From: Rhodococcus zopfii NBRC 100606 = JCM 9919
Lineage (GTDB): Bacteria > Actinomycetota > Actinomycetes > Mycobacteriales > Mycobacteriaceae
Length of the DNA: 64,000 bases
Direction: 5' to 3'
NCBI RefSeq assembly: GCF_001895025.1
Contig: NZ_BCXI01000014.1
Location: forward strand, 1 to 64,000
Part shown: one piece after another, positions 1-64,000 of the stretch
Numbering within the stretch: the stretch's first letter is position 1
Layout: each line of letters starts with the position of its first letter
Position numbers and translations under genes: made by a program
Notes under the pieces: generated by a model
Told to the model about the DNA's origin: nothing
The model's input: only the letters and a program-made list of their open reading frames with translations
The model's database searches: none

Positions 1-1
1 T

Positions 2-26
2 CCCGGACACGCGCTGCGTGTCCGGG
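2..26. terminator. Hairpin, probable terminator of a gene left of the window
   Basis: An 11-bp perfect inverted repeat (arms 2-12 and 16-26, arm CCCGGACACGC) with a 3-nt loop. No T-run follows, so it could be a GC-only terminator or an operator of the AraC gene that starts about 90 bp downstream. Confidence 0.5.
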
Positions 27-114
27 CACGTCGATACGCCGCCATCGGGTCCCGAGATGCTGTACTTGATCGTTGGTGAGACAGCGGTGCTGCGATGTGT
101 GGAAGGACCGGGTG

Positions 115-1053
115 GTGTATCGGAAGATCGAACTCAGCGGTCGGGACGGGTTCGACGCGATGACCCCCGAGGCCGGCAACAAGACGTCGTTGTCGGTGCC
201 GGATGCGGATCACTTCCGGTTCACGATGGAGATCTGCGACGTCGGCTCCGTTGTCGTCACGAGCGTTTCGATGACGAGTCACTGTGCGATGGCCGGGAAC
301 GTCGAAGACGCCGACGTGGTGAACCTGGGTCTGATGCTCACCGGCGAGCGCCGGATCGACACCGGAAATGAGCAAGTCACCGTCGCGACCGGACAAATGC
401 TCGCGCAGGTCGGCTGGAACCGCCACGAGGCGCTCGACGTCGCCGGTTCCACCATCCTCCTGATGCAGTTCGACCGGCTCCGGCTGCTGGAGCGCGGTGT
501 TCGGCTCGGTCACGACGAAGTCGCATTCGGTCCGGCCCAGCCGACCTTGTCCACGCACGCGCTGCACTCCGTGGCCCATTCCGCGCTGCGGTGGAGCGCC
601 CGGAACGACTCGGCCCCGACGAGCCGGGGCGTGGAGAAGGCGCTGGTCGACCTGATCGTGGGTCTCCACCACGAATCCTCGGACACTCGAGCCGATTCCC
701 TGGAACTGGCGGGTGGTTTGTACGCCCGTGCCGCGATGGTGCTCGACACCGAGTTCGCCGATCGATCCCTGACGCCGGCGACACTGTCCGAACGAGTACA
801 GGTGCCGCTGCGCACCCTGCAGCGGGCGTTCTCCCTGCGCGGCACCACGATCGCCGGCCATCTCCGGATGCGGCGGACCCGGCATGCGGTGCGACTTCTG
901 GGGGATCCGAACTGCAGGCACTTCACGGTCGCGGAGATTGCCGTAGCGGCCGGATTCACCTCGAGTGCGGAGCTGCGTCGCGCGTTGCGGGCAGAGCGTG
1001 GTGTCGCTCCGGGAGAGGTACGGCCGCCGTCACAGCACCCGTCCCAGCCTTGA
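115..1053 (+). CDS. AraC-family transcriptional regulator
   Basis: A DNA-binding regulator of about 312 residues. The C-terminal third (roughly residues 210-300) has the two helix-turn-helix motifs of the AraC family: the first around TPATLSERVQVPLRTLQRAF, the second around VAEIAVAAGFTSSAELRRAL. The N-terminal 200 residues look like the AraC-binding-like sensor domain, ligand unknown. The start is placed at GTG 115 because GGAAGGA at 101-107 lies 7 nt upstream; TTG 73, GTG 76 and GTG 112 are alternatives. The gene stands alone, flanked by hairpins at 2-26 and 1082-1107, so its target cannot be read from context. The family call is firm; the regulated genes are not known. Confidence 0.85.
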   Translation: MYRKIELSGRDGFDAMTPEAGNKTSLSVPDADHFRFTMEICDVGSVVVTSVSMTSHCAMAGNVEDADVVNLGLMLTGERRIDTGNEQVTVATGQMLAQVGWNRHEALDVAGSTILLMQFDRLRLLERGVRLGHDEVAFGPAQPTLSTHALHSVAHSALRWSARNDSAPTSRGVEKALVDLIVGLHHESSDTRADSLELAGGLYARAAMVLDTEFADRSLTPATLSERVQVPLRTLQRAFSLRGTTIAGHLRMRRTRHAVRLLGDPNCRHFTVAEIAVAAGFTSSAELRRALRAERGVAPGEVRPPSQHPSQP

Positions 1054-1081
1054 TCGATTTGCGCCACCGATGATGCGATCT

Positions 1082-1107
1082 GCGCCGTCCGCGCGCGCGG
1101 ACGGCGC
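1082..1107. terminator. Terminator hairpin after the AraC gene
   Basis: An 11-bp perfect GC-rich inverted repeat (1082-1092 and 1097-1107, arm GCGCCGTCCGC) with a 4-nt loop, starting 28 bp after the AraC stop codon. It lacks a T-run, which is common for actinobacterial terminators. Confidence 0.55.
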
Positions 1108-1183
1108 GTCGTCGAGTACTGATATTCCCGGGTCGGGGCACCCGTTGGTGAGGTTTCTCGAATCTCACCCATGTGAAAGGTCT

Positions 1184-1570
1184 GTGACGTTGTTGAGCTC
1201 GTTGTGGGATCTGTTCTGGTACACGCTGGTGGTCTTCGCGTTCGTCGCGTACCTGCTCATTCTGTTCCAGGTGCTCACTGATCTCTTTCGCGACCGTTCC
1301 GCTTCGGCAGTGGTGAAGGTCGTCTGGATCATCTTTCTGATCGTCTTCCCGTACATCACCGCGTTCGCCTACCTGCTGATCCGCGGTCGCGGCATGGCCG
1401 AGCGGTCCAGCGCCGCGCACGACGCCGCGCAGCACGCCGCCGACGACTACATCCGCAAGGTCGCCGGTCGCACCCCGGCCGCCGAGATCGCCGAAGCGCA
1501 ATCGCTGCTCGACGCCGGCACGATCACCGGCGACGAGTTCCTCCGGCTCAAGGCCAAGGCACTGAGCTGA
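1184..1570 (+). CDS. Small membrane protein with PLDc_N and SHOCT domains
   Basis: A protein of about 128 residues. Two hydrophobic segments (about residues 8-30 and 44-63, separated by a short DRSASAVVK loop) match the PLDc_N 'cardiolipin synthase N-terminal' pair of membrane helices. The C-terminus (AEAQSLLDAGTITGDEFLRL) is a SHOCT motif, a short helical module often found at protein ends. There is no catalytic HKD motif, so it is not itself a phospholipase. Start GTG 1184 follows GAAAGG closely; TTG 1190 or 1193 are possible. The frame stays open upstream to 965, but that part overlaps the AraC gene and has no membrane or domain character. Function unknown. Confidence 0.75.
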   Translation: MTLLSSLWDLFWYTLVVFAFVAYLLILFQVLTDLFRDRSASAVVKVVWIIFLIVFPYITAFAYLLIRGRGMAERSSAAHDAAQHAADDYIRKVAGRTPAAEIAEAQSLLDAGTITGDEFLRLKAKALS

Positions 1571-1585
1571 CCACCGAGGCATCGT

Positions 1586-1620
1586 CCGATCCCGCACCGA
1601 TGAAGGTCGTGCGGGATCGG
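1586..1620. terminator. Bidirectional terminator
   Basis: A 12-bp perfect inverted repeat (1586-1597 and 1609-1620, arm CCGATCCCGCAC) with an 11-nt loop lies between the convergent genes ending at 1570 and 1690, so it can serve both. Confidence 0.65.
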
Positions 1621-1689
1621 ATCTTCGGCTACGGCCGGAGTTTCCCTCCCGTCGGGCTCGCCGTCGCACTGGTGTTCTGGGCTGCCGTT

Positions 1690-2865
1690 CTATCGGTTGC
1701 GCACCGGCTGGTACGACGCCTCGCACACGAACGCCTCGGCGGTGCGACCGATCCGTGTCAGCACAACAGACAGCGACCGCGTCCCTCGCAGTTTCAGGCG
1801 CGGGCGCAGCACCGCGGGATCGACGTCGACGCCGCGAACGAGGATCTCGGCGATCCCGCAGTCATGCTGCGCGAGAGCCTGTTTCAGCGTCTTCTCGGTG
1901 TACTTGAAGCGGTCGAGGATGTGGAAGCCGCGCACCCCGCCGGGCAGGGTGTCGCCGGTGAGATAGGCGATGCGCGGATCCAGTTGCCACAGACCGTGAT
2001 GCGCCGCCCAATGGCGGACCAGTCCGGCCCGCACGATCGCACCGTCGGGATCGACGATCCACTGTCCCGGCGGGCGTTCGTCGATGTCGTCGGTCATCGC
2101 ATCGGTGACCTCGAACCCGGTTCCGTCCGAACGCAGCACGCTCGCCCGGCGCCGGACACCGGGGCCCGACAGACCCGGTGAGTACAGACACGCCTCGCGG
2201 ACGCCGCCGTCGAGCGAAACCACCTCGACCTCCCCCGCCCAGTCGAGTGCGTCGAAGTTCAGCCCTGGTGCGCACTTGACGGCCAGATCACGGCCGTCGT
2301 ACACGTCGAGCAGATCCGGCAGAGGCGGCTGCAAGGCCGCCGGGTCGTGTGTGCGGCGACCGCCGGCGCGACGCGCCGGATCGGCGATCACGGTGGTGCC
2401 GCGGGTCACCGGCCGCAACGCGTCGGCCCGGAGCAGGGACGCGCCCGGCACATTGTGTGCGGCCATCGCCAACCGAACCGGGTCCAGGTCGCTGCCGATC
2501 ACGAGATCGGCGACGCCGACGAGCGCAGCCAATTCCGCACCGATCGAGCAGGTCACGTCGTGGACGCGCCGCCCGGCCAGACGCCGGGCGCGGTGCGCGG
2601 CCACCGCGGCGGGGGTGGCCTGCTGCACCGCGTCGTCGGTGAGCAGCCACGCCCCGGCCGCCGGCAGTTTCGCCACGGCCTTGCGGCGCGCCAGCACCGT
2701 CTCGACGAGCAGTCCGGCGCGGTCTCCGAAACGCGTACGCGCCCAGCCGGTGTCGGCCAGACGCGTACGCGCGGACAGTTCTCGTCCGTCCACCTCGGTC
2801 AAGGCGGACGCCGCCTCGTCCGACGTCAGGTACGCGACGTCGGCGAGGGTGAAGTCGTAGCCCAA
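1690..2865 (-). CDS. SAM-dependent methyltransferase with THUMP-like C-terminal domain
   Basis: A 391-residue class I methyltransferase-like protein. The Rossmann core is visible around residues 100-175: VHDVTCSIGAELAAL (SAM loop), LVIGSDLDP (acidic end of strand 2) and TTVIADPARR, where the DPAR motif resembles the DPPR/NPPY catalytic motif of RNA or base methyltransferases. The C-terminal ~90 residues (TEKTLKQALAQHDCGIAEILVRG) match the THUMP-like domain of this family. It corresponds to M. tuberculosis Rv3037c by position and type. Start TTG 2865 directly follows the TAG of the upstream methyltransferase gene, implying translational coupling. Substrate unknown; RNA is a reasonable inference. 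Confidence 0.85.
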   Translation of the reverse strand: MGYDFTLADVAYLTSDEAASALTEVDGRELSARTRLADTGWARTRFGDRAGLLVETVLARRKAVAKLPAAGAWLLTDDAVQQATPAAVAAHRARRLAGRRVHDVTCSIGAELAALVGVADLVIGSDLDPVRLAMAAHNVPGASLLRADALRPVTRGTTVIADPARRAGGRRTHDPAALQPPLPDLLDVYDGRDLAVKCAPGLNFDALDWAGEVEVVSLDGGVREACLYSPGLSGPGVRRRASVLRSDGTGFEVTDAMTDDIDERPPGQWIVDPDGAIVRAGLVRHWAAHHGLWQLDPRIAYLTGDTLPGGVRGFHILDRFKYTEKTLKQALAQHDCGIAEILVRGVDVDPAVLRPRLKLRGTRSLSVVLTRIGRTAEAFVCEASYQPVRNR

Positions 2866-3843
2866 CTACTTGCCGGGCTTCACACCGGTGATCATGACGT
2901 TGTAGAAGAAGCTGCGCGGGACGACGTGCTTGAGCACGTTCTCGTCGACCCAGCTCAGCGTCCTCCAGCCGCCGAACGCGAACTTCGCCCAGCCCCAGCC
3001 GAGCTTCCCCTCCGGCACAGCAGCCTCGAAGGTGCGCACGGGCCACCCGAGCAGCGCCGCGGCGAACTCCTCGCTCGACGCCTTCACCTCGACGGCACCG
3101 GCGGCGGTCGCGATCTTCTCGAGATCGGACGGATCGAAGGTGTGCAGGTCGACGACGGCTTCGAGCGCGGCGGCACGCGACGACTCGTCGAGCTCGGTCT
3201 GCGGGCGGCGCCAGCCGCTCAGGAACGGCAGCTTGGTGACGCTGGTGGTCGCCTCCCACGTGATGCGGCCGAGCCACCGTGCGTAGAAGTTGCCGACGGT
3301 GCTGGGCTCACCGGCGAACACGAACCGGCCGCCGGGCTTGAGGACGCGCAGGACCTCGCGCAGCGACTGCTCGACATCCGGGATGTGATGCAGGACAGCG
3401 TGACCCACGACGAGGTCGAAGGTGTCGTCCTCGTACGGGATGGTTTCGGCGTCGGCGACTCGGCCGTCGACGTCGAGTCCGAGGTGCTCGGCGTTGCGCA
3501 GCGCCACCTTGACCATGCCGGGCGACAGGTCGGTCACCGAACCGGACTTCGCGACGCCCGCCTGCATGAGGTTGAGCAGGAAGAAGCCGGTGCCGCAACC
3601 GAGTTCGAGCGCCTTCCCGTACGGGAGGGGCTGCTCGCCGGCGGCCGCGTCGAAGCGGCCCTTGGCGTAGTCGATGCACCGTTCGTCGTACGAGATGGAC
3701 CACTTCTCGTCGTAGGACTCGGCTTCCCAGTCGTGGTAGAGCACCTGGGCGAGCTTGGTGTCCTCGAGCGCAGCGGCGACCTCTTCGGCGGTGGCGTGCG
3801 GGTTCGGCGCGGGATCGGTCCCGTCGGTCCTGCTTGCAGTCAT
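2866..3843 (-). CDS. Class I SAM-dependent methyltransferase
   Basis: A 325-residue methyltransferase of the Methyltransf_11/UbiE type. LELGCGTGFF (about residue 85) is the SAM-binding glycine-rich loop, SVTDLSPGMVKVA motif II, DAETIPYEDDTFDLVVGHAVLHH the adenine-contact and motif IV region, and LRVLKPGGRFVF motif VI. The C-terminal ~150 residues are family-specific. It is first of a tight pair with the next methyltransferase and corresponds to Rv3038c. ATG 3843 is chosen over ATG 3861 because a -10-like TAGGAT ends exactly 7 nt before it, the layout of a leaderless transcript. Substrate unknown. Confidence 0.88.
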   Translation of the reverse strand: MTASRTDGTDPAPNPHATAEEVAAALEDTKLAQVLYHDWEAESYDEKWSISYDERCIDYAKGRFDAAAGEQPLPYGKALELGCGTGFFLLNLMQAGVAKSGSVTDLSPGMVKVALRNAEHLGLDVDGRVADAETIPYEDDTFDLVVGHAVLHHIPDVEQSLREVLRVLKPGGRFVFAGEPSTVGNFYARWLGRITWEATTSVTKLPFLSGWRRPQTELDESSRAAALEAVVDLHTFDPSDLEKIATAAGAVEVKASSEEFAAALLGWPVRTFEAAVPEGKLGWGWAKFAFGGWRTLSWVDENVLKHVVPRSFFYNVMITGVKPGK

Positions 3844-3850
3844 AGGGGTG

Positions 3851-3856
3851 ATCCTA
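3851..3856 (-). promoter_or_regulatory. -10 element of a leaderless promoter (methyltransferase pair)
   Basis: TAGGAT on the minus strand ends 7 nt before ATG 3843. The same TANNNT-to-start spacing recurs at many genes of this window, so transcription probably begins at the start codon. Confidence 0.6.
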
Positions 3857-3896
3857 CCCATCGGTAAGTGTGGAACAAGTTCCAGTTTCTCCGGGC

Positions 3897-4676
3897 CTAT
3901 TCCCCCGTGAACACCGCCTTACCCGGCCCGTTCGCCATGAACGACTCCATCCCGATCGTGCGGTCGGCCGTGGCGAACAGCGACGCGAACACGTGCTGCT
4001 CGATCTTCAGGCCGGTACCCAGGTCGGTGTCCAGACCCTGATCGATCGCGGCCTTCGCCGCCGCGAGGGCACGCGAGGCCGCGCCGGTGAACTGCGACGC
4101 CCACGTCCGCGCCGCGTTGTACACCTCGTCCGGCGCGACCACTTCGTCGACCAACCCGATCTCGAGCGCCTCGTCCGGTCCGACGAACCGGCCCGTGAAC
4201 ACGATGTCCTTCGCCTTCGACGGACCGACGAGCCGCGCGAGCCGTTGCGTTCCCCCGCCACCGGGGATGATGCCCAGCAGGATCTCCGGCGTCCCGACCT
4301 TGACGTTGTCGCCGATGACCCTGCGGTCCGCACCCAGCGCGAGTTCCAGGCCGCCGCCGAGCGCGTAGCCGGTGATCGCCGCGACCGTCGGCTTCGGGAT
4401 GTCCGCGATCGACCCGATCGCCGACTGCAGATCCGCGATGATCTCGCTCATCTGCACGAAACTCGTCTCGGCGAGTTCCTTGATGTCGGCACCGGCGGCG
4501 AACACCTTCTCACCGCCGTAGACGATCACGGCCTTGACGTCCTCGCGCACCGTGGCCTCCCGGGCCGCTGCACGGATCTCCTCCTGCACCTGCCGGTTCA
4601 GCGCGTTCATCGGCGGTCGGTCGAGTCTGATCGTTCCGATGCCGTCGGACACCTCGAGAGTGACGAATTCAGCCAT
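3897..4676 (-). CDS. echA17: Enoyl-CoA hydratase/isomerase family protein, EchA17-like
   Basis: A 259-residue crotonase-fold protein predicted to hydrate enoyl-CoA. Oxyanion-hole segments are AAGADIKEL (about residues 60-68) and ALGGGLELALG (about 104-114); the usual catalytic Glu pair can be placed in GGGLELA and in GIIPGGGGTQR, although the latter region has Pro-Gly where many hydratases have the second Glu, so activity on a given substrate is not certain. N-terminus and neighbours match Rv3039c (echA17). Start ATG 4676 is preceded by TAGCCT with 7-nt spacing. Stands between the methyltransferase pair and a NUDIX gene. Confidence 0.9.
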   Translation of the reverse strand: MAEFVTLEVSDGIGTIRLDRPPMNALNRQVQEEIRAAAREATVREDVKAVIVYGGEKVFAAGADIKELAETSFVQMSEIIADLQSAIGSIADIPKPTVAAITGYALGGGLELALGADRRVIGDNVKVGTPEILLGIIPGGGGTQRLARLVGPSKAKDIVFTGRFVGPDEALEIGLVDEVVAPDEVYNAARTWASQFTGAASRALAAAKAAIDQGLDTDLGTGLKIEQHVFASLFATADRTIGMESFMANGPGKAVFTGE

Positions 4677-4683
4677 GCCGCTC

Positions 4684-4689
4684 AGGCTA
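4684..4689 (-). promoter_or_regulatory. -10 element of a leaderless promoter (echA17)
   Basis: TAGCCT on the minus strand, 7 nt before ATG 4676; no ribosome binding site is visible, in keeping with a leaderless start. Confidence 0.55.
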
Positions 4690-4733
4690 GTGCCCGGCTG
4701 CCACGGATCGGCGAGCAGGCCGTACGCGACCCG

Positions 4734-5570
4734 CTACACATCCGTGCGCGACGCCCACGGGTGCGGTCCCCCGGTGTAGTAGCCCTCGTCGTCGACGAAC
4801 GAGATGTGGATCTGCCCGTCGTCGTTGCGCGACATGATCGGCAGGATCGGTTCGATCACCACCTCGTCGGCGAGCGCGTCCGCGATGCTGGCGTAGCCGG
4901 TCAACGACGTGAGCTGCGCCCAGGTCGGCGGCAGCAGGATCGACGCACCCGACTTCCAGTCCTCGAGCGCCTCGGTGGCCGTGCGCCACTGCACGTGCTC
5001 GGCTTCGCTGGTGTCGCCGTCTGCGTGCTGCCCCTCGGGCATGGCCGCGACGAAGAAGTGGGTGTCGTAGCGGCGGCGCTCACCGAGCGGGGTGATCCAG
5101 TTCGCGCGGGGCCGCAGCAGGTCGGTGCGCACCGCGAGCCCTTCGGCCTCGAGGAAGTCGCCGAACGACAACTCCCGCGCCTCGAGACGTCGACGCGCCT
5201 GCGCGTAAGGCGTGGTATCGGCGACGACGGTGTCCTCGGTGGGTCCGGCCAGCAGCAGACCGCACTCCTCGAAGGTTTCACGAACCGCGGCAAGCACCAG
5301 TGCCTGCGCGCGTGCCTCGGTGGTCCCGAACCGTTCGGCCCACCATGCGACGGGCGGGCCGGCCCACCGCACGGACGCGGCGCTGTCGGATGGGTCGACG
5401 CCACCGCCCGGGAACACCGTCATGCCGCCGGCGAAGTCCATGCCGACGACGCGGCGCTGCAGGAACACCTCGACGCCACGGTCGGAATCGCGGATCAAGA
5501 GCACGGTGGAGGCGTCCTTGATCGGCACCGCGGCCGGATCGAAGGGCGCTGCCGAACGTTCGGTAGACAT
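4734..5570 (-). CDS. NUDIX hydrolase
   Basis: A 278-residue NUDIX-fold hydrolase, probably acting on a nucleoside-diphosphate-linked compound. The Nudix box is divergent and interrupted: GGGVDPSDS begins it and, after an insertion of about 40 residues, AAVRETFEECGLLL supplies the REx2EExG helix that holds the metal-binding glutamates. Such an insertion is typical of the long coenzyme-A/NUDT19-like subgroup. Position and size match Rv3040c. Start ATG 5570 is chosen because TACTTT ends 6 nt upstream; an in-frame extension to 5726 is Arg/Pro-rich and overlaps the next gene. The true substrate cannot be told. Confidence 0.85.
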   Translation of the reverse strand: MSTERSAAPFDPAAVPIKDASTVLLIRDSDRGVEVFLQRRVVGMDFAGGMTVFPGGGVDPSDSAASVRWAGPPVAWWAERFGTTEARAQALVLAAVRETFEECGLLLAGPTEDTVVADTTPYAQARRRLEARELSFGDFLEAEGLAVRTDLLRPRANWITPLGERRRYDTHFFVAAMPEGQHADGDTSEAEHVQWRTATEALEDWKSGASILLPPTWAQLTSLTGYASIADALADEVVIEPILPIMSRNDDGQIHISFVDDEGYYTGGPHPWASRTDV

Positions 5571-5576
5571 GCATAC

Positions 5577-5582
5577 AAAGTA
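5577..5582 (-). promoter_or_regulatory. -10 element of a leaderless promoter (NUDIX gene)
   Basis: TACTTT on the minus strand, 6 nt before ATG 5570, with no ribosome binding site between. Confidence 0.55.
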
Positions 5583-5661
5583 CGTGACGGCGTGATCCAC
5601 ATCGCATCGGGACCGGCACCGTCGCGGCGGGACCGGCACTGGGCGCCGGCCCGACCCGGGC

Positions 5662-6498
5662 TCAGACCTGCACGCGGTGCCGGCCCGGCTCCCGGGTGCG
5701 ACGCGCGAAGTACCGGCCGTCGACACGGTCGAGCGTGATCGACTGGCTGAACGCGGTGCTCAGGTTCTCTGCGGTGATCACGTCGTCGATCAGCCCCTGC
5801 GACACCACCTGCCCTTCCTTGAGCAGCATCGCGTGGGTGAAGCCCGGCGGGATCTCCTCGACGTGGTGGGTGATCAGCACCGTCGCGGGGGCATCCGGAT
5901 CCGCGGCGAGCGTCGCGAGACGCGCGACCAGTTCCTCGCGACCCCCGAGGTCCAGGCCCGCGGCCGGCTCGTCAAGCAGCAGCAGTTCCGGATCGGTCAT
6001 CAGCGCCCGGGCGATGAGGACACGCTTGCGTTCACCCTCCGACAAGGTGCCGTACGTACGGCCGGCGAGATGTTCGGCGCCGAGGCTCTCGAGCATCTCC
6101 GTCGCCCGCTCGGTGTCGATCGCGTCGTACTGCTCCCGCCACCGGCCGAGCACCCCGTACCCGGCGGACACCACCAGATCGGAGACCTTCTCGTCGTACG
6201 GCACTCGATTGGCCAGTGCCGACGACGACATCCCGATGCGCGGCCGCAATTCGGACAGGTCGGTGTGCCCGAACCGCTCGGCCAGCACGCTCGCCGTACC
6301 GGAGGTCGGGAACGTCTCCGCGGCCGCGATCCGCAGCAACGAGGTCTTGCCGGCGCCGTTGGGTCCGAGCACCACCCAGCGTTCGTCCAGCTCCACCTTC
6401 CAGGTCACGGGTCCGACCAGGACGTTGCCGCCCCGCCGCACCAACACGTCGTCGAATTCGATGAGCAGATCGGGATCAGGTTGTGCCACGCCGTCCAT
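5662..6498 (-). CDS. ABC transporter ATP-binding protein
   Basis: A 278-residue single ABC ATPase domain. Walker A is GPNGAGKTSLL (about residues 45-55), the signature is LSEGERKRVLIARAL (about 155), Walker B LLLLDEPAAGLD follows, and ITHHVEEIPPGF holds the switch histidine. The motif set resembles ModF/YnjD-like or ABC-F-unrelated single-domain ATPases. It matches Rv3041c in position. No membrane partner is adjacent, so the transported substrate, or whether it is a transporter at all, is open. ATG 6498 is used; GTG 6486 is an alternative. Confidence 0.88.
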   Translation of the reverse strand: MDGVAQPDPDLLIEFDDVLVRRGGNVLVGPVTWKVELDERWVVLGPNGAGKTSLLRIAAAETFPTSGTASVLAERFGHTDLSELRPRIGMSSSALANRVPYDEKVSDLVVSAGYGVLGRWREQYDAIDTERATEMLESLGAEHLAGRTYGTLSEGERKRVLIARALMTDPELLLLDEPAAGLDLGGREELVARLATLAADPDAPATVLITHHVEEIPPGFTHAMLLKEGQVVSQGLIDDVITAENLSTAFSQSITLDRVDGRYFARRTREPGRHRVQV

Positions 6499-6541
6499 CT
6501 TGGACTACCCCGGCCGCCGATTCACGGCAGGATCGTCTTTC

Positions 6542-8692
6542 GTGTCGTCCTCCACCGATCCCACCGCGCCGCCGGCGGCGCATGCCCACCGCGGTCCCTT
6601 CCCGCTCGGAGCGACCGTCCTCGGCGTCGGCCACCCCGACGCGGGCACCCATTTCTCCGTGCACGCCCCGCACAGCGACCGCGTGCAGGTGTGCCTGATC
6701 GACGACGACGGTCGCGAGCAGCGAATCGATCTGGCGGACCGGACCTTCGGGATCTGGCACGGCACCGTCCCCGGGGTCGGTCCCGGGCAGCGCTACGGAT
6801 ACCGGGCGCACGGCCCCTGGAAACCCCGCGCCGGGCTGCGCACCAACCCCCACAAGTTGCTGCTCGATCCGTGGGCACGCCGGCTGGCCGGGGACGTCGG
6901 CGATCCGGAGCGGCTGCTCGCCTACCACGACGATCCGTTCGGTGATCCGTCCACCGTCGATTCGCTCGGCCACACCCCGCTCTCCGTGGTGACCGGCCCG
7001 TCCGGACCAGCCCGGCACGACCGGCCCGGCACCGCATGGGAACAGACGGTGCTCTACGAACTGCATGTCGGTTCCTACACCGCACGGCACCCCGGGGTGC
7101 CGCCCGAACTGCGCGGCACCTATCCGGGGCTGACCGCGCCGGCGGTGCTCGAGCATCTCGTCGATCTCGGGGTGACCGCGGTGGAGTTGCTGCCGGTGCA
7201 CGCGTTCGTGACCGAACCTCCGGTGCGGGCGCGCGGGATGCGCAACCACTGGGGCTATTCGACCGCCGCCTATTTCGCGCCGCACCCCGGATACGCGAGC
7301 GTGCCCGGCGCCGAGATCGACGAGTTCCGGTCCATGGTGGACGCGCTGCATGCAGCCGGGATCGAGGTGATCCTCGACGTCGTCTACAACCACACCTGCG
7401 AATGGTCGGTGGCCGGCCCGACGCTGTCGTGGCGCGGACTCGACGCGCCCGGCTACTACCTGCTCGACGAGCACGGCCTCGACGTCGACCTGACCGGCTG
7501 CGGCAACACCGTCGACGGCAACTCGCCGATCGCGGTGCGGATGGTGTGCGACAGCCTGCGCTACTGGGCCACCGAGATGGGTGTCGACGGGTTCCGCTTC
7601 GATCTGGCCAGCGCGCTGGGACGCCCGCGCGGCGGGGAGTTCGATCCGCGGGCCGCGTTGTTGACGGCGATCACGACCGATCCGGTACTGACGGATCTGA
7701 AGCTGATCGCCGAGCCGTGGGACGCGACCGGGCCGGGCTATCGGCTCGGCGAGTTCGGGGCGCAATGGTCGGAATGGAACGATCGCTACCGCGATGCGGT
7801 GCGCCGCTTCTGGACGGGCCGGTCCGGGGTGCGGGAGATCGCCTCGCGCCTTGCCGGTTCGGAGGACTTGTACAGCCGGACCGTGCGGCAACCGTGGATG
7901 TCGATCAATTTCGTCGCCGCCCACGACGGATTTCCGGTTGCCGATCTGGTTGCCTACGAACGCAAGCACAACGAGGACAACGGCGAGGACGGACGTGACG
8001 GTGCCGACCACAACGAGTCCGTCAACCACGGCGTGGAGGGCCCGACGGCCGACCCGGAGATCGTCGCCGCCCGCGACCGGCACGTGCGGGCACTGCTGTC
8101 GACTCTGTTGCTGTCCACCGGCACCCCGATGCTGCTCGCGGGCGACGAATTCGGGAACAGTCAACGCGGCAACAACAACGCGTACTGCGTTCCGGCGGAC
8201 ACCCCGCGCACCGATGCGTGGCCGCTGGACTGGTCGTCGGCCGACACGACCCGGATCGCGTTCGTGCGTCAGCTGCTGCTGTTGCGCAAGGTCGTGCCGG
8301 TGCTGCGCCAGCGCCGCTTCTTCGACGGCCGCGCCCGCACCGTCGGCTTCCCCGACCTGGTGTGGTTCGGCGGTGACGGCGTCGAACTCGACGAGTCGGG
8401 CTGGCACGACGACGACCGGCGCACGCTGCAGGCGTGGGTGGACGGATCGCGACTGGGCACGGTCACGCGGGCCGGAGTTCCGCTCGCGGACAGCAGCGGC
8501 CTGATCGTGCTGCACGCCGGTGGCCCGACGACGATCGTCCTCGCCGGACCGGAGTGGTATCGGGCCCGGGTGGTGTGCGTGTTCGATTCGAGCGCTCCCG
8601 ACGGTGCGCCCGCCGACACGTCTCCCCGAGCCGTCGGCGCCGAGCTCGAGGTGACCGGACCGACCGTGCTCGTGTTCCGGACCGACGGCTGA
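6542..8692 (+). CDS. glgX: Glycogen debranching enzyme GlgX (isoamylase type)
   Basis: A 716-residue GH13 alpha-1,6-glucosidase that removes side chains from glycogen or limit dextrin in the cytoplasm. An N-terminal CBM48 domain (about residues 20-130) is followed by the TIM barrel: VILDVVYNHTC, then GVDGFRFDLASALGR with the nucleophile Asp, then LKLIAEPWDA with the acid/base Glu, and NFVAAHDGFPVADL with the transition-state-stabilising Asp. GDEFGNSQRGNNNAYC is typical of GlgX/TreX. Start GTG 6542 is placed where similarity begins. It is the only plus-strand gene inside an otherwise minus-strand block and is not part of the remembered mycobacterial order here, so it was probably inserted or the order rearranged. 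Confidence 0.93.
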   Translation: MSSSTDPTAPPAAHAHRGPFPLGATVLGVGHPDAGTHFSVHAPHSDRVQVCLIDDDGREQRIDLADRTFGIWHGTVPGVGPGQRYGYRAHGPWKPRAGLRTNPHKLLLDPWARRLAGDVGDPERLLAYHDDPFGDPSTVDSLGHTPLSVVTGPSGPARHDRPGTAWEQTVLYELHVGSYTARHPGVPPELRGTYPGLTAPAVLEHLVDLGVTAVELLPVHAFVTEPPVRARGMRNHWGYSTAAYFAPHPGYASVPGAEIDEFRSMVDALHAAGIEVILDVVYNHTCEWSVAGPTLSWRGLDAPGYYLLDEHGLDVDLTGCGNTVDGNSPIAVRMVCDSLRYWATEMGVDGFRFDLASALGRPRGGEFDPRAALLTAITTDPVLTDLKLIAEPWDATGPGYRLGEFGAQWSEWNDRYRDAVRRFWTGRSGVREIASRLAGSEDLYSRTVRQPWMSINFVAAHDGFPVADLVAYERKHNEDNGEDGRDGADHNESVNHGVEGPTADPEIVAARDRHVRALLSTLLLSTGTPMLLAGDEFGNSQRGNNNAYCVPADTPRTDAWPLDWSSADTTRIAFVRQLLLLRKVVPVLRQRRFFDGRARTVGFPDLVWFGGDGVELDESGWHDDDRRTLQAWVDGSRLGTVTRAGVPLADSSGLIVLHAGGPTTIVLAGPEWYRARVVCVFDSSAPDGAPADTSPRAVGAELEVTGPTVLVFRTDG

Positions 8693-8705
8693 GCCCGGCG
8701 TGGGT

Positions 8706-12605
<3,900 letters not shown>

Positions 12606-12932
12606 TAATCCTCCTGAATGCGCGCTCGACCTCGGGCTGGAGGTGAGCGGTCTCTGGCTTGCGCTGAATCGAATCGTAGACCCTGCACGCAGTGGCCACC
12701 CACCGGGTCCTACTCAGTGTCGTACTCGGTGCGACAGCGTACCTCGAGGTGCCGCCGTGACCAGCGCGTTGTCCACCGGGCGGACACGCCGAACCCCTCC
12801 CTGCGCGTTGCGGGATCGCCGCGCTCGGATGATCTACGTCACACTTCCACGCAGATTAGGGTAGCAATACCTTAGTTCGATACCGTTGGCGCCGCATCAT
12901 CGATCCGCCCCCCGAAAGGCCCAGGTATAGAC
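12606..12932. other. Divergent promoter region between ctaD and an iron lipoprotein gene
   Basis: A 327-bp gap without a gene. It holds the ctaD leader (SD at 12610-12615) on the minus side and an IdeR/DtxR-like site at 12856-12874 on the plus side; CCGAAAGG just before 12933 is the ribosome binding site. No other structure stands out. Confidence 0.6.
12856..12874. promoter_or_regulatory. IdeR/DtxR-type iron box
   Basis: TTAGGGTAGCAATACCTTA matches the 19-bp mycobacterial IdeR consensus at 13 positions by eye, including both conserved TTAGG and CC-T-A ends. It lies 59 bp before a siderophore-binding lipoprotein gene, the expected kind of target: repression when iron is plentiful. Confidence 0.65.
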
Positions 12933-13931
12933 GTGCTCCCACTGTTCCGCCGCCGCGCGACCATCGCACTCGCATCGGCGCTCACCGCCGCAATCACACT
13001 CGCCGGCTGCTCGGCCGAAGACGCCGAGTCCGAGACGTCCGTCTCCTCCGCGGCGGGCTTCCCGCGAACTGTCGAACACTTCCGCGGCTCGACCACACTC
13101 GACGACACTCCCCTGCGCATCGTCGCGCTCGACACCAGCTACGCCGACGCGACGCTGCTGCTCGAGAGCGAACTCGTCGGCTACGTCGACTACCGCACCG
13201 AGGGCCTGCCCGAGTACGTCGGCGACGCCCGCGAGAAATACGCCGCAGACGCCGTCTCGGTCGGCAAGGTCTCCGACGTCAGTCTCGAGCAGATCGCCGC
13301 CCTGCAACCCGACCTGATCCTGTCCGCCGAGGTCCGCAACGGCGAGCAGTACGAGGAGCTGTCCGCGATCGCGCCCACCGTCTTCTCCCAGTCCACCGGG
13401 CCTACCTGGAAGGACAACATCCGGCTCACAGCGCGGGCACTCGGCAAGGAGGACCTCGCCGAGCAGAAGATCCGCGAGTACGAGACCCGGGCGAAGGCCA
13501 TCGGCGACGAGATCAACGCCTCGGCGCACAACCCGACCGTCTCGGTCGTGCGCTTCGCCGGCGAACCGACCGCCCGGCTGTACCGCACCACCTCGTTCAG
13601 CGGCATCGTCCTCGGGGACGCGGGCCTGGCGCGGCCCGAGAGCCAGGGACCGGACCCCGCCGATCCGAGCAGCATCATGAATGCAATCAGCCCCGAGCTG
13701 ATCGCCCAGGCGGACGCCGACGTCATCTTCGTCTCGATGTACCGGGACCCCGACGGCAAGACCGCGGACGCCGCGCAGCCGTTCCTGACCAACCCGCTGT
13801 GGAAGAACCTCCGGGGCCGCAAGATCGACGTCGACGACAGCATGTGGATGACCCCCGTCAGCATCCAGGGGGCGCACCTGATCCTCGACGACCTCGCGGA
13901 GGCGTTCGGGGTCGATCCGCACAAGGGATAA
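12933..13931 (+). CDS. Iron-siderophore ABC transporter substrate-binding lipoprotein
   Basis: A 332-residue exported lipoprotein of the FecB/FhuD class III binding-protein fold. The signal peptide ends in the lipobox LAGC (cysteine about residue 26). The two lobes are visible as RIVALDTSYADATLLL with LQPDLILSAEV, and ADADVIFVSMY near the C-terminus, joined by a long helix. It should hold a ferric siderophore at the membrane for a permease not in this window. An IdeR-like box upstream supports iron control. GTG 12933 is preceded by CCGAAAGG. It is followed after 33 bp by fecB, so the two may form an operon. Confidence 0.9.
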   Translation: MLPLFRRRATIALASALTAAITLAGCSAEDAESETSVSSAAGFPRTVEHFRGSTTLDDTPLRIVALDTSYADATLLLESELVGYVDYRTEGLPEYVGDAREKYAADAVSVGKVSDVSLEQIAALQPDLILSAEVRNGEQYEELSAIAPTVFSQSTGPTWKDNIRLTARALGKEDLAEQKIREYETRAKAIGDEINASAHNPTVSVVRFAGEPTARLYRTTSFSGIVLGDAGLARPESQGPDPADPSSIMNAISPELIAQADADVIFVSMYRDPDGKTADAAQPFLTNPLWKNLRGRKIDVDDSMWMTPVSIQGAHLILDDLAEAFGVDPHKG

Positions 13932-13964
13932 CCTGGACCGTCCCCGAAACAGGAAGTGGTCGAA

Positions 13965-15029
13965 TTGCCCGTTGCGCACCGGTCCCGCACTGCCGTCCTC
14001 GCCGCCGTCACCGTAGCGACCCTCGCCCTCGCGGGATGCGGGGAAGCCACGGACGATCCGGCGGACAGCATCGTGCGGACGACCACCCGCATCGCCGGCG
14101 CCGCGGTGATCGGCGTCGATCGCGACACCACGACGTCGTGCGCACTGCCCGCCCCGCCGGACGCCGGGCACCCGGCGTCCGGCACCCGGAGCGTCGTGCA
14201 CACCTCGGGCACCACCGAGGTTCCCGCGGATCCGCAGCGCATCGTCGTGCTCGACCTCGCCGCCATGGACGCGGTGTGCGCGCTCGGACTGTGGGAGCGG
14301 GTCGTCGGCACGGCGTTCACCCCGATCGATCCCGGCTACTTCGACTACCTCGGCACCGGCATCGCCCAGCTGCCGTCGGTCGGCTCCGGCGACTTACCCG
14401 ATCTCGACCGGGTCGCGCAGGCACAGCCGGATCTGATCCTGGGATCGTCCGTCGATACCGATCTGTACGACCGGCTCGACGCGATCGCACCGACCGTCAC
14501 CGTCGGTTCCGATCCGGTGTTCTGGCGTCAGCAGTTCCTGCGCGTCGGCGACGCCCTCGGCCGCCGGGACGCCGCGCAGCGGGTGCTCGACGACTACCTC
14601 GCCGCCGCCGCCGAGGTCGGACGTGCGCTCGCCTCGCCGCAGACACAGGCGTCGATCGTCCGGTTCACCGGCGAGGGCCCGGTCGTCGAGGGCACCGCGT
14701 CGTTCGCCGGTCAGGTCATGGCCGACGCCGGCGCCGGCCGCCCTCCGGCCCAGCGCTTCGGTGTCGTCGACGGGCGGTCGTTCGAACCTGTCGACACGGA
14801 CGATCCGGCGGCGGCCGACGCGGACGTGATCTTCGTCCGCTTCGACGGCGACGACGGCCTCGCCGAGGCCACCGAATACATGAAGACGGACCGGTGGCTC
14901 GACCTCGGCGCAGTGAGCGACAGCCGGTTGTTCGCGGTGACCGACGACGTGTGGTCCACGCCCGGCCCGGTCGCCGCGCGGGCCGTGCTCGTCGACCTGA
15001 CAGTGGCGCTCAACGGCTATTCGCACTGA
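13965..15029 (+). CDS. fecB: FecB-like siderophore-binding lipoprotein
   Basis: A 354-residue class III solute-binding lipoprotein; lipobox LAGC near residue 24. After the signal a family-specific block (IVRTTTRIAGAAVIGVD...TTTSCALP) matches the N-terminal region of M. tuberculosis FecB (Rv3044), which also follows ctaD. Binding-protein lobes: RIVVLDLAAMDAVCALG, AQPDLILGSS, ADADVIFVRFDG. Start TTG 13965 is chosen because AGGAAG at 13951-13956 lies 8 nt upstream; GTG 13956 would overlap that site. Mycobacterial FecB has been linked to siderophore binding and cell-envelope integrity. Distinct in sequence from the lipoprotein just upstream. Confidence 0.88.
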   Translation: MPVAHRSRTAVLAAVTVATLALAGCGEATDDPADSIVRTTTRIAGAAVIGVDRDTTTSCALPAPPDAGHPASGTRSVVHTSGTTEVPADPQRIVVLDLAAMDAVCALGLWERVVGTAFTPIDPGYFDYLGTGIAQLPSVGSGDLPDLDRVAQAQPDLILGSSVDTDLYDRLDAIAPTVTVGSDPVFWRQQFLRVGDALGRRDAAQRVLDDYLAAAAEVGRALASPQTQASIVRFTGEGPVVEGTASFAGQVMADAGAGRPPAQRFGVVDGRSFEPVDTDDPAAADADVIFVRFDGDDGLAEATEYMKTDRWLDLGAVSDSRLFAVTDDVWSTPGPVAARAVLVDLTVALNGYSH

Positions 15030-15051
15030 CCGCATCCCCCGAAGGAGCCCC

Positions 15052-15528
15052 GTGCCGATCCCCGAGTTCGTCGCCGCGCTGCGTACCCACGTCGGCACCG
15101 CTCCGCTGTGGCTGTCCGGCGTCAGCGCCGTGGTGCGCGGCGACGACGGCCGGATCCTGCTGACCCGGCGTGCCGACAACGGCCGCTGGGCCGTCGTGTC
15201 GGGCATCCTCGAGCCCGGCGAGGAACCCGCGGTCGCGGCGGTGCGCGAGGTCGCGGAGGAGACCGGGGTGGTCGCCGACGTCGTGCGTCTCACGAGTGTC
15301 GACGTCACCGCTCCGATCACCTACCCGAACGGCGACGTCGCGCAGTATCTGGACGTGTGTTTCCTGCTGCGCGCGACCGGCGGGTCCGCCCGCGTGGCCG
15401 ACGACGAGAACGTCGAGGTCGCGTGGTTCGAGCCCGACGCGCTGCCGGCCGAGCTGACGGATACCTCGGCGCTGCGCGTCGACAAGGCGCTGCGCGACGT
15501 GCCCGAGGCGTGGTTCCGCCGCCCTTGA
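15052..15528 (+). CDS. NUDIX hydrolase
   Basis: A 158-residue single-domain NUDIX hydrolase. A complete Nudix box is present at about residues 55-77: GILEPGEEPAVAAVREVAEE, then TGV, giving Gx5Ex7REUxEExGU with all metal-binding glutamates. The family cleaves nucleoside diphosphates linked to another group; the substrate cannot be read from sequence. GTG 15052 has AAGGAG 7 nt upstream. It is 22 bp after fecB and could be the last gene of the iron lipoprotein transcript, which ends in the large inverted repeat at 15538-15587. Confidence 0.9.
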   Translation: MPIPEFVAALRTHVGTAPLWLSGVSAVVRGDDGRILLTRRADNGRWAVVSGILEPGEEPAVAAVREVAEETGVVADVVRLTSVDVTAPITYPNGDVAQYLDVCFLLRATGGSARVADDENVEVAWFEPDALPAELTDTSALRVDKALRDVPEAWFRRP

Positions 15529-15537
15529 AGACGCCGC

Positions 15538-15587
15538 TGCCCGTGCGTGTTTTTGGTAGTACCTACTACCAAAAACACGCACGGGCA
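15538..15587. terminator. Perfect 24-bp inverted repeat between convergent genes
   Basis: Arms 15538-15561 and 15564-15587 are exactly complementary around a CC centre; the inner part reads GGTAGTA and TACTACC and both arms carry a run of five T/A. It lies 9 bp after the NUDIX stop and 7 bp before the nrdF stop on the other strand, so a bidirectional terminator is likely. The T-runs lie inside the stem rather than after it, which is unusual. Confidence 0.7.
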
Positions 15588-15594
15588 CGGGGGA

Positions 15595-18817
<3,223 letters not shown>

Positions 18818-18927
18818 GGTGTTTGCTCCCACTGTGAGTACGGGTAACGCGAGTTACGGGCGTTGCCGCGCACCCGGGTCACCGGTACGCGGTCTGTCGT
18901 TCGGGGCGTGGAGACCACGCGGGGTGG

Positions 18928-19377
18928 CTAGGCGGTCTGCAGTGACCGGTCCCAGAACTGCGCGAGCCCCGCCCGGACGCATTCGACGTCCTCGGCGGTT
19001 CCCATCAGTTCGAATCGATACAGATACGGAACCTTGCACTTGCGCGAAACAATATCGCCTGCAAAGCAATACGACTCGCCGAAGTTGGTATTGCCCGCGG
19101 CGATGACGCCGCGGATCAGTGCGCGGTTGTGTTCGTTGTTGAGGAATCGGATGACCTGTTTCGGGACGAAACTCGTGTCCCGTCCGGTCACGGTGGTGCC
19201 GCCGCCGTAGGTCGGCACGATCAACACGTACGGCTCGTGCACCTCGAACGCTCCGTCACGGTCGTGCAGCGGAATCCGGTGCGCCGGCATCCCGAGCCGC
19301 TCGACGAATCGATGGGTGTTCTCCGACGCACTCGAGAAGTACACGAGGCGCGTTCCCGTGGGCGCTGACGAACTCAT
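18928..19377 (-). CDS. nrdI: NrdI flavodoxin-like maturase
   Basis: A 149-residue FMN-binding flavodoxin-like protein that supplies oxidant for assembly of the dimanganese-tyrosyl radical in NrdF. The phosphate loop is [15 protein letters not shown] (about residues 13-27), PTYGGG (about 55) and [15 protein letters not shown] (about 92-106) form the isoalloxazine site. The usual position between nrdH and nrdE supports the call. ATG 19377 is used; no clear ribosome binding site precedes it. Confidence 0.96.
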
Positions 19378-19465
19378 CGGTACTCACCATCTGCTCGCTC
19401 GATCGGAAAGGACCGGCCCCACACGCGCGGGGTCGCGCCGGTGCCGCCGAAGCAGCCCGGGAACA

Positions 19466-19696
19466 TCAGGCTGCGACCGCGAGGTCCTTGATGCGATCGG
19501 GACGGAAACCCGACCAGTGGTCGTCTCCGGCGACGACCACGGGCGCCTGGAGGTAACCCAGCGCCATCACGTAGTCGCGGGCCTCCGGGTTCTCGGAGAT
19601 ATCGACGACGTCGTACTCGATTCCGGCCTTGTCGAGGGCACGGTAGGTGGCATTGCACTGGACGCAAGCAGGCTTGGTGTAGACGGTGATGTTCAT
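19466..19696 (-). CDS. nrdH: Glutaredoxin-like NrdH redoxin
   Basis: A 76-residue thioredoxin-fold electron donor to NrdE. Active site CVQC at about residues 11-14, cis-Pro in LQAPVVV, and the typical WSGFRPD motif near the C-terminus. ATG 19696 has AAAGGGG about 6 nt upstream. First gene of the operon, behind two NrdR-like boxes at 19831-19878. Confidence 0.96.
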   Translation of the reverse strand: MNITVYTKPACVQCNATYRALDKAGIEYDVVDISENPEARDYVMALGYLQAPVVVAGDDHWSGFRPDRIKDLAVAA

Positions 19697-19830
19697 GGGA
19701 GCCCCTTTTGCTTCGAACGGGCCGAAACGGCCTGACGACTGACTGCTGCGTGATGCTCGAATGCCTGCCGAATCGAGTCGATCCTTCTTCCCCGAGGGAC
19801 CGGCGGCGTTGTGGCCTTCCAGCGGTCTAG

Positions 19831-19846
19831 ACACTACACCTTGTGG
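19831..19846. promoter_or_regulatory. Candidate NrdR box 1
   Basis: ACACTACACCTTGTGG agrees with the NrdR consensus (acaCwAtATaTwGtgt) at 12 of 16 positions by eye. It lies 135 bp before nrdH and 32 bp from a second copy, the usual three-turn spacing. Confidence 0.6.
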
Positions 19847-19862
19847 CAGACAGATTCACCAA

Positions 19863-19878
19863 ACCCAGGATGTTGTGA
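19863..19878. promoter_or_regulatory. Candidate NrdR box 2
   Basis: ACCCAGGATGTTGTGA matches the NrdR consensus at 10 of 16 positions; weaker than box 1, but its start-to-start distance of 32 bp from box 1 is what paired NrdR sites show. Confidence 0.5.
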
Positions 19879-20045
19879 ACTACATTCTTGGTATTCCCAG
19901 GTCGCGCATCTTCGACCGCGCGCTTTTCACCCCTCCTTCGGCGTGTCGGGCGCCGTCCGTCACAGTGTGGGATCCACCACACCTCGAGACGCGTTCGAGC
20001 ACAGTGTGGCGCAGCCCACCGACACGTTCGGGAGGGGGCGTGAAC

Positions 20046-22133
20046 TCAGGGCAGCGCGGGGAGCAGATCGTCGAGTCGCACCGGCAGCGACCGCACCCTC
20101 ACACCCGTCGCGTGCCAGAGCGCGTTGACGACCGCGGCGGCGCTGCCGACGATGCCGATCTCCCCGACCCCGCGCGACCCCATCGGGGTGGCGTGCCGAT
20201 CGTCCTCGTCGAGCCACCCGGCGTCGACGTCTCCGATGTCCGCGTGGGTCGGGACCAGATACTCGGCGAGATCGTGGTTGACGACGTGGCCGAGCCGCGC
20301 ATCACGGACGCTCTCCTCGAACAGCGCCATCGAGATCCCGAAGCTCATGCCGCCGATCAGCTGCGAGCGGGCGGTACGCGGGTTGACGACCCGCCCCACC
20401 GAGAACATCCCGAACATCCGGGGCACCCGGATCTCACCGGTGTCGACGTCGACCCGGACCTCGGCGAAGTGCGCACCGAACGAATGGATGCTGTAGTGCT
20501 CGAGCGCCGGATTCCTGTCGGCGGTCGCGCTCGCCTCGGCGCCCGGTTCGGGGTTGTCGCCGTGTCTCTTGCGGAACTCGTCCGCCGCCGCAACGATCGC
20601 GCTGCCCCACGACGACGTGCCGGACGACCCGCCCGCAACCGTCGCGTTCGGCAGGGCGGTGTCGCCGATTTCGACGTCGACGTCCCCGGGGCGGCAGCCG
20701 AGCGCGTCGGCGGCGACGAGGGTCAGTGCCGTCCAGGCGCCGGTCCCGATGTCGGCGGCCCCGGTGCGCACGGAGAAGCGGCCGTCACCGAGATATCGGA
20801 CGGCGACCTCCGATCCGGGGCTGACCATGTGCGGGTAGGTCGCGGAGGCGACGCCGGTCCCGACGAGCCAGCGGCCGTCGCGCCGGATTCCGGGTTCGCG
20901 GTCGGCGGGATCCCAGCCGAACCTGCGGCCGCCTTCGCGCAGGCACTCGATCAAACGCCGCGACGACCAGGGTTTCCCGGACTCGGGATCGACTTCCGGT
21001 TCGTTGCGTACGCGCAGTTCGATGGGGTCCAACGCGCACCGGTGGGCGAGTTCGTCGAGGGCGACCTCGAGCGCGAACATCCCCGGCGCCTCGCCGGGTG
21101 CGCGCATCCAGAAGGGGGCCGGCACGTCGAGGGCGACAGCGCGGTGGGTGGTGTACAGGTTGTCGGTGGCGTACATGATGCGCGCGGGAACCGCGGCCTG
21201 CTCGACGAATTCGTCGACGTGGGAGGACTGCACGACGCAGTCGTGGGCGATCGCGGCGAGACGGCCGTCGCGGTCCGCGGCGAGCCGCACCCGAGACACG
21301 GTCGGCGCGCGGTAGCCGACGTAGCAGAACATGTCGCGGCGCGGCACCGCGAACTTCACGGCGCGGCCGGGCAACTTCCGCGCGGCCATCGCGGTGAGCA
21401 CGTCGTGCGCGTGCGGCCCACCCTTGGACCCGAATCCGCCGCCGACATAGGGCGCGACCACCCGGATCCGGTCCTTCTCGATGCCCAGTGCGGACGCGAG
21501 CACGGCGGCGACGCCGTGCGGGTGCTGGGTCGAGTCGTAGACGGTGAGCCGGTCGTCGGCCCACACCGCGACCGCGGTGTGGGGTTCGAGCGGATTGTTG
21601 TGTTCCTCGGGGGTGGAGTACGTTTCGTCGACGACCACGTCGGCGCGCGCGAGGGCCGAGCCGACGTCGCCGCGCGCGGTGTCCGGCGGGAACCCGCCGT
21701 TGACCTTCTCCGGCCGGTAGCGGCCGGGATGGTCGGCCCGGAATGCGGCATCGTGCGGCTGCTCGTCGTAGTCCACGGCGATCAGGTCGCACGCCTGCTG
21801 CGCGACCTCGGGTGTTTCGGCGACGACGGCGGCGACGATCTGACCGCGGAAGGCGACGTCGGAGCTCTGCAGCACCCGGTGCTCGCCGCTGTCGGGTTCG
21901 ACGAGCCGGGGCGCGTTCTTCGGAGTGAGGACGGTCAGGACTCCGGGTACGGACAGCGCCGCGTCGGTATCGATGGATCGGATCGTTCCGCGCGCCACGG
22001 CCGCCGTCAGCGGAACCAGGTAGGCGGGGTGCTCGACCGGATGTTCGTATGCGTAAGGCGCTGTGCCCGCGACCTTCTGCGGGCCGTCGACGCGCCCCGT
22101 CGAGGTTCCGATCACCGTGTGCGCTGTGGTCAC
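20046..22133 (-). CDS. Molybdenum hydroxylase large subunit, PaoC/YagR-like
   Basis: The 695-residue molybdopterin-binding subunit of a xanthine-oxidase-family enzyme. Mo-cofactor motifs: VAPYVGGGFGSKGG (about residues 240-253), FWMRAPGEAPGMFALE, AADIGTGAWTALT, and GSRGVGEIGIVG near the C-terminus with the catalytic Glu. E. coli PaoABC oxidises aldehydes; the subunit set here is the same. GTG 22133 is preceded by AAGGAG and overlaps the FAD-subunit stop by 4 nt (GTGA). Last gene of a three-gene operon. It would need molybdopterin cytosine dinucleotide; moa/moe genes lie 6-10 kb away, but no MocA-like transferase is in the window. Confidence 0.9.
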   Translation of the reverse strand: MTTAHTVIGTSTGRVDGPQKVAGTAPYAYEHPVEHPAYLVPLTAAVARGTIRSIDTDAALSVPGVLTVLTPKNAPRLVEPDSGEHRVLQSSDVAFRGQIVAAVVAETPEVAQQACDLIAVDYDEQPHDAAFRADHPGRYRPEKVNGGFPPDTARGDVGSALARADVVVDETYSTPEEHNNPLEPHTAVAVWADDRLTVYDSTQHPHGVAAVLASALGIEKDRIRVVAPYVGGGFGSKGGPHAHDVLTAMAARKLPGRAVKFAVPRRDMFCYVGYRAPTVSRVRLAADRDGRLAAIAHDCVVQSSHVDEFVEQAAVPARIMYATDNLYTTHRAVALDVPAPFWMRAPGEAPGMFALEVALDELAHRCALDPIELRVRNEPEVDPESGKPWSSRRLIECLREGGRRFGWDPADREPGIRRDGRWLVGTGVASATYPHMVSPGSEVAVRYLGDGRFSVRTGAADIGTGAWTALTLVAADALGCRPGDVDVEIGDTALPNATVAGGSSGTSSWGSAIVAAADEFRKRHGDNPEPGAEASATADRNPALEHYSIHSFGAHFAEVRVDVDTGEIRVPRMFGMFSVGRVVNPRTARSQLIGGMSFGISMALFEESVRDARLGHVVNHDLAEYLVPTHADIGDVDAGWLDEDDRHATPMGSRGVGEIGIVGSAAAVVNALWHATGVRVRSLPVRLDDLLPALP

Positions 22134-23131
22134 GTTCGCTCCTTCCGGGTCGCGAGTTCGGTCAGCTCGCGCAGAACCGCCACACTGGTCCGGCACAGCA
22201 GCGGCACTTTGAAGGCGTTGCCGTCGAGAGGCCGGGCGGCGGCGAGTTCGGCGGCCGCGGCCGCGGCGAACGTCGCGTCGTCGGGAGCGCTGCCGAGCAC
22301 GACCTCCTCGGCGCGATGGGCACGCCACGGGCGGGTTCCGACGCCTCCGTAGGCGAGGCGGCAACCGGTGACCGTGCCGTCCGAGACGGTGAGATCGGCG
22401 GCGACGGACACCAGCGCGAACGCGTACGACGCGCGGTCGCGCACCTTGCGGTAGCCGGCGACGGCGTTCTGCGGGGGCGGCAGTTCCACGGCGACGACGA
22501 GGTCGTCGCGGTCGAGGACGGTGTCGGTCTCCGGCTCGTCACCGGGTAGCCGGTAGAGCTCTTCGAGGGGGATCCGCCTCTCCCCCGTCGCGCCGAGCAC
22601 CACGACGACCGCATCGAGCGCGACCATCGCCACGGCCATGTCGGACGGATGCGTGGCCACACATCGGTCCGAGCCGCCGAGGACGGCGTGCTGGCGGTTG
22701 TAACCACCGAGCGCGGCGCAACCGCTGCCGGGGTCTCGTTTGTTGCACGGCGTGGTCGCGTCCCGGAAGTACACGCAGCGGGTGCGCTGGAGCAAGTTTC
22801 CGCCGACGGTGGCGGCATTGCGGATCTGCGCGGATGCACCGGAGAGGAGCGCTCGCGACAGGGCGGGGTATCGCTCGCGGATCGCCGGATGCACCGCCAG
22901 GTCAGTATTGGATGTGATGGCGCCGATCCGCACTCCCCCGTCCGCGGTCGGTTCGATCCCGTCGAGCGGCAGGCGGGAAATGTCGACGAGCAGGCCCGGG
23001 GCGGTGACACCGAGTTTGAGATGATCGACCAGGTTCGTCCCACCGGCGAGGTACACGCCGTCGGGCCTGGAGTGCATCACGGCGACAGCCGCCTCGGGAT
23101 CCTCGGGGCGGGTGTATTGCAGGGGTTTCAC
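22130..23131 (-). CDS. Molybdenum hydroxylase FAD-binding subunit, PaoB/YagS-like
   Basis: A 333-residue FAD subunit. YLAGGTNLVDHLK (about residue 28) and ATVGGNLLQR (about 108) are the two FAD-binding loops. Just after, four cysteines in RTRC...PCNKRDPGSGC...SDRC (about residues 118-158) match the extra [4Fe-4S] cluster of PaoB-type subunits, absent from ordinary xanthine dehydrogenase FAD subunits. GTG 23131 overlaps the upstream TGA by 4 nt, and its own stop overlaps the next gene in the same way, so three subunits are translated in coupled fashion. Confidence 0.92.
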   Translation of the reverse strand: MKPLQYTRPEDPEAAVAVMHSRPDGVYLAGGTNLVDHLKLGVTAPGLLVDISRLPLDGIEPTADGGVRIGAITSNTDLAVHPAIRERYPALSRALLSGASAQIRNAATVGGNLLQRTRCVYFRDATTPCNKRDPGSGCAALGGYNRQHAVLGGSDRCVATHPSDMAVAMVALDAVVVVLGATGERRIPLEELYRLPGDEPETDTVLDRDDLVVAVELPPPQNAVAGYRKVRDRASYAFALVSVAADLTVSDGTVTGCRLAYGGVGTRPWRAHRAEEVVLGSAPDDATFAAAAAAELAAARPLDGNAFKVPLLCRTSVAVLRELTELATRKERT

Positions 23132-23694
23132 GGCCGGGCCTCCCGGACGGCGGCGACGCTGCGCACGGCAGCGACGATGTTGGGATATGCCGCGCAGCGG
23201 CACAGGTTCCCGCTCATCCGCTCCCGGATCTCGGCGTCGTCGAGTTCGGGTGAACAGCCCGGTGCGGTGACGGCGCTGGGGGTGACGGCACTGGGATCGC
23301 CGCGATCGAATTCGGCGAGCATGCCTGTCGCCGAACAGATCTGGCCGGGCGTGCAGTAGCCGCACTGGAAGGCGTCGTGGTCGACGAACGCGTCCTGCAT
23401 CGGATGTGGCCGCCGTGCGGCGAGTCCGGCGGCGGTGACGATGTCGGCGCCGTCGTGCGCGACCGCGAGCGCCAGGCAGGTCACGACGCGGCGTGAGTCG
23501 AGCAGGACCGTGCACGAGCCGCACTGACCATGGTCGCAGCCCTTCTTCGCGGACATGCAGCCGAGCCGGTCGCGCAGGGCGTCGAGAAGGGTGGTGCGCA
23601 CATCGACGACGATGCGCCGCTCGTCGCCGTCCACCCGCAGGGTGACGGGGTGCCGGTGGCCGTCGGTCTCCGGGCGGTCCGCGCCGTTCGACAT
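23128..23694 (-). CDS. Molybdenum hydroxylase [2Fe-2S] subunit, PaoA/YagT-like
   Basis: A 188-residue electron-transfer subunit with two [2Fe-2S] clusters. The plant-type cluster is held by GCDHGQCGSCTVLL and the following TCLAL cysteine; the second by FQCGYCTPGQICSA and NLCRCAAY. E. coli PaoA starts with a twin-arginine signal; this protein begins directly with MSNGADRPETDG, so no export signal is seen and the complex is probably cytoplasmic. First gene of the operon; ATG 23694 has GGAGGGACC upstream. Confidence 0.93.
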   Translation of the reverse strand: MSNGADRPETDGHRHPVTLRVDGDERRIVVDVRTTLLDALRDRLGCMSAKKGCDHGQCGSCTVLLDSRRVVTCLALAVAHDGADIVTAAGLAARRPHPMQDAFVDHDAFQCGYCTPGQICSATGMLAEFDRGDPSAVTPSAVTAPGCSPELDDAEIRERMSGNLCRCAAYPNIVAAVRSVAAVREARP

Positions 23695-23821
23695 GGTCCC
23701 TCCGATCGGTGTGTGTCATCGGAGGGTTTCCCGCTATTCGCGGCCGGAAACGCGGCCGGGCTGCCGGCGCGGCCGGGCCCGTCACCGGTGGTCGATCCGG
23801 CCTTCGTGCCGGGAACGACGC

Positions 23822-23851
23822 GGCCCCGCATCACGGTGGCGATGCGGGGCC
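23822..23851. terminator. Terminator after the FMN reductase gene
   Basis: An 11-bp perfect inverted repeat (23822-23832 and 23841-23851, arm GGCCCCGCATC) with an 8-nt loop, 21 nt beyond the stop at 23873. It separates this gene from the molybdenum hydroxylase operon. Confidence 0.7.
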
Positions 23852-23872
23852 CGCGGGAGCGTGGAAGGGGTG

Positions 23873-24436
23873 TCAGGCGTCGACGAGCGCCTTGTCGGCG
23901 GCGACCAGCTTGACGAGGACCTCGGTGAGCCGGCCGGCGGTCTCGGCGTGCTCCCTCGGGTGACCTTCACCGAACTTGCCGATGGTCTGGCCGACGGACA
24001 GCGAGCTGTCCTCGACGATCTTGCCGCCGGCGATGCCCACGGCCTTGACGGCGTCCTCGAGCGCCCACTTGGCGGCGTTGCTGCTCGGGGAGGCGCTGAC
24101 GACCGCGACGGGCTTGCCGGCGATGGCACCCGCGCCGTACGGGCGGGACAGCCAGTCGATGGCGTTCTTGAGCACGGCCGGGAGGGTGCCGTTGTACTCG
24201 GGGGTGAACAGCACCACGGCGGCGGCTGCGGCGCCGGCTTCGCGGAGCGCGACCGCGGCGGCCGGTGCGTTGTCGCCGTCGATGTCCTCGTTGTAGAAGG
24301 GAACCTCGGCCAGGCCTTCGTAGATGACGACCTCGGCGCCCTCGGGCGCGAGTTCGGTCGCGGTCTCGGCGAGCTGACGGTTGACGGAGGCGGAGCGGAG
24401 GCTGCCGACGAGAGCGAGAATGCGCGTCTGGGACAT
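23873..24436 (-). CDS. NADPH-dependent FMN reductase family protein
   Basis: A 187-residue flavodoxin-like reductase. LVGSLRSASVNRQLAE (about residues 9-24) is the FMN phosphate loop, FTPEYNGTLPAVLKNAIDWL (about 76-95) the family signature, and GKPVAVVSASPSSNAA the third binding loop. Such proteins reduce FMN, quinones or chromate-like compounds with NAD(P)H. It matches Rv3054c, which in mycobacteria also follows nrdH; here the molybdenum hydroxylase operon separates them. ATG 24436 has AAAGGA upstream. It is divergent from a TetR gene that probably controls it. Confidence 0.9.
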   Translation of the reverse strand: MSQTRILALVGSLRSASVNRQLAETATELAPEGAEVVIYEGLAEVPFYNEDIDGDNAPAAAVALREAGAAAAAVVLFTPEYNGTLPAVLKNAIDWLSRPYGAGAIAGKPVAVVSASPSSNAAKWALEDAVKAVGIAGGKIVEDSSLSVGQTIGKFGEGHPREHAETAGRLTEVLVKLVAADKALVDA

Positions 24437-24487
24437 GGGTCATCCTTTGTTGGTGTGGGGTGGGCGGATACCCACGACAGCATAAAC

Positions 24488-24499
24488 GGACCGTGGTCC
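24488..24499. promoter_or_regulatory. Palindromic operator candidate for the TetR protein
   Basis: GGACCGTGGTCC, 5-bp arms around a GT centre, lies midway in the 94-bp gap between the FMN reductase and the divergent TetR gene. Position and symmetry suggest the TetR dimer binds here and controls both genes. Confidence 0.5.
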
Positions 24500-24518
24500 A
24501 CTTTCATTCCCGGGGCGC

Positions 24519-24524
24519 TATTGT
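24519..24524 (+). promoter_or_regulatory. -10 element of a leaderless promoter (tetR)
   Basis: TATTGT ends 6 nt before GTG 24531; no ribosome binding site is present. Confidence 0.55.
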
Positions 24525-24530
24525 GATCTC

Positions 24531-25160
24531 GTGAACACCATCCCCCTGCCCCGGGCGGACGACGCGCACACCGCCGAACGCTGCGATGCCGCCCGCAACC
24601 GCCGGCTTCTCCTGGACGCCGCGACCCTCCTCGTCGGCGAACGCGGCGTCGACGCCGTGACGATGGAAGCCGTCGCGGCCCGCGCCGGCGTCGGCAAGGG
24701 CACCGTGTTCCGCCGTTTCGGATCGCGTGGCGGCCTGATGCAAGCGCTGCTCGACCACACCGAACGCGAATTCCAGGAAGCGTTCATGACCGGCCCGCCC
24801 CCGCTCGGCCCCGGCGCCGATCCCGTCGACCGGCTCATCGCGTTCGGCCGTGCTCGCATCGCACTCGTCGAGGTGCAGGGCGAGTTGCTGCGCGCGGCCG
24901 AGGCATCGAGTTCGAACAGGTTCGACGTACCCGCCCGCGCGGTCACCCACACCCACATCGAGGCACTGCTACGGGCCGCGGACGTCGGCGGCGACCTGCC
25001 ACTGCTGGCGCATTCGCTGATGGCGTCTCTGGAGGCCACCCTGGTGCTGCACCAGTGGCGCAATCTCGGCTACACCCTCGACCGGCTCGCCGACAACTGG
25101 TCCGATCTGGTGCGTCGCGTTGCAACCCCACCCACGACGGACGGCCGCACCGTACTGTGA
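24531..25160 (+). CDS. TetR-family transcriptional regulator
   Basis: A 209-residue TetR protein. The N-terminal helix-turn-helix is AVTMEAVAARAGVGKGTVFR followed by RFGSRGGLMQALL (about residues 42-75); the remaining ~130 residues are the ligand-binding and dimer domain. It is divergent from the FMN reductase gene, with a palindrome between them, and matches Rv3055 in order. GTG 24531 is placed by a TATTGT hexamer 6 nt upstream. Ligand unknown; a redox-active or quinone-like compound would suit the partner gene. Confidence 0.9.
   Translation: MNTIPLPRADDAHTAERCDAARNRRLLLDAATLLVGERGVDAVTMEAVAARAGVGKGTVFRRFGSRGGLMQALLDHTEREFQEAFMTGPPPLGPGADPVDRLIAFGRARIALVEVQGELLRAAEASSSNRFDVPARAVTHTHIEALLRAADVGGDLPLLAHSLMASLEATLVLHQWRNLGYTLDRLADNWSDLVRRVATPPTTDGRTVL
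25153..25158 (+). promoter_or_regulatory. -10 element of a leaderless promoter (META lipoprotein)
   Basis: TACTGT, overlapping the end of the TetR gene, ends 6 nt before ATG 25165, so the lipoprotein may have its own leaderless transcript. Confidence 0.45.
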
Positions 25161-25164
25161 CCGC

Positions 25165-25965
25165 ATGATCCGCGCCTTCGGAGTTCTTGCCGCACTTGCC
25201 CTCACCGTCATCGCGACCGCGTGCAGCAGCGACGAGGGTGCGGACGCCGCGGCGGGGGCGGCGGACCCAGCCGCCCTGATCGGCCGCACGTTCGTTTCCA
25301 CCGAGGTCACCGGCACCCCCATCCCCGGCGACGGCCCGCTCGTCGTCGAGTTCCCGCAGCCGGGCCGGATCGCGGCGACCGCCGGCTGCAATCGGGCCGT
25401 CGGCGACGTGGATCTCGCGGACGGTGTGATGCGCACCGATCGTCTGGCGAGCACGATGATGGCCTGCCCACCGCCGAAGGACGGCGCCGACGCCTGGCTG
25501 AGCGGACTGTTCTACGCCGACCCGCAATGGTCCGTGGACGGCGACGTGCTCACCCTCACCGGCGACGCGGTGACCGTCTCGCTCACCGACAAGAAGATCG
25601 TCGACCCGGACCGGCCCCTGACCGGGACCGAATGGGTCGCCACCACCCTGTACACCGCGGACGCGAGCACCACATCGACTGCCCTCGAGACGTCCGCCCC
25701 GACCCTGACCGTCTCGGAGAGCGGGTCGGTCAGCGGCAGCACCGGATGCAACCGGTTCACCGGGACCGCGCAGGTCGGCGACGGCACCCTGACATTCGGC
25801 CCGCTCGGCACGACGCGGATGGCATGCCCGGACCCCGAGGTCACGGCGATCGAGAACCACGTCCTGGCGGTACTGGCCGGCGAGACCACCTACGAGATCG
25901 ACGCCGCGACGATGCGGATCACCGCCCCGAACGGTGTGGACGGGCTGGGTTTCACCGCCAGGTAG
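25165..25965 (+). CDS. Lipoprotein with two META (HslJ-like) domains
   Basis: A 266-residue exported lipoprotein: signal peptide with lipobox IATAC (Cys about residue 20). Two META domains follow, about residues 30-140 and 150-260, each with the family pattern GCNxxxG...TMMAC or TRMAC (TAGCNRAVGD...TMMACP; GSTGCNRFTG...TRMACP). The two repeats are clearly homologous. META domains occur in HslJ, a heat-inducible lipoprotein linked to novobiocin resistance in E. coli; a general envelope role is the most that can be inferred. Convergent with the nucleosidase gene, 4 bp apart. Confidence 0.85.
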   Translation: MIRAFGVLAALALTVIATACSSDEGADAAAGAADPAALIGRTFVSTEVTGTPIPGDGPLVVEFPQPGRIAATAGCNRAVGDVDLADGVMRTDRLASTMMACPPPKDGADAWLSGLFYADPQWSVDGDVLTLTGDAVTVSLTDKKIVDPDRPLTGTEWVATTLYTADASTTSTALETSAPTLTVSESGSVSGSTGCNRFTGTAQVGDGTLTFGPLGTTRMACPDPEVTAIENHVLAVLAGETTYEIDAATMRITAPNGVDGLGFTAR

Positions 25966-25969
25966 CCGC

Positions 25970-26518
25970 TCAGTAGCGGTCGGTCAACCATGTCGCGAGG
26001 ATCCGGGCGCTCTCGTCGACCCGCGCCGGCCAGTCCAGCGCGGACTCGTCGGCGTGATCGCTCACGTGCTTGACGAGCCGGCACCGCGCGCCCATGCGGG
26101 CGGCAGCGAATGCGATCGCGAACCCCTCCATGTCGACGAGGTCGGCGCGGGCCGCGAGCGCATCGCGCACCTCGGCGTCGGAGACGAACGCGTCACCGGT
26201 GGCCAGCACCGAGCCGTCGCCGTCCGGCAGCTCGAGCACATCCTGCACGGGATGTCCGAGTGTGCGCAGGATCTCGCTGCTGATGTCGTGGTTGATCGCC
26301 GTCGACGGCACGTACAGGCCCCCGTGGTGCGAATGCAGCGCGCCGGCGGTACCGATGTTGACGACCAGCGGTCGTGCGTCCGGCGGAAACGCCGCCAGCG
26401 CCTCGGTCACCGCGACCGCCGCGGCGATCTTCCCGATGTCGGTGATCACCGTCTCGTAGCGCTTCGGCACGTGCGCGGCCTCGCTCTTCGTGGCGGCGAC
26501 GACAAGAATCCCGTTCAC
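25970..26518 (-). CDS. Nucleoside phosphorylase / MTA-SAH nucleosidase family protein
   Basis: A 182-residue purine nucleoside phosphorylase-fold protein, shorter than typical Mtn (~230). NIGTAGALHSHHGG (about residues 52-65) forms part of the base/phosphate pocket; ATGDAFVSD is the loop with the catalytic Asp region; VDMEGFAIAFAA (about 133-144) holds the ribose-binding Met-Glu. The likely reaction is hydrolysis of methylthioadenosine or S-adenosylhomocysteine. GTG 26518 overlaps the fructosamine-kinase stop by 4 nt (GTGA). An open frame extends far upstream but is antisense to nadE. Confidence 0.85.
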   Translation of the reverse strand: MNGILVVAATKSEAAHVPKRYETVITDIGKIAAAVAVTEALAAFPPDARPLVVNIGTAGALHSHHGGLYVPSTAINHDISSEILRTLGHPVQDVLELPDGDGSVLATGDAFVSDAEVRDALAARADLVDMEGFAIAFAAARMGARCRLVKHVSDHADESALDWPARVDESARILATWLTDRY

Positions 26519-27291
26519 GTGCGTTCTCCGATGTCGAGGGTCGCGAGCGCCGCCCGGTGCAGCGCCCGCCCGTACCCGGAACCGTATCCTGCGGCGTACA
26601 CCGCCAACGGATGCAGTTGGTGCAGCGGCACCCGATCGCGCCACCCGGGCCGCAGTGGATGCGCCGAGTCGTATCCGGCGAGCACGTCGTCGAGATACGG
26701 GCAGCCGAACAGCGCGAGCATCGCGAGATCGGTTTCGCGGTGCCCGCCGTGCGCCGCGGGATCGATCACGACGACCCCACCGGCAGCCCACAGCACGTTG
26801 CCGTTCCACAGGTCGCCGTGCAGCCGGGCCGGGGCTTCGCCGTCGTCGAAGACCCCGGATGCGACGAGCGTGCACGCCCGTTCGATGTCGGGCAGCTGTC
26901 GCGAGGTGACGTGGCCGGCGTCGACCGCGATCCGCAGGAACGGCAGGACGCGTTCGATCGCGTAGAACTCCCCCCAGCCCGCATGCACCGTGCTGCTCAT
27001 CGGCCGCCGACCGATGAAGATCTGCCCGTCGAAACCCTCTGGTGCGCATCCGAATCCGTCCGCCCCGGCGTCGTACACGGCCGCCAGGCGCGCACCGAAC
27101 GCCCGGGCTGGCGCGGCATCCGGCGCCGTCTCGGTGATCCGCTCGAGTTCGATGGACCCGGCGTCGACGCGGTACACCCGCGGCACCGGCATCCCCGCCC
27201 GCGCCAGCCAGGCCAGACCGGCCGCCTCGGCACGGTAGAAATCCCGGTGCGCACCCGGCCCGTGTTTGCGGAAGACACCGTCGCTGCTCAC
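26515..27291 (-). CDS. Fructosamine kinase / aminoglycoside phosphotransferase-like protein
   Basis: A 258-residue kinase-fold protein of the fructosamine-3-kinase family, which phosphorylates sugar adducts on protein lysines so that they fall off. The N-terminal lobe has [20 protein letters not shown] with the ATP-binding Lys and Glu; the catalytic loop is [12 protein letters not shown] (about residues 168-179) and the metal-binding Asp is in [17 protein letters not shown]. Start GTG 27291 lies in the 70-bp gap facing nadE. Shares a 4-nt overlap with the nucleosidase, so these two are one transcript. Confidence 0.88.
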
Positions 27292-27348
27292 CGCACCGAG
27301 TCTGCCCGCGACCCGGGATATCCGCGCGCGGCACCGCAACGACACCGC

Positions 27349-27354
27349 TAGGGT
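27349..27354 (+). promoter_or_regulatory. -10 element of a leaderless promoter (nadE)
   Basis: TAGGGT ends 7 nt before ATG 27362; no ribosome binding site in the gap. Confidence 0.6.
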
Positions 27355-27361
27355 TTTCCGA

Positions 27362-28201
27362 ATGACGACCGTTCGCGCCCAGATCATCGAAGAACTCGGC
27401 GTCAAGCCGACCATCGACCCACAGGCCGAGATCCGGTCGCGGGTGGACTTCCTCAAGGACTACCTGCGCAGCACGCTCACGAAAGGTTTCGTCCTCGGCA
27501 TCAGCGGCGGCCAGGACAGCACGCTGGCGGGCCGGCTGACGCAGCTCGCCGTCGAGGAACTGCGCGCCGAGCACTACGACGTCGAATTCGTCGCGGTGCG
27601 CCTGCCCTACGGTGAACAGGCCGACGAGCACGACGCGCAGGTCGCGCTCGACTTCATCCGGCCGGACCGGTCGCTGCGGGTCAACGTCAAGCCCGGCGCC
27701 GACGCGAGCGCCGCCGAGGCCGGCCAGGCACTCGCGGAGATCTTCGGGGAAAGCACCCGGCTGCGCGACTTCGTGCGCGGCAACATCAAGGCCCGCGAGC
27801 GAATGATGCTGCAGTACGCGATCGCCGGGGAACTCGGCTATCTCGTCGTCGGAACCGACCACGCCGCCGAGGCCGTCACCGGGTTCTTCACGAAGTTCGG
27901 CGACGGCGGCGTCGATCTCACCCCCCTGACAGGGCTGACCAAGCGTCAGGGTGCGGAGCTGCTGCGCGCACTCGGCGCACCGGAGAGCACGTGGAAGAAG
28001 GTTCCCACCGCCGATCTCGAGGACGACCGCCCGGCCCTGCCCGACGAGGTGGCGCTCGGCATGACCTACGCCGAGATCGACGACTACCTCGAAGGCAAGC
28101 CGGTCACCGAGGACCTGGCCGCCAAGCTGGAGCAGACGTTCCGCAACACCCGGCACAAGCGCGCCGTCCCGGTCACGCCGTACGACACCTGGTGGCGCTG
28201 A
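27362..28201 (+). CDS. nadE: Ammonia-dependent NAD+ synthetase
   Basis: A 279-residue NAD synthetase: nicotinate adenine dinucleotide plus ammonia and ATP gives NAD+. The PP-loop ATP motif is [14 protein letters not shown] (about residues 46-59). [20 protein letters not shown] (about 163-182) and [16 protein letters not shown] mark the NaAD site, and [14 protein letters not shown] is the family C-terminus. No glutaminase domain is fused, so this is the short form (E. coli NadE size), unlike the glutamine-dependent M. tuberculosis enzyme. Start ATG 27362 follows TAGGGT at leaderless spacing. Confidence 0.96.
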
Positions 28202-28249
28202 CGGACCCGGCACGCGCCGACGACGATCGACCACGGAGGGGGACGAAAA

Positions 28250-29047
28250 ATGACGACGGTCCTGGTGGCCGGGGGCACCGGTGAGGCCGGGCGGGCCGCG
28301 GTGGCGGAACTGCTCGGCCGCGGGCACGACGTGCGAGTACTGAGCCGCCACGGCGGCACCCCGGTCCCGGGATCGCATCCGGTCGCGGCCGACCTGGTCT
28401 CCGGTTCCGGTCTGGCCGACGCACTCGCCGGCGTGGACGTCGTCGTCGACACCACCGACGGCAAGTCACGCCGGGCGCGGCCCGTGCTGACCACCGGCGC
28501 GGCGAATCTACTCGCCGCGGCCGAGGCCGTCGGCGTCGCGCGGACGGTGCTGCTGTCGATCGTGAACGTCGACCGCGGTCCCCTGGCCTATTACCGCGCC
28601 AAGGCCGAGCAGGAACGGCGGTACCGGGCCGCCCGCCTCGACACCCGGATCGTGCGGGCCACCCAGTTCCACAGTTTCGTGCCGATGCTGTGCGCTCCGG
28701 CCGCGCGGGTCGGACTACTCCCGGCGTTCACGCACACTGCCTTTCAGCCGATCGACGTGCGGGACGTCGCGCGCGCCCTCGCCGACGCGACCGACGCGCC
28801 TGCGCTCGCCGACATCACCGACGGTGTGGCGCAGGCACCGGAGGTCGTCGGCGGACCGGAGATCCTGCCCATGCACGACATCGTCCGGCAGTGGAAGAGT
28901 GCGGCCGGAGTCCGCGGGGTGGTCGCCCCGATCCGGATCCCCGGTGGTCTCGGCCGATTCTGGCGTGCCGGGGAGAACCTCGTTCCCGAGCACCGTGACG
29001 GCGCGATCACGTTCGCACAGTGGCTCGCGGAACAGCCACGGCACTGA
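28250..29047 (+). CDS. NAD(P)-binding NmrA/SDR-like oxidoreductase
   Basis: A 265-residue atypical short-chain dehydrogenase. The N-terminal VLVAGGTGEAGRAAVAELL (GxxGxxG) binds NAD(P); DVVVDTTDG, TVLLSIVNV and YYRAKAEQE (YxxxK-like) follow. Proteins of this type act as NmrA-like sensors or NADPH-dependent reductases. ATG 28250 has CGGAGGGGG 5-8 nt upstream. Convergent with moaD, 11 bp apart. Substrate unknown. Confidence 0.85.
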   Translation: MTTVLVAGGTGEAGRAAVAELLGRGHDVRVLSRHGGTPVPGSHPVAADLVSGSGLADALAGVDVVVDTTDGKSRRARPVLTTGAANLLAAAEAVGVARTVLLSIVNVDRGPLAYYRAKAEQERRYRAARLDTRIVRATQFHSFVPMLCAPAARVGLLPAFTHTAFQPIDVRDVARALADATDAPALADITDGVAQAPEVVGGPEILPMHDIVRQWKSAAGVRGVVAPIRIPGGLGRFWRAGENLVPEHRDGAITFAQWLAEQPRH

Positions 29048-29058
29048 CGAAACGGTCG

Positions 29059-29331
29059 CTATCCGCCGGCGAACGGGGGAAGCACGTCGACCCGGTCCCC
29101 CGCCGGGCGGGTGAGGTCACGGGTGAGTTCGGCGTCCGGGCCGGCCCCGACGAGGAACGCCGCCACCGTCAGCACCCGTTCCATGCCGGGACCGTGCCGC
29201 TCGATCAACGCCGCCTTCAACGCACCCAGATCCGCCGGCGGAGCCAGTTCGACGGTTTCCTTCTCGCGGCCCGCCGCGTCGACGGCCGCCGCGAAGTACC
29301 GCACCTCGATGCCGGTCACCTGATCACCCAC
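29059..29331 (-). CDS. moaD: Molybdopterin synthase small subunit MoaD
   Basis: A 90-residue beta-grasp sulfur carrier. It begins [18 protein letters not shown] and ends [15 protein letters not shown], with the C-terminal Gly-Gly that is adenylated and thiocarboxylated before sulfur transfer to precursor Z together with MoaE. GTG 29331 overlaps the moaA 3' end by 8 nt and has GGAG about 6 nt upstream within moaA, so translation is coupled. Confidence 0.93.
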
Positions 29332-30382
29332 CGATAGCTCCCATGCTGCGTTGCGGCGGAGCGAAGTCCGCCGCGTCGATGCCGTGCCCGGCCCACTTGT
29401 TCCACATCGCGCCACGCCACACCGCGGCGAGTTCCTCGTCGCTCGCCCCGCCGCGCAATGCCGCACGCAGGTCGGTTTCGGTGTCGCTGAACAGGCAGGA
29501 CCGCACCGTTCCCTCGGAGGTGATGCGGGTGCGGTCGCAGTCCGAGCAGAACGACCGGGTCACCGAAGCGATCACACCGACCGTGGCGGGACCGCCGTTC
29601 ACAAGCCACCGCTCCGCCGGGGCGGACGGATCCTCCCGACCGGATTCGGTGAGTTCGAACCGTTCGCCGAGGACGTCGAGCAGACGCTGCGCGGTGACCA
29701 TGTTGTCCCGCGCCCACGCGTGGTCCGCGTCGAGGGGCATCTCCTCGATGAACCGCAGCTCGACATTCTCGTCGAGGCACCACTGCAGCAGATCGACGGC
29801 ACCGACGAGCGTGTCGGGCATGAGCACCGCGTTGATCTTGACGCGGGAGAACCCCGCGGTGTTCGCGGCCCGGATTCCGGCGAGCACCGAGTCGAGGCGG
29901 TCGCGGCGCGTGAGCCGCGTGAAATGGTCGCGATCGACGGTGTCGAGGGAGATGTTCACCCGGGTCAGGCCCGCCTCGGCCAGCCCGGCAGCGCGGTGCG
30001 CGAGACCGACCGCGTTGGTGGTCACCGCCAGCGGGGTTCCCGGCGCGACTGCGGCGCAGCCGGCCACGATCTCCTCGAGGTCCCGGCGCATCAGCGGTTC
30101 ACCGCCGGTGAAGCGGACCTCCTCGATTCCGAGCAGGTGAACACCGATCCCGACGAGCCGGGCGATCTCGGCCGCCGTGAGCAGGTTCTCGCGCGGAATC
30201 GCGGGCAGTCCCTCCTCCGGCATGCAGTACGTGCAGCGCAGGGAGCACTTCTCCGTGATCGACACGCGCAGGTCCCGGGCCACGCGACCGAAGCGGTCCA
30301 CCAGTTCCGGGGTGTCGGGACGATCGGACACGTCGTCCGTGGCAACCCGCACGGACGGAATCCCCACATCGATCGTCGTCAT
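29324..30382 (-). CDS. moaA: GTP 3',8-cyclase MoaA
   Basis: The 352-residue radical-SAM enzyme for the first step of molybdenum cofactor synthesis. The N-terminal [4Fe-4S] SAM cluster is held by [13 protein letters not shown] (CxxxCxxC, about residues 44-56), with [12 protein letters not shown] next; the C-terminal cluster lies in [12 protein letters not shown]...VRSCLF. The C-terminal Gly-Gly (SMGAIGG), needed for activity in the family, is present. ATG 30382. Divergent from moeA, with 156 bp between them. Confidence 0.96.
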
Positions 30383-30525
30383 GTGATCACCGCCGCCATG
30401 ACGCCAGTATGCCGTTCCGGGCCGATTCCCGGAGGGAGACGCTGCGGCGCATGATCGGCGCCGGGAACGATGTCCATGCCCGCGCGTCGGACGGTCGCAG
30501 CGATTGCCGACCGGCCCGGTATGCC

Positions 30526-30531
30526 TAGGAT
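30526..30531 (+). promoter_or_regulatory. -10 element of a leaderless promoter (moeA)
   Basis: TAGGAT ends 7 nt before ATG 30539, which is why that ATG is preferred over the in-frame ATGs at 30470, 30476 and 30521. Confidence 0.6.
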
Positions 30532-30538
30532 TGCGGGC

Positions 30539-31738
30539 ATGACAGGCGGCAGGCGGTCCGTGGAGGAACACGTGGAGCACGTCGCGGCGCTACTGGCGTC
30601 GCTGCGAACCAGGCCGGCGGTGCGGGTTCCGCTCGCCCGTGCACTGAATCGAGTGCTCGCCGAACCGATCTACGCACCCATCGACCTGCCCGCTTTCCGC
30701 AATTCCCAGATGGACGGCTACGCGGTCGACGCCGCCGCGGTCGCGACCGTGCCGGTGACGCTGCCGGTGCGCGGTGTGCTCGCCGCCGGCGACGGGAATT
30801 CCGTCCACGAGGCGGGCACCGCCCGCAAGATCATGACCGGCGCCCCGATCCCGGACGGCGCGGACGCGGTCGTGCCTGTCGAGGACACCGACAGCTCCGT
30901 CGACGGGGGAACGGCCACCGTCACCGTGCACCGATCAGTCGGGGCCGGCACCTATGTGCGCGAACGCGGCAGCGACATCGCGGCCGGGGCCGAGTTGCTG
31001 CCCGCCGGGCAGCTCATCGCGGCCCGGCATATCGCCGCGCTCGCCGCGGTCGGGGTGACCGCGGTTCCGGTGCGCGCCCTGCCGCAGGTCGCGGTGATCT
31101 CCACCGGCAGCGAACTGGTCGTCGGCGGCACCGACCTCGGGCCCGGGAAGATCTTCAATTCCAACGGGCCTGCCCTGGCGGCCAGCGCGCTCGCCAACGG
31201 CGCGGACGTGGTGTCCGTCGACCACAGCGACGACGACGCGGAGGAGTTCGCCGCGAAGATCGCACACGCCGCCTCCGTCGCCGAGGTCGTGTTCACCTCC
31301 GGTGGCGTCTCCCAGGGCGATTTCGAGGTCGTCAAGGACGTGCTCGGCCCGCGCGGCGGCGAGTTCGTATCGGTGGCGATGCAGCCCGGCGGTCCCCAGG
31401 GCACCGCGATCGTCGACGGGGTTCCGGTTCTGGCGTTCCCCGGCAACCCGGTCAGTGCGCTCGTCTCGTTCGAGATGTTCGCCCGGCCGTTGCTGCGCGC
31501 CGCCGCGGGCCTGCCCCCGATCGATCCGGTGATGCTGCCGCTCACCGCCGATCTGACCTCGGTCGCGGGCAAACGTCAGTTCTTCCGGGGCCGCCGCGAC
31601 GGTGACGGTGTGACCGTCGTGTCCGGACCCGGGTCGCACCTCATCGCCGGAATGTCGGGCGCCGACGTGCTGCTCGACGTCGCGGCGGACACCACCTCTC
31701 TCCGCGCCGGAGATCTCGTGAAAGCGCTTCCGCTGTGA
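30539..31738 (+). CDS. moeA: Molybdopterin molybdenumtransferase MoeA
   Basis: The 399-residue enzyme that inserts molybdate into adenylated molybdopterin. Family signatures: [15 protein letters not shown] (about residues 48-62), [19 protein letters not shown] (about 99-117), [10 protein letters not shown] and [19 protein letters not shown] (MoCF-binding loop), and [20 protein letters not shown]. Size matches the family. The last four bases overlap the moaCB start (GTGA). First gene of a coupled moeA-moaCB-moaE operon. Confidence 0.95.
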
Positions 31739-32733
31739 GCGATCTGAGTCATCTCGACGACCAGGGCCGCGCCCGCATGGTCGACGTCTCCGCCAAGGCC
31801 GACACCACCCGGGTCGCGGTCGCGGCCGGCGAACTGGTCACGACCCCCGAGGTCGTGGCGCTGGTGCGGGCCGACGACATGCCCAAGGCCGACGTCCTCG
31901 CGACCGCGCGGATCGCGGGAATCGCTGCCGCCAAACGCACCTGGGAACTCATCCCGCTGTGTCACCAGTTGGCGTTGTCGTCGGTGAAGGTGTCGTTCGG
32001 ATTCACCGACACCTCGATCACCGTGGAGGCGACCGCGAAAACCAAGGGCCCCACCGGCGTCGAGATGGAAGCGCTGACCGCGGTCGCGGTGGCGGGCCTG
32101 ACCCTGCACGACATGGTCAAGGCTGTCGACCCGGCCGCCGTGATGAACGGGGTGCGGCTGATCTCGAAGGACGGCGGCAAACGCGGACACTGGACCCGCG
32201 ACGACGAATCCGGTCCGGAAGCTGGAGCGACGCAGGACCGCTCGGCGGTGGCGACACCGGACCGCTCCGCGGTGGTGCTCGTGTCGTCGACGGGTGTCGC
32301 GGCCGGCACCCGCGAGGACACCACCGGGCCCGTGATCGTCCGGTGGCTGACCGACCGCGGATTCACGGTGCGCGGACCGCTCGTCTACCCGGATGCGCGG
32401 ATCGCCGAGGGGCTGGCCGACGCGCTCTCCGGCGCGCCCGCGCTGGTCCTGAGCACCGGCGGAACCGGCGCCTCCCCGACCGATGCGACCCCGGAAGCGA
32501 CGCTGGCCGTGCTCGATCGGGAACTGCCCGGCGTCGCCGACTCGATCCGGCGTCGCGGTCTCGAGGTCACCCCGCACGCGGTGCTCTCGCGCGGCGTCGC
32601 CGGGCTGGCCGGTCGTACCGTGGTGGTGAACATGCCCGGGTCGCCGGGCGGAGTGAAGGACGGGCTCGCTGCGCTCGAGCCGATCCTCGATCATCTTCTC
32701 GCGCAGGTTTCGGGAGGCGGGGCCCATGAGTGA
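31735..32733 (+). CDS. moaCB: Bifunctional MoaC-MoaB fusion
   Basis: A 332-residue fusion of two cofactor steps. Residues about 1-160 are MoaC (cyclic pyranopterin monophosphate synthase): LIPLCHQLAL and KTKGPTGVEMEALTAV carry its conserved active-site residues. A short acidic linker with a duplicated QDRSAVATPDRSAV joins it to MoaB/MogA (about 180-332, molybdopterin adenylyltransferase): VSSTGVAAGTREDTTGP, LSTGGTGASPTDATPEA and NMPGSPGGVKDGLAAL. In most bacteria these are separate genes. GTG 31735 overlaps moeA by 4 nt; its end overlaps moaE by 8 nt. Confidence 0.94.
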   Translation: MSDLSHLDDQGRARMVDVSAKADTTRVAVAAGELVTTPEVVALVRADDMPKADVLATARIAGIAAAKRTWELIPLCHQLALSSVKVSFGFTDTSITVEATAKTKGPTGVEMEALTAVAVAGLTLHDMVKAVDPAAVMNGVRLISKDGGKRGHWTRDDESGPEAGATQDRSAVATPDRSAVVLVSSTGVAAGTREDTTGPVIVRWLTDRGFTVRGPLVYPDARIAEGLADALSGAPALVLSTGGTGASPTDATPEATLAVLDRELPGVADSIRRRGLEVTPHAVLSRGVAGLAGRTVVVNMPGSPGGVKDGLAALEPILDHLLAQVSGGGAHE

Positions 32734-33139
32734 ACTGCTGGCTCGGATTTCGTCGGAGCCGCTCGACCCGGTAGCGGTGGATGCCGCGGTCGCCGGACCC
32801 GAGCACGGCGCCGTCGTCGTGTTCACCGGCGTCGTCCGCAATCACGACGGCGGGCAGTCCGTGACCGCCCTGGAATACCAGGCGCATCCGGAGGCAGAGA
32901 CGTTCCTGCGCAACTGCTGCGCGCAGGTGGCCGCCGAATCCGGCCTGCCGGTCGCCGCGGTGCACCGAGTGGGCGATCTCACCATCGGCGACCTCGCCCT
33001 GGTCGCGGCGGTCGCGGCCCCGCACCGCGCGGAAGCGTTCGCGACCTGCGCGGAACTGGTCGAACGCATCAAGCGTGAGGTGCCGATCTGGAAGCGGCAG
33101 GCATTCACCGACGGCACGTCGGAGTGGGTCGGTCTCTGA
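32726..33139 (+). CDS. moaE: Molybdopterin synthase catalytic subunit MoaE
   Basis: A 137-residue MoaE, partner of MoaD. FTGVVRNHDGGQSVTALEYQ (about residues 33-52) and VAAVHRVGDLTIGDLALVAAV are family blocks; EVPIWKRQAFTDG near the C-terminus holds the catalytic Lys region. ATG 32726 lies 8 nt inside moaCB. Ends the moeA-moaCB-moaE operon. Confidence 0.95.
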   Translation: MSELLARISSEPLDPVAVDAAVAGPEHGAVVVFTGVVRNHDGGQSVTALEYQAHPEAETFLRNCCAQVAAESGLPVAAVHRVGDLTIGDLALVAAVAAPHRAEAFATCAELVERIKREVPIWKRQAFTDGTSEWVGL

Positions 33140-33168
33140 CGGTGTCCGGGGCCCGCCCGTCCATGCGG

Positions 33169-33203
33169 TAGGCTTGCCCGGTTCGAGTGTCACGACGACA
33201 CTC
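33169..33203 (+). promoter_or_regulatory. Helicase promoter -10 element and leader hairpin
   Basis: TAGGCT at 33169-33174 is a plausible -10; shortly downstream, GAGTGTC (33185-33191) and GACACTC (33197-33203) form a hairpin near the predicted 5' end. This would give a structured leader of about 160 nt before the helicase start, reminiscent of long leaders on cold-shock helicase genes. The link to cold is an inference. Confidence 0.4.
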
Positions 33204-33342
33204 ACCGTCGTGGGATACCGGCGGCCCGGGATCGTGCCCGGCCCGCACGCAAGCAGCATCGGCCTTCCTCGCGGCGATCCACCGCACCACCGGACCTTCC
33301 GGTCGCGTGCACACACGCCGCAATGAAAGGCAGCGCCGTACC

Positions 33343-34782
33343 TTGACCATCTCCTTTTCCGATCTCGGTGTCCCGCGGACCCTCGTCGCGACCCTCGGCG
33401 ACAACGGGATCACCGCACCGTTCCCGATCCAGGTCGACACCCTCCCGGACACCCTCGCCGGACGCGACGTCCTCGGTCGTGGCCGCACCGGCAGCGGCAA
33501 GACCCTCGCGTTCTCGATTCCGATGACCGCCCGCCTCGCCGGCGGTTCGACGCGCGCCGCGGGCCGCCCGCGCGGTCTGGTGCTGGCTCCGACCCGCGAG
33601 CTGGCCACCCAGATCGCCGCGACCGTCGAGCCGCTCGCGCACACCACCGGCCTGCGCGTCACGACGATCTTCGGTGGCGTGTCCCAGAGCCGTCAGGTCG
33701 AGGCGCTGCGTCGCGGTGTCGACATCGTCATCGCGTGCCCGGGTCGTCTCGAGGATCTGATGCGTCAGGGCTTCGTCTCGCTCGACGCCGTCGAGATCAC
33801 CGTGCTCGACGAGGCCGACCACATGGCCGATCTCGGGTTCCTGCCCGGTGTCACCCGGATCCTCAACGCAACCCCGCAGAGCGGTCAGCGGCTGTTGTTC
33901 TCCGCGACCCTCGACAACGGTGTGGACAAGCTCGTCAAGCGCTTCCTGCACAACCCGGTGATGCACTCGGTCGACGAAGCGCACTCGCCGGTCGCCGCGA
34001 TGACCCACCACGTGTTCGACGTCGACAGCGTCGACTCGAAGAAGGCGCTGGTGCGAACCCTCGCGTCGGGCACGGGCCGCCGGATCCTGTTCATGCGCAC
34101 CAAGCATCAGGCCCGGAAGCTGGCCCGTCAGCTCACCGAATCGGGGATCCCGGCCGTCGATCTGCACGGCAACCTGTCACAGAACGCCCGCGACCGGAAC
34201 CTCGCGGCGTTCGCGTCGGGCGAGGCGCGCGTGCTGGTAGCGACGGACGTTGCGGCGCGCGGCGTGCACGTCGACGACGTCGAGCTGGTCGTGCACGTCG
34301 ATCCGCCGGCCGAGCACAAGGCATATCTGCACCGGTCCGGCCGTACCGCGCGCGCCGGCAGCACCGGCGACGTGGTGACGGTGGTGCTGCCGGATCAGCG
34401 CAAGGATCTTCAGGTCATCATGCGCAAGGCCGCGATCACCGTGTCGCCGATCCGTGTGACCGCGGACTCGGAGCATGTGCTGAAGCTCGTCGGCGAGGTC
34501 GCACCGCACGTTCCGCCGGCCCCGAAGGCAGCTGCGGCACCGTCGCGGCCGCAGCGGTCGGGCGACCAGGGGCGTCGCGGGGGCGCACGTCAGGGCGAGG
34601 GTTCCCGTCAGGGTGGGGGCGCACGTCAGGGCGGCGGGACCCGCCAGGGTGCCGCGTCGCGGCAGGGCAGCGGAGCGCGGCAGGGTGGCGCGGCCGGTCA
34701 GACCCGGTCCGGTCAGGGCGGTTCCGGTCAGGGCGCGGCGGGTCGCCGTCGCCGTCTGCAGCGAAATTCCCCCGCGCGGTAG
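33343..34782 (+). CDS. DEAD-box RNA helicase
   Basis: A 479-residue ATP-dependent RNA helicase. Motifs in order: Q-motif FSDLGVPRTL...FPIQ, GRTGSGKTLAF (I), PTRELATQIA (Ia), CPGRLEDL (Ib), VLDEADHMADLGF (II), FSATLDNGV (III), LVATDVAARGVHVDDVE (V) and HRSGRTARAG (VI). The last ~75 residues are a low-complexity Arg/Gln/Gly tail with repeated RQG units, a likely RNA-binding tail. No ATG or GTG is in frame at the right place; TTG 33343 is chosen where similarity begins, with AAAGG about 12 nt upstream. Confidence 0.93.
   Translation: MTISFSDLGVPRTLVATLGDNGITAPFPIQVDTLPDTLAGRDVLGRGRTGSGKTLAFSIPMTARLAGGSTRAAGRPRGLVLAPTRELATQIAATVEPLAHTTGLRVTTIFGGVSQSRQVEALRRGVDIVIACPGRLEDLMRQGFVSLDAVEITVLDEADHMADLGFLPGVTRILNATPQSGQRLLFSATLDNGVDKLVKRFLHNPVMHSVDEAHSPVAAMTHHVFDVDSVDSKKALVRTLASGTGRRILFMRTKHQARKLARQLTESGIPAVDLHGNLSQNARDRNLAAFASGEARVLVATDVAARGVHVDDVELVVHVDPPAEHKAYLHRSGRTARAGSTGDVVTVVLPDQRKDLQVIMRKAAITVSPIRVTADSEHVLKLVGEVAPHVPPAPKAAAAPSRPQRSGDQGRRGGARQGEGSRQGGGARQGGGTRQGAASRQGSGARQGGAAGQTRSGQGGSGQGAAGRRRRLQRNSPAR
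34573..34746 (+). repeat. RQG/GQG-repeat coding sequence in the helicase tail
   Basis: About ten imperfect in-frame repeats, most reading CGTCAGGG or CGGCAGGG, encode successive RQG (then GQG) units separated by 3-6 small residues. Arg-Gly-rich tails of DEAD-box proteins bind RNA non-specifically; repeat number may vary between strains. Confidence 0.75.
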
Positions 34783-34801
34783 TTCTTTTCGCTGACGGAT
34801 G

Positions 34802-35824
34802 TCAACGTGACGTGAACCGGTGGACGGCGTACATCGCGTCCGCCGACACCGGTTCCGTCGGTATGCACCCCTCCAGCCGCTCGCGCACCGCTTCGGTGTC
34901 GAGGTCGGCGCCGATCACGACGAGTTCGGTGGTCGCGGGTGCCTCGCCGCGGCGGGCCGGCTCGAACCGGATGTGGTCGCCGACGGTGTGCACCAGATAG
35001 GCGCGGCTGCGCAGACCAGCGGCCACGTGCACGTATCCCTTGATGCGGAACACTCCGGCGGGTTGCGTCTCGAGGAAATCCACGAACAGTCGCGGGTGCA
35101 GCGGCTTGGCCGCTGCGAACGTGACGGCATCGTATCCGTCGTGCAGATGCCCGTGGTCGCAGTCGTGCTCGTCGTCGTACAGCAGCCGATCGAGGGTCAA
35201 CTGCTCCCCCGGTTGCGGTTCCGGCCGGTCCGGGATGTCGAACAGCAGGCCGGGGTCCATGCGGGAGTGCTCGGTGGAGACGACCGCTGCGCGTCGATTC
35301 AGCGCGCACAGCCGCCCGAGCAGATCGTCGTGCACGTCTGCGTCGATGCGATCGATCTTGTTGAGCAGCAACAGATCTGCGAGGGCGACGTGCTGTTCCA
35401 GCTCGGGGTGACGGGCGCAGGCGTCGTCGAACTCGACGGCGTCGATGACGAGAACCAGCCCTCCGTACGTGATGTACTCGTTCGCCGAGCCGGTGACGAG
35501 CCGGATCATGTTGCGCGGCTCGGCCAGACCACTCGCCTCGACGACGATGACATCGAGATCCGAGGACCGGTGCGCGAGCTTGTCGAGCATCGTATCCATG
35601 TCGCTGACATCGACCGCGCAGCACAGGCAGCCGTTGCTGAGCGAGACCATCGAGTCGACCTGCCCCGCGACCATCATCGAGTCGATGTTGACCGACCCGA
35701 AATCGTTGACGATCACCCCGATCCGCGCGCCGCGCGTGTTGCGCAGCAGATGGTTGAGCAGAGTCGTCTTCCCGGACCCGAGGAAGCCGGCGACGATCAC
35801 GACCGGGATCCGCGTGCTCGACAT
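34802..35824 (-). CDS. CobW/YjiA-type (G3E) GTPase, metal chaperone
   Basis: A 340-residue COG0523 GTPase. GFLGSGKTTLLNHLL (about residues 13-27) is the P-loop; SNGCLCC (about 64-70) is the CxCC metal site that defines the group; VVEASGLAEP and LLLNKIDRI are the switch and NKxD motifs. A His/Asp-rich loop (DDEHDCDHGHLHD, about 217-229) probably binds metal. The C-terminal CobW_C domain covers about 235-335. Members deliver zinc or cobalt to target proteins. ATG 35824 has GGAGGA 11 nt upstream. No zinc-uptake-regulator box was recognised. Confidence 0.9.
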   Translation of the reverse strand: MSSTRIPVVIVAGFLGSGKTTLLNHLLRNTRGARIGVIVNDFGSVNIDSMMVAGQVDSMVSLSNGCLCCAVDVSDMDTMLDKLAHRSSDLDVIVVEASGLAEPRNMIRLVTGSANEYITYGGLVLVIDAVEFDDACARHPELEQHVALADLLLLNKIDRIDADVHDDLLGRLCALNRRAAVVSTEHSRMDPGLLFDIPDRPEPQPGEQLTLDRLLYDDEHDCDHGHLHDGYDAVTFAAAKPLHPRLFVDFLETQPAGVFRIKGYVHVAAGLRSRAYLVHTVGDHIRFEPARRGEAPATTELVVIGADLDTEAVRERLEGCIPTEPVSADAMYAVHRFTSR

Positions 35825-35901
35825 GGCTGTGTCAGTCCTCCGGCGTCGACGTCGCGTTCATCCGGGCATCATACGTGCGCCCACAGGGGGTGACGTGTCG
35901 G

Positions 35902-36255
35902 TCAGGCCTTCCTGACGACACTCGACTTGAGCTGCATGGGACCGAATCCGTCGATCTTGCAGTCGATATCGTGTCCGTCCACGCCGTCGACGAGGCGAAT
36001 GTTGCGGACCTTGGTGCCCGCTTTGATACCCACGGCGCTGCCCTTGACCTTGAGCGACTTGATCACGGTGACGGTGTCACCGTCGGCCAGCGCATTGCCG
36101 ACCGCGTCCCGGATCACGCCGTCGGCGAGGCCCTCCGACGGCGCGGTTTCCGGGGACCACTCGTGGGCGCACTCCGGGCATACGAGCAACGAACCCAACT
36201 CGTAGGTGTAGGCGCTGGAACATTCGGGGCACGGCGGCAGGGTCTCATCATCCAC
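35902..36255 (-). CDS. PhnA/YjdM-type zinc-ribbon protein
   Basis: A 117-residue protein with an N-terminal zinc ribbon (LPPCPECSSAY...LVCPECAHEW, two CxxC pairs) and a C-terminal PhnA domain (DGDTVTVIKSLKVKGSAVGIKAGTKVRNIRL). Named after the E. coli phosphonate locus, but not a phosphonate hydrolase; function is unknown. GTG 36255 is chosen because TATGAT ends 6 nt upstream; GTG 36258 is next to it. Third in line after the formaldehyde dehydrogenase and MBL genes but apparently with its own promoter. Confidence 0.88.
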   Translation of the reverse strand: MDDETLPPCPECSSAYTYELGSLLVCPECAHEWSPETAPSEGLADGVIRDAVGNALADGDTVTVIKSLKVKGSAVGIKAGTKVRNIRLVDGVDGHDIDCKIDGFGPMQLKSSVVRKA

Positions 36256-36261
36256 CACGGC

Positions 36262-36267
36262 ATCATA
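36262..36267 (-). promoter_or_regulatory. -10 element of a leaderless promoter (phnA-like gene)
   Basis: TATGAT on the minus strand, a near-consensus -10, 6 nt before GTG 36255. Confidence 0.6.
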
Positions 36268-36320
36268 CGGCGGTGTGCCCGCCGGGTTGCGCGGGCAACC
36301 CGGCAGGCACCGCAGTGGGG

Positions 36321-36956
36321 TCAGGATCCGGCGCGGATCCATTCCTCGAGATGCGGGAATTCCGTGCCGATCGTGGTGCCGTCACCGTGGCCGGTGCGCA
36401 CCGTGGTCTCGGCGGGCAACGTGAACAGCTTGTCGCGGATGGAACCGATGATCGTCGGAAAGTCCGAGAACGACCGGCCGGTCGCACCCGGGCCGCCGGA
36501 GAACAGGGTGTCGCCGGTGAACAGCTCGCCGGCCTCCGGCAGATACAGACACGTGGAACCGGGCGAGTGCCCCGGCGTCGCGATCGCCTGCATCTCGGTG
36601 CCGGCCACCGCGATCCGCTGGCCGTCCTCGATCGTGCCGTGCGCGACACCCGGGTGGGTCATCTCCCACAGCATGTCGTCGGCCGGGTTGAGCAGGATCG
36701 GGGCGTCGAGCTTCTCGGACAGTTCCGGGGCCACGGTGATGTGGTCGTTGTGCGCGTGGGTGCACACGATCGCCACGACCTTGCGGCCGCCGACCGCGTC
36801 GATGATCGGCGCCGCGGTGTGCGCGGCGTCGATGATCACGACCTCGTCGTCGTTGCCGACGAGCCAGATGTTGTTGTCGACCTCCCATTCGCCGCCGTCG
36901 AGCGCGAACGTTCCGCTGGTGACGACCCGATCGACGCGGATCGGCGAGATGCTCAC
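36321..36956 (-). CDS. MBL-fold metallo-hydrolase paired with formaldehyde dehydrogenase
   Basis: A 211-residue glyoxalase-II-like metallo-beta-lactamase-fold hydrolase. CTHAHNDHI (HxHxDH, about residues 65-73), TPGHSPGS and TGHGDGT supply the metal-binding His and Asp residues. GTG 36956 overlaps the dehydrogenase stop by 4 nt (GTGA). The same pair occurs in mycobacteria (Rv2259-Rv2260). The context suggests hydrolysis of the S-formylmycothiol made by the dehydrogenase, releasing formate and mycothiol; this is inferred from the pairing. Confidence 0.88.
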
Positions 36957-38038
36957 AGGACCACCACCGAACGCAGCACCTCACCGCGGTGCATGGTCTC
37001 GAAGGCCTTCTCGACGTCGTCGATGCCGATGCGTTCGGTGACGAACTTCTCGAGCGGCAGACGGCCCTGCTGATACAGATCGACGTAGGTCGGGAAGTCC
37101 CGCTCGGGCAGGCAGTCGCCGTACCACGAGGACTTGAGCGACCCGCCGCGGGAAAAGAAGTCGATCAGCGGCATCTCGAGGGTCATGTCCGGGGTGGGGA
37201 CACCGACGAGGACGACGGTGCCGGCCAGGTCGCGGGCGTAGAACGCCTGCTTCCAGGTTTCCGGCCGGCCGACGGCGTCGATGACGACATCGGCTCCGAA
37301 TCCGCCGGTCAGTTCCTGGATCGCCTCGACGGCGTCGACCTCGGCGCTGTTGATCGTGTGGGTCGCCCCGAGGTCGGTGGCCCACTCGAGCTTCTTGTCG
37401 TCGCGGTCGACGGCGATGATCGTGCCGGCCCCGGCCAGGCGCGCACCCATGATCGCGGCGTCGCCGACGCCGCCGCAGCCGATGACCGCGACCGAGTCGC
37501 CGCGCGTGACACCGCCGGTGTTCACGGCCGCACCGAGTCCGGCCATCACGCCGCAGCCGAGCAGGCCGACGACGGCGGGGTCCGCGGTGGGATCGACCTT
37601 GGTGCACTGGCCGGCGTGGACGAGGGTCTTGTCGGCGAACGCACCGATTCCCAGGGCCGGGCTCAGCTCGGTTCCGTCTTCGAGGGTCATCTTCTGCGTC
37701 GCGTTGAATGTGTCGAAGCAGTACTGCGGCTCGCCGCGCTTGCAGGCACGACACTGCCCGCACACCGCGCGCCAGTTCAGCACAACGAAGTCGCCGACCG
37801 CGACGGAGTCGACGCCCGCACCGACCGATTCGACGACACCGGCGGCCTCGTGTCCGAGCAGGAACGGGAATTCGTCGTTGATGCCGCCTTCGCGGTAGTG
37901 CAGGTCGGTGTGGCAGACGCCGCACGCGGCGATCGCGACGACGACCTCGCCCGGTCCCGGATCCGGGATCACGATGGGCACGACCTCGACGGGCGCACCC
38001 TTCGCGCGGGCAACGACGCCCCGGACTGTCTGCGGCAT
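36953..38038 (-). CDS. mscR: Mycothiol-dependent formaldehyde dehydrogenase / nitrosomycothiol reductase
   Basis: A 361-residue zinc-dependent medium-chain dehydrogenase. Catalytic zinc: [14 protein letters not shown] and [10 protein letters not shown]; structural zinc: [18 protein letters not shown]-binding [11 protein letters not shown] (about residues 192-202). The sequence fits the actinobacterial enzyme that oxidises S-hydroxymethylmycothiol to S-formylmycothiol and also reduces S-nitrosomycothiol. ATG 38038 has AAGGAG 7 nt upstream. Forms an operon with the MBL hydrolase. Confidence 0.93.
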
Positions 38039-38191
38039 GACGGTCTCCTTCTGCTGTGGATCGATGGCGATATCGCGATATGTGCACACCGTATCCAGAC
38101 GGGGACTGCGCCCGTACCTGATCGAACGGCCTGATCTACCTACCCGAAAGACCAGATCGAAAACTTTGTTCTTGAAAAGACAGAAGTGGCG

Positions 38192-38220
38192 TTGTGTGCA
38201 GTTCTAAGTTCGGCTAGCGT
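38192..38220 (+). promoter_or_regulatory. Promoter of the whiB gene
   Basis: TTGTGT at 38192-38197 and TAGCGT at 38215-38220, 17 bp apart, fit a sigma-A-type promoter about 38 bp before ATG 38258, giving a leader of about 30 nt. Confidence 0.4.
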
Positions 38221-38257
38221 CGGATTCGCCCCCACCCTGGCCTGCCCGAGGAGTGCA

Positions 38258-38572
38258 ATGTCGATCGTCAACACGGTGACCCTCCCCCGCCCCCACGCCG
38301 ACGTCTGGGACTGGCAGCGCGACGCAGCCTGCCGCGGATTCGCGTCGTCGGCGTTCTTCCACCCCGACGGGGAACGCGGCCACGCCCGCGAACAGCGCGA
38401 ACTGCGCGCGAAACTCGTCTGCGCCGGATGCCCCGTCCTCGAGCTCTGCCGCGACCACGCCCTGTCGGTCGGCGAACCCTATGGCGTGTGGGGTGGACTG
38501 TCCGAAACCGAACGCCGGTCCCGCACCAATGCGGCGAGCCGCGCCCACCGGTGGGCGGCGCTGCACCGCTGA
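38258..38572 (+). CDS. WhiB-family iron-sulfur regulator (WhiB3-like)
   Basis: A 104-residue WhiB protein. Four cysteines at about 25, 55, 58 and 64 (Cx29Cx2Cx5C) bind a [4Fe-4S] cluster; GVWGG (about 76-80) is the turn that docks on sigma A, followed by a basic tail. The N-terminal VWDWQRDAACRG and FFHPDGERGHAREQRE segments resemble WhiB3, a redox-responsive regulator in mycobacteria. ATG 38258 has GAGGAG 5 nt upstream. Convergent with the kinase-like LuxR gene, 14 bp apart. Confidence 0.92.
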   Translation: MSIVNTVTLPRPHADVWDWQRDAACRGFASSAFFHPDGERGHAREQRELRAKLVCAGCPVLELCRDHALSVGEPYGVWGGLSETERRSRTNAASRAHRWAALHR

Positions 38573-38586
38573 CGTCCGGGACGGGA

Positions 38587-39864
38587 CTACACAGCGGCCT
38601 TGATCCCGGCTTCCGCGCCGATCGCCGCGGCCTCGCCACGACTGCCGGCGCCGAGTTTCCTGAGCACGCTCGCCACGTGGAACTTGACGGTGGATTCGCT
38701 GACGCCGAGCCGTTCGGCGATCGCCCTGTTCCGCCGGCCCGCCACCAGATGTTCGAGCACCTCGACCTCGCGGGGACCGAGTTCGGCGAGCGCATCGAGG
38801 GCCGGACCACCCGGGGACGGCACCGACAGATCCAGCGGCAGCCGCGCCGCGACCCGGCAACCCCAGCCTGTCGTCGACTCGGATTCGAGTCCGCCACCGA
38901 GGGTTTCGACGCGATCACGGAGCTGACGGCCGAGTTCGGCAGCGTCGAGCTCCCCGTCTCCGTCGTCACGGATATCGATGTGCAGATTCTCGCCGTCGCA
39001 GTGCCACGCGACCCGGATCCGCGTCACTCCCCGTTGCTCCGCCAGCGCGAGCACCGCCCCGCGCGCGACGGCCCGCGCCGCGTGCGCGACCTCACCGGGC
39101 ATCCCCCGGCCGGCCGCCGACGGCTCGACCATCTCCAGGGTCAGCGCCCGGTGCCGGACCAGGCCGCGCAGTTCCCCGTGCATCCGGGCGAACGCGGTGG
39201 TCATCGCCTCCTCCGCGAAGTCACGGTGACGATCCACCGCCGACCGCAAACCGATCAGCGCGCTCGTCGCCGTCTCCCGCGCGGTCGTGCGAGCGCGGCT
39301 GTCGTCGAGGTCCCTCGACCGGAGAGTCGCGAGGATCGTCTCGAGGGTCACGGCGTGCGCCTCGGTCAGTTCGGCGACGGTGCGGGCCCGTTCGGTGGAC
39401 GCCGCCCGCGACTCGGCGAGATACGCCGGGCTCGCACCCTGAACCTGGAGCTGGATTCCGGTCGCAACGACGGTGAACAGTGCCCGGACCAGCTCGAATC
39501 GTTGCGTCGTCGGCCACGATCCGCGCGGCACCAGCACGAGCAGGGTGTCGGTGCGATCGAGGATCGCGCACACTTCCCTGGTGCGGCCGCCGATCACGGC
39601 GGGACCGCGCCTGATCTGGCCTGCGGTGAGTTCGCCTCGGACACGGTCGAGTTCGGCGATCGTGACCCGGTTCACGACGGTCGCATCACCGGCGACCTTC
39701 CGCGGGCGCCCCGTGCATTCGCGGGTGAAGACGACGAGCGCATCGTGCGGGACGAGGTCGGTGAGCAGCGCCGAGAAACGCTGACCGATGTCGGTGAGCG
39801 GACCGACGAGCACGTCGCGCAGTGCGGTGATCAGCGGGCCGGACTCGGGGTTCGTCGTGCTCAC
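38587..39864 (-). CDS. GAF/degenerate kinase-LuxR regulator
   Basis: A 425-residue protein. Residues about 10-160 look like a GAF sensor; about 190-250 a DHp-like helical pair; about 270-345 an HATPase-like domain; about 360-425 a LuxR helix-turn-helix (LGPREVEVLEHLVAGRRNRA...GVSESTVKFHVASVLRKLG). In the DHp helix the expected AREIHD reads ARETAT, so the phospho-acceptor His is absent. The HATPase N-box, where Asn and His should bind Mg-ATP, reads ARAVARGAVLAL; only the G1-like DIRDDGDGE remains. It is probably a one-component sensor built from kinase parts. GTG 39864 follows TATCGT at leaderless spacing. Confidence 0.75.
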   Translation of the reverse strand: MSTTNPESGPLITALRDVLVGPLTDIGQRFSALLTDLVPHDALVVFTRECTGRPRKVAGDATVVNRVTIAELDRVRGELTAGQIRRGPAVIGGRTREVCAILDRTDTLLVLVPRGSWPTTQRFELVRALFTVVATGIQLQVQGASPAYLAESRAASTERARTVAELTEAHAVTLETILATLRSRDLDDSRARTTARETATSALIGLRSAVDRHRDFAEEAMTTAFARMHGELRGLVRHRALTLEMVEPSAAGRGMPGEVAHAARAVARGAVLALAEQRGVTRIRVAWHCDGENLHIDIRDDGDGELDAAELGRQLRDRVETLGGGLESESTTGWGCRVAARLPLDLSVPSPGGPALDALAELGPREVEVLEHLVAGRRNRAIAERLGVSESTVKFHVASVLRKLGAGSRGEAAAIGAEAGIKAAV

Positions 39865-39870
39865 CTCCCC

Positions 39871-39876
39871 ACGATA
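39871..39876 (-). promoter_or_regulatory. -10 element of a leaderless promoter (LuxR fusion)
   Basis: TATCGT on the minus strand, 6 nt before GTG 39864. Confidence 0.5.
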
Positions 39877-39968
39877 TCGGGGCGGTGCTTCCGACCCCTG
39901 CCCGAGACGGTCCGCGCTCCACGGCCCAGCGGCGACTACGATTTCGAATCAGGGAACCGGAGGTGAAC

Positions 39969-41480
39969 ATGGTGTCCGCAGCACGCGACGACGCGGCGCC
40001 CGACACCGTGCCGCGCCTGCTGTTCGATCGGGTTGCGTACACCCCCGACGGCGAGGCCTACCGCTTCCCGGACACCGACGGCTGGGCGAGCGTGACATGG
40101 TCGGAGGTCGGCTCGCGCGTCACGACGCTCGCGGCCGGGCTCATCGCGCGGGGGGTCGCCCCCGGCGCCCGGGTCGCGATCCGCGCGGCCACCGGCTATC
40201 GGGCGATCCTCGCCGATTTCGCGGTCGCGTGCGCGGGCGCGGTCTCCGTGCCCATGTATGCACCGACCCGCGACGAGGAGGTCGCTCGGCTGGTGCGGCA
40301 CTGCGACGCGGTCCTGACCGTCACCGACCGGGGAGCGAACGACCAGGCGTTGCACCTCGACGGGCTCGCCGATCTCGCCGCCGACGGCGACCGTCTGCTC
40401 GCCACCGAACCGGACGCGGTCGAGTCTCGGATCGCGGAGGTGACCCCCGACTCGCCCGCATGCCTGATCTACACCGCGCGCGACGACGGAACCGCGAAGG
40501 GTGCGACCCTGTCGCACGGCGCGGTGGCATACGTGGCGCGGGCGATGGCGGAGTTGGGCATGATCGGCCCGCGAGACGTGCAGTTGCTGTGGCTTCCGCT
40601 GTCGCACGTGTTCGGCCGCGGGTTGCTGTTCGCCGCGGTGCGTGTGGGCCTGCCGACCGCGGTCGACGGCCGGGCCGACCGGGTGGTGGAGAACCTGCGG
40701 TCGGTGCGGCCGACCTTCCTCGGTTCCGTGCCGCACGTGCTCGAGAAGATCGGCGTCGCGGCCGCGGCCGATCCGGCAGCGCTCGGCGGCAGGCTGCGGT
40801 TTCTCATTTCGGGCTCGGCACGCCTGGCCCGCGTTCTCGCGGATCGATTCGACAACCTCGGTGTCTCGGTGTTCGAGGGTTACGGCATCACCGAGACCGC
40901 GGGGCCCGCATGCGTCAACCGCCCCGACGCGCACAATCCCGGGTCGGTCGGCCTCCCGTTGCCCGGCACCGAGATCCGGGTCGCCGACGACGGCGAGCTG
41001 CTCATCCGCAGTCCCGCCGTGATGACGGGCTATCACGCCGACCCGGCCGCGACCGCGACCGCGCTCGACCACGGCTGGTTCCACACCGGCGACTGCGCGA
41101 CGATCGACGCGGACGGCTTCGTCTCGATGTGCGGTCGCAAGAAGGACGTGTTCAAGACAACCACCGGAAAGTACGTGGCGCCCAACGCAATCGCCGCCCG
41201 GTTCCGCGCGTTGTGCCCCGGCGCGGAAATCGTGGTGGCCGGCGAGGGACGCTCGCACTGCGTCGGCCTGGTCTTTCCCGGCGGAGACGATGCCGATGTG
41301 CAATCGGCCGTCGAGCAACTCAACAGCGAGCTGAACCGATGGGAGCGTATCCGGCGCGTCGCAATCGTCGACCGGCCACTCGGCGACGACGACCGGGACG
41401 GGACCGGGGTCCCGCAGCGCGCGCGGATCCTCGAGCGGTTCGCGAAGGCGATCGACCGGCTGTACGACGATCGGCGTTGA
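39969..41480 (+). CDS. Divergent AMP-binding acyl-CoA synthetase-like protein
   Basis: A 503-residue ANL-superfamily protein, related to long-chain FadD enzymes by the C-terminal GRKKDVFKTTTGKYVAPNAI block. WLPLSHVFGRG (A4), FEGYGITETAGP (A5) and GWFHTGDCATIDADGF (A7) are well kept. The ATP phosphate loop, normally SGTTGxPKG, reads ARDDGTAKG, so all but the terminal Gly and Lys-Gly are changed; adenylation may be lost or altered. It is also shorter than typical FadD15-like proteins (~600). ATG 39969 has GGAGG 5 nt upstream; GTG 39963 is possible. Divergent from the LuxR fusion. Confidence 0.85.
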   Translation: MVSAARDDAAPDTVPRLLFDRVAYTPDGEAYRFPDTDGWASVTWSEVGSRVTTLAAGLIARGVAPGARVAIRAATGYRAILADFAVACAGAVSVPMYAPTRDEEVARLVRHCDAVLTVTDRGANDQALHLDGLADLAADGDRLLATEPDAVESRIAEVTPDSPACLIYTARDDGTAKGATLSHGAVAYVARAMAELGMIGPRDVQLLWLPLSHVFGRGLLFAAVRVGLPTAVDGRADRVVENLRSVRPTFLGSVPHVLEKIGVAAAADPAALGGRLRFLISGSARLARVLADRFDNLGVSVFEGYGITETAGPACVNRPDAHNPGSVGLPLPGTEIRVADDGELLIRSPAVMTGYHADPAATATALDHGWFHTGDCATIDADGFVSMCGRKKDVFKTTTGKYVAPNAIAARFRALCPGAEIVVAGEGRSHCVGLVFPGGDDADVQSAVEQLNSELNRWERIRRVAIVDRPLGDDDRDGTGVPQRARILERFAKAIDRLYDDRR

Positions 41481-41503
41481 GACACGCGGCCCGCGGACTT
41501 CTG

Positions 41504-41576
41504 TGGAGCTAAGGGGACTCGAACCCCTGACCCCCACACTGCCAGTGTGGTGCGCTACCAGCTGCGCCATAGCCCC
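41504..41576 (-). tRNA. tRNA-Ala (GGC), copy 1
   Basis: A 73-nt cloverleaf on the minus strand: acceptor GGGGCTA/TAGCTCC, anticodon stem CCACA/TGTGG with loop CTGGCAG (anticodon GGC), and T-arm GGGGTTCGAGTCCCC. CCA is not encoded. Identical to the copy at 41686-41758. Confidence 0.95.
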
Positions 41577-41644
41577 TTGTGAAACTGTGATACCCGAAAC
41601 TGTGATCCTCGGCCTGCGGAGCAGGGACGAGTACCTCTTGTCAA

Positions 41645-41680
41645 GACTACAGGCGAGAGTGTGAACTCTCGCCTGTAGTC
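41645..41680. terminator. Hairpin between the two tRNA-Ala genes
   Basis: A 16-bp perfect inverted repeat (41645-41660 and 41665-41680, arm GACTACAGGCGAGAGT) with a 4-nt loop, 5 nt beyond the 3' end of the upstream tRNA copy. Probable terminator or processing signal. Confidence 0.65.
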
Positions 41681-41685
41681 GGAAG

Positions 41686-41758
41686 TGGAGCTAAGGGGAC
41701 TCGAACCCCTGACCCCCACACTGCCAGTGTGGTGCGCTACCAGCTGCGCCATAGCCCC
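41686..41758 (-). tRNA. tRNA-Ala (GGC), copy 2
   Basis: Same 73-nt sequence as copy 1, anticodon GGC, minus strand. Transcribed before copy 1; 109 bp separate them, including a strong hairpin. Confidence 0.95.
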
Positions 41759-41892
41759 GTATTCAGTTCCTCGTTCGCGTCCGGGGCGAGCCCCTTGCGC
41801 TGAAAGAAAGCTACACCATCGCGCTCGGCGTCAACAAATCGGCTGGTCAGTGCGGTGATGCCGGGATCGCCTCCCGGCATCACCGCCCGTGC

Positions 41893-42639
41893 TCAGCCGA
41901 GTTCGGCGACCCAGTTCTCGTTACCGAAGGTGTCGATGACGGTGCCGTTGTGAACGACGGCGGGGGTACCGGTCGCGCCGGTGGTGGCGAGCAGCTGCCG
42001 GCCCGCCTCCGCATCGACGCGGGCCTGCTCGATCTGCGAACCGTCGGTGATGCACGCCGCTGCCTCGTCGGAGGCGCCGGCGTCGCGGGCCATCTGCGCC
42101 AGATCCTCGTTGGTGTGGTCGCTGTCGCCGCGCTCGGCGGGCTGGTTCTCCGGCGACATCAGCGCCGTGTGGAACGCCGAGTATGCGACGGCATCACCGG
42201 TCACTGCGACACACTGCGAGGCCGCGACCGCGCGGGTCGAGTAGTCACCGCTGGCGGAGAGCTGATCGAGGAACGCGAGCATGTGGTAGCGCACCGCGAC
42301 CCTGCCGTCGTCGATCGCCTGGGCCAGTTCCTGGCCGTGCTTGTGCTCGAGTTCCCCGCAGTAGGGGCACATCGGGTCTTCGAACAGGTCGATGGTGGTC
42401 GCCGCGGCGGGCTGTCCGAGCAGCACCGCGCCTCCGTCCTCGACCGTCACCTGCACCGCCGCGTTCTGCACACCGCCGTAGCCTTCGTTGCGGGCCTTGC
42501 CACTGTTGGACTGCCACAGGACACCACCGATGACGAGCGCGGCGATGACGAGGAGGGCGAGGCCACCGAAGATGAATGTGGACCTGCTCGACGTCGGCTC
42601 CGGTGTGTACTTGACCGGCTTGACCTTCTTCGCGCTCAC
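41893..42639 (-). CDS. DsbA-family membrane-anchored thiol-disulfide oxidoreductase
   Basis: A 248-residue protein with a short cytoplasmic N-terminus, one membrane helix (about residues 22-43) and an extracytoplasmic thioredoxin fold of the DsbA type. Active site MCPYCGELE (CPYC, about residues 91-94); cis-Pro loop GATGTPAVVHNG near the C-terminus; two further Cys (SQC, AAC) could form a structural disulfide. It should introduce or exchange disulfides in secreted proteins. GTG 42639. The next gene upstream in the same direction is a MauE-like protein that may recycle it. Confidence 0.88.
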   Translation of the reverse strand: MSAKKVKPVKYTPEPTSSRSTFIFGGLALLVIAALVIGGVLWQSNSGKARNEGYGGVQNAAVQVTVEDGGAVLLGQPAAATTIDLFEDPMCPYCGELEHKHGQELAQAIDDGRVAVRYHMLAFLDQLSASGDYSTRAVAASQCVAVTGDAVAYSAFHTALMSPENQPAERGDSDHTNEDLAQMARDAGASDEAAACITDGSQIEQARVDAEAGRQLLATTGATGTPAVVHNGTVIDTFGNENWVAELG

Positions 42640-42678
42640 GGTTCTACCCTTCGCTGCTCGGGGATTGCTGACGGGATC

Positions 42679-43167
42679 TCACTCTGCCATCGAGGGCTGA
42701 GCGATAGCTGAGGACGCCGGGCGCGACCGAGCCCCCAGCGCCGCGGGACTGCGCGGGAACACGATCAGCCAGGCGGAGAGCGCCAGGAACCCGAGGTCGC
42801 GCAGGATTTCCCGGGCATAGTCCCAGTCGTCGACCTCCGCGAGACCGCCGCCACCGAAGCAACCGCAGTCGATGGACAGGCCACGCGACCACGCCGACAC
42901 GATCGCGACGATCAGGGTGACCAGCACGGCGGCGCTGACCGCCGCGACCGGACGCACCGCCATTCCGATCAGCAGCAGCAGACCCAGCACGAGTTCGAGA
43001 ACGGGCAACCCGGCCGCGACCGGTCGCACGAAGACCTCCGGCAGCAGCTGGTAGGCCCGGACGGCGACGATCGTCTGGGTGGGGTCGGAGAACTTGATCC
43101 ATCCGGAGACCAGCCAGACGGCGGCCAAACCGAGCCGGGCGATCAGGCTGACGATGCGAATCCACAC
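42679..43167 (-). CDS. MauE/DoxX-family membrane protein
   Basis: A 162-residue integral membrane protein with four predicted helices. DCGCFGG (about residues 84-90) is a Cys pair typical of MauE-type redox membrane proteins, which are thought to keep a partner thioredoxin-like protein in the right redox state. Placed 39 bp before the DsbA-like gene on the same strand, so the two probably form an oxidative folding pair, standing in for DsbB or VKOR. GTG 43167 follows TATTCT at leaderless spacing. Confidence 0.82.
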   Translation of the reverse strand: MWIRIVSLIARLGLAAVWLVSGWIKFSDPTQTIVAVRAYQLLPEVFVRPVAAGLPVLELVLGLLLLIGMAVRPVAAVSAAVLVTLIVAIVSAWSRGLSIDCGCFGGGGLAEVDDWDYAREILRDLGFLALSAWLIVFPRSPAALGARSRPASSAIAQPSMAE

Positions 43168-43174
43168 CCCGTCG

Positions 43175-43180
43175 AGAATA
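43175..43180 (-). promoter_or_regulatory. -10 element of a leaderless promoter (mauE-dsbA)
   Basis: TATTCT on the minus strand, 7 nt before GTG 43167. Confidence 0.55.
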
Positions 43181-43192
43181 CCGAGCGTGAGC

Positions 43193-44416
43193 TCAGCGGC
43201 GTATGTCGTCGGTCACCGCCGGCTCGGTGACCGCACCGAGCGGTGCGGTGCGCGCGAGCAGCGCCCACGGCAGCGCCGCGGCGAGCAGAATCACACCGGT
43301 CACCGTGAACGCCACCCCGTAGGACAGGTTGTCCGCGAGCAGGCCGCCGACGACCGGGCCGATCACCGCCCCGACATCGGCGGTCATCTGGAACGCCGCG
43401 AGGACCGGGCCGCCGCGCGCCTTGCTGCCCACGACGTCGGCGACGGCCGCCTGCTGCGGTGGGCCGAGCAGACCGGATCCGATCCCCGCGACGAGCGAGG
43501 TGACGAAGAACAGCGGAACGTTGTCGGTCAGACCCATCCCGATTGTGCCGACGCCGCACACCACCAGCCCGGTCAGCACGAACGGCCGGCGCCCGTAGCG
43601 GTCGGACAGGCGGCCCGACGACATGAGCACCAGGGCGTTGCCGACCGCGAAGACCGTCAGCGCGACGCCCGCGAGGGAAGCGTCGCGCTGCAGGACCTCG
43701 ACGACGAACAGCGGCATCATCGCCACCCGCACCCCGAAGACCGCCCATCCGTTGGCGAAGTTCGATCCCAGCGCCGCGCGGAAGACCGGCACGCGCAGTG
43801 CGTCGCGCAGCCGCAGCGTCGGTGCGCCGTCGGCCGGGGCCGGGGCGGCGAGCGCCGATCCCCGCAGGCTGATGCCGACGACGGCAGCGGCCACCAGCAA
43901 CGAGACCGCATAGATCACGAACGGGACGCGCAGGCCGAAGCCGACCAGCGCGCCGCCGACGAGGGGCCCGCCGATGTTGCCGAGCAGGAAGCTCGTCGCG
44001 TACAGGCCGGAGACACGTCCGCGCGCGTCGGGTGGCGCGATCCGGATGATCAGGCCCAGCGCGGAGACGGTGAACATCGTCGAGCCGATACCGCCGAGTC
44101 CGCGGAACACCAGCAGTTGCCAGTAGGTCTGGGCGAACGCGCACGCGCCGGTGGACAACGCGACGATGAGCACACCGGTGATATAGACGGGCCGCTCCCC
44201 CAGCTTCTGCACGAGCGCACCGCTGGCCGGCGCGAACGCCAACCTCATCGCGGCGAACGCGGAGACGACGACGGTCGCGGCGGTGATACCCACGTCGAAG
44301 CTGCGGGCGAACTGCGGCAGCGCCGGGGCGACCAGTCCGAACCCGAGGGCGATGACGAAGCTGGCGCTGACCAGCACCCAGATCTCCCGCGGCAGCGCCG
44401 CGTCACGTGTGCGCAT
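43193..44416 (-). CDS. Major facilitator superfamily transporter
   Basis: A 407-residue transporter with 12 predicted membrane helices. The first helix-loop has FGLVAPALPQFARSFDVG, and the loop between helices 2 and 3 carries GALVQKLGERPVYITG, a form of the MFS motif A; GRLSDRYGRRPFVLTG repeats it in the second half. It resembles drug/proton antiporters of the DHA1 type; substrate unknown. A TAACAT hexamer lies 9 nt before ATG 44416. It ends 25 bp before the MauE gene. Confidence 0.88.
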   Translation of the reverse strand: MRTRDAALPREIWVLVSASFVIALGFGLVAPALPQFARSFDVGITAATVVVSAFAAMRLAFAPASGALVQKLGERPVYITGVLIVALSTGACAFAQTYWQLLVFRGLGGIGSTMFTVSALGLIIRIAPPDARGRVSGLYATSFLLGNIGGPLVGGALVGFGLRVPFVIYAVSLLVAAAVVGISLRGSALAAPAPADGAPTLRLRDALRVPVFRAALGSNFANGWAVFGVRVAMMPLFVVEVLQRDASLAGVALTVFAVGNALVLMSSGRLSDRYGRRPFVLTGLVVCGVGTIGMGLTDNVPLFFVTSLVAGIGSGLLGPPQQAAVADVVGSKARGGPVLAAFQMTADVGAVIGPVVGGLLADNLSYGVAFTVTGVILLAAALPWALLARTAPLGAVTEPAVTDDIRR

Positions 44417-44460
44417 GATGAGCCGATGTTAGCCTCGCGCACGACCACGACCGGCGGCGG

Positions 44461-46089
<1,629 letters not shown>

Positions 46090-46166
46090 GGGTCCTCCTC
46101 GTCGCGGGCAATCAGCCGTGTCCCATCTTGCCCGCGGCCGTCCGGGGGCGCGCGGCGGATCGCGAA

Positions 46167-46511
46167 TCAAGCCGTGAGCGTGTATCCGACCCACGCCGCG
46201 GCGAGCCCGGCGACGACACTGAGGACGACGTAACCGATTCCGGTGAGCGGCCGTCGGATCCGGGTGAGTCCGACGGCTTCGACCGCGAAGGTCGAATACG
46301 TGGTCAGTCCACCGCAGAAGCCGGACCCGAGCAGCGCGAACAGCTCCGGCGACAGGGCCGGACCGGACAGGACACCGAGCAGGGCGCAGCCGAACACGTT
46401 CACCGCGAGCGTCGCGAGCGGAACACTGCGGTAGGACCGGATGTGCCGGCCGGCGAGGTAGCGCACCACGGCGCCGGCGCCGCCGCCCAGCGCGACGAAC
46501 AGCACGGTCAT
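46167..46511 (-). CDS. crcB: Fluoride channel subunit CrcB/Fluc (second of pair)
   Basis: A 114-residue four-helix protein of the Fluc family. [16 protein letters not shown] (about residues 9-24), NVFGCALLG and [15 protein letters not shown] (about 69-83) match the fluoride-pore signatures, including the polar TTYSTF track. ATG 46511 overlaps the stop of the other crcB by 4 nt (ATGA). The two products probably form a heterodimer of opposite orientation. Confidence 0.93.
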
Positions 46512-46870
46512 CGCGCCGCCCGCCGTCGGTGCCACCGTTCACCGGCGGCCATCCCGCAGCGCGCGGCGACCAAGGCCCCGGCGAGCGTGATCGTCACGTA
46601 CACCGCCGCGAGTGCCGGACTACGGACAGCGTCGACCGCGAACGTCGAGAACGTGGTGAATCCCCCCAGCACCCCGATGCCGAGGAACAGCCGCCATAAC
46701 CTGTCCGGCCCGACCATCGCGGCGAGAATGCCGAGCAGCAACGAGCCGACGACGTTGATCACCGCGATCGTCCAGACGCCCGGGAACGCTGTGGACAGGC
46801 CGTAGCGCGCGACCGCGCCGAGTGCTCCCCCGGCCGCGACCACCGCGACCGCTCGGGCGTGCACGGACAT
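46508..46870 (-). CDS. crcB: Fluoride channel subunit CrcB/Fluc (first of pair)
   Basis: A 120-residue Fluc subunit: [14 protein letters not shown] (about residues 13-26), NVVGSLLLG, and [17 protein letters not shown] (about 70-86). Its Arg-rich C-terminus ([11 protein letters not shown]) differs from the other subunit, giving opposite charge bias as expected for a dual-topology heterodimer. ATG 46870 is used; the frame is open to 46918. No fluoride riboswitch was recognised upstream. Confidence 0.92.
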
Positions 46871-47099
46871 CACCGTTCGCCGGTCGGTGGGGACGGCAGG
46901 ACCTGGGGGCATGGGCACAAATCTGCGACGGTACCCGCTCCCGCCGGACCGTGCGGCGGAGTGGCGGGTGAACCGCCGGCCCGCGTTGGGCTGCGGCGAG
47001 CGGAGCCGCCGGCCCGTTCACCGACGGGAGGTTCCCGGTGGGCGACGAGGCCGGGCCGGCATCTTGCAGGACGGAGCGACCGTTCGGTTTCCTCGATGC

Positions 47100-47228
47100 A
47101 TGAAGAGGGCGCGATGGAATCCGGACAAACCGTTGTTCGGCGACGACAATGCGACGGCCTCGGCCGCGCTCGCGATAGGTCTCGTGGTAGTCGTCGCGCT
47201 TCTGCTGGTCGCCTGCCTCCTCCTCTGA
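47100..47228 (+). CDS. 42-residue single-helix membrane peptide, copy 1
   Basis: A small open frame encoding 42 residues: a charged head MKRARWNPDKPLFGDD, then a hydrophobic stretch SAALAIGLVVVVALLLVACL as the C-terminal half. The same layout and 42-residue length recur 255 bp downstream, which argues strongly that both are real genes under selection. The frame is embedded between crcB and tmRNA on the opposite strand to both. No family is recognised; a single-pass, tail-anchored regulator or small toxin-like peptide are possibilities. No strong ribosome binding site is seen. Confidence 0.65.
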   Translation: MKRARWNPDKPLFGDDNATASAALAIGLVVVVALLLVACLLL

Positions 47229-47354
47229 TCCCGGCTGTCGGCGGACGGAACCACCGGCCCATTACTCCGTGTGGAGCAGCCACAGCTTCGATGGGAGGAT
47301 GTTCCGGTACGAAAACGCTGCGAAACAGGCTGACCGCCCCGTTTCATGGAAGGC

Positions 47355-47483
47355 ATGGACAAGGCGCGTTGGGATTCGGAGACACCGCTCTTCGCGGAAG
47401 ACTGCGCGGCGGGCGGAGCCACGCTTGCGGTCGGTCTCGGTGTGGTCATCGCCCTGCTGGTGGTGGTGTTCTTGGTGCTCTGA
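47355..47483 (+). CDS. 42-residue single-helix membrane peptide, copy 2
   Basis: ATG 47355 to TGA 47481-47483 encodes 42 residues: MDKARWDSETPLFAEDCA, then GGATLAVGL and a hydrophobic tail ending VVVFLVL. It aligns without gaps to copy 1 (ARW, PLF, acidic pair, ALAxGL core, hydrophobic tail), so the two are tandem paralogues. GGAAGG lies just before the ATG. A 9-bp GC-rich inverted repeat follows at 47493-47535. The gene is too short for most gene finders. Function unknown. Confidence 0.7.
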   Translation: MDKARWDSETPLFAEDCAAGGATLAVGLGVVIALLVVVFLVL

Positions 47484-47492
47484 CCAAAAGGT

Positions 47493-47535
47493 GCGCCCCG
47501 CCTCTCCGGGTACAGGGGTCGGGGAAGCGGGGCGC
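47493..47535. terminator. Hairpin after the small membrane peptide genes
   Basis: Arms GCGCCCCGC (47493-47501) and GCGGGGCGC (47527-47535) enclose 25 nt, 9 nt beyond the stop of copy 2; probable terminator for the plus-strand peptide genes. Confidence 0.55.
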
Positions 47536-47650
47536 GACGGTGGCCGCAGCGAGCGTGTCGGGGGCGCGTCTCCACGGCCACCGGCAGTTGAATCGACAAC
47601 CACGTCCCGGGCGTTACGCGCATTTCCGCACCTATTTCCGGATACGAGGA

Positions 47651-47705
47651 AGGCCAGGTCGAACACCTCCCAGCCGAATGGCTGTTCAGGTGTCCGACCT
47701 GGCCT
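47651..47705 (-). terminator. Terminator of the tmRNA gene
   Basis: An 18-bp stem with one G-T mismatch (47651-47668 and 47688-47705) enclosing a second CAGCC/GGCTG stem, starting 4 nt beyond the tmRNA 3' end; TTCCTC follows on the minus strand. Confidence 0.75.
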
Positions 47706-47709
47706 CTTG

Positions 47710-48078
47710 TGGAGCTGCCGGGAATCGAACCCGGGTCCTCCGCCGCCTCACCAGGGCTTCTCCGTGTGCAGTTCGCTATGTCTCTACTTGGATCTCCCGG
47801 TCTCGCGAACCAGCCGAGATGACGATCCCAGTCACTGTTTGATGTCCCGCCCGACTCCGTGACCGAGTCGAACGGTAGAGCTCCCTAGTCGATGCCAGGA
47901 ACCGGGTCGGGAGCGAACCCGGGCTGACAGAGACGCGATCGCTACTTAGGCAGCGAGGGCGTACTCGCGCTGAGTGGACTCGGCGCTTAATTGGTTGCAA
48001 TGACGCTTACGGTGGTCTCTTGCCTGCACCGACACGCTTCCCCTGGTTGAACGTACGCAGTCGAAACCGTTCAGCCCC
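47710..48078 (-). ncRNA. ssrA: Transfer-messenger RNA (tmRNA)
   Basis: A 369-nt RNA on the minus strand. The ends pair as in tRNA-Ala: GGGGCTG at the 5' end with CAGCTCC at the 3' end, and the T-arm GGGTTCGATTCCC is intact; CCA is not encoded. The messenger part encodes AESTQREYALAA followed by TAA (47984 down to 47946), ending in the ALAA degron typical of actinobacteria. tmRNA tags proteins on stalled ribosomes together with SmpB, whose gene lies 2.6 kb away at 50646. Confidence 0.96.
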
Positions 48079-48170
48079 GTACGTACCTGCGACTCTCGCA
48101 GGACTACCCACTGTAACGCCCGATCCGGGTGCTGTCATTCCCATTTTCCGTCGCGTTCACATGACGCGCC

Positions 48171-49121
48171 TCACAGCGGCCGGGTGAGCGCAGCGACGGT
48201 CGCCGCGGCCTCCGTGTCGGCCTCGACCAGATCCATGTTCAGTGCGGCTGCAACACTCGCACCGGACGCGGCACTGACGATCAGGTTGGCCATCGGATCG
48301 GCGACGTTGCCGGCTGCCCGGACACCCGGAACGCTCGTAGCGCCCTGCGCGTCGACCGCCACGAAACTGCCGACCGGGGTGTCGGTCCGGGCGCACCCGA
48401 TTTGCCGCAGCACCGTGTCGCGCGGGGTGAACGCGAGCGCCCCACCGACGAACAGCGCGGCCCGCTCGAGCACCCGGCCGTCGGCCAGGGTGATCTCGAT
48501 GTCGTCGTCGCCGGCAACGGAGAGCACCGGCCCGTCGGTGATCATGACGCCGCGCGCCTCGAGCCGTGCGCGCTGCTCACCGGTGAGATCCGACTCGGTG
48601 CGGTCCCAGCCGCACAGCAGCGTCACGTCGTCGGACCACTGCCGCAGCAGCAGACCCTGGTGCGCCGCCATGTCGGGGGAGTTCGCCAGCACCGCGATGG
48701 GGCGGCCCTGCACCTCCGAGCCGTGGCAGTAGGGGCAGTGCACGACGGTGCTGCCCCACCGTTGCGCGAGGCCGGGAATGTCGGGCAGTTCGTCGGCCAG
48801 GCCGGTCGCGACGAGGAGCCGTCGTGCACTGACGGCTCCACCGTCATGATCGACGACGAATCCGCCGTCGCCGGCTCGGACGCCGCGCACGTGTGCAGAT
48901 TCGATGCGGCCGCCGTAGCGCCGCACCTCGTCGCGTCCGGTCGCGAGGAGCTCTGCCGGAGGTCGCCCGTCGAATCCGAGATAGCCGTGCAGGTGGGCGG
49001 CGGACGCATTGCGCGGGGTGCCGTCGTCGAGGACCAGCACCGACCGGCGGGCCTGCGCGAGCACGAGTGCGGCGTTGAGGCCGGCGACACCGGCGCCGAG
49101 GACGATCACGTCGAAATCCAT
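48171..49121 (-). CDS. Thioredoxin-reductase-like FAD/NAD(P) oxidoreductase
   Basis: A 316-residue two-dinucleotide-fold flavoprotein. FAD site: DVIVLGAGVAGLNAALVLA (about residues 4-22) and GVRAAGNVADPMANLI near the C-terminus. A Cys pair CPYCHG (about 132-137) occupies the redox-active place of thioredoxin reductase, which normally has CATC. The NADPH-domain GxGxxA motif is altered (IAVLANSPDMAAHQ), so cofactor use may differ. ATG 49121 has GGGAGG upstream. It faces an XRE-cupin regulator across a 76-bp gap with CGGCAA repeats. Confidence 0.87.
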   Translation of the reverse strand: MDFDVIVLGAGVAGLNAALVLAQARRSVLVLDDGTPRNASAAHLHGYLGFDGRPPAELLATGRDEVRRYGGRIESAHVRGVRAGDGGFVVDHDGGAVSARRLLVATGLADELPDIPGLAQRWGSTVVHCPYCHGSEVQGRPIAVLANSPDMAAHQGLLLRQWSDDVTLLCGWDRTESDLTGEQRARLEARGVMITDGPVLSVAGDDDIEITLADGRVLERAALFVGGALAFTPRDTVLRQIGCARTDTPVGSFVAVDAQGATSVPGVRAAGNVADPMANLIVSAASGASVAAALNMDLVEADTEAAATVAALTRPL

Positions 49122-49150
49122 GACCACAGCCTCCCAGCGCAGCGCGGATC

Positions 49151-49177
49151 CGGCAAGGTTCTTTGCCGTATCGGCAA
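49151..49177. promoter_or_regulatory. Operator-like cluster of CGGCAA half-sites
   Basis: CGGCAA at 49151-49156, TTGCCG at 49163-49168 and CGGCAA at 49172-49177 form two overlapping inverted repeats, the second a near-palindrome TTGCCG-TAT-CGGCAA. They fill the 76-bp gap between divergent genes and are the probable binding site of the XRE protein encoded at 49198. Confidence 0.6.
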
Positions 49178-49197
49178 CAAGGGCGCATGCTGGGTCC

Positions 49198-49782
49198 ATG
49201 GATCTCACCGCCCGCCTTGCCGCTATCGGACCGCGCCTGAAGGCGCTGCGTCAGGACCGCGACATCACGCTGCAGGACCTGTCCGACGACACCGGCATCT
49301 CCGTGAGCACACTCTCCCGCCTCGAATCGGGACTGAGGCGGGCGACGCTCGATCTGCTGCTTCCCGTTGCCGCGGCCTACCGGGTCACGCTCGACGAACT
49401 GGTCGGCCCGGAGGTCGAGGATCCTCGGGTGACCGCCCGACCGCGGACCGTCGGCTCGATGACGATCATCCCGCTGACGCGCCAGCCCGGGAACCTGCAG
49501 GCCTACAAGATGATCCTCGCGCCCGACGATGCGCTCCCCGAGCCCCGCACGCACGAGGGTTTCGAATGGTTCTACGTGCTCTCGGGGCGTCTGCGGTTCA
49601 TCCTCGGCGACCGCGAGCTCACCATGAGGGCCGGCGAGGCCGCCGAGTTCGACACCCGCATTCCGCACTGGCTGGGCCCGGCCGACGACCGGCCCGTCGA
49701 ACTGCTCACCCTGTTCGGCAAGCAGGGCGAACGCATTCACCTGCGGGCCAGCAGCAGGGGCACGGCCACTCCGCGAACCTAA
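49198..49782 (+). CDS. XRE-family regulator with cupin domain
   Basis: A 194-residue two-domain regulator. Helix-turn-helix at about residues 12-68 (LKALRQDRDITLQDLSDDTG, then VSTLSRLESGLRRA); cupin sensor at about 105-185 (EGFEWFYVLSGRLRFILGD, then EAAEFDTRIPHW). The family senses small molecules in the cupin barrel. Being divergent from the reductase-like gene, with a repeated operator between, it most likely controls that gene and itself. ATG 49198. Confidence 0.9.
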   Translation: MDLTARLAAIGPRLKALRQDRDITLQDLSDDTGISVSTLSRLESGLRRATLDLLLPVAAAYRVTLDELVGPEVEDPRVTARPRTVGSMTIIPLTRQPGNLQAYKMILAPDDALPEPRTHEGFEWFYVLSGRLRFILGDRELTMRAGEAAEFDTRIPHWLGPADDRPVELLTLFGKQGERIHLRASSRGTATPRT

Positions 49783-49794
49783 CGCGCAGCGAGG

Positions 49795-50649
49795 TCAGCT
49801 CGCGACGGTGATCATCGCGACCGCCGCGACGGCCAGCACCATGCCGACCCGCCGATCCGGACCGACGTGTTCACCGAGAACCGTCGTCGCCAGCAGCACC
49901 GTCGCCGCGGGGTAGAGCGCGCCGATCACGCTGACCAGCGACAGCATGCCGTGCTGGAACGCGAACATCAGCGCCCCGTTGGCGACGATGTCCAGGACCG
50001 CCACACCGGCGATGAACGGCCACAGCTGCCTCGGCGGTCGCAGCAGCATCCCGGCACCCAGCGCGACCACCGACACCACCAGCGACGACGTCAGCCGCGC
50101 CATCGCCAGCGGCCACAGCCCGGTTCCCTCGGGGACCCGATGCATCGCCACGAACATCAGGGCGAAGGTGACGCCGGACGCGACCGTCAGCCAGGCCACA
50201 CGGGTGGTGAACCGCGGGTGGGCACCGCCGGCGACATTCTCGTCGGATTCGCGGCTGACCAGCACCACAGCGATCAGCGCGAGCGCGATACCCACGTACG
50301 CGAGCGGGCCCGGCCGCTCCCCCAGCACAAGACCGACGAGCACCGGTATGCCTGCGACGAGCAGCGCGGTCACCGGCGACACCACCGACATCGGTCCCTC
50401 GGCGAGCGCCTGGTAGAACCACCAGATCGCGACCCCACCGGCGAGCCCGGCGGCTGCGCCCCACGCCAGCGACGACCCGGTGACCTCCCCGCCCACCAGC
50501 GGAGCGACCGCGAGCACGAGCAGCAGCGACAACGGATACGACGCGATGACGAAACGCAGCGCCGCGACACGCCGGGAGGCGACGCCCCCGACGAAATCGC
50601 TGACGCCGTAGCCGACCGCCGCGACCAGTGCGAGGAGGACCGCGGTCAG
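49795..50649 (-). CDS. EamA/DMT-family transporter with probable CTG start
   Basis: A ten-helix drug/metabolite transporter with two EamA repeats. The usual gene-finder start, TTG 50532, would cut off the first helix: in frame upstream the sequence encodes [20 protein letters not shown] and continues without a stop. No ATG, GTG or TTG lies there, but CTG 50649 overlaps the smpB stop as CTGA, the same 4-nt arrangement seen at other coupled genes here, with AAGGG about 9 nt before it. From CTG the product is 284 residues, the normal length of the family. Substrate unknown. Confidence 0.8.
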
Positions 50650-51122
50650 CGGCTCATGCCCTTCACCCGCCGGCCGAGCTCCCGCGTGACCTCACGCTCG
50701 GCGGTGCGACGTGCGATGTCCTGCCGCTTGTCGTAGTCCTGCTTACCCTTCGCCAGGGCCAGTTCGACCTTCACCTTGCCGTCGGAGAAGTACATCGACA
50801 GCGGCACCAGCGTCTGGTTGCCCTCACGGGACTTGCCGACGAGCGCGTCGATCTCGCGGCGATGCAGCAGCAGCTTGCGGGTGCGCCGCGGCGAATGGTT
50901 GGTCCAGGTGCCGTGGCCGTATTCCGGGATGTGCAGTCCACGCAACCACACCTCGCCGTCGTCGACCGTCGCGAACGCGTCGACGAGCGATGCCTTGCCC
51001 TCGCGCAGGCTCTTGACCTCGGTTCCGACGAGGGCGATGCCCGCCTCGTAGGTGTCCAGGATGGTGTAGTTGTGACGTGCCTTGCGGTTGGTCGCGATGA
51101 CCTTCCGGCCCTTTTCCTTCAC
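50646..51122 (-). CDS. smpB: SsrA-binding protein SmpB
   Basis: The 158-residue tmRNA partner for ribosome rescue. [56 protein letters not shown] and the basic C-terminal tail [19 protein letters not shown] are family blocks. GTG 51122 is preferred over GTG 51143 because AAAGG lies 7 nt before it and the N-terminus then matches known SmpB. It corresponds to Rv3100c and sits downstream of ftsE-ftsX. Confidence 0.96.
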
Positions 51123-51190
51123 GTGCAGGCCTTTCCGGTCCACGATCGATCGAACAGAACACCATCCAGCATAGGAACTCCGGCAACCCG

Positions 51191-52096
51191 TTATTCACGC
51201 ACGTACAGGCGCAGCGTGGCGTACGCGGTGATCGCGGCCATGCCGACACCGACGATGACGAGGATCGGCGAGACGAGCAGCACGTCGCTGGTGGTGACCC
51301 GGGCGACGATGTTCGCGTCGTACACGTCGGCGAGCACGTCGTCGATGAACGCGCTCTTCGCGGTGAACAGGGCCGCGATCGCCAGCACCGCGCCGATCAC
51401 CGCGGCGACGACCGCTTCGAGCAGGAACGGCAACTGCGTGTACCAGCGGGTCGCGCCGACCAGGCGCATGATGCCGACCTCGGTGCGGCGGGTGAACGCC
51501 GCGATCTGCACCATGTTCGCGATGAGCAGGATTGCGGCGACGGCCTGCACCACCGCGATCGCGAACGCCGCGTTGCGGACACCGGAAAGCACGCTGAACA
51601 GCCGCTCGACGAGGTCCTTCTGGTTGAGCACGCTCTCCACGCCGGGCCGGGACCCGAACTCGTCCTGGATGACGCCGAACCGGTCCGGGTCGGACAGTTT
51701 CACCTTGAACGACGCAGGGAAGCTGTCCGCGCTCACCAGTTCGGCGAGCTCGGGCTGGTCCTTGAAGACCCGTTCGGTCGCGTCGGCGACGGCGTCCTCA
51801 CGGTTGAGGTACTGCACCGACACCACCGACGGGGTGTTCTCGAGATCGCTGCGCAGAGTGCGGCAGATGTCCTGCTCGCAGTCGGGGTCGAGGGTCGAGA
51901 CGTCGTCGGTGAGGAACAGCTGCACCTCCACCCGGTCCAGGAAGATGCGCTGGGTCTTGTCGGCCATCTGCACGACGAGCAGACCGGCACCGAACAGGCC
52001 GAGGGAGATCGCGGTGGTGAGGATCATCGCGACGGTCATGGTGAAGTTGCGGCGCAGGCCGGTGACGACCTCGCTGAACAGGAAGCTTGCTCGCAT
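51191..52096 (-). CDS. ftsX: Cell division protein FtsX
   Basis: A 301-residue four-helix membrane protein. [20 protein letters not shown] precedes helix 1; the large extracellular loop (about residues 50-170, with a CEQDIC Cys pair) binds and activates a peptidoglycan hydrolase (RipC in mycobacteria); ARLMRLVG-like [10 protein letters not shown] and the last two helices follow. With FtsE it couples division to wall cleavage. ATG 52096; 55 bp after ftsE. Confidence 0.95.
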
Positions 52097-52151
52097 CGGG
52101 GTGGAAGGTCCTTCGGTTGCCGGGCGGTCGAGGGCTGTGGGCTGGTGCCGG

Positions 52152-52841
52152 CTACCGGCCGACGCCGTACACGCCGCGCGCTTCGTCGCGGACCACCCGG
52201 CCGAGGTCGAGTTCGACGACGCGTCGGCGCATGGAGTCGACGATGTGGTGGTCGTGGGTGGCCATGACGACGGTGGTGCCGGTGCGGTTGATCCGTTCGA
52301 GCAGCATCATGATGTCCTGGCTGGTCTCGGGATCGAGGTTGCCGGTCGGTTCGTCGGCCATGAGCACCAGCGGCCGGTTCACGAACGCCCGCGCGATCGC
52401 GACACGCTGCTGCTCCCCGCCCGACAGCTCGCCGGGCAGCCGGTCGGCCTTGCCGGACAGGCCGACCAGGTCGAGAACCTCGGGCACCGTGCGTTCGATG
52501 ATCGACCGGGGTTTGCCGATCACCTCGAGCGCGAACGCGACGTTCTCGGCGACCGTCTTCTGCTGCAGCAGCCGGAAGTCCTGGAAGACGCAGCCGAGGG
52601 ATTGCCGCAGCTTCGGCACGCGTCGCCCGGAGAGCTTGTTGACGTGGAAGTCCGCGACATGGACGTCACCCGAGGTCGGTGTCTCCTCACGCAGCAGCAG
52701 TCGCAGGAATGTCGACTTGCCCGAGCCCGACGGTCCGATGAGGAACACGAACTCGCCCTTGCCGATCTCGACGTTGACGTTGTCCAGGGCAGGTCGGGTG
52801 GACGTCTTGTACGACTTGGACACATTCTCCAGGCGGATCAC
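52152..52841 (-). CDS. ftsE: Cell division ATP-binding protein FtsE
   Basis: A 229-residue ABC ATPase: [15 protein letters not shown] (Walker A, about residues 35-49), CVFQDFRLL (Q-loop), [15 protein letters not shown] (signature), [13 protein letters not shown] (Walker B) and MATHDHHIV (switch His). It matches FtsE of actinobacteria (Rv3102c). GTG 52841 follows TAGCAT at leaderless spacing, so ftsEX has its own promoter and does not depend on the prfB-mscS transcript. Confidence 0.96.
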
Positions 52842-52847
52842 GACGCC

Positions 52848-52853
52848 ATGCTA
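52848..52853 (-). promoter_or_regulatory. -10 element of a leaderless promoter (ftsEX)
   Basis: TAGCAT on the minus strand, 6 nt before GTG 52841. Confidence 0.55.
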
Positions 52854-52876
52854 GCGGTTCGTTACCCGATGGTGAC

Positions 52877-53395
52877 CTATTGACCGGGAGCGCCGGACGG
52901 TTCGGTGCCGTCACCGCCGGTGCCGCCCTCGAGTCCCGGGATTCCGGGGATCGTCGGCAGGCGGAACAGCGGCGTCTCCGTCGTCGTGGGTGCCGTGGTG
53001 GTCACCGACGGCGCTGTCGTGGTCGGTACCGACGTCGGGCTGCCCGTGGTGGCCGGCGTCGTGGTGGTCACGGGCGCGGTGGTCTGCGAGGGCAGCGGCT
53101 CCACGGGCGGCACGTACGGCACGTACGGGGTTTCCGAGATCACGACTGCGCCCGGCTGCGCGGGGGCCTGATCCGTGTCCTGATTCAGATAGAGGTAGAG
53201 CACCCACAGTCCGAGCCAGGCGACGCACATCGCCACCGTCGTGGTGCGGAAACGACCGCCGAACAGCCTGCCCGGGACCCTGAGGCGCGGGCGCGTCGCC
53301 ACGACCGGTACCTCACCGGTGGCCGGGTTCGCGGAAGTCCCCGGATTCCCCCGATCGCCGGTCCCGCTGCCGCCGGGCCTGTTGTCGCCGGTCAT
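52877..53395 (-). CDS. Single-pass membrane protein with Thr/Pro-rich extracellular tail
   Basis: A 172-residue protein: a 48-residue Gly/Arg-rich cytoplasmic head, one helix (TTTVAMCVAWLGLWVLYLYL, about residues 51-70), and an extracellular tail dominated by Thr, Pro and Ser (long TTTTPATTG, SVPTTTAPSVTTTAPTTTET runs) that is a likely O-glycosylation region. It sits where M. tuberculosis has Rv3103c, a proline-rich membrane protein. ATG 53395 overlaps the mscS stop by 4 nt. Placement before ftsEX hints at an envelope role; function unknown. Confidence 0.85.
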   Translation of the reverse strand: MTGDNRPGGSGTGDRGNPGTSANPATGEVPVVATRPRLRVPGRLFGGRFRTTTVAMCVAWLGLWVLYLYLNQDTDQAPAQPGAVVISETPYVPYVPPVEPLPSQTTAPVTTTTPATTGSPTSVPTTTAPSVTTTAPTTTETPLFRLPTIPGIPGLEGGTGGDGTEPSGAPGQ

Positions 53396-54276
53396 GCGTC
53401 CACCTCCGACCGGTCGACAACGGACACCGTGTCGAGTTGCGGCGTGACGGTGATGCCCTTGCGTCGCAGCGCGGCTGCGATGCGGGCCCGCAGCGCGCGG
53501 CCCACCTGGAATTGTTTGCCGGGCAGTGTCCGCGCCACCACGCGGATGCTGACCTGGTCGACCTCGAGGCTCTCGACGCCCATCACGCTCGGCTCGTCGA
53601 GCAGCAGTTCCCGCAGCTTCGAGTCCTTGTAGGCGGCGACACCCACGTCGTGCAGGATCTCGTTGACCTCGGAGATGTCCGCGGTAACCGGAACCGGCAC
53701 GTCGATGACGGCGCGCGCCCAGTCCTTGGACAGGTTGATCGCCTTGTTGATCTGGCCGTTGGGCACGATGATCACCTCACCGGCCGAGTTCCGCAGCCGG
53801 GTGACCCGCAGCGTGACGTTCTCGATGGTGCCGACCGCGTCCTGCGCGGACCCCGTGACGGAGATCTGCACGGTGTCGCCGAACCCGTACTGGCGTTCGG
53901 TGATGATGAAGAACCCGGCGAGGATGTCCTGCACGATGCGCTGCGCGCCGAAGCCGAGAGCCGCACCGAGCACGGTCGCGGGGGCGACGAGACTGCCGAT
54001 CGGCAGTTGCAGGTAGTCGAAGACCTTCAGTGTCGCCACGATGTAGATGAACGTGATGACCACCCACCGCACGACCTGCGCCACCGAGTGCCGATGTTTC
54101 GACGCCTCCGACCGCACCAGGTCGTCGGACTCCTGGTACTTCTCGTCGATGTTCCGGGTGATCCGATTGCCGACCCAGCTGGCGAACCGGGCGATGATGA
54201 CGGCACCGAGCACCGTCAGTGCGATCAGCAGCCCGTTCGTGGACAGCCAGTCGAGCAGTGTTCTACCGGGAAACAG
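53392..54276 (-). CDS. MscS-family mechanosensitive channel, probable CTG start
   Basis: A ~294-residue small-conductance mechanosensitive channel. Helices at about residues 10-30, 65-85 and the pore helix TVLGAALGFGAQRIVQDILAGF (about 107-128), then the beta domain (FGDTVQI...GTIENVTLRVTRLRN...VPNGQI) and a C-terminal alpha/beta domain. The start is uncertain: CTG 54276 has a strong AGGGAGGA 6 nt upstream, while GTG 54348 would overlap prfB by 37 nt and add a charged segment that is an artefact of prfB's repeats. It corresponds to Rv3104c. Ends with a 4-nt overlap with the next gene. Confidence 0.85.
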   Translation of the reverse strand: MFPGRTLLDWLSTNGLLIALTVLGAVIIARFASWVGNRITRNIDEKYQESDDLVRSEASKHRHSVAQVVRWVVITFIYIVATLKVFDYLQLPIGSLVAPATVLGAALGFGAQRIVQDILAGFFIITERQYGFGDTVQISVTGSAQDAVGTIENVTLRVTRLRNSAGEVIIVPNGQINKAINLSKDWARAVIDVPVPVTADISEVNEILHDVGVAAYKDSKLRELLLDEPSVMGVESLEVDQVSIRVVARTLPGKQFQVGRALRARIAAALRRKGITVTPQLDTVSVVDRSEVDA

Positions 54277-54311
54277 AAAGCATCCTCCCTGAGTTCGATC
54301 GGTTGGTTCGG

Positions 54312-55436
54312 TTACTGGTTCTGGTTCTGGTTCTCGCGCATGCGCCACCGGATTCCCTCTTCGAGGAATCCGTCGATCTCACCGTCGAGCACGGCCGACG
54401 GGTTGTTGACCTCGTACTCGGTACGCAGGTCCTTGACCATCTGATACGGGTGCAGCACGTAGGAGCGCATCTGGTTGCCCCACGAGCTGCCCCCGTCGCC
54501 CTTGAGGGCGTCCATCTCGGCGCGCTCCTCCTGCCGCTTGCGTTCGAGCAGCTTGGCCTGCAGCACGCGCATCGCCGACACCTTGTTCTGCAGCTGCGAC
54601 TTCTCGTTCTGACAGGTGACGACGATGCCGGTGGGGATGTGCGTCAGGCGCACCGCGGAGTCGGTGGTGTTGACGGACTGGCCACCGGGACCGGAGGAGC
54701 GGTACACGTCGACACGCACGTCGTTCTCGTCGATGTCGATGTGGTCGGTCGTCTCGACGACCGGCAGGACCTCGACCTCGGCGAACGACGTCTGGCGACG
54801 TCCCTGGTTGTCGAACGGGCTGATGCGCACGAGACGGTGCGTACCCATTTCGACGGACAGCGTGCCGTATGTGTAGGGCGCCTTGATCGCGAAGGTCGCC
54901 GACTTGATGCCGGCCTCTTCCGCGTAGGACGTGTCGTAGACCTCGACGCCGTAGCCGTGCTTGTCGGCCCAGCGGATGTACATGCGCATGAGCATCTCGG
55001 CCCAGTCGGCGGCGTCGACACCGCCGGCGCCGGCCCGGATGTTCACGAGCGCGTCGCGCTGGTCGTACTCACCGGACAGCAGCGTGCGCACCTCCATCGC
55101 CTCGATGTCCACGCGCAGCGACGTGCGCTCGGCATCGGCATCGGCGAGCGCGGAGGCACGGTCGTCGCCCTCCTCGCCCTCGGCGAGCTCGTAGAGCACC
55201 GGCAGGTCGTCGAGCCGCGAACGCAGATCCTCGACACGGCGCAGTTCGCCCTGCGCGTGTGAGAGCTGGCTGGTGACCTGCTGCGCGTGCTCCTGGTCGT
55301 TCCACAGCTCGGGATCGGCCGCCTGGTGCTCGAGCTCGTCGATCCGACGGCGCAATTCCTCCACGTCGAGGACCGTCTCCACGGTCTCGAGGGTCGTCGC
55401 GAGCTCGGCCAGGTCTGCGGAAACATCGGGATGCAC
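54312..55436 (-). CDS. prfB: Peptide chain release factor 2
   Basis: The 374-residue factor that ends translation at UGA and UAA. The stop-recognition tripeptide is SPF ([10 protein letters not shown]), and the catalytic GGQ lies in [20 protein letters not shown]. No in-frame UGA or frameshift site occurs near the start, unlike E. coli prfB; this is normal for actinobacteria. GTG 55436 (VHPDVSADL) is preferred over TTG 55445 because it aligns with known RF2 and follows TAACCT at leaderless spacing. The end NQNQNQ is encoded by a short repeat. Confidence 0.96.
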
Positions 55437-55444
55437 GATTGCCA

Positions 55445-55450
55445 AGGTTA
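55445..55450 (-). promoter_or_regulatory. -10 element of a leaderless promoter (prfB)
   Basis: TAACCT on the minus strand, 8 nt before GTG 55436. It overlaps the alternative TTG 55445 start, which would then be untranscribed. Confidence 0.5.
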
Positions 55451-55455
55451 CCGGC

Positions 55456-55461
55456 TAGCGT
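55456..55461 (+). promoter_or_regulatory. -10 element of a leaderless promoter (hisN)
   Basis: TAGCGT ends 7 nt before ATG 55469. The 32-bp gap to the divergent prfB start leaves no room for a leader on either side. Confidence 0.6.
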
Positions 55462-55468
55462 TCTCGGC

Positions 55469-56263
55469 ATGACCACCGACTTCACCGCCGACCTGGACCT
55501 CGCCCTGCGCATCGCCGACGAGGCGGACGCCGTCACCCGCGAGCGCTTCGGCGCGCAGGATCTGAAGGTGAGCGACAAGCCGGACCTGACACCGGTGTCC
55601 GACGCGGATCTCGCGGTGGAACGTCTGGTCCGCGACGTGCTCGGTTCCGAGCGGCCTGCGGACGCGGTGCTCGGCGAGGAGTTCGGCGGCGATGCGGTGT
55701 TCTCCGGCCGTCAGTGGGTGGTGGATCCGATCGACGGAACCAAGAACTTCGTGCGCGGCGTGCCGGTGTGGGCCAGCCTGATCGCGCTGCTCGACGACGG
55801 GATTCCGGTGATCGGCGTGGTGAGCGCACCGGCGCTGAACCGCCGGTGGTGGGCCGCCGCCGGACAGGGTGCCTGGACCTCCTTCGGAGGTGGGGCTGCG
55901 CGCCGGATCGCCGTGTCTGAGGTGACGAGCACGGCGTCGGCGTCGTTGAGTTTCTCGAGTCTGTCGGGCTGGCGTGACCGGGGCCTGCGCGACGAGTTCG
56001 TCGCCCTCACCGACGAGGTGTGGCGGGTCCGCGCGTACGGCGACTTCTTCTCGTACTGCCTGCTGGCGGAGGGCGCTCTCGACATCGCGCTCGAGCCGGA
56101 GGTCTCCCTCTGGGACCTCGCCGCGCTCGACGTGCTGGTCCGCGAGGCCGGGGGCCGGTTCACCAACGTCGAGGGGGCGGGCGGGCCGCACGGCGGCAGC
56201 GCCGTCGCGACCAATTCGGCGCTGCACGACGCCGTGCTCTCGAGGTTGCGCCCGACGCACTGA
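55469..56263 (+). CDS. hisN: Histidinol-phosphatase HisN (inositol monophosphatase family)
   Basis: A 264-residue Mg-dependent phosphatase. Metal-binding residues: GEEFGGD (Glu, about residue 69), [13 protein letters not shown] (about 85-97) and [19 protein letters not shown] (Asp near 210). Divergent next to prfB and followed by fadE genes it matches Rv3137, the actinobacterial histidinol-phosphatase for histidine synthesis; the broader family also hydrolyses inositol phosphates, so the assignment rests partly on position. Confidence 0.88.
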
Positions 56264-56291
56264 CCTGCGTCGGCACAGTCGCCGGATACTT

Positions 56292-56330
56292 CTTACTCCG
56301 TAGTAGACACGCTTCTTACTCCAGAGTAAG
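56292..56330. promoter_or_regulatory. Two operator-like sites before fadE24
   Basis: A perfect palindrome CTTACTC-CA-GAGTAAG at 56315-56330 and a half-matching copy starting CTTACTC at 56292, 23 bp apart, lie 40-80 bp before the fadE24 start. The symmetry suits a TetR-type dimer; the regulator, probably one of fatty-acid breakdown, is not in the window. Confidence 0.65.
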
Positions 56331-56370
56331 GTTCGTGGGGTCCGATCCCCTCGAGAGACTTCTGGTGATC

Positions 56371-57780
56371 ATGAGCAAGCAAGACAGTGTGGCCCGGAAC
56401 GCCCGACGCGATACGTCTGCGGTCGGCTTGAACCCCGTCAAGCGCGATGTCATGGGCGCCGCGATGCGCGTGCTCACGCGGATCACCGGTTCGGAGCTGG
56501 CGGATCGCTACAACTTCCGCCAGACCATCGACCGGGCCACGTACCAGTCCACCAAGACCGGCTTCAAGACGCTCGGCGCCGCCACGCGCGCGTTCAAGCA
56601 GGTTTCCGGCGGCGGAACGCCCCAACGCCTCGACACCCCGAAGAACCACGACTTCTTCGACCTCACCCCCACCGACGATCAGCAGATGATCGCCGAGACC
56701 GTCCGCGAATTCGCGGCCGAGATCCTCCGGCCCGCAGCCCACGACGCCGACGCGGCCGCCGCCGCACCCGCCGACCTGCTCGCGCGCGCCGCCGAGCTCG
56801 GCATCACCCTCGTCAACGTCCCCGAGGCGTTCGACGGCGCCGCCACCGAGCGCGGCACCGTCACCAACGCACTCGTCGCCGAAGCACTCGCGCACGGCGA
56901 CATGGGCCTGGCGCTGCCGATCCTCGCGCCCAGCGGCGTCGCAGTCGCCCTCACCCACTGGGGCAGCGACGAGCAGCAGAAGACCTACCTGCCCGCATTC
57001 GCGAGCGACGACGTGCCGCAGGCATCGGTCGTCATCACCGAGCCCCGCGCCCTGTTCGATCCGTTCGCGCTGCAGACCAAGGCGGTGCGCTCCCCCAGCG
57101 GCTACCGCCTCAACGGCGTCAAGGCACTCGTCCCGGCCGCGGGCAGCGCCGAGCTGTTCGTCGTCGCCGCCGAACTCGACGGCCGCCCGGCACTGTTCAT
57201 CGTCGAAGCCAAGAGCAAGGGCGTCGTCGTCGAGGCCGACCCGAGCATGGGCCTGCGGGCCGCCGGTCTCGGCCGGCTGCACCTGACCGACGTCGCGGTG
57301 CCGCAGTCGGCGCTGCTCGGCTGGGACGGAACCGATTCGCACGACACCGCCGCCGCGGACCTGCGCGCCGAGCAGTACGCCGACGCCGTGCGTCTGGCGC
57401 GTCTGGGCTGGGCGTCGCTCGCGATGGGCACCGGCCAGGCCGTCCTCGACTACGTGATTCCCTATGTCAACGAGCGCGAGGCGTTCGGCGAACCGATCAG
57501 CCACCGCCAGGCCGTGGCATTCATGGTCGCCAACATCAAGATCGAGCTCGACGGCATCCGCCTCGTCACCCTGCGCGGCGCATCCCGCGCGGAGCAGGGT
57601 CTGTCGTTCGGGCGGGAGGCGGCGCTCGCCCGCAAGCTCGCCACCGACAAGGGCATGCAGATCGGCCTCGACGGCGTGCAGCTGCTCGGTGGCCACGGTT
57701 TCACCAAGGAACATCCCGTCGAGCGCTGGTACCGCGACCTGCGTGCCGTCGGCGTTGCCGAGGGCGTCGTCCTCATCTGA
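56371..57780 (+). CDS. fadE24: Acyl-CoA dehydrogenase, FadE24-like
   Basis: A 469-residue flavoenzyme of fatty-acid oxidation. The first ~90 residues (DRYNFRQTIDRATYQSTKTG) are an extension not found in short acyl-CoA dehydrogenases. The domains follow in order: helical N-terminal (about 95-190), beta barrel with VVITEPRALFDPFALQT, and C-terminal helices ending LLGGHGFTKEHPVERWYRDL, which positions FAD. The usual catalytic Glu region is not obvious. Size, extension and its partner match Rv3139. ATG 56371, 29 bp before fadE23. Confidence 0.9.
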   Translation: MSKQDSVARNARRDTSAVGLNPVKRDVMGAAMRVLTRITGSELADRYNFRQTIDRATYQSTKTGFKTLGAATRAFKQVSGGGTPQRLDTPKNHDFFDLTPTDDQQMIAETVREFAAEILRPAAHDADAAAAAPADLLARAAELGITLVNVPEAFDGAATERGTVTNALVAEALAHGDMGLALPILAPSGVAVALTHWGSDEQQKTYLPAFASDDVPQASVVITEPRALFDPFALQTKAVRSPSGYRLNGVKALVPAAGSAELFVVAAELDGRPALFIVEAKSKGVVVEADPSMGLRAAGLGRLHLTDVAVPQSALLGWDGTDSHDTAAADLRAEQYADAVRLARLGWASLAMGTGQAVLDYVIPYVNEREAFGEPISHRQAVAFMVANIKIELDGIRLVTLRGASRAEQGLSFGREAALARKLATDKGMQIGLDGVQLLGGHGFTKEHPVERWYRDLRAVGVAEGVVLI

Positions 57781-57809
57781 GCGGTCCGACCCGAACAAGG
57801 AACCGGTAA

Positions 57810-59021
57810 ATGATCAATCTCGAACTTCCCAAGAAGCTCAAGGCCTCAGCCAATCAGGCTCATCAGGTCGCCGCGCAGATCTTCCGTCCCGTCTCCCGCA
57901 AGTACGATCTCGCCGAGCACGTGTACCCGGTCGAGCTCGACACGATGGCTGCGATGGTCGAGGGGCTCAACGACTCCGGGCAGGGCGCCGCCGGCGCCGC
58001 ACTCGGGCGCGACTCGAAGAAGCAGGGCGCCGCCACCGGCAACTCCAACGGCGGGAACATGGCCGGGCTGCTCAACGTCATCGAAACCTGCTGGGGTGAC
58101 GTCGGTCTGACCTTGTCCATCCCCTACCAGGGGCTCGGGAACTCCGCGATCGCCGCGGTCGCCACCGACGAACAGCTCGAGCGGTTCGGCAAAGTGTGGG
58201 CGTCGATGGCGATCACCGAACCGAGCTTCGGCTCCGACTCGGCGGCCGTGACCGCCACCGCCGTTCTCGACGGCGACGAGTGGGTTCTCAACGGCGAGAA
58301 GATCTTCGTCACCGCCGGTGAGCGTTCGACGCACGTCGTCGTGTGGGCCAGTGTCGACAAGTCCAAGGGCCGCGCCGCGATCAAGTCGTTCGTGGTGCCG
58401 CGCGACGCGCCGGGGCTGAGCGTCGCCCGGCTCGAGCACAAACTCGGCATCAAGGCTTCCGACACCGCGGTGCTGCTGCTGCAGGATTGCCGCATCCCGA
58501 AGGACAACATCCTCGGATCCCCCGAGGTGAACGTCGAGCAGGGCTTCGCGGGCGTCATGCAGACCTTCGACAACACCCGCCCCATCGTCGCCGGCATGGC
58601 AATCGGTCTGGGACGGGCCGTGCTCGAGGAACTGCGCGCGATCCTGTCCGAGGCGGGCGTCGAGGTGTCCTACGATATTCCGCCGAACAACCAGCACGCC
58701 GCAGCCGCCGAATTCCTGGCGCTCGAGGCGGATTGGGAGGCGTCGTACCTGCTGGCGCTGCGCGCCACCTGGATGGCCGACAACAAGAAGCCGAACTCGC
58801 TCGAGGCGTCCATCTCGAAGGCGAAGGCCGGCCGCACCGGGACCGCGGTGTCACTCAAAGCCGTCGAACTCGCCGGCACCTACGGGTATTCGGAGCGTCC
58901 GCTGCTCGAGAAGTGGGCGCGGGACGCCAAGATCCTCGACATCTTCGAGGGCACCCAGCAGATCCAGCAGCTCATCGTGGCGCGACGCCTGCTCGGCAAG
59001 TCGTCGTCCGAATTGAAATAG
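57810..59021 (+). CDS. fadE23: Acyl-CoA dehydrogenase, FadE23-like
   Basis: A 403-residue acyl-CoA dehydrogenase. SMAITEPSFGSDSAAVTATA (FAD loop), NGEKIFVTAGERSTHVVVWA (barrel), GFAGVMQTFDNTRPIVAGMA and the C-terminal VELAGTYGYSERPLLEKWAR, then IFEGTQQIQQLIVARRLLG, are typical. Paired with fadE24 (29 bp gap), as in Rv3139-Rv3140; the unequal pair probably forms a heteromeric dehydrogenase, as other mycobacterial FadE pairs do. ATG 57810 has GGAACC upstream. Confidence 0.92.
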   Translation: MINLELPKKLKASANQAHQVAAQIFRPVSRKYDLAEHVYPVELDTMAAMVEGLNDSGQGAAGAALGRDSKKQGAATGNSNGGNMAGLLNVIETCWGDVGLTLSIPYQGLGNSAIAAVATDEQLERFGKVWASMAITEPSFGSDSAAVTATAVLDGDEWVLNGEKIFVTAGERSTHVVVWASVDKSKGRAAIKSFVVPRDAPGLSVARLEHKLGIKASDTAVLLLQDCRIPKDNILGSPEVNVEQGFAGVMQTFDNTRPIVAGMAIGLGRAVLEELRAILSEAGVEVSYDIPPNNQHAAAAEFLALEADWEASYLLALRATWMADNKKPNSLEASISKAKAGRTGTAVSLKAVELAGTYGYSERPLLEKWARDAKILDIFEGTQQIQQLIVARRLLGKSSSELK

Positions 59022-59078
59022 ACTGCACCCCAGGGAAACCCGGTCCGGACCGCTACCGCGGTCCGGACCGGACCCGTT

Positions 59079-59891
59079 TTACCGCGGTTCCGCTCCCGAC
59101 GAGGCGGTCCGCACCACCACCGCCGAGACCGCCGCCACCACCGCGGCGACAACGGCAGCCACCGCCGCCGGCGTGGACTGCCATCCTTCGGAGTCGGTGC
59201 GGGCCAAGGCAATCCACAGCAGACCCCAGACGACCGCAGCGGCGACCGCGAGCCGGCCACGTCCGACGACGGCCACGACCACCGATACCACGGCCACCAG
59301 GGCGAGAACGACCACCGCCCACGTGTCCGCGCCGAGACCCAGTGGGTCGACCCGGTCGGCCTGCAACGCGGCCGCGATGTTCGCCACGGTCGCGACCGCC
59401 ACCCATCCCAGATAGACGAACATCGTGCCGTCGACCACCACGGCCTCCAGGCGAGATCCGGGGCGGGATGCGGAGAGCAGCACGAACACCCTCGCCAAGA
59501 CGGCAAGCAGCACCACGATGATCGCGACGCTGAGCCACACCAGGTCGAACTGCACCGCCAGGATCCACGCCGCGTTGAGCAGCATCGACGCCGCGATCCA
59601 CCACCCGGCCTGTCGCTGGCGCGTACTCGGGCGTTGCGTCGGCAGTGCCTGCCACACCGCGAGCGCGATCAACCCGAGATAGATGAGCGTCCAGATCGAG
59701 AAGGCGGCGCCGCCGGGTGCGACGGCCGTCGCGTCGGCCGACAGCGCTCCCCCGGCCGCCTCCGACACCGGCGTTCCGGCGACCGCTCCGGAGCCGAGAA
59801 GCGAGAACACCACCGCGACGACCGCACACAGGGCGACGATCGTTGATCGAACCGAGTCGGTGGACGAGGCTGCGACAGCTGGGGGCGTCAT
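59079..59891 (-). CDS. TspO/MBR-like tryptophan-rich membrane protein
   Basis: A 270-residue membrane protein with about eight hydrophobic segments. FSIWTLIYLGLIALAVWQAL (about residues 62-81), GWWIAASMLLNAAWILAV (about 95-112) and VYLGWVAVATVANIAAAL resemble the TspO/MBR family, but the protein is longer than TspO (~160) and has extra helices at the C-terminus. TspO-like proteins bind porphyrins or lipids; ligand unknown here. ATG 59891. Convergent with fadE23. Confidence 0.75.
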   Translation of the reverse strand: MTPPAVAASSTDSVRSTIVALCAVVAVVFSLLGSGAVAGTPVSEAAGGALSADATAVAPGGAAFSIWTLIYLGLIALAVWQALPTQRPSTRQRQAGWWIAASMLLNAAWILAVQFDLVWLSVAIIVVLLAVLARVFVLLSASRPGSRLEAVVVDGTMFVYLGWVAVATVANIAAALQADRVDPLGLGADTWAVVVLALVAVVSVVVAVVGRGRLAVAAAVVWGLLWIALARTDSEGWQSTPAAVAAVVAAVVAAVSAVVVRTASSGAEPR

Positions 59892-59986
59892 GCGACCCGA
59901 GATGCCCGTTCCTCCGCCTGACGAAACCCTGGGCGGTGGCCGACAGGACGGGGCGGTCGAAACCGCGGTGACCGGAACCGCCGCGA

Positions 59987-61201
59987 TCAGAACCGCGCCG
60001 CCAGTTCGGCGACCAGGTCGCCGCGGTCTCCGATCACGACATCGGACAGACCGAGCCAGGTCGCCATCTCCCGCAACTCGTCGGCGAGCGATTCGGCGAC
60101 TTCACCCGCGGCGCGGCCCGGTTCGACGAACGCGCCGGGCACGCGCAGGGCGTCGGCAGCGCGGTCGGCCTTGAGGTCCACCCGCGCGACCAGGTCGCCG
60201 TTCTGCAGAAACGGGAAGACGTAGTACCCGTGGATCCTCTTGTGCGCCGGCGTGTAGATCTCGATGCGGTACCGGAAGCCGAACAGTCGCTCGGTGCGCG
60301 GCCGGCAGAAGACCAGCGGATCGAAAGGGCACAGCAGCGCGGTGCCGTGCGCGCGGCGCGGGATCCGGGACCCGGCATGCAGGTAGGCGGGATCGGACCA
60401 GCCGCGCACGGTGACCGGCACGAGCGCGCCGTCGTCGACGAGTTCGGCCACGGCCGCCGCGGTCTGCTCGGCCGAGAGGCGGTAATAGTCCCGGAGGTCG
60501 GCAGCGGTGGCCACACCGAGCGACCGCGCCGATCTCCGCACGAGCTCGCGGACCGCGTCGCGCTCGCCGATCTCCGCACCGATCACGCCGTCGGGGAGCA
60601 CCCGTTCCGCGAGGTCGTAGTGCCGGGTGAATGCGACCCGCCGGTCGACCGACAACGCTCCGGACGCGAAGAGTTGCTCGCAGATCACCTTCGTGTCGGT
60701 GCGGCCCCACCAGGGCCCGCCCCGATCCTGCGGCGTGATCTGCAGATGCCGTTCGATGTCGCCGGCGGTGGCGGCGCCGACCTCCGTGACGACGTCGAGA
60801 ACGTCCTTACCCAGCGTCGGATTCTGTTCCATCACACGTCGTTCCCCGGCCCAGCGCCCATGCGAGTAGCGCGTCATGCGCCACCTCATCAGCGGCCAGT
60901 CCGCGACGGGAATCAGCGCGGCCTCGTGCGCCCAGTATTCGACGAGGGCTCGCGGCGAGCGGCCGGTGTTCTGCCAGGCCGCGCCGTCGAGGAGATCGCG
61001 GTCGTAGCCGCCGATCCTGCTGAACACCGGCATGTAGTGGGCACGGACGGCCACCGAGACCGAGTCGAGCTGAAGCAGCGAGGTTCGCTGGACAGCGCGC
61101 AACACGTGGCGGCGGGTTGCCCGGCCCGCGGGGCGGCGGTCGGCGAATCCCTGGGCGGCGAGGACGACCCGTCGGGCCGCGTCGGCGGTCAATTCCAGCA
61201 C
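59987..61201 (-). CDS. YcaQ/AlkX-family winged-helix DNA glycosylase-like protein
   Basis: A 404-residue protein of three winged-helix domains and a beta barrel (HTH_42). The family includes AlkZ and YcaQ, which remove interstrand crosslinks or alkylated bases. The catalytic motif is QxQ in AlkZ and QxD in the AlkX/YcaQ2 group; here it reads LQLDSVSV (about residues 43-50), thus QxD. RAHYMPVFSRIGGYDRDLL and YWAHEAALIPVADWPLMRWR follow as family blocks. GTG 61201 has GGAGG adjacent; TTG 61192 gives better spacing. Confidence 0.85.
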   Translation of the reverse strand: MLELTADAARRVVLAAQGFADRRPAGRATRRHVLRAVQRTSLLQLDSVSVAVRAHYMPVFSRIGGYDRDLLDGAAWQNTGRSPRALVEYWAHEAALIPVADWPLMRWRMTRYSHGRWAGERRVMEQNPTLGKDVLDVVTEVGAATAGDIERHLQITPQDRGGPWWGRTDTKVICEQLFASGALSVDRRVAFTRHYDLAERVLPDGVIGAEIGERDAVRELVRRSARSLGVATAADLRDYYRLSAEQTAAAVAELVDDGALVPVTVRGWSDPAYLHAGSRIPRRAHGTALLCPFDPLVFCRPRTERLFGFRYRIEIYTPAHKRIHGYYVFPFLQNGDLVARVDLKADRAADALRVPGAFVEPGRAAGEVAESLADELREMATWLGLSDVVIGDRGDLVAELAARF

Positions 61202-61283
61202 CCCTCCACACTGCCATCGACCACCGACATCGACGCTTTCCCGCCGACGGGCCGGCGGCGAGCGGAAAGACGCCCACGTCCGC

Positions 61284-61299
61284 TGTGATGTACGTCACG
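61284..61299. promoter_or_regulatory. CRP/GlxR-type site
   Basis: TGTGATGTACGTCACG fits the actinobacterial cAMP-receptor consensus TGTGANNTNNNTCACA at all but the last base. It is 34 bp before the acyl-CoA ligase start, so carbon-status control of that gene is likely. Confidence 0.7.
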
Positions 61300-61332
61300 A
61301 TGGGTGAGTCCCTCGAAGACAGGAGGTGCCGT

Positions 61333-62955
61333 ATGTCGGCGCAGGATCTCGTCCGGAAGATCACCGACACCATCGGATCGCTTGCGGTGATGCAACGCGC
61401 CGGGATGCTGCCGTTCCCCCGGGTCGACCACGCGGTCTCCACGCTCCTCGCGGTGCGAAAGTACGGGCCGTTCGCCGGGACGGTGCACGCCGACGTCGCC
61501 CGCGGCCTCGACGCCGTTGCGATCGTCGACGAACGCGGCGCATTGAGCTACCGGAACCTCGACGGCATGTCGAACGCGCTGGTGCGCGCGTGGCAGGCCG
61601 ACGGCATGCGCCCGGGTACGGCGCTGGGCGTGATGGCGCGCAACCACCGCGGCCTGGTGCTGACGATGATCGCCTCGGCGAAGCTCGGCACGAATCTCGT
61701 GATGATGAACACCGGACTCGCACCCCGCCAACTCGCGGACATCGCGGCCCGCGAGAACGTCGAGACGTTCGTCTTCGACTCCGAGTTCGCCGATGCCGCA
61801 GCCGCCCTGCCGGCAGGCACGCGGACCTATCTGTCGTGGCAGGACGAGCCGGTTCCCGGCGCGCCGTCGATCGAGTCGCTGCTCGCCGAGTTCGATCGAT
61901 CGGCGGTCCCGGCCCCGTCGGAGCCGGGCGGATTCGTGCTGCTCACCAGTGGCACGACGGGCACCCCGAAAGGCGCCCCCCGTGGCCGGACCTCTCCGTT
62001 CGCGTCGGCCCAGTTCCTCGACCGGGTCCCGTTGCGTCGCGGGCAGCGGATGCTCATGGCCGCCCCCGCCTTCCACGGCACCGGCGTCTCCCAGATGGCC
62101 ATGGCCCTGGCGCTCGGCCAGACGGTGATCATGCCACGCCGGTTCGATCCCCTCGAGACGCTGCGTCTTGTCGAGGCGGAACGAGCGAACGTGCTGGTCG
62201 CGGTGCCCACGATGCTGCAGCGCATCCTCGACCTCGGCCCGGAGAAGATCGCGGAGTTCGACACCTCGAGCTTGAAGATCATCTTCGCCGCCGGGTCGGC
62301 CCTGTCCCCCGACCTGTGCCGGCGCACGCGCGAATCGTTCGGCGACGTGCTGCACAACCTGTACGGGTCGACCGAGTGCGCGGTCGCGACGGTCGCAACC
62401 CCGGAGGACCTGCGTCGCGCGCCCGGCACGGCCGGCCGGCCACCCGTGTCGTGCCGGGTGGAAATCCTCGACGACACGGGCAACGCCATCACCGAACCCG
62501 GGGTCTCCGGGCGCATCTTCGCCGCGAGCGGGTTGAGTTTCGAGGGATACACGGACGGACGCGACAAGGAACGCGTCCGCGGAATGCTCTCGACCGGTGA
62601 CGTCGGCCACTGGGACGCCGACGGATACCTGTTCGTCGACGGACGCGACGACGACATGATCGTCTCCGGCGGCGAGAACGTGTATCCGCTGGAGGTGGAG
62701 AACCTGCTCGTCGAACGCGACGACGTACTCGATGCGGCGGTCGTCGGGGTCGAGGACGCCGAGTTCGGCGCCCGACTGCGGGCGTTCGTGGTCCCCGCGC
62801 CCGAAGCAGCACGCGACGCCGAGGACATCAAGGCGTATGTCAAAGCGAACCTGGCGCGCTACAAGGTGCCACGCGAGGTGATCTTCCTCGACGAACTTCC
62901 TCGCAACACGACGGGCAAGCTGCTGCGCCGTGTCCTGGTCGACATGGAGATCTGA
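61333..62955 (+). CDS. Acyl-CoA synthetase, FadD2-like
   Basis: A 540-residue ANL-family acyl-CoA ligase. LLTSGTTGTPKGAPRG (phosphate loop, about residues 199-214), NLYGSTECAVATVATPEDL (A5), STGDVGHWDADGYLFVDGRDDDMIVSGGENVYP (A7-A8) and PRNTTGKLLRR with the catalytic Lys (A10) are all kept. The N-terminal VARKYGPFAG-like segment resembles M. tuberculosis FadD2. ATG 61333 has AGGAGG 6 nt upstream, and a CRP-like site lies before it. Unlike the ligase at 39969, its active site looks intact. Confidence 0.9.
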   Translation: MSAQDLVRKITDTIGSLAVMQRAGMLPFPRVDHAVSTLLAVRKYGPFAGTVHADVARGLDAVAIVDERGALSYRNLDGMSNALVRAWQADGMRPGTALGVMARNHRGLVLTMIASAKLGTNLVMMNTGLAPRQLADIAARENVETFVFDSEFADAAAALPAGTRTYLSWQDEPVPGAPSIESLLAEFDRSAVPAPSEPGGFVLLTSGTTGTPKGAPRGRTSPFASAQFLDRVPLRRGQRMLMAAPAFHGTGVSQMAMALALGQTVIMPRRFDPLETLRLVEAERANVLVAVPTMLQRILDLGPEKIAEFDTSSLKIIFAAGSALSPDLCRRTRESFGDVLHNLYGSTECAVATVATPEDLRRAPGTAGRPPVSCRVEILDDTGNAITEPGVSGRIFAASGLSFEGYTDGRDKERVRGMLSTGDVGHWDADGYLFVDGRDDDMIVSGGENVYPLEVENLLVERDDVLDAAVVGVEDAEFGARLRAFVVPAPEAARDAEDIKAYVKANLARYKVPREVIFLDELPRNTTGKLLRRVLVDMEI

Positions 62956-63000
62956 CCCGTCAACCGGTCGTCCGAGATCATACCGGCGCAGGCAAAAGGA

Positions 63001-63032
63001 AAGGCCGGCATCCGAATTCGAATGCCGGCCTT
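63001..63032 (-). terminator. Terminator of the initiator tRNA gene
   Basis: An 11-bp perfect stem AAGGCCGGCAT/ATGCCGGCCTT (63001-63011, 63022-63032), followed on the minus strand by TTTCCTTTTG, 4 nt beyond the tRNA 3' end. Confidence 0.8.
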
Positions 63033-63036
63033 CCGG

Positions 63037-63113
63037 TGGTAGCGGGGACAGGATTTGAACCTGCGACCTCTGGGTTATGAGCCCAGCGAGCTACCGAGCT
63101 GCTCCACCCCGCG
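63037..63113 (-). tRNA. Initiator tRNA-fMet (CAT)
   Basis: A 77-nt cloverleaf on the minus strand with encoded CCA. The anticodon loop CTCATAA (anticodon CAT) sits on three G-C pairs, and the first acceptor position is an unpaired C opposite U72: both are identity features of initiator tRNA. Confidence 0.95.

Positions 63114-64000
<887 letters not shown>

Follow-up and report, generated by a model that had tools for sequence, protein, structure and literature searches.

Two predicted membrane peptides between crcB and tmRNA of Rhodococcus zopfii belong to a broader family that also occurs on phage and plasmid DNA

Introduction

In a 64,000-nucleotide stretch of Rhodococcus zopfii DNA (contig NZ_BCXI01000014.1), hereafter the window, two short open reading frames, A and B, lie between a pair of crcB genes and the tmRNA gene (Table 1). 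A sequence-only reading had singled them out as tandem paralogous membrane peptides that belong to no recognised family and would be missed by ordinary gene finding. Are these frames genes, how did they come to lie side by side, and what kind of peptide do they encode? We addressed these questions by comparing the locus with genomes of the genus and beyond, with plasmid and phage DNA, and with libraries of known families.

Table 1. Features of the A/B locus; positions are those of the window unless a locus is named.
Feature	Position	Strand	Remark
crcB pair	46167..46535 and 46508..46918	-	neighbour; context outside the element
Promoter-like block of A	47064..47099	+	TTGC 47064-47067, 20 nt, TTTCCT 47088-47093, 6 nt, ATG
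Gene A	47100..47228	+	42-aa one-span membrane-type peptide
Cassette junction	47246..47270	.	R. phenolicus has 1.9 kb here, the window is without it
Decayed palindrome, putative TetR operator	47273..47305	.	GGAGCAGCC...GGATGTTCC in the window (by eye)
Promoter-like block of B	47318..47354	+	CTGC 47318-47321, 20 nt, TTTCAT 47342-47347, 7 nt, ATG
Gene B	47355..47483	+	42-aa one-span membrane-type peptide
Structured block, candidate small RNA of ~120 nt	47484..47607	-	convergent with B; ends in a stem + ACCTTTTGG by the B stop
tmRNA (ssrA)	47709..48078	-	context; other flank of A/B
B orthologues	HM1 L002/L026; R. phenolicus L003/L027

Results

A and B encode paralogous peptides

Both plus-strand frames are present as described earlier, equal in length, and their peptides align without gaps, with 22 identities in 42 residues; pairwise BLASTP matched residues 1-27 with E = 1e-9. 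In each peptide a hydrophobic 19-mer (residues 24-42), with a mean hydropathy of 3.34 in A and 3.28 in B, extends to the final residue, in agreement with the C-terminal hydrophobic helix claimed for both. The DNA of the two genes is also similar, though the string said to be common to them is not exact: A has AAACCG where B has ACACCG. The location between crcB and tmRNA was confirmed, as the second crcB gene matched Pfam CRCB (PF02537) with E = 1.5e-20; the first was identified by its resemblance to the second gene. An unsystematic reading of the window genes recognised no phage gene adjoining A/B.

Relatives of B were detected in Rhodococcus sp. HM1 (genome G007; E = 2.4e-18) and in R. phenolicus DSM 44812 (G012; E = 2.0e-16). 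The A orthologue of R. phenolicus (L019) is 83% identical to A, with dN 0.10 and dS 0.63; A was not found in HM1. The ratio dN/dS, which had been proposed as a check between orthologues, was below 1 in all seven pairs compared (range 0.13 to 0.54), and the third codon position was the most changed in the same seven. Between the A genes of the window and R. phenolicus, for example, codon positions 1, 2 and 3 carry 6, 3 and 14 substitutions. Taken alone, the third-position bias gave P values of 0.0035 to 0.083 across the seven pairs, so individual pairs are not all significant. The frame is also conserved outside this strain: it is kept in relatives, though A- or B-type copies occur in only three of 18 genus genomes, and homologous frames of similar length were found in 15 members of the family described below. 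The substitution patterns show that A and B are genes under purifying selection and bear out the earlier suggestion of coding selection.

A wider family with a PLFGD box

Among the weak matches of B within the genus we found peptides of a common plan, a short polar segment with the box WxWxxDEPLFGDxxxPxG followed by one terminal helix. The 15 members are 42-50 residues long and possess a single hydrophobic 19-mer. The N-terminal segments carry charges between -5 and +3, and a tail of net charge +1 follows the 19-mer in six of the 15, which does not settle the topology. With E-values no worse than 1.4e-5, a ten-row profile detected 12 loci in seven of the 18 genus genomes; ten of these were rows of the searching profile itself, and the new ones were G003:C1 (4.9e-13) and G007:C231 (1.4e-5). 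TBLASTN located further members on plasmids from two R. pyridinivorans strains, YF3 and SB3094, as well as on plas-2 of Rhodococcus sp. DMF-1. Their single-query E-values were 0.3 to 3, and we accepted them because the full frames carry box and helix; the R. pyridinivorans members have the box variant PLLDD. A scan of IMG/VR yielded three loci, two of identical sequence, a second scan with A- and B-type rows only found none, and phage records searched by TBLASTN with two members held nothing credible. Several copies are redundant: L092 is a near copy of L091, the L123 peptide equals that of DMF-1, and the L125 peptide equals that of L124. The family thus occupies several unrelated chromosomal sites in addition to phage and plasmid DNA, and on the evidence of these sequences A/B is one corner of it.

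Over larger genome sets, the first profile matched 23 of 401 genomes at E <= 0.05. Later searches matched 11 of 301 at E <= 0.01 (seven of the genus, four weak others), 14 of 397 at E <= 0.01 at the level of the order (two of the genus, 12 weak others) and 10 of 401 at E <= 0.005 in a further search (seven of the genus; G169, G197 and G258 weak). Among the at most 18-24 candidates scored per genome there was no sound member outside the genus, a depth at which absence is weakly tested. We inspected the frames of most weak matches from the search with B and from the first of these larger searches, and those of the four weak others among the 301 genomes, with L078-L089 and L131 left out. Those of G169 and G292 held no readable peptide, and G197 (43 aa, no promoter-like block) entered alignment A4 and was removed from A5 as doubtful.

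Two side observations concern the chromosomal sites. Loci L071 and L073 are second copies in G015 and G003 and lie 1.7-3.9 kb behind a tRNA-Leu gene, possibly an island site; the gene preceding this tRNA-Leu is presumably Ppx/GppA. Near L074 (10-11 kb) and L076 (0.2-1.1 kb), loci that otherwise differ, similar proteins of the form QGGIRRGPRLADNF...LSFRAR are encoded, which gave no Pfam match and hint at related mobile elements.

No described family claims the members tested against Pfam and PHROGs (13 members each), NCBIfam (15), PADLOC (5) or PDB (a 13-row profile), as the sequence-only reading had anticipated. Any single library family was matched by two members at most, all weakly; the best PHROG match had E = 0.0034, in one of 13 members, and the best PDB match E = 0.16. 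Pfam DUF6479, DUF5408 and Ost4 share a short membrane segment with the members, but they scored only 12.0-13.1 bits against cut-offs of at least 25. A literature search on two accessions and the string PLFGD found no paper. The expectation that such genes escape ordinary gene finding stood in part: WP_267966277.1 and WP_024100250.1 are annotated, as hypothetical proteins on plasmids, whereas another member is unlisted in a gene table described as incomplete.

Several members lie in phage genomes

The annotation of DMF-1 plas-2 includes terminase, minor head protein, major capsid protein, peptidoglycan endopeptidase, integrase and HTH regulators, and thus describes a phage genome kept as a plasmid. 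Its peptide gene is oriented against the late genes. In L123 the peptide gene is located between, and on the opposite strand to, two minor tail genes (E to 6.2e-60) and an endolysin gene (6.3e-138; Pfam M23 and GH25), and it shares its strand with a DUF4352 gene. In L124 an endolysin gene adjoins the peptide gene, likewise on the opposite strand. The placement that marks a moron gene, inside a phage genome and against the late genes, was therefore found in DMF-1 plas-2, L123 and L124; the window copies A/B are not so placed. Phage context is supported for L075 and L076, whose neighbours match tail, head-tail connector and tail-chaperone PHROGs, and the surroundings of L074 contain an anti-repressor match and a transposase. 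We saw no partner gene at every member site. As a separate observation, the related phages L090, L123 and L124 possess beside the lysin a small opposite-strand cassette in which the PLFGD peptide gene is accompanied by a short gene that looks lipoprotein-like (by eye); the cassettes of L090 and L123 also include a DUF4352 gene.

A promoter-like block precedes most members

When aligned at the start codon, the members usually display the pattern TTGC, 19 or 20 nt, TTYCMT, 6 nt, RTG, with variable spacer sequence. In a count of 15 members that left out L092, L123 and L125, 12 scored 9 or 10 of 10 (spacer of 17-22 and gap of 5-8 allowed); the exceptions were G001 with 7/10, L124 with 6/10 and DMF1 with 5/10. 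As background, five of the 3731 RTG triplets of the window reach at least 9/10, two of which are A and B. The strict form of the block occurs at nine distinct sites in 710 kb, every one before a member, with the same result at 464 kb; the 710 kb comprise 147 sequences, many overlapping, taken around members or weak matches. Since the motif was drawn from the members, the DNA was taken mostly around them and, by our reading, about five lineages are represented, the 12 high scores are not 12 independent events. The upstream sequence of the phage copies L123/DMF-1 and L124 differs; since DMF1 and L124, both phage members, and G001, whose context is that of a prophage, are without the block, its presence does not depend on a phage location.

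The second hexamer does not possess the A at position 2 and is unlike an ordinary sigma-70 -10 box; a consensus scan found no promoter. The block sits where the -10 box of a leaderless gene would be, about 6-7 nt before the start codon, which suggests that the members may be expressed as if leaderless. Given the hexamer without the -10 A, the block is as likely to be read by an alternative sigma factor or by some other DNA-binding protein.

The adjacency of A and B is probably secondary

In R. phenolicus A and B are about 2 kb apart, separated by SRPBCC (Polyketide_cyc2), hemerythrin and TetR genes; the identities of these cassette genes come from Pfam, the hemerythrin having been scanned as its HM1 copy. 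BLASTN aligned window positions 46501-47246 with 3271-4003 of the R. phenolicus locus L027, on one side of the cassette, and positions 47270-47617 with 5917-6263, on the other, so that the junction in the window is clean. HM1 retains the cassette together with B. In a tree of 15 rows and 45 columns, A and B form a clade with support of 99/96 and the B sequences of the three strains a clade with 97/99; the two A rows were not resolved as a clade and six of 12 inner branches are open. Because B of the three strains is one clade, the split between A and B is older than that between the strains. We therefore rejected a recent tandem duplication, which is at odds with both this clade and the cassette that separates A and B in R. 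phenolicus. The two genes are paralogous, as proposed, whereas their tandem arrangement is best explained by cassette loss, with an A/B split that predates the carrier strains: the present adjacency probably arose secondarily, through loss of the 1.9-kb cassette. The simplest history starts from an ancestral order A-cassette-B, with the cassette lost in the window strain and A lost in HM1, a direction that three strains cannot prove.

A palindrome near the cassette junction, a putative TetR operator, is intact in HM1 (GGAACAGCC...GGCTGTTCC, between tetR and B) and near-intact in R. phenolicus. Over this region the window is 70% identical to either of the other strains, compared with 93% between HM1 and R. 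phenolicus. Such decay in the window is expected if the TetR regulator was lost. In genomes G003 and G015 no more than about 130 bp separate the crcB pair from tmRNA, and both A and B are absent from this interval.

Reading of the frames in HM1 indicated that its SRPBCC copy appears broken, and at the expected position of A (L026, about 3900-4500) we noticed short GTCGGTGCCGCCGGGA-like repeats. Integrase-type insertion into ssrA was also considered and rejected: the first 20 bases of the tmRNA 3' end found 13-14 of 20 matches at best near A/B and in HM1 and R. phenolicus. In R. phenolicus that stretch is occupied by a long frame, which we take from its motifs to be a P-type ATPase, and no integrase was seen. 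The R. phenolicus contig stops about 20 bp into the tmRNA 3' end (L027 11979-11998), and the only tmRNA match listed above the cut-off in this genome is partial (52 bits, model 34-331), lies on another contig (L120) and was not called by ARAGORN. This state would be explained by a split assembly or by the presence of another, divergent tmRNA.

A structured block convergent with B

The hairpin that had been noted 3' of B is present and belongs to a larger conserved block. Identity among the three strains amounts to 88-96% over 47484-47603, compared with 78-81% in B and 36-44% in the next 37 window positions. The minus strand gave fold z-scores of -4.0, -5.0 and -3.9 in the three strains, and the plus strand -2.9, -1.9 and -2.95. 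On the minus strand the same three hairpins form in all three strains; six consensus pairs vary on one side yet remain paired, no pair changed on both sides, and where pairing is lost this is due to gaps and one mismatch in HM1. In the plus-strand consensus a mismatch disrupts each of five pairs, and one pair is changed on both sides. The minus-strand hairpin closest to B is followed by a T-rich tail (ACCTTTTGG, AACTTTTCG or ACCTCTTCGG). Possible promoters for a minus-strand RNA were judged by eye. The full block was found only beside B, in three of 18 genus genomes, other matches spanning 20-38 nt. Rfam gave only weak matches below the gathering score and a plasmid search gave none, and a phage search found 41-nt matches in eight Microbacterium phage records (E = 0.03). 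Conservation and folding suggest, as far as three sequences can without proving it, that the block is a small RNA on the minus strand, convergent with B.

Discussion

What, then, are A and B? Since the family also occurs on Rhodococcus prophages and plasmids, they are probably settled-in cargo of mobile DNA and not random frames. As the best explanation, we propose that both come from a family of membrane peptides that Rhodococcus phages and plasmids carry as accessory cargo, and that they have settled between crcB and tmRNA, perhaps for use in lysogenic conversion or phage exclusion at the membrane. We put the probability of this tentative reading at roughly 0.4. Transcription would begin at the start codon, and the peptide would be produced in the lysogenic or resident state. 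The C-terminal helix would insert it into the membrane, where the PLFGD box may bind a host or phage membrane partner on the cytosolic face. The likeliest use would be lysogenic conversion or phage exclusion, and the A/B pair may represent retained, possibly domesticated copies. Actinophage accessory genes in such positions are generally seen as excluding competing phages. We accordingly rank exclusion first among the conceivable functions, for which one precedent is described (PMC6426596).

The same study reports that prophage genes at central positions are active during lysogeny and provide defence (PMC6426596). The genes gp30/gp31 of mycobacteriophage Sbash resemble the present genes in comprising a membrane protein and in being accessory genes among late genes in temperate phages of the same order; gp31, however, is predicted to span the membrane four times and is partnered by the DUF4747 protein gp30, whereas here we found a single span and saw no constant partner (PMC6426596). 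No DUF4747 match was obtained among the 20 neighbour proteins scanned, which are part of the neighbours, and the four-span membrane component of Sbash- or RexAB-like exclusion is absent from the members, with their 42-50 residues and one hydrophobic 19-mer. Leaderless small proteins of mycobacteria are alike in their RTG start behind a promoter-like block and in short frames that are often unannotated (PMC4633059). They differ in having the usual AT-rich -10 box (PMC4633059) where the present family has TTYCMT, and for the latter leaderless expression is predicted from sequence.

The structured block raises the alternative that B and a convergent minus-strand RNA form a type I toxin-antitoxin-like unit, in which the antisense RNA would pair with the 3' end of B mRNA across a shared terminator region. 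Type I toxins such as Fst, Ldr and TxpA are short, hydrophobic, one-helix peptides that occur in multiple copies and on plasmids and prophages. The size and single helix of our peptides fit, judged by hydropathy, as does their distribution over plasmids, phages and multi-copy chromosomal sites; moreover, the block is better conserved than B, its minus strand folds best in all three strains and a stem with T-rich tail lies beside the B stop. Nevertheless, we hold this reading to be unlikely. The full block accompanies B alone, in those three genomes; conservation is poor (36-44%) upstream of the minus-strand RNA; and the consensus is without pairs changed on both sides. In R. phenolicus A abuts the convergent SRPBCC gene, and L123 and L124 also abut a convergent gene, with no room for an antisense RNA. 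The family differs from those toxins both in this, for several members, and in its conserved polar PLFGD box, which in our judgement would be unexpected in a simple pore-former. The convergent block makes a type I-like arrangement of B worth a test, which does not extend to the family. A combination of both ideas, in which B and the structured RNA would be a type I-like regulated unit derived from the phage-borne PLFGD family and acting at the lysogen membrane against competing phages, has the odds clearly against it.

A function as small regulatory subunits, either of the adjacent CrcB fluoride channel or of the TetR-hemerythrin-SRPBCC cassette, is improbable for the peptides. Such a role would agree with A adjoining crcB and with B being divergent from tetR across the palindrome in HM1 and R. 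phenolicus, yet the window retains B though the cassette is gone and the palindrome decayed, G003 and G015 carry the crcB pair with neither A nor B there, and none of these neighbours was recognised at the other member sites examined. There is a still slimmer chance that they belong to phage lysis, as antiholin-like or holin-like accessories that remained on chromosomes: the single span and the proximity to an endolysin or endopeptidase gene in L090, L123 and L124 speak for it, the orientation against the lysin and tail genes, on the other strand, and the lack of an annotated lysin near the R. pyridinivorans plasmid copies against it. Chance open frames or non-coding conservation we consider hardly credible; the frames are short, and the local DNA at 47484-47603 is conserved for a separate reason, but neither point accounts for homologous frames of similar length in 15 members, dN/dS below 1 in every comparison and profile E-values down to about 1e-20.

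We thus return to phage- and plasmid-borne cargo as the preferred reading. The finding defines a family of small proteins that is absent from the searched libraries and gives annotators a signature for it: a W...PLFGD box and a terminal helix, often behind a promoter-like block whose distance from the start codon is nearly fixed. It also exposes a candidate small RNA beside tmRNA. Finally, it links chromosomal peptides of Rhodococcus to phage cargo, which makes a function in lysogenic conversion directly testable.
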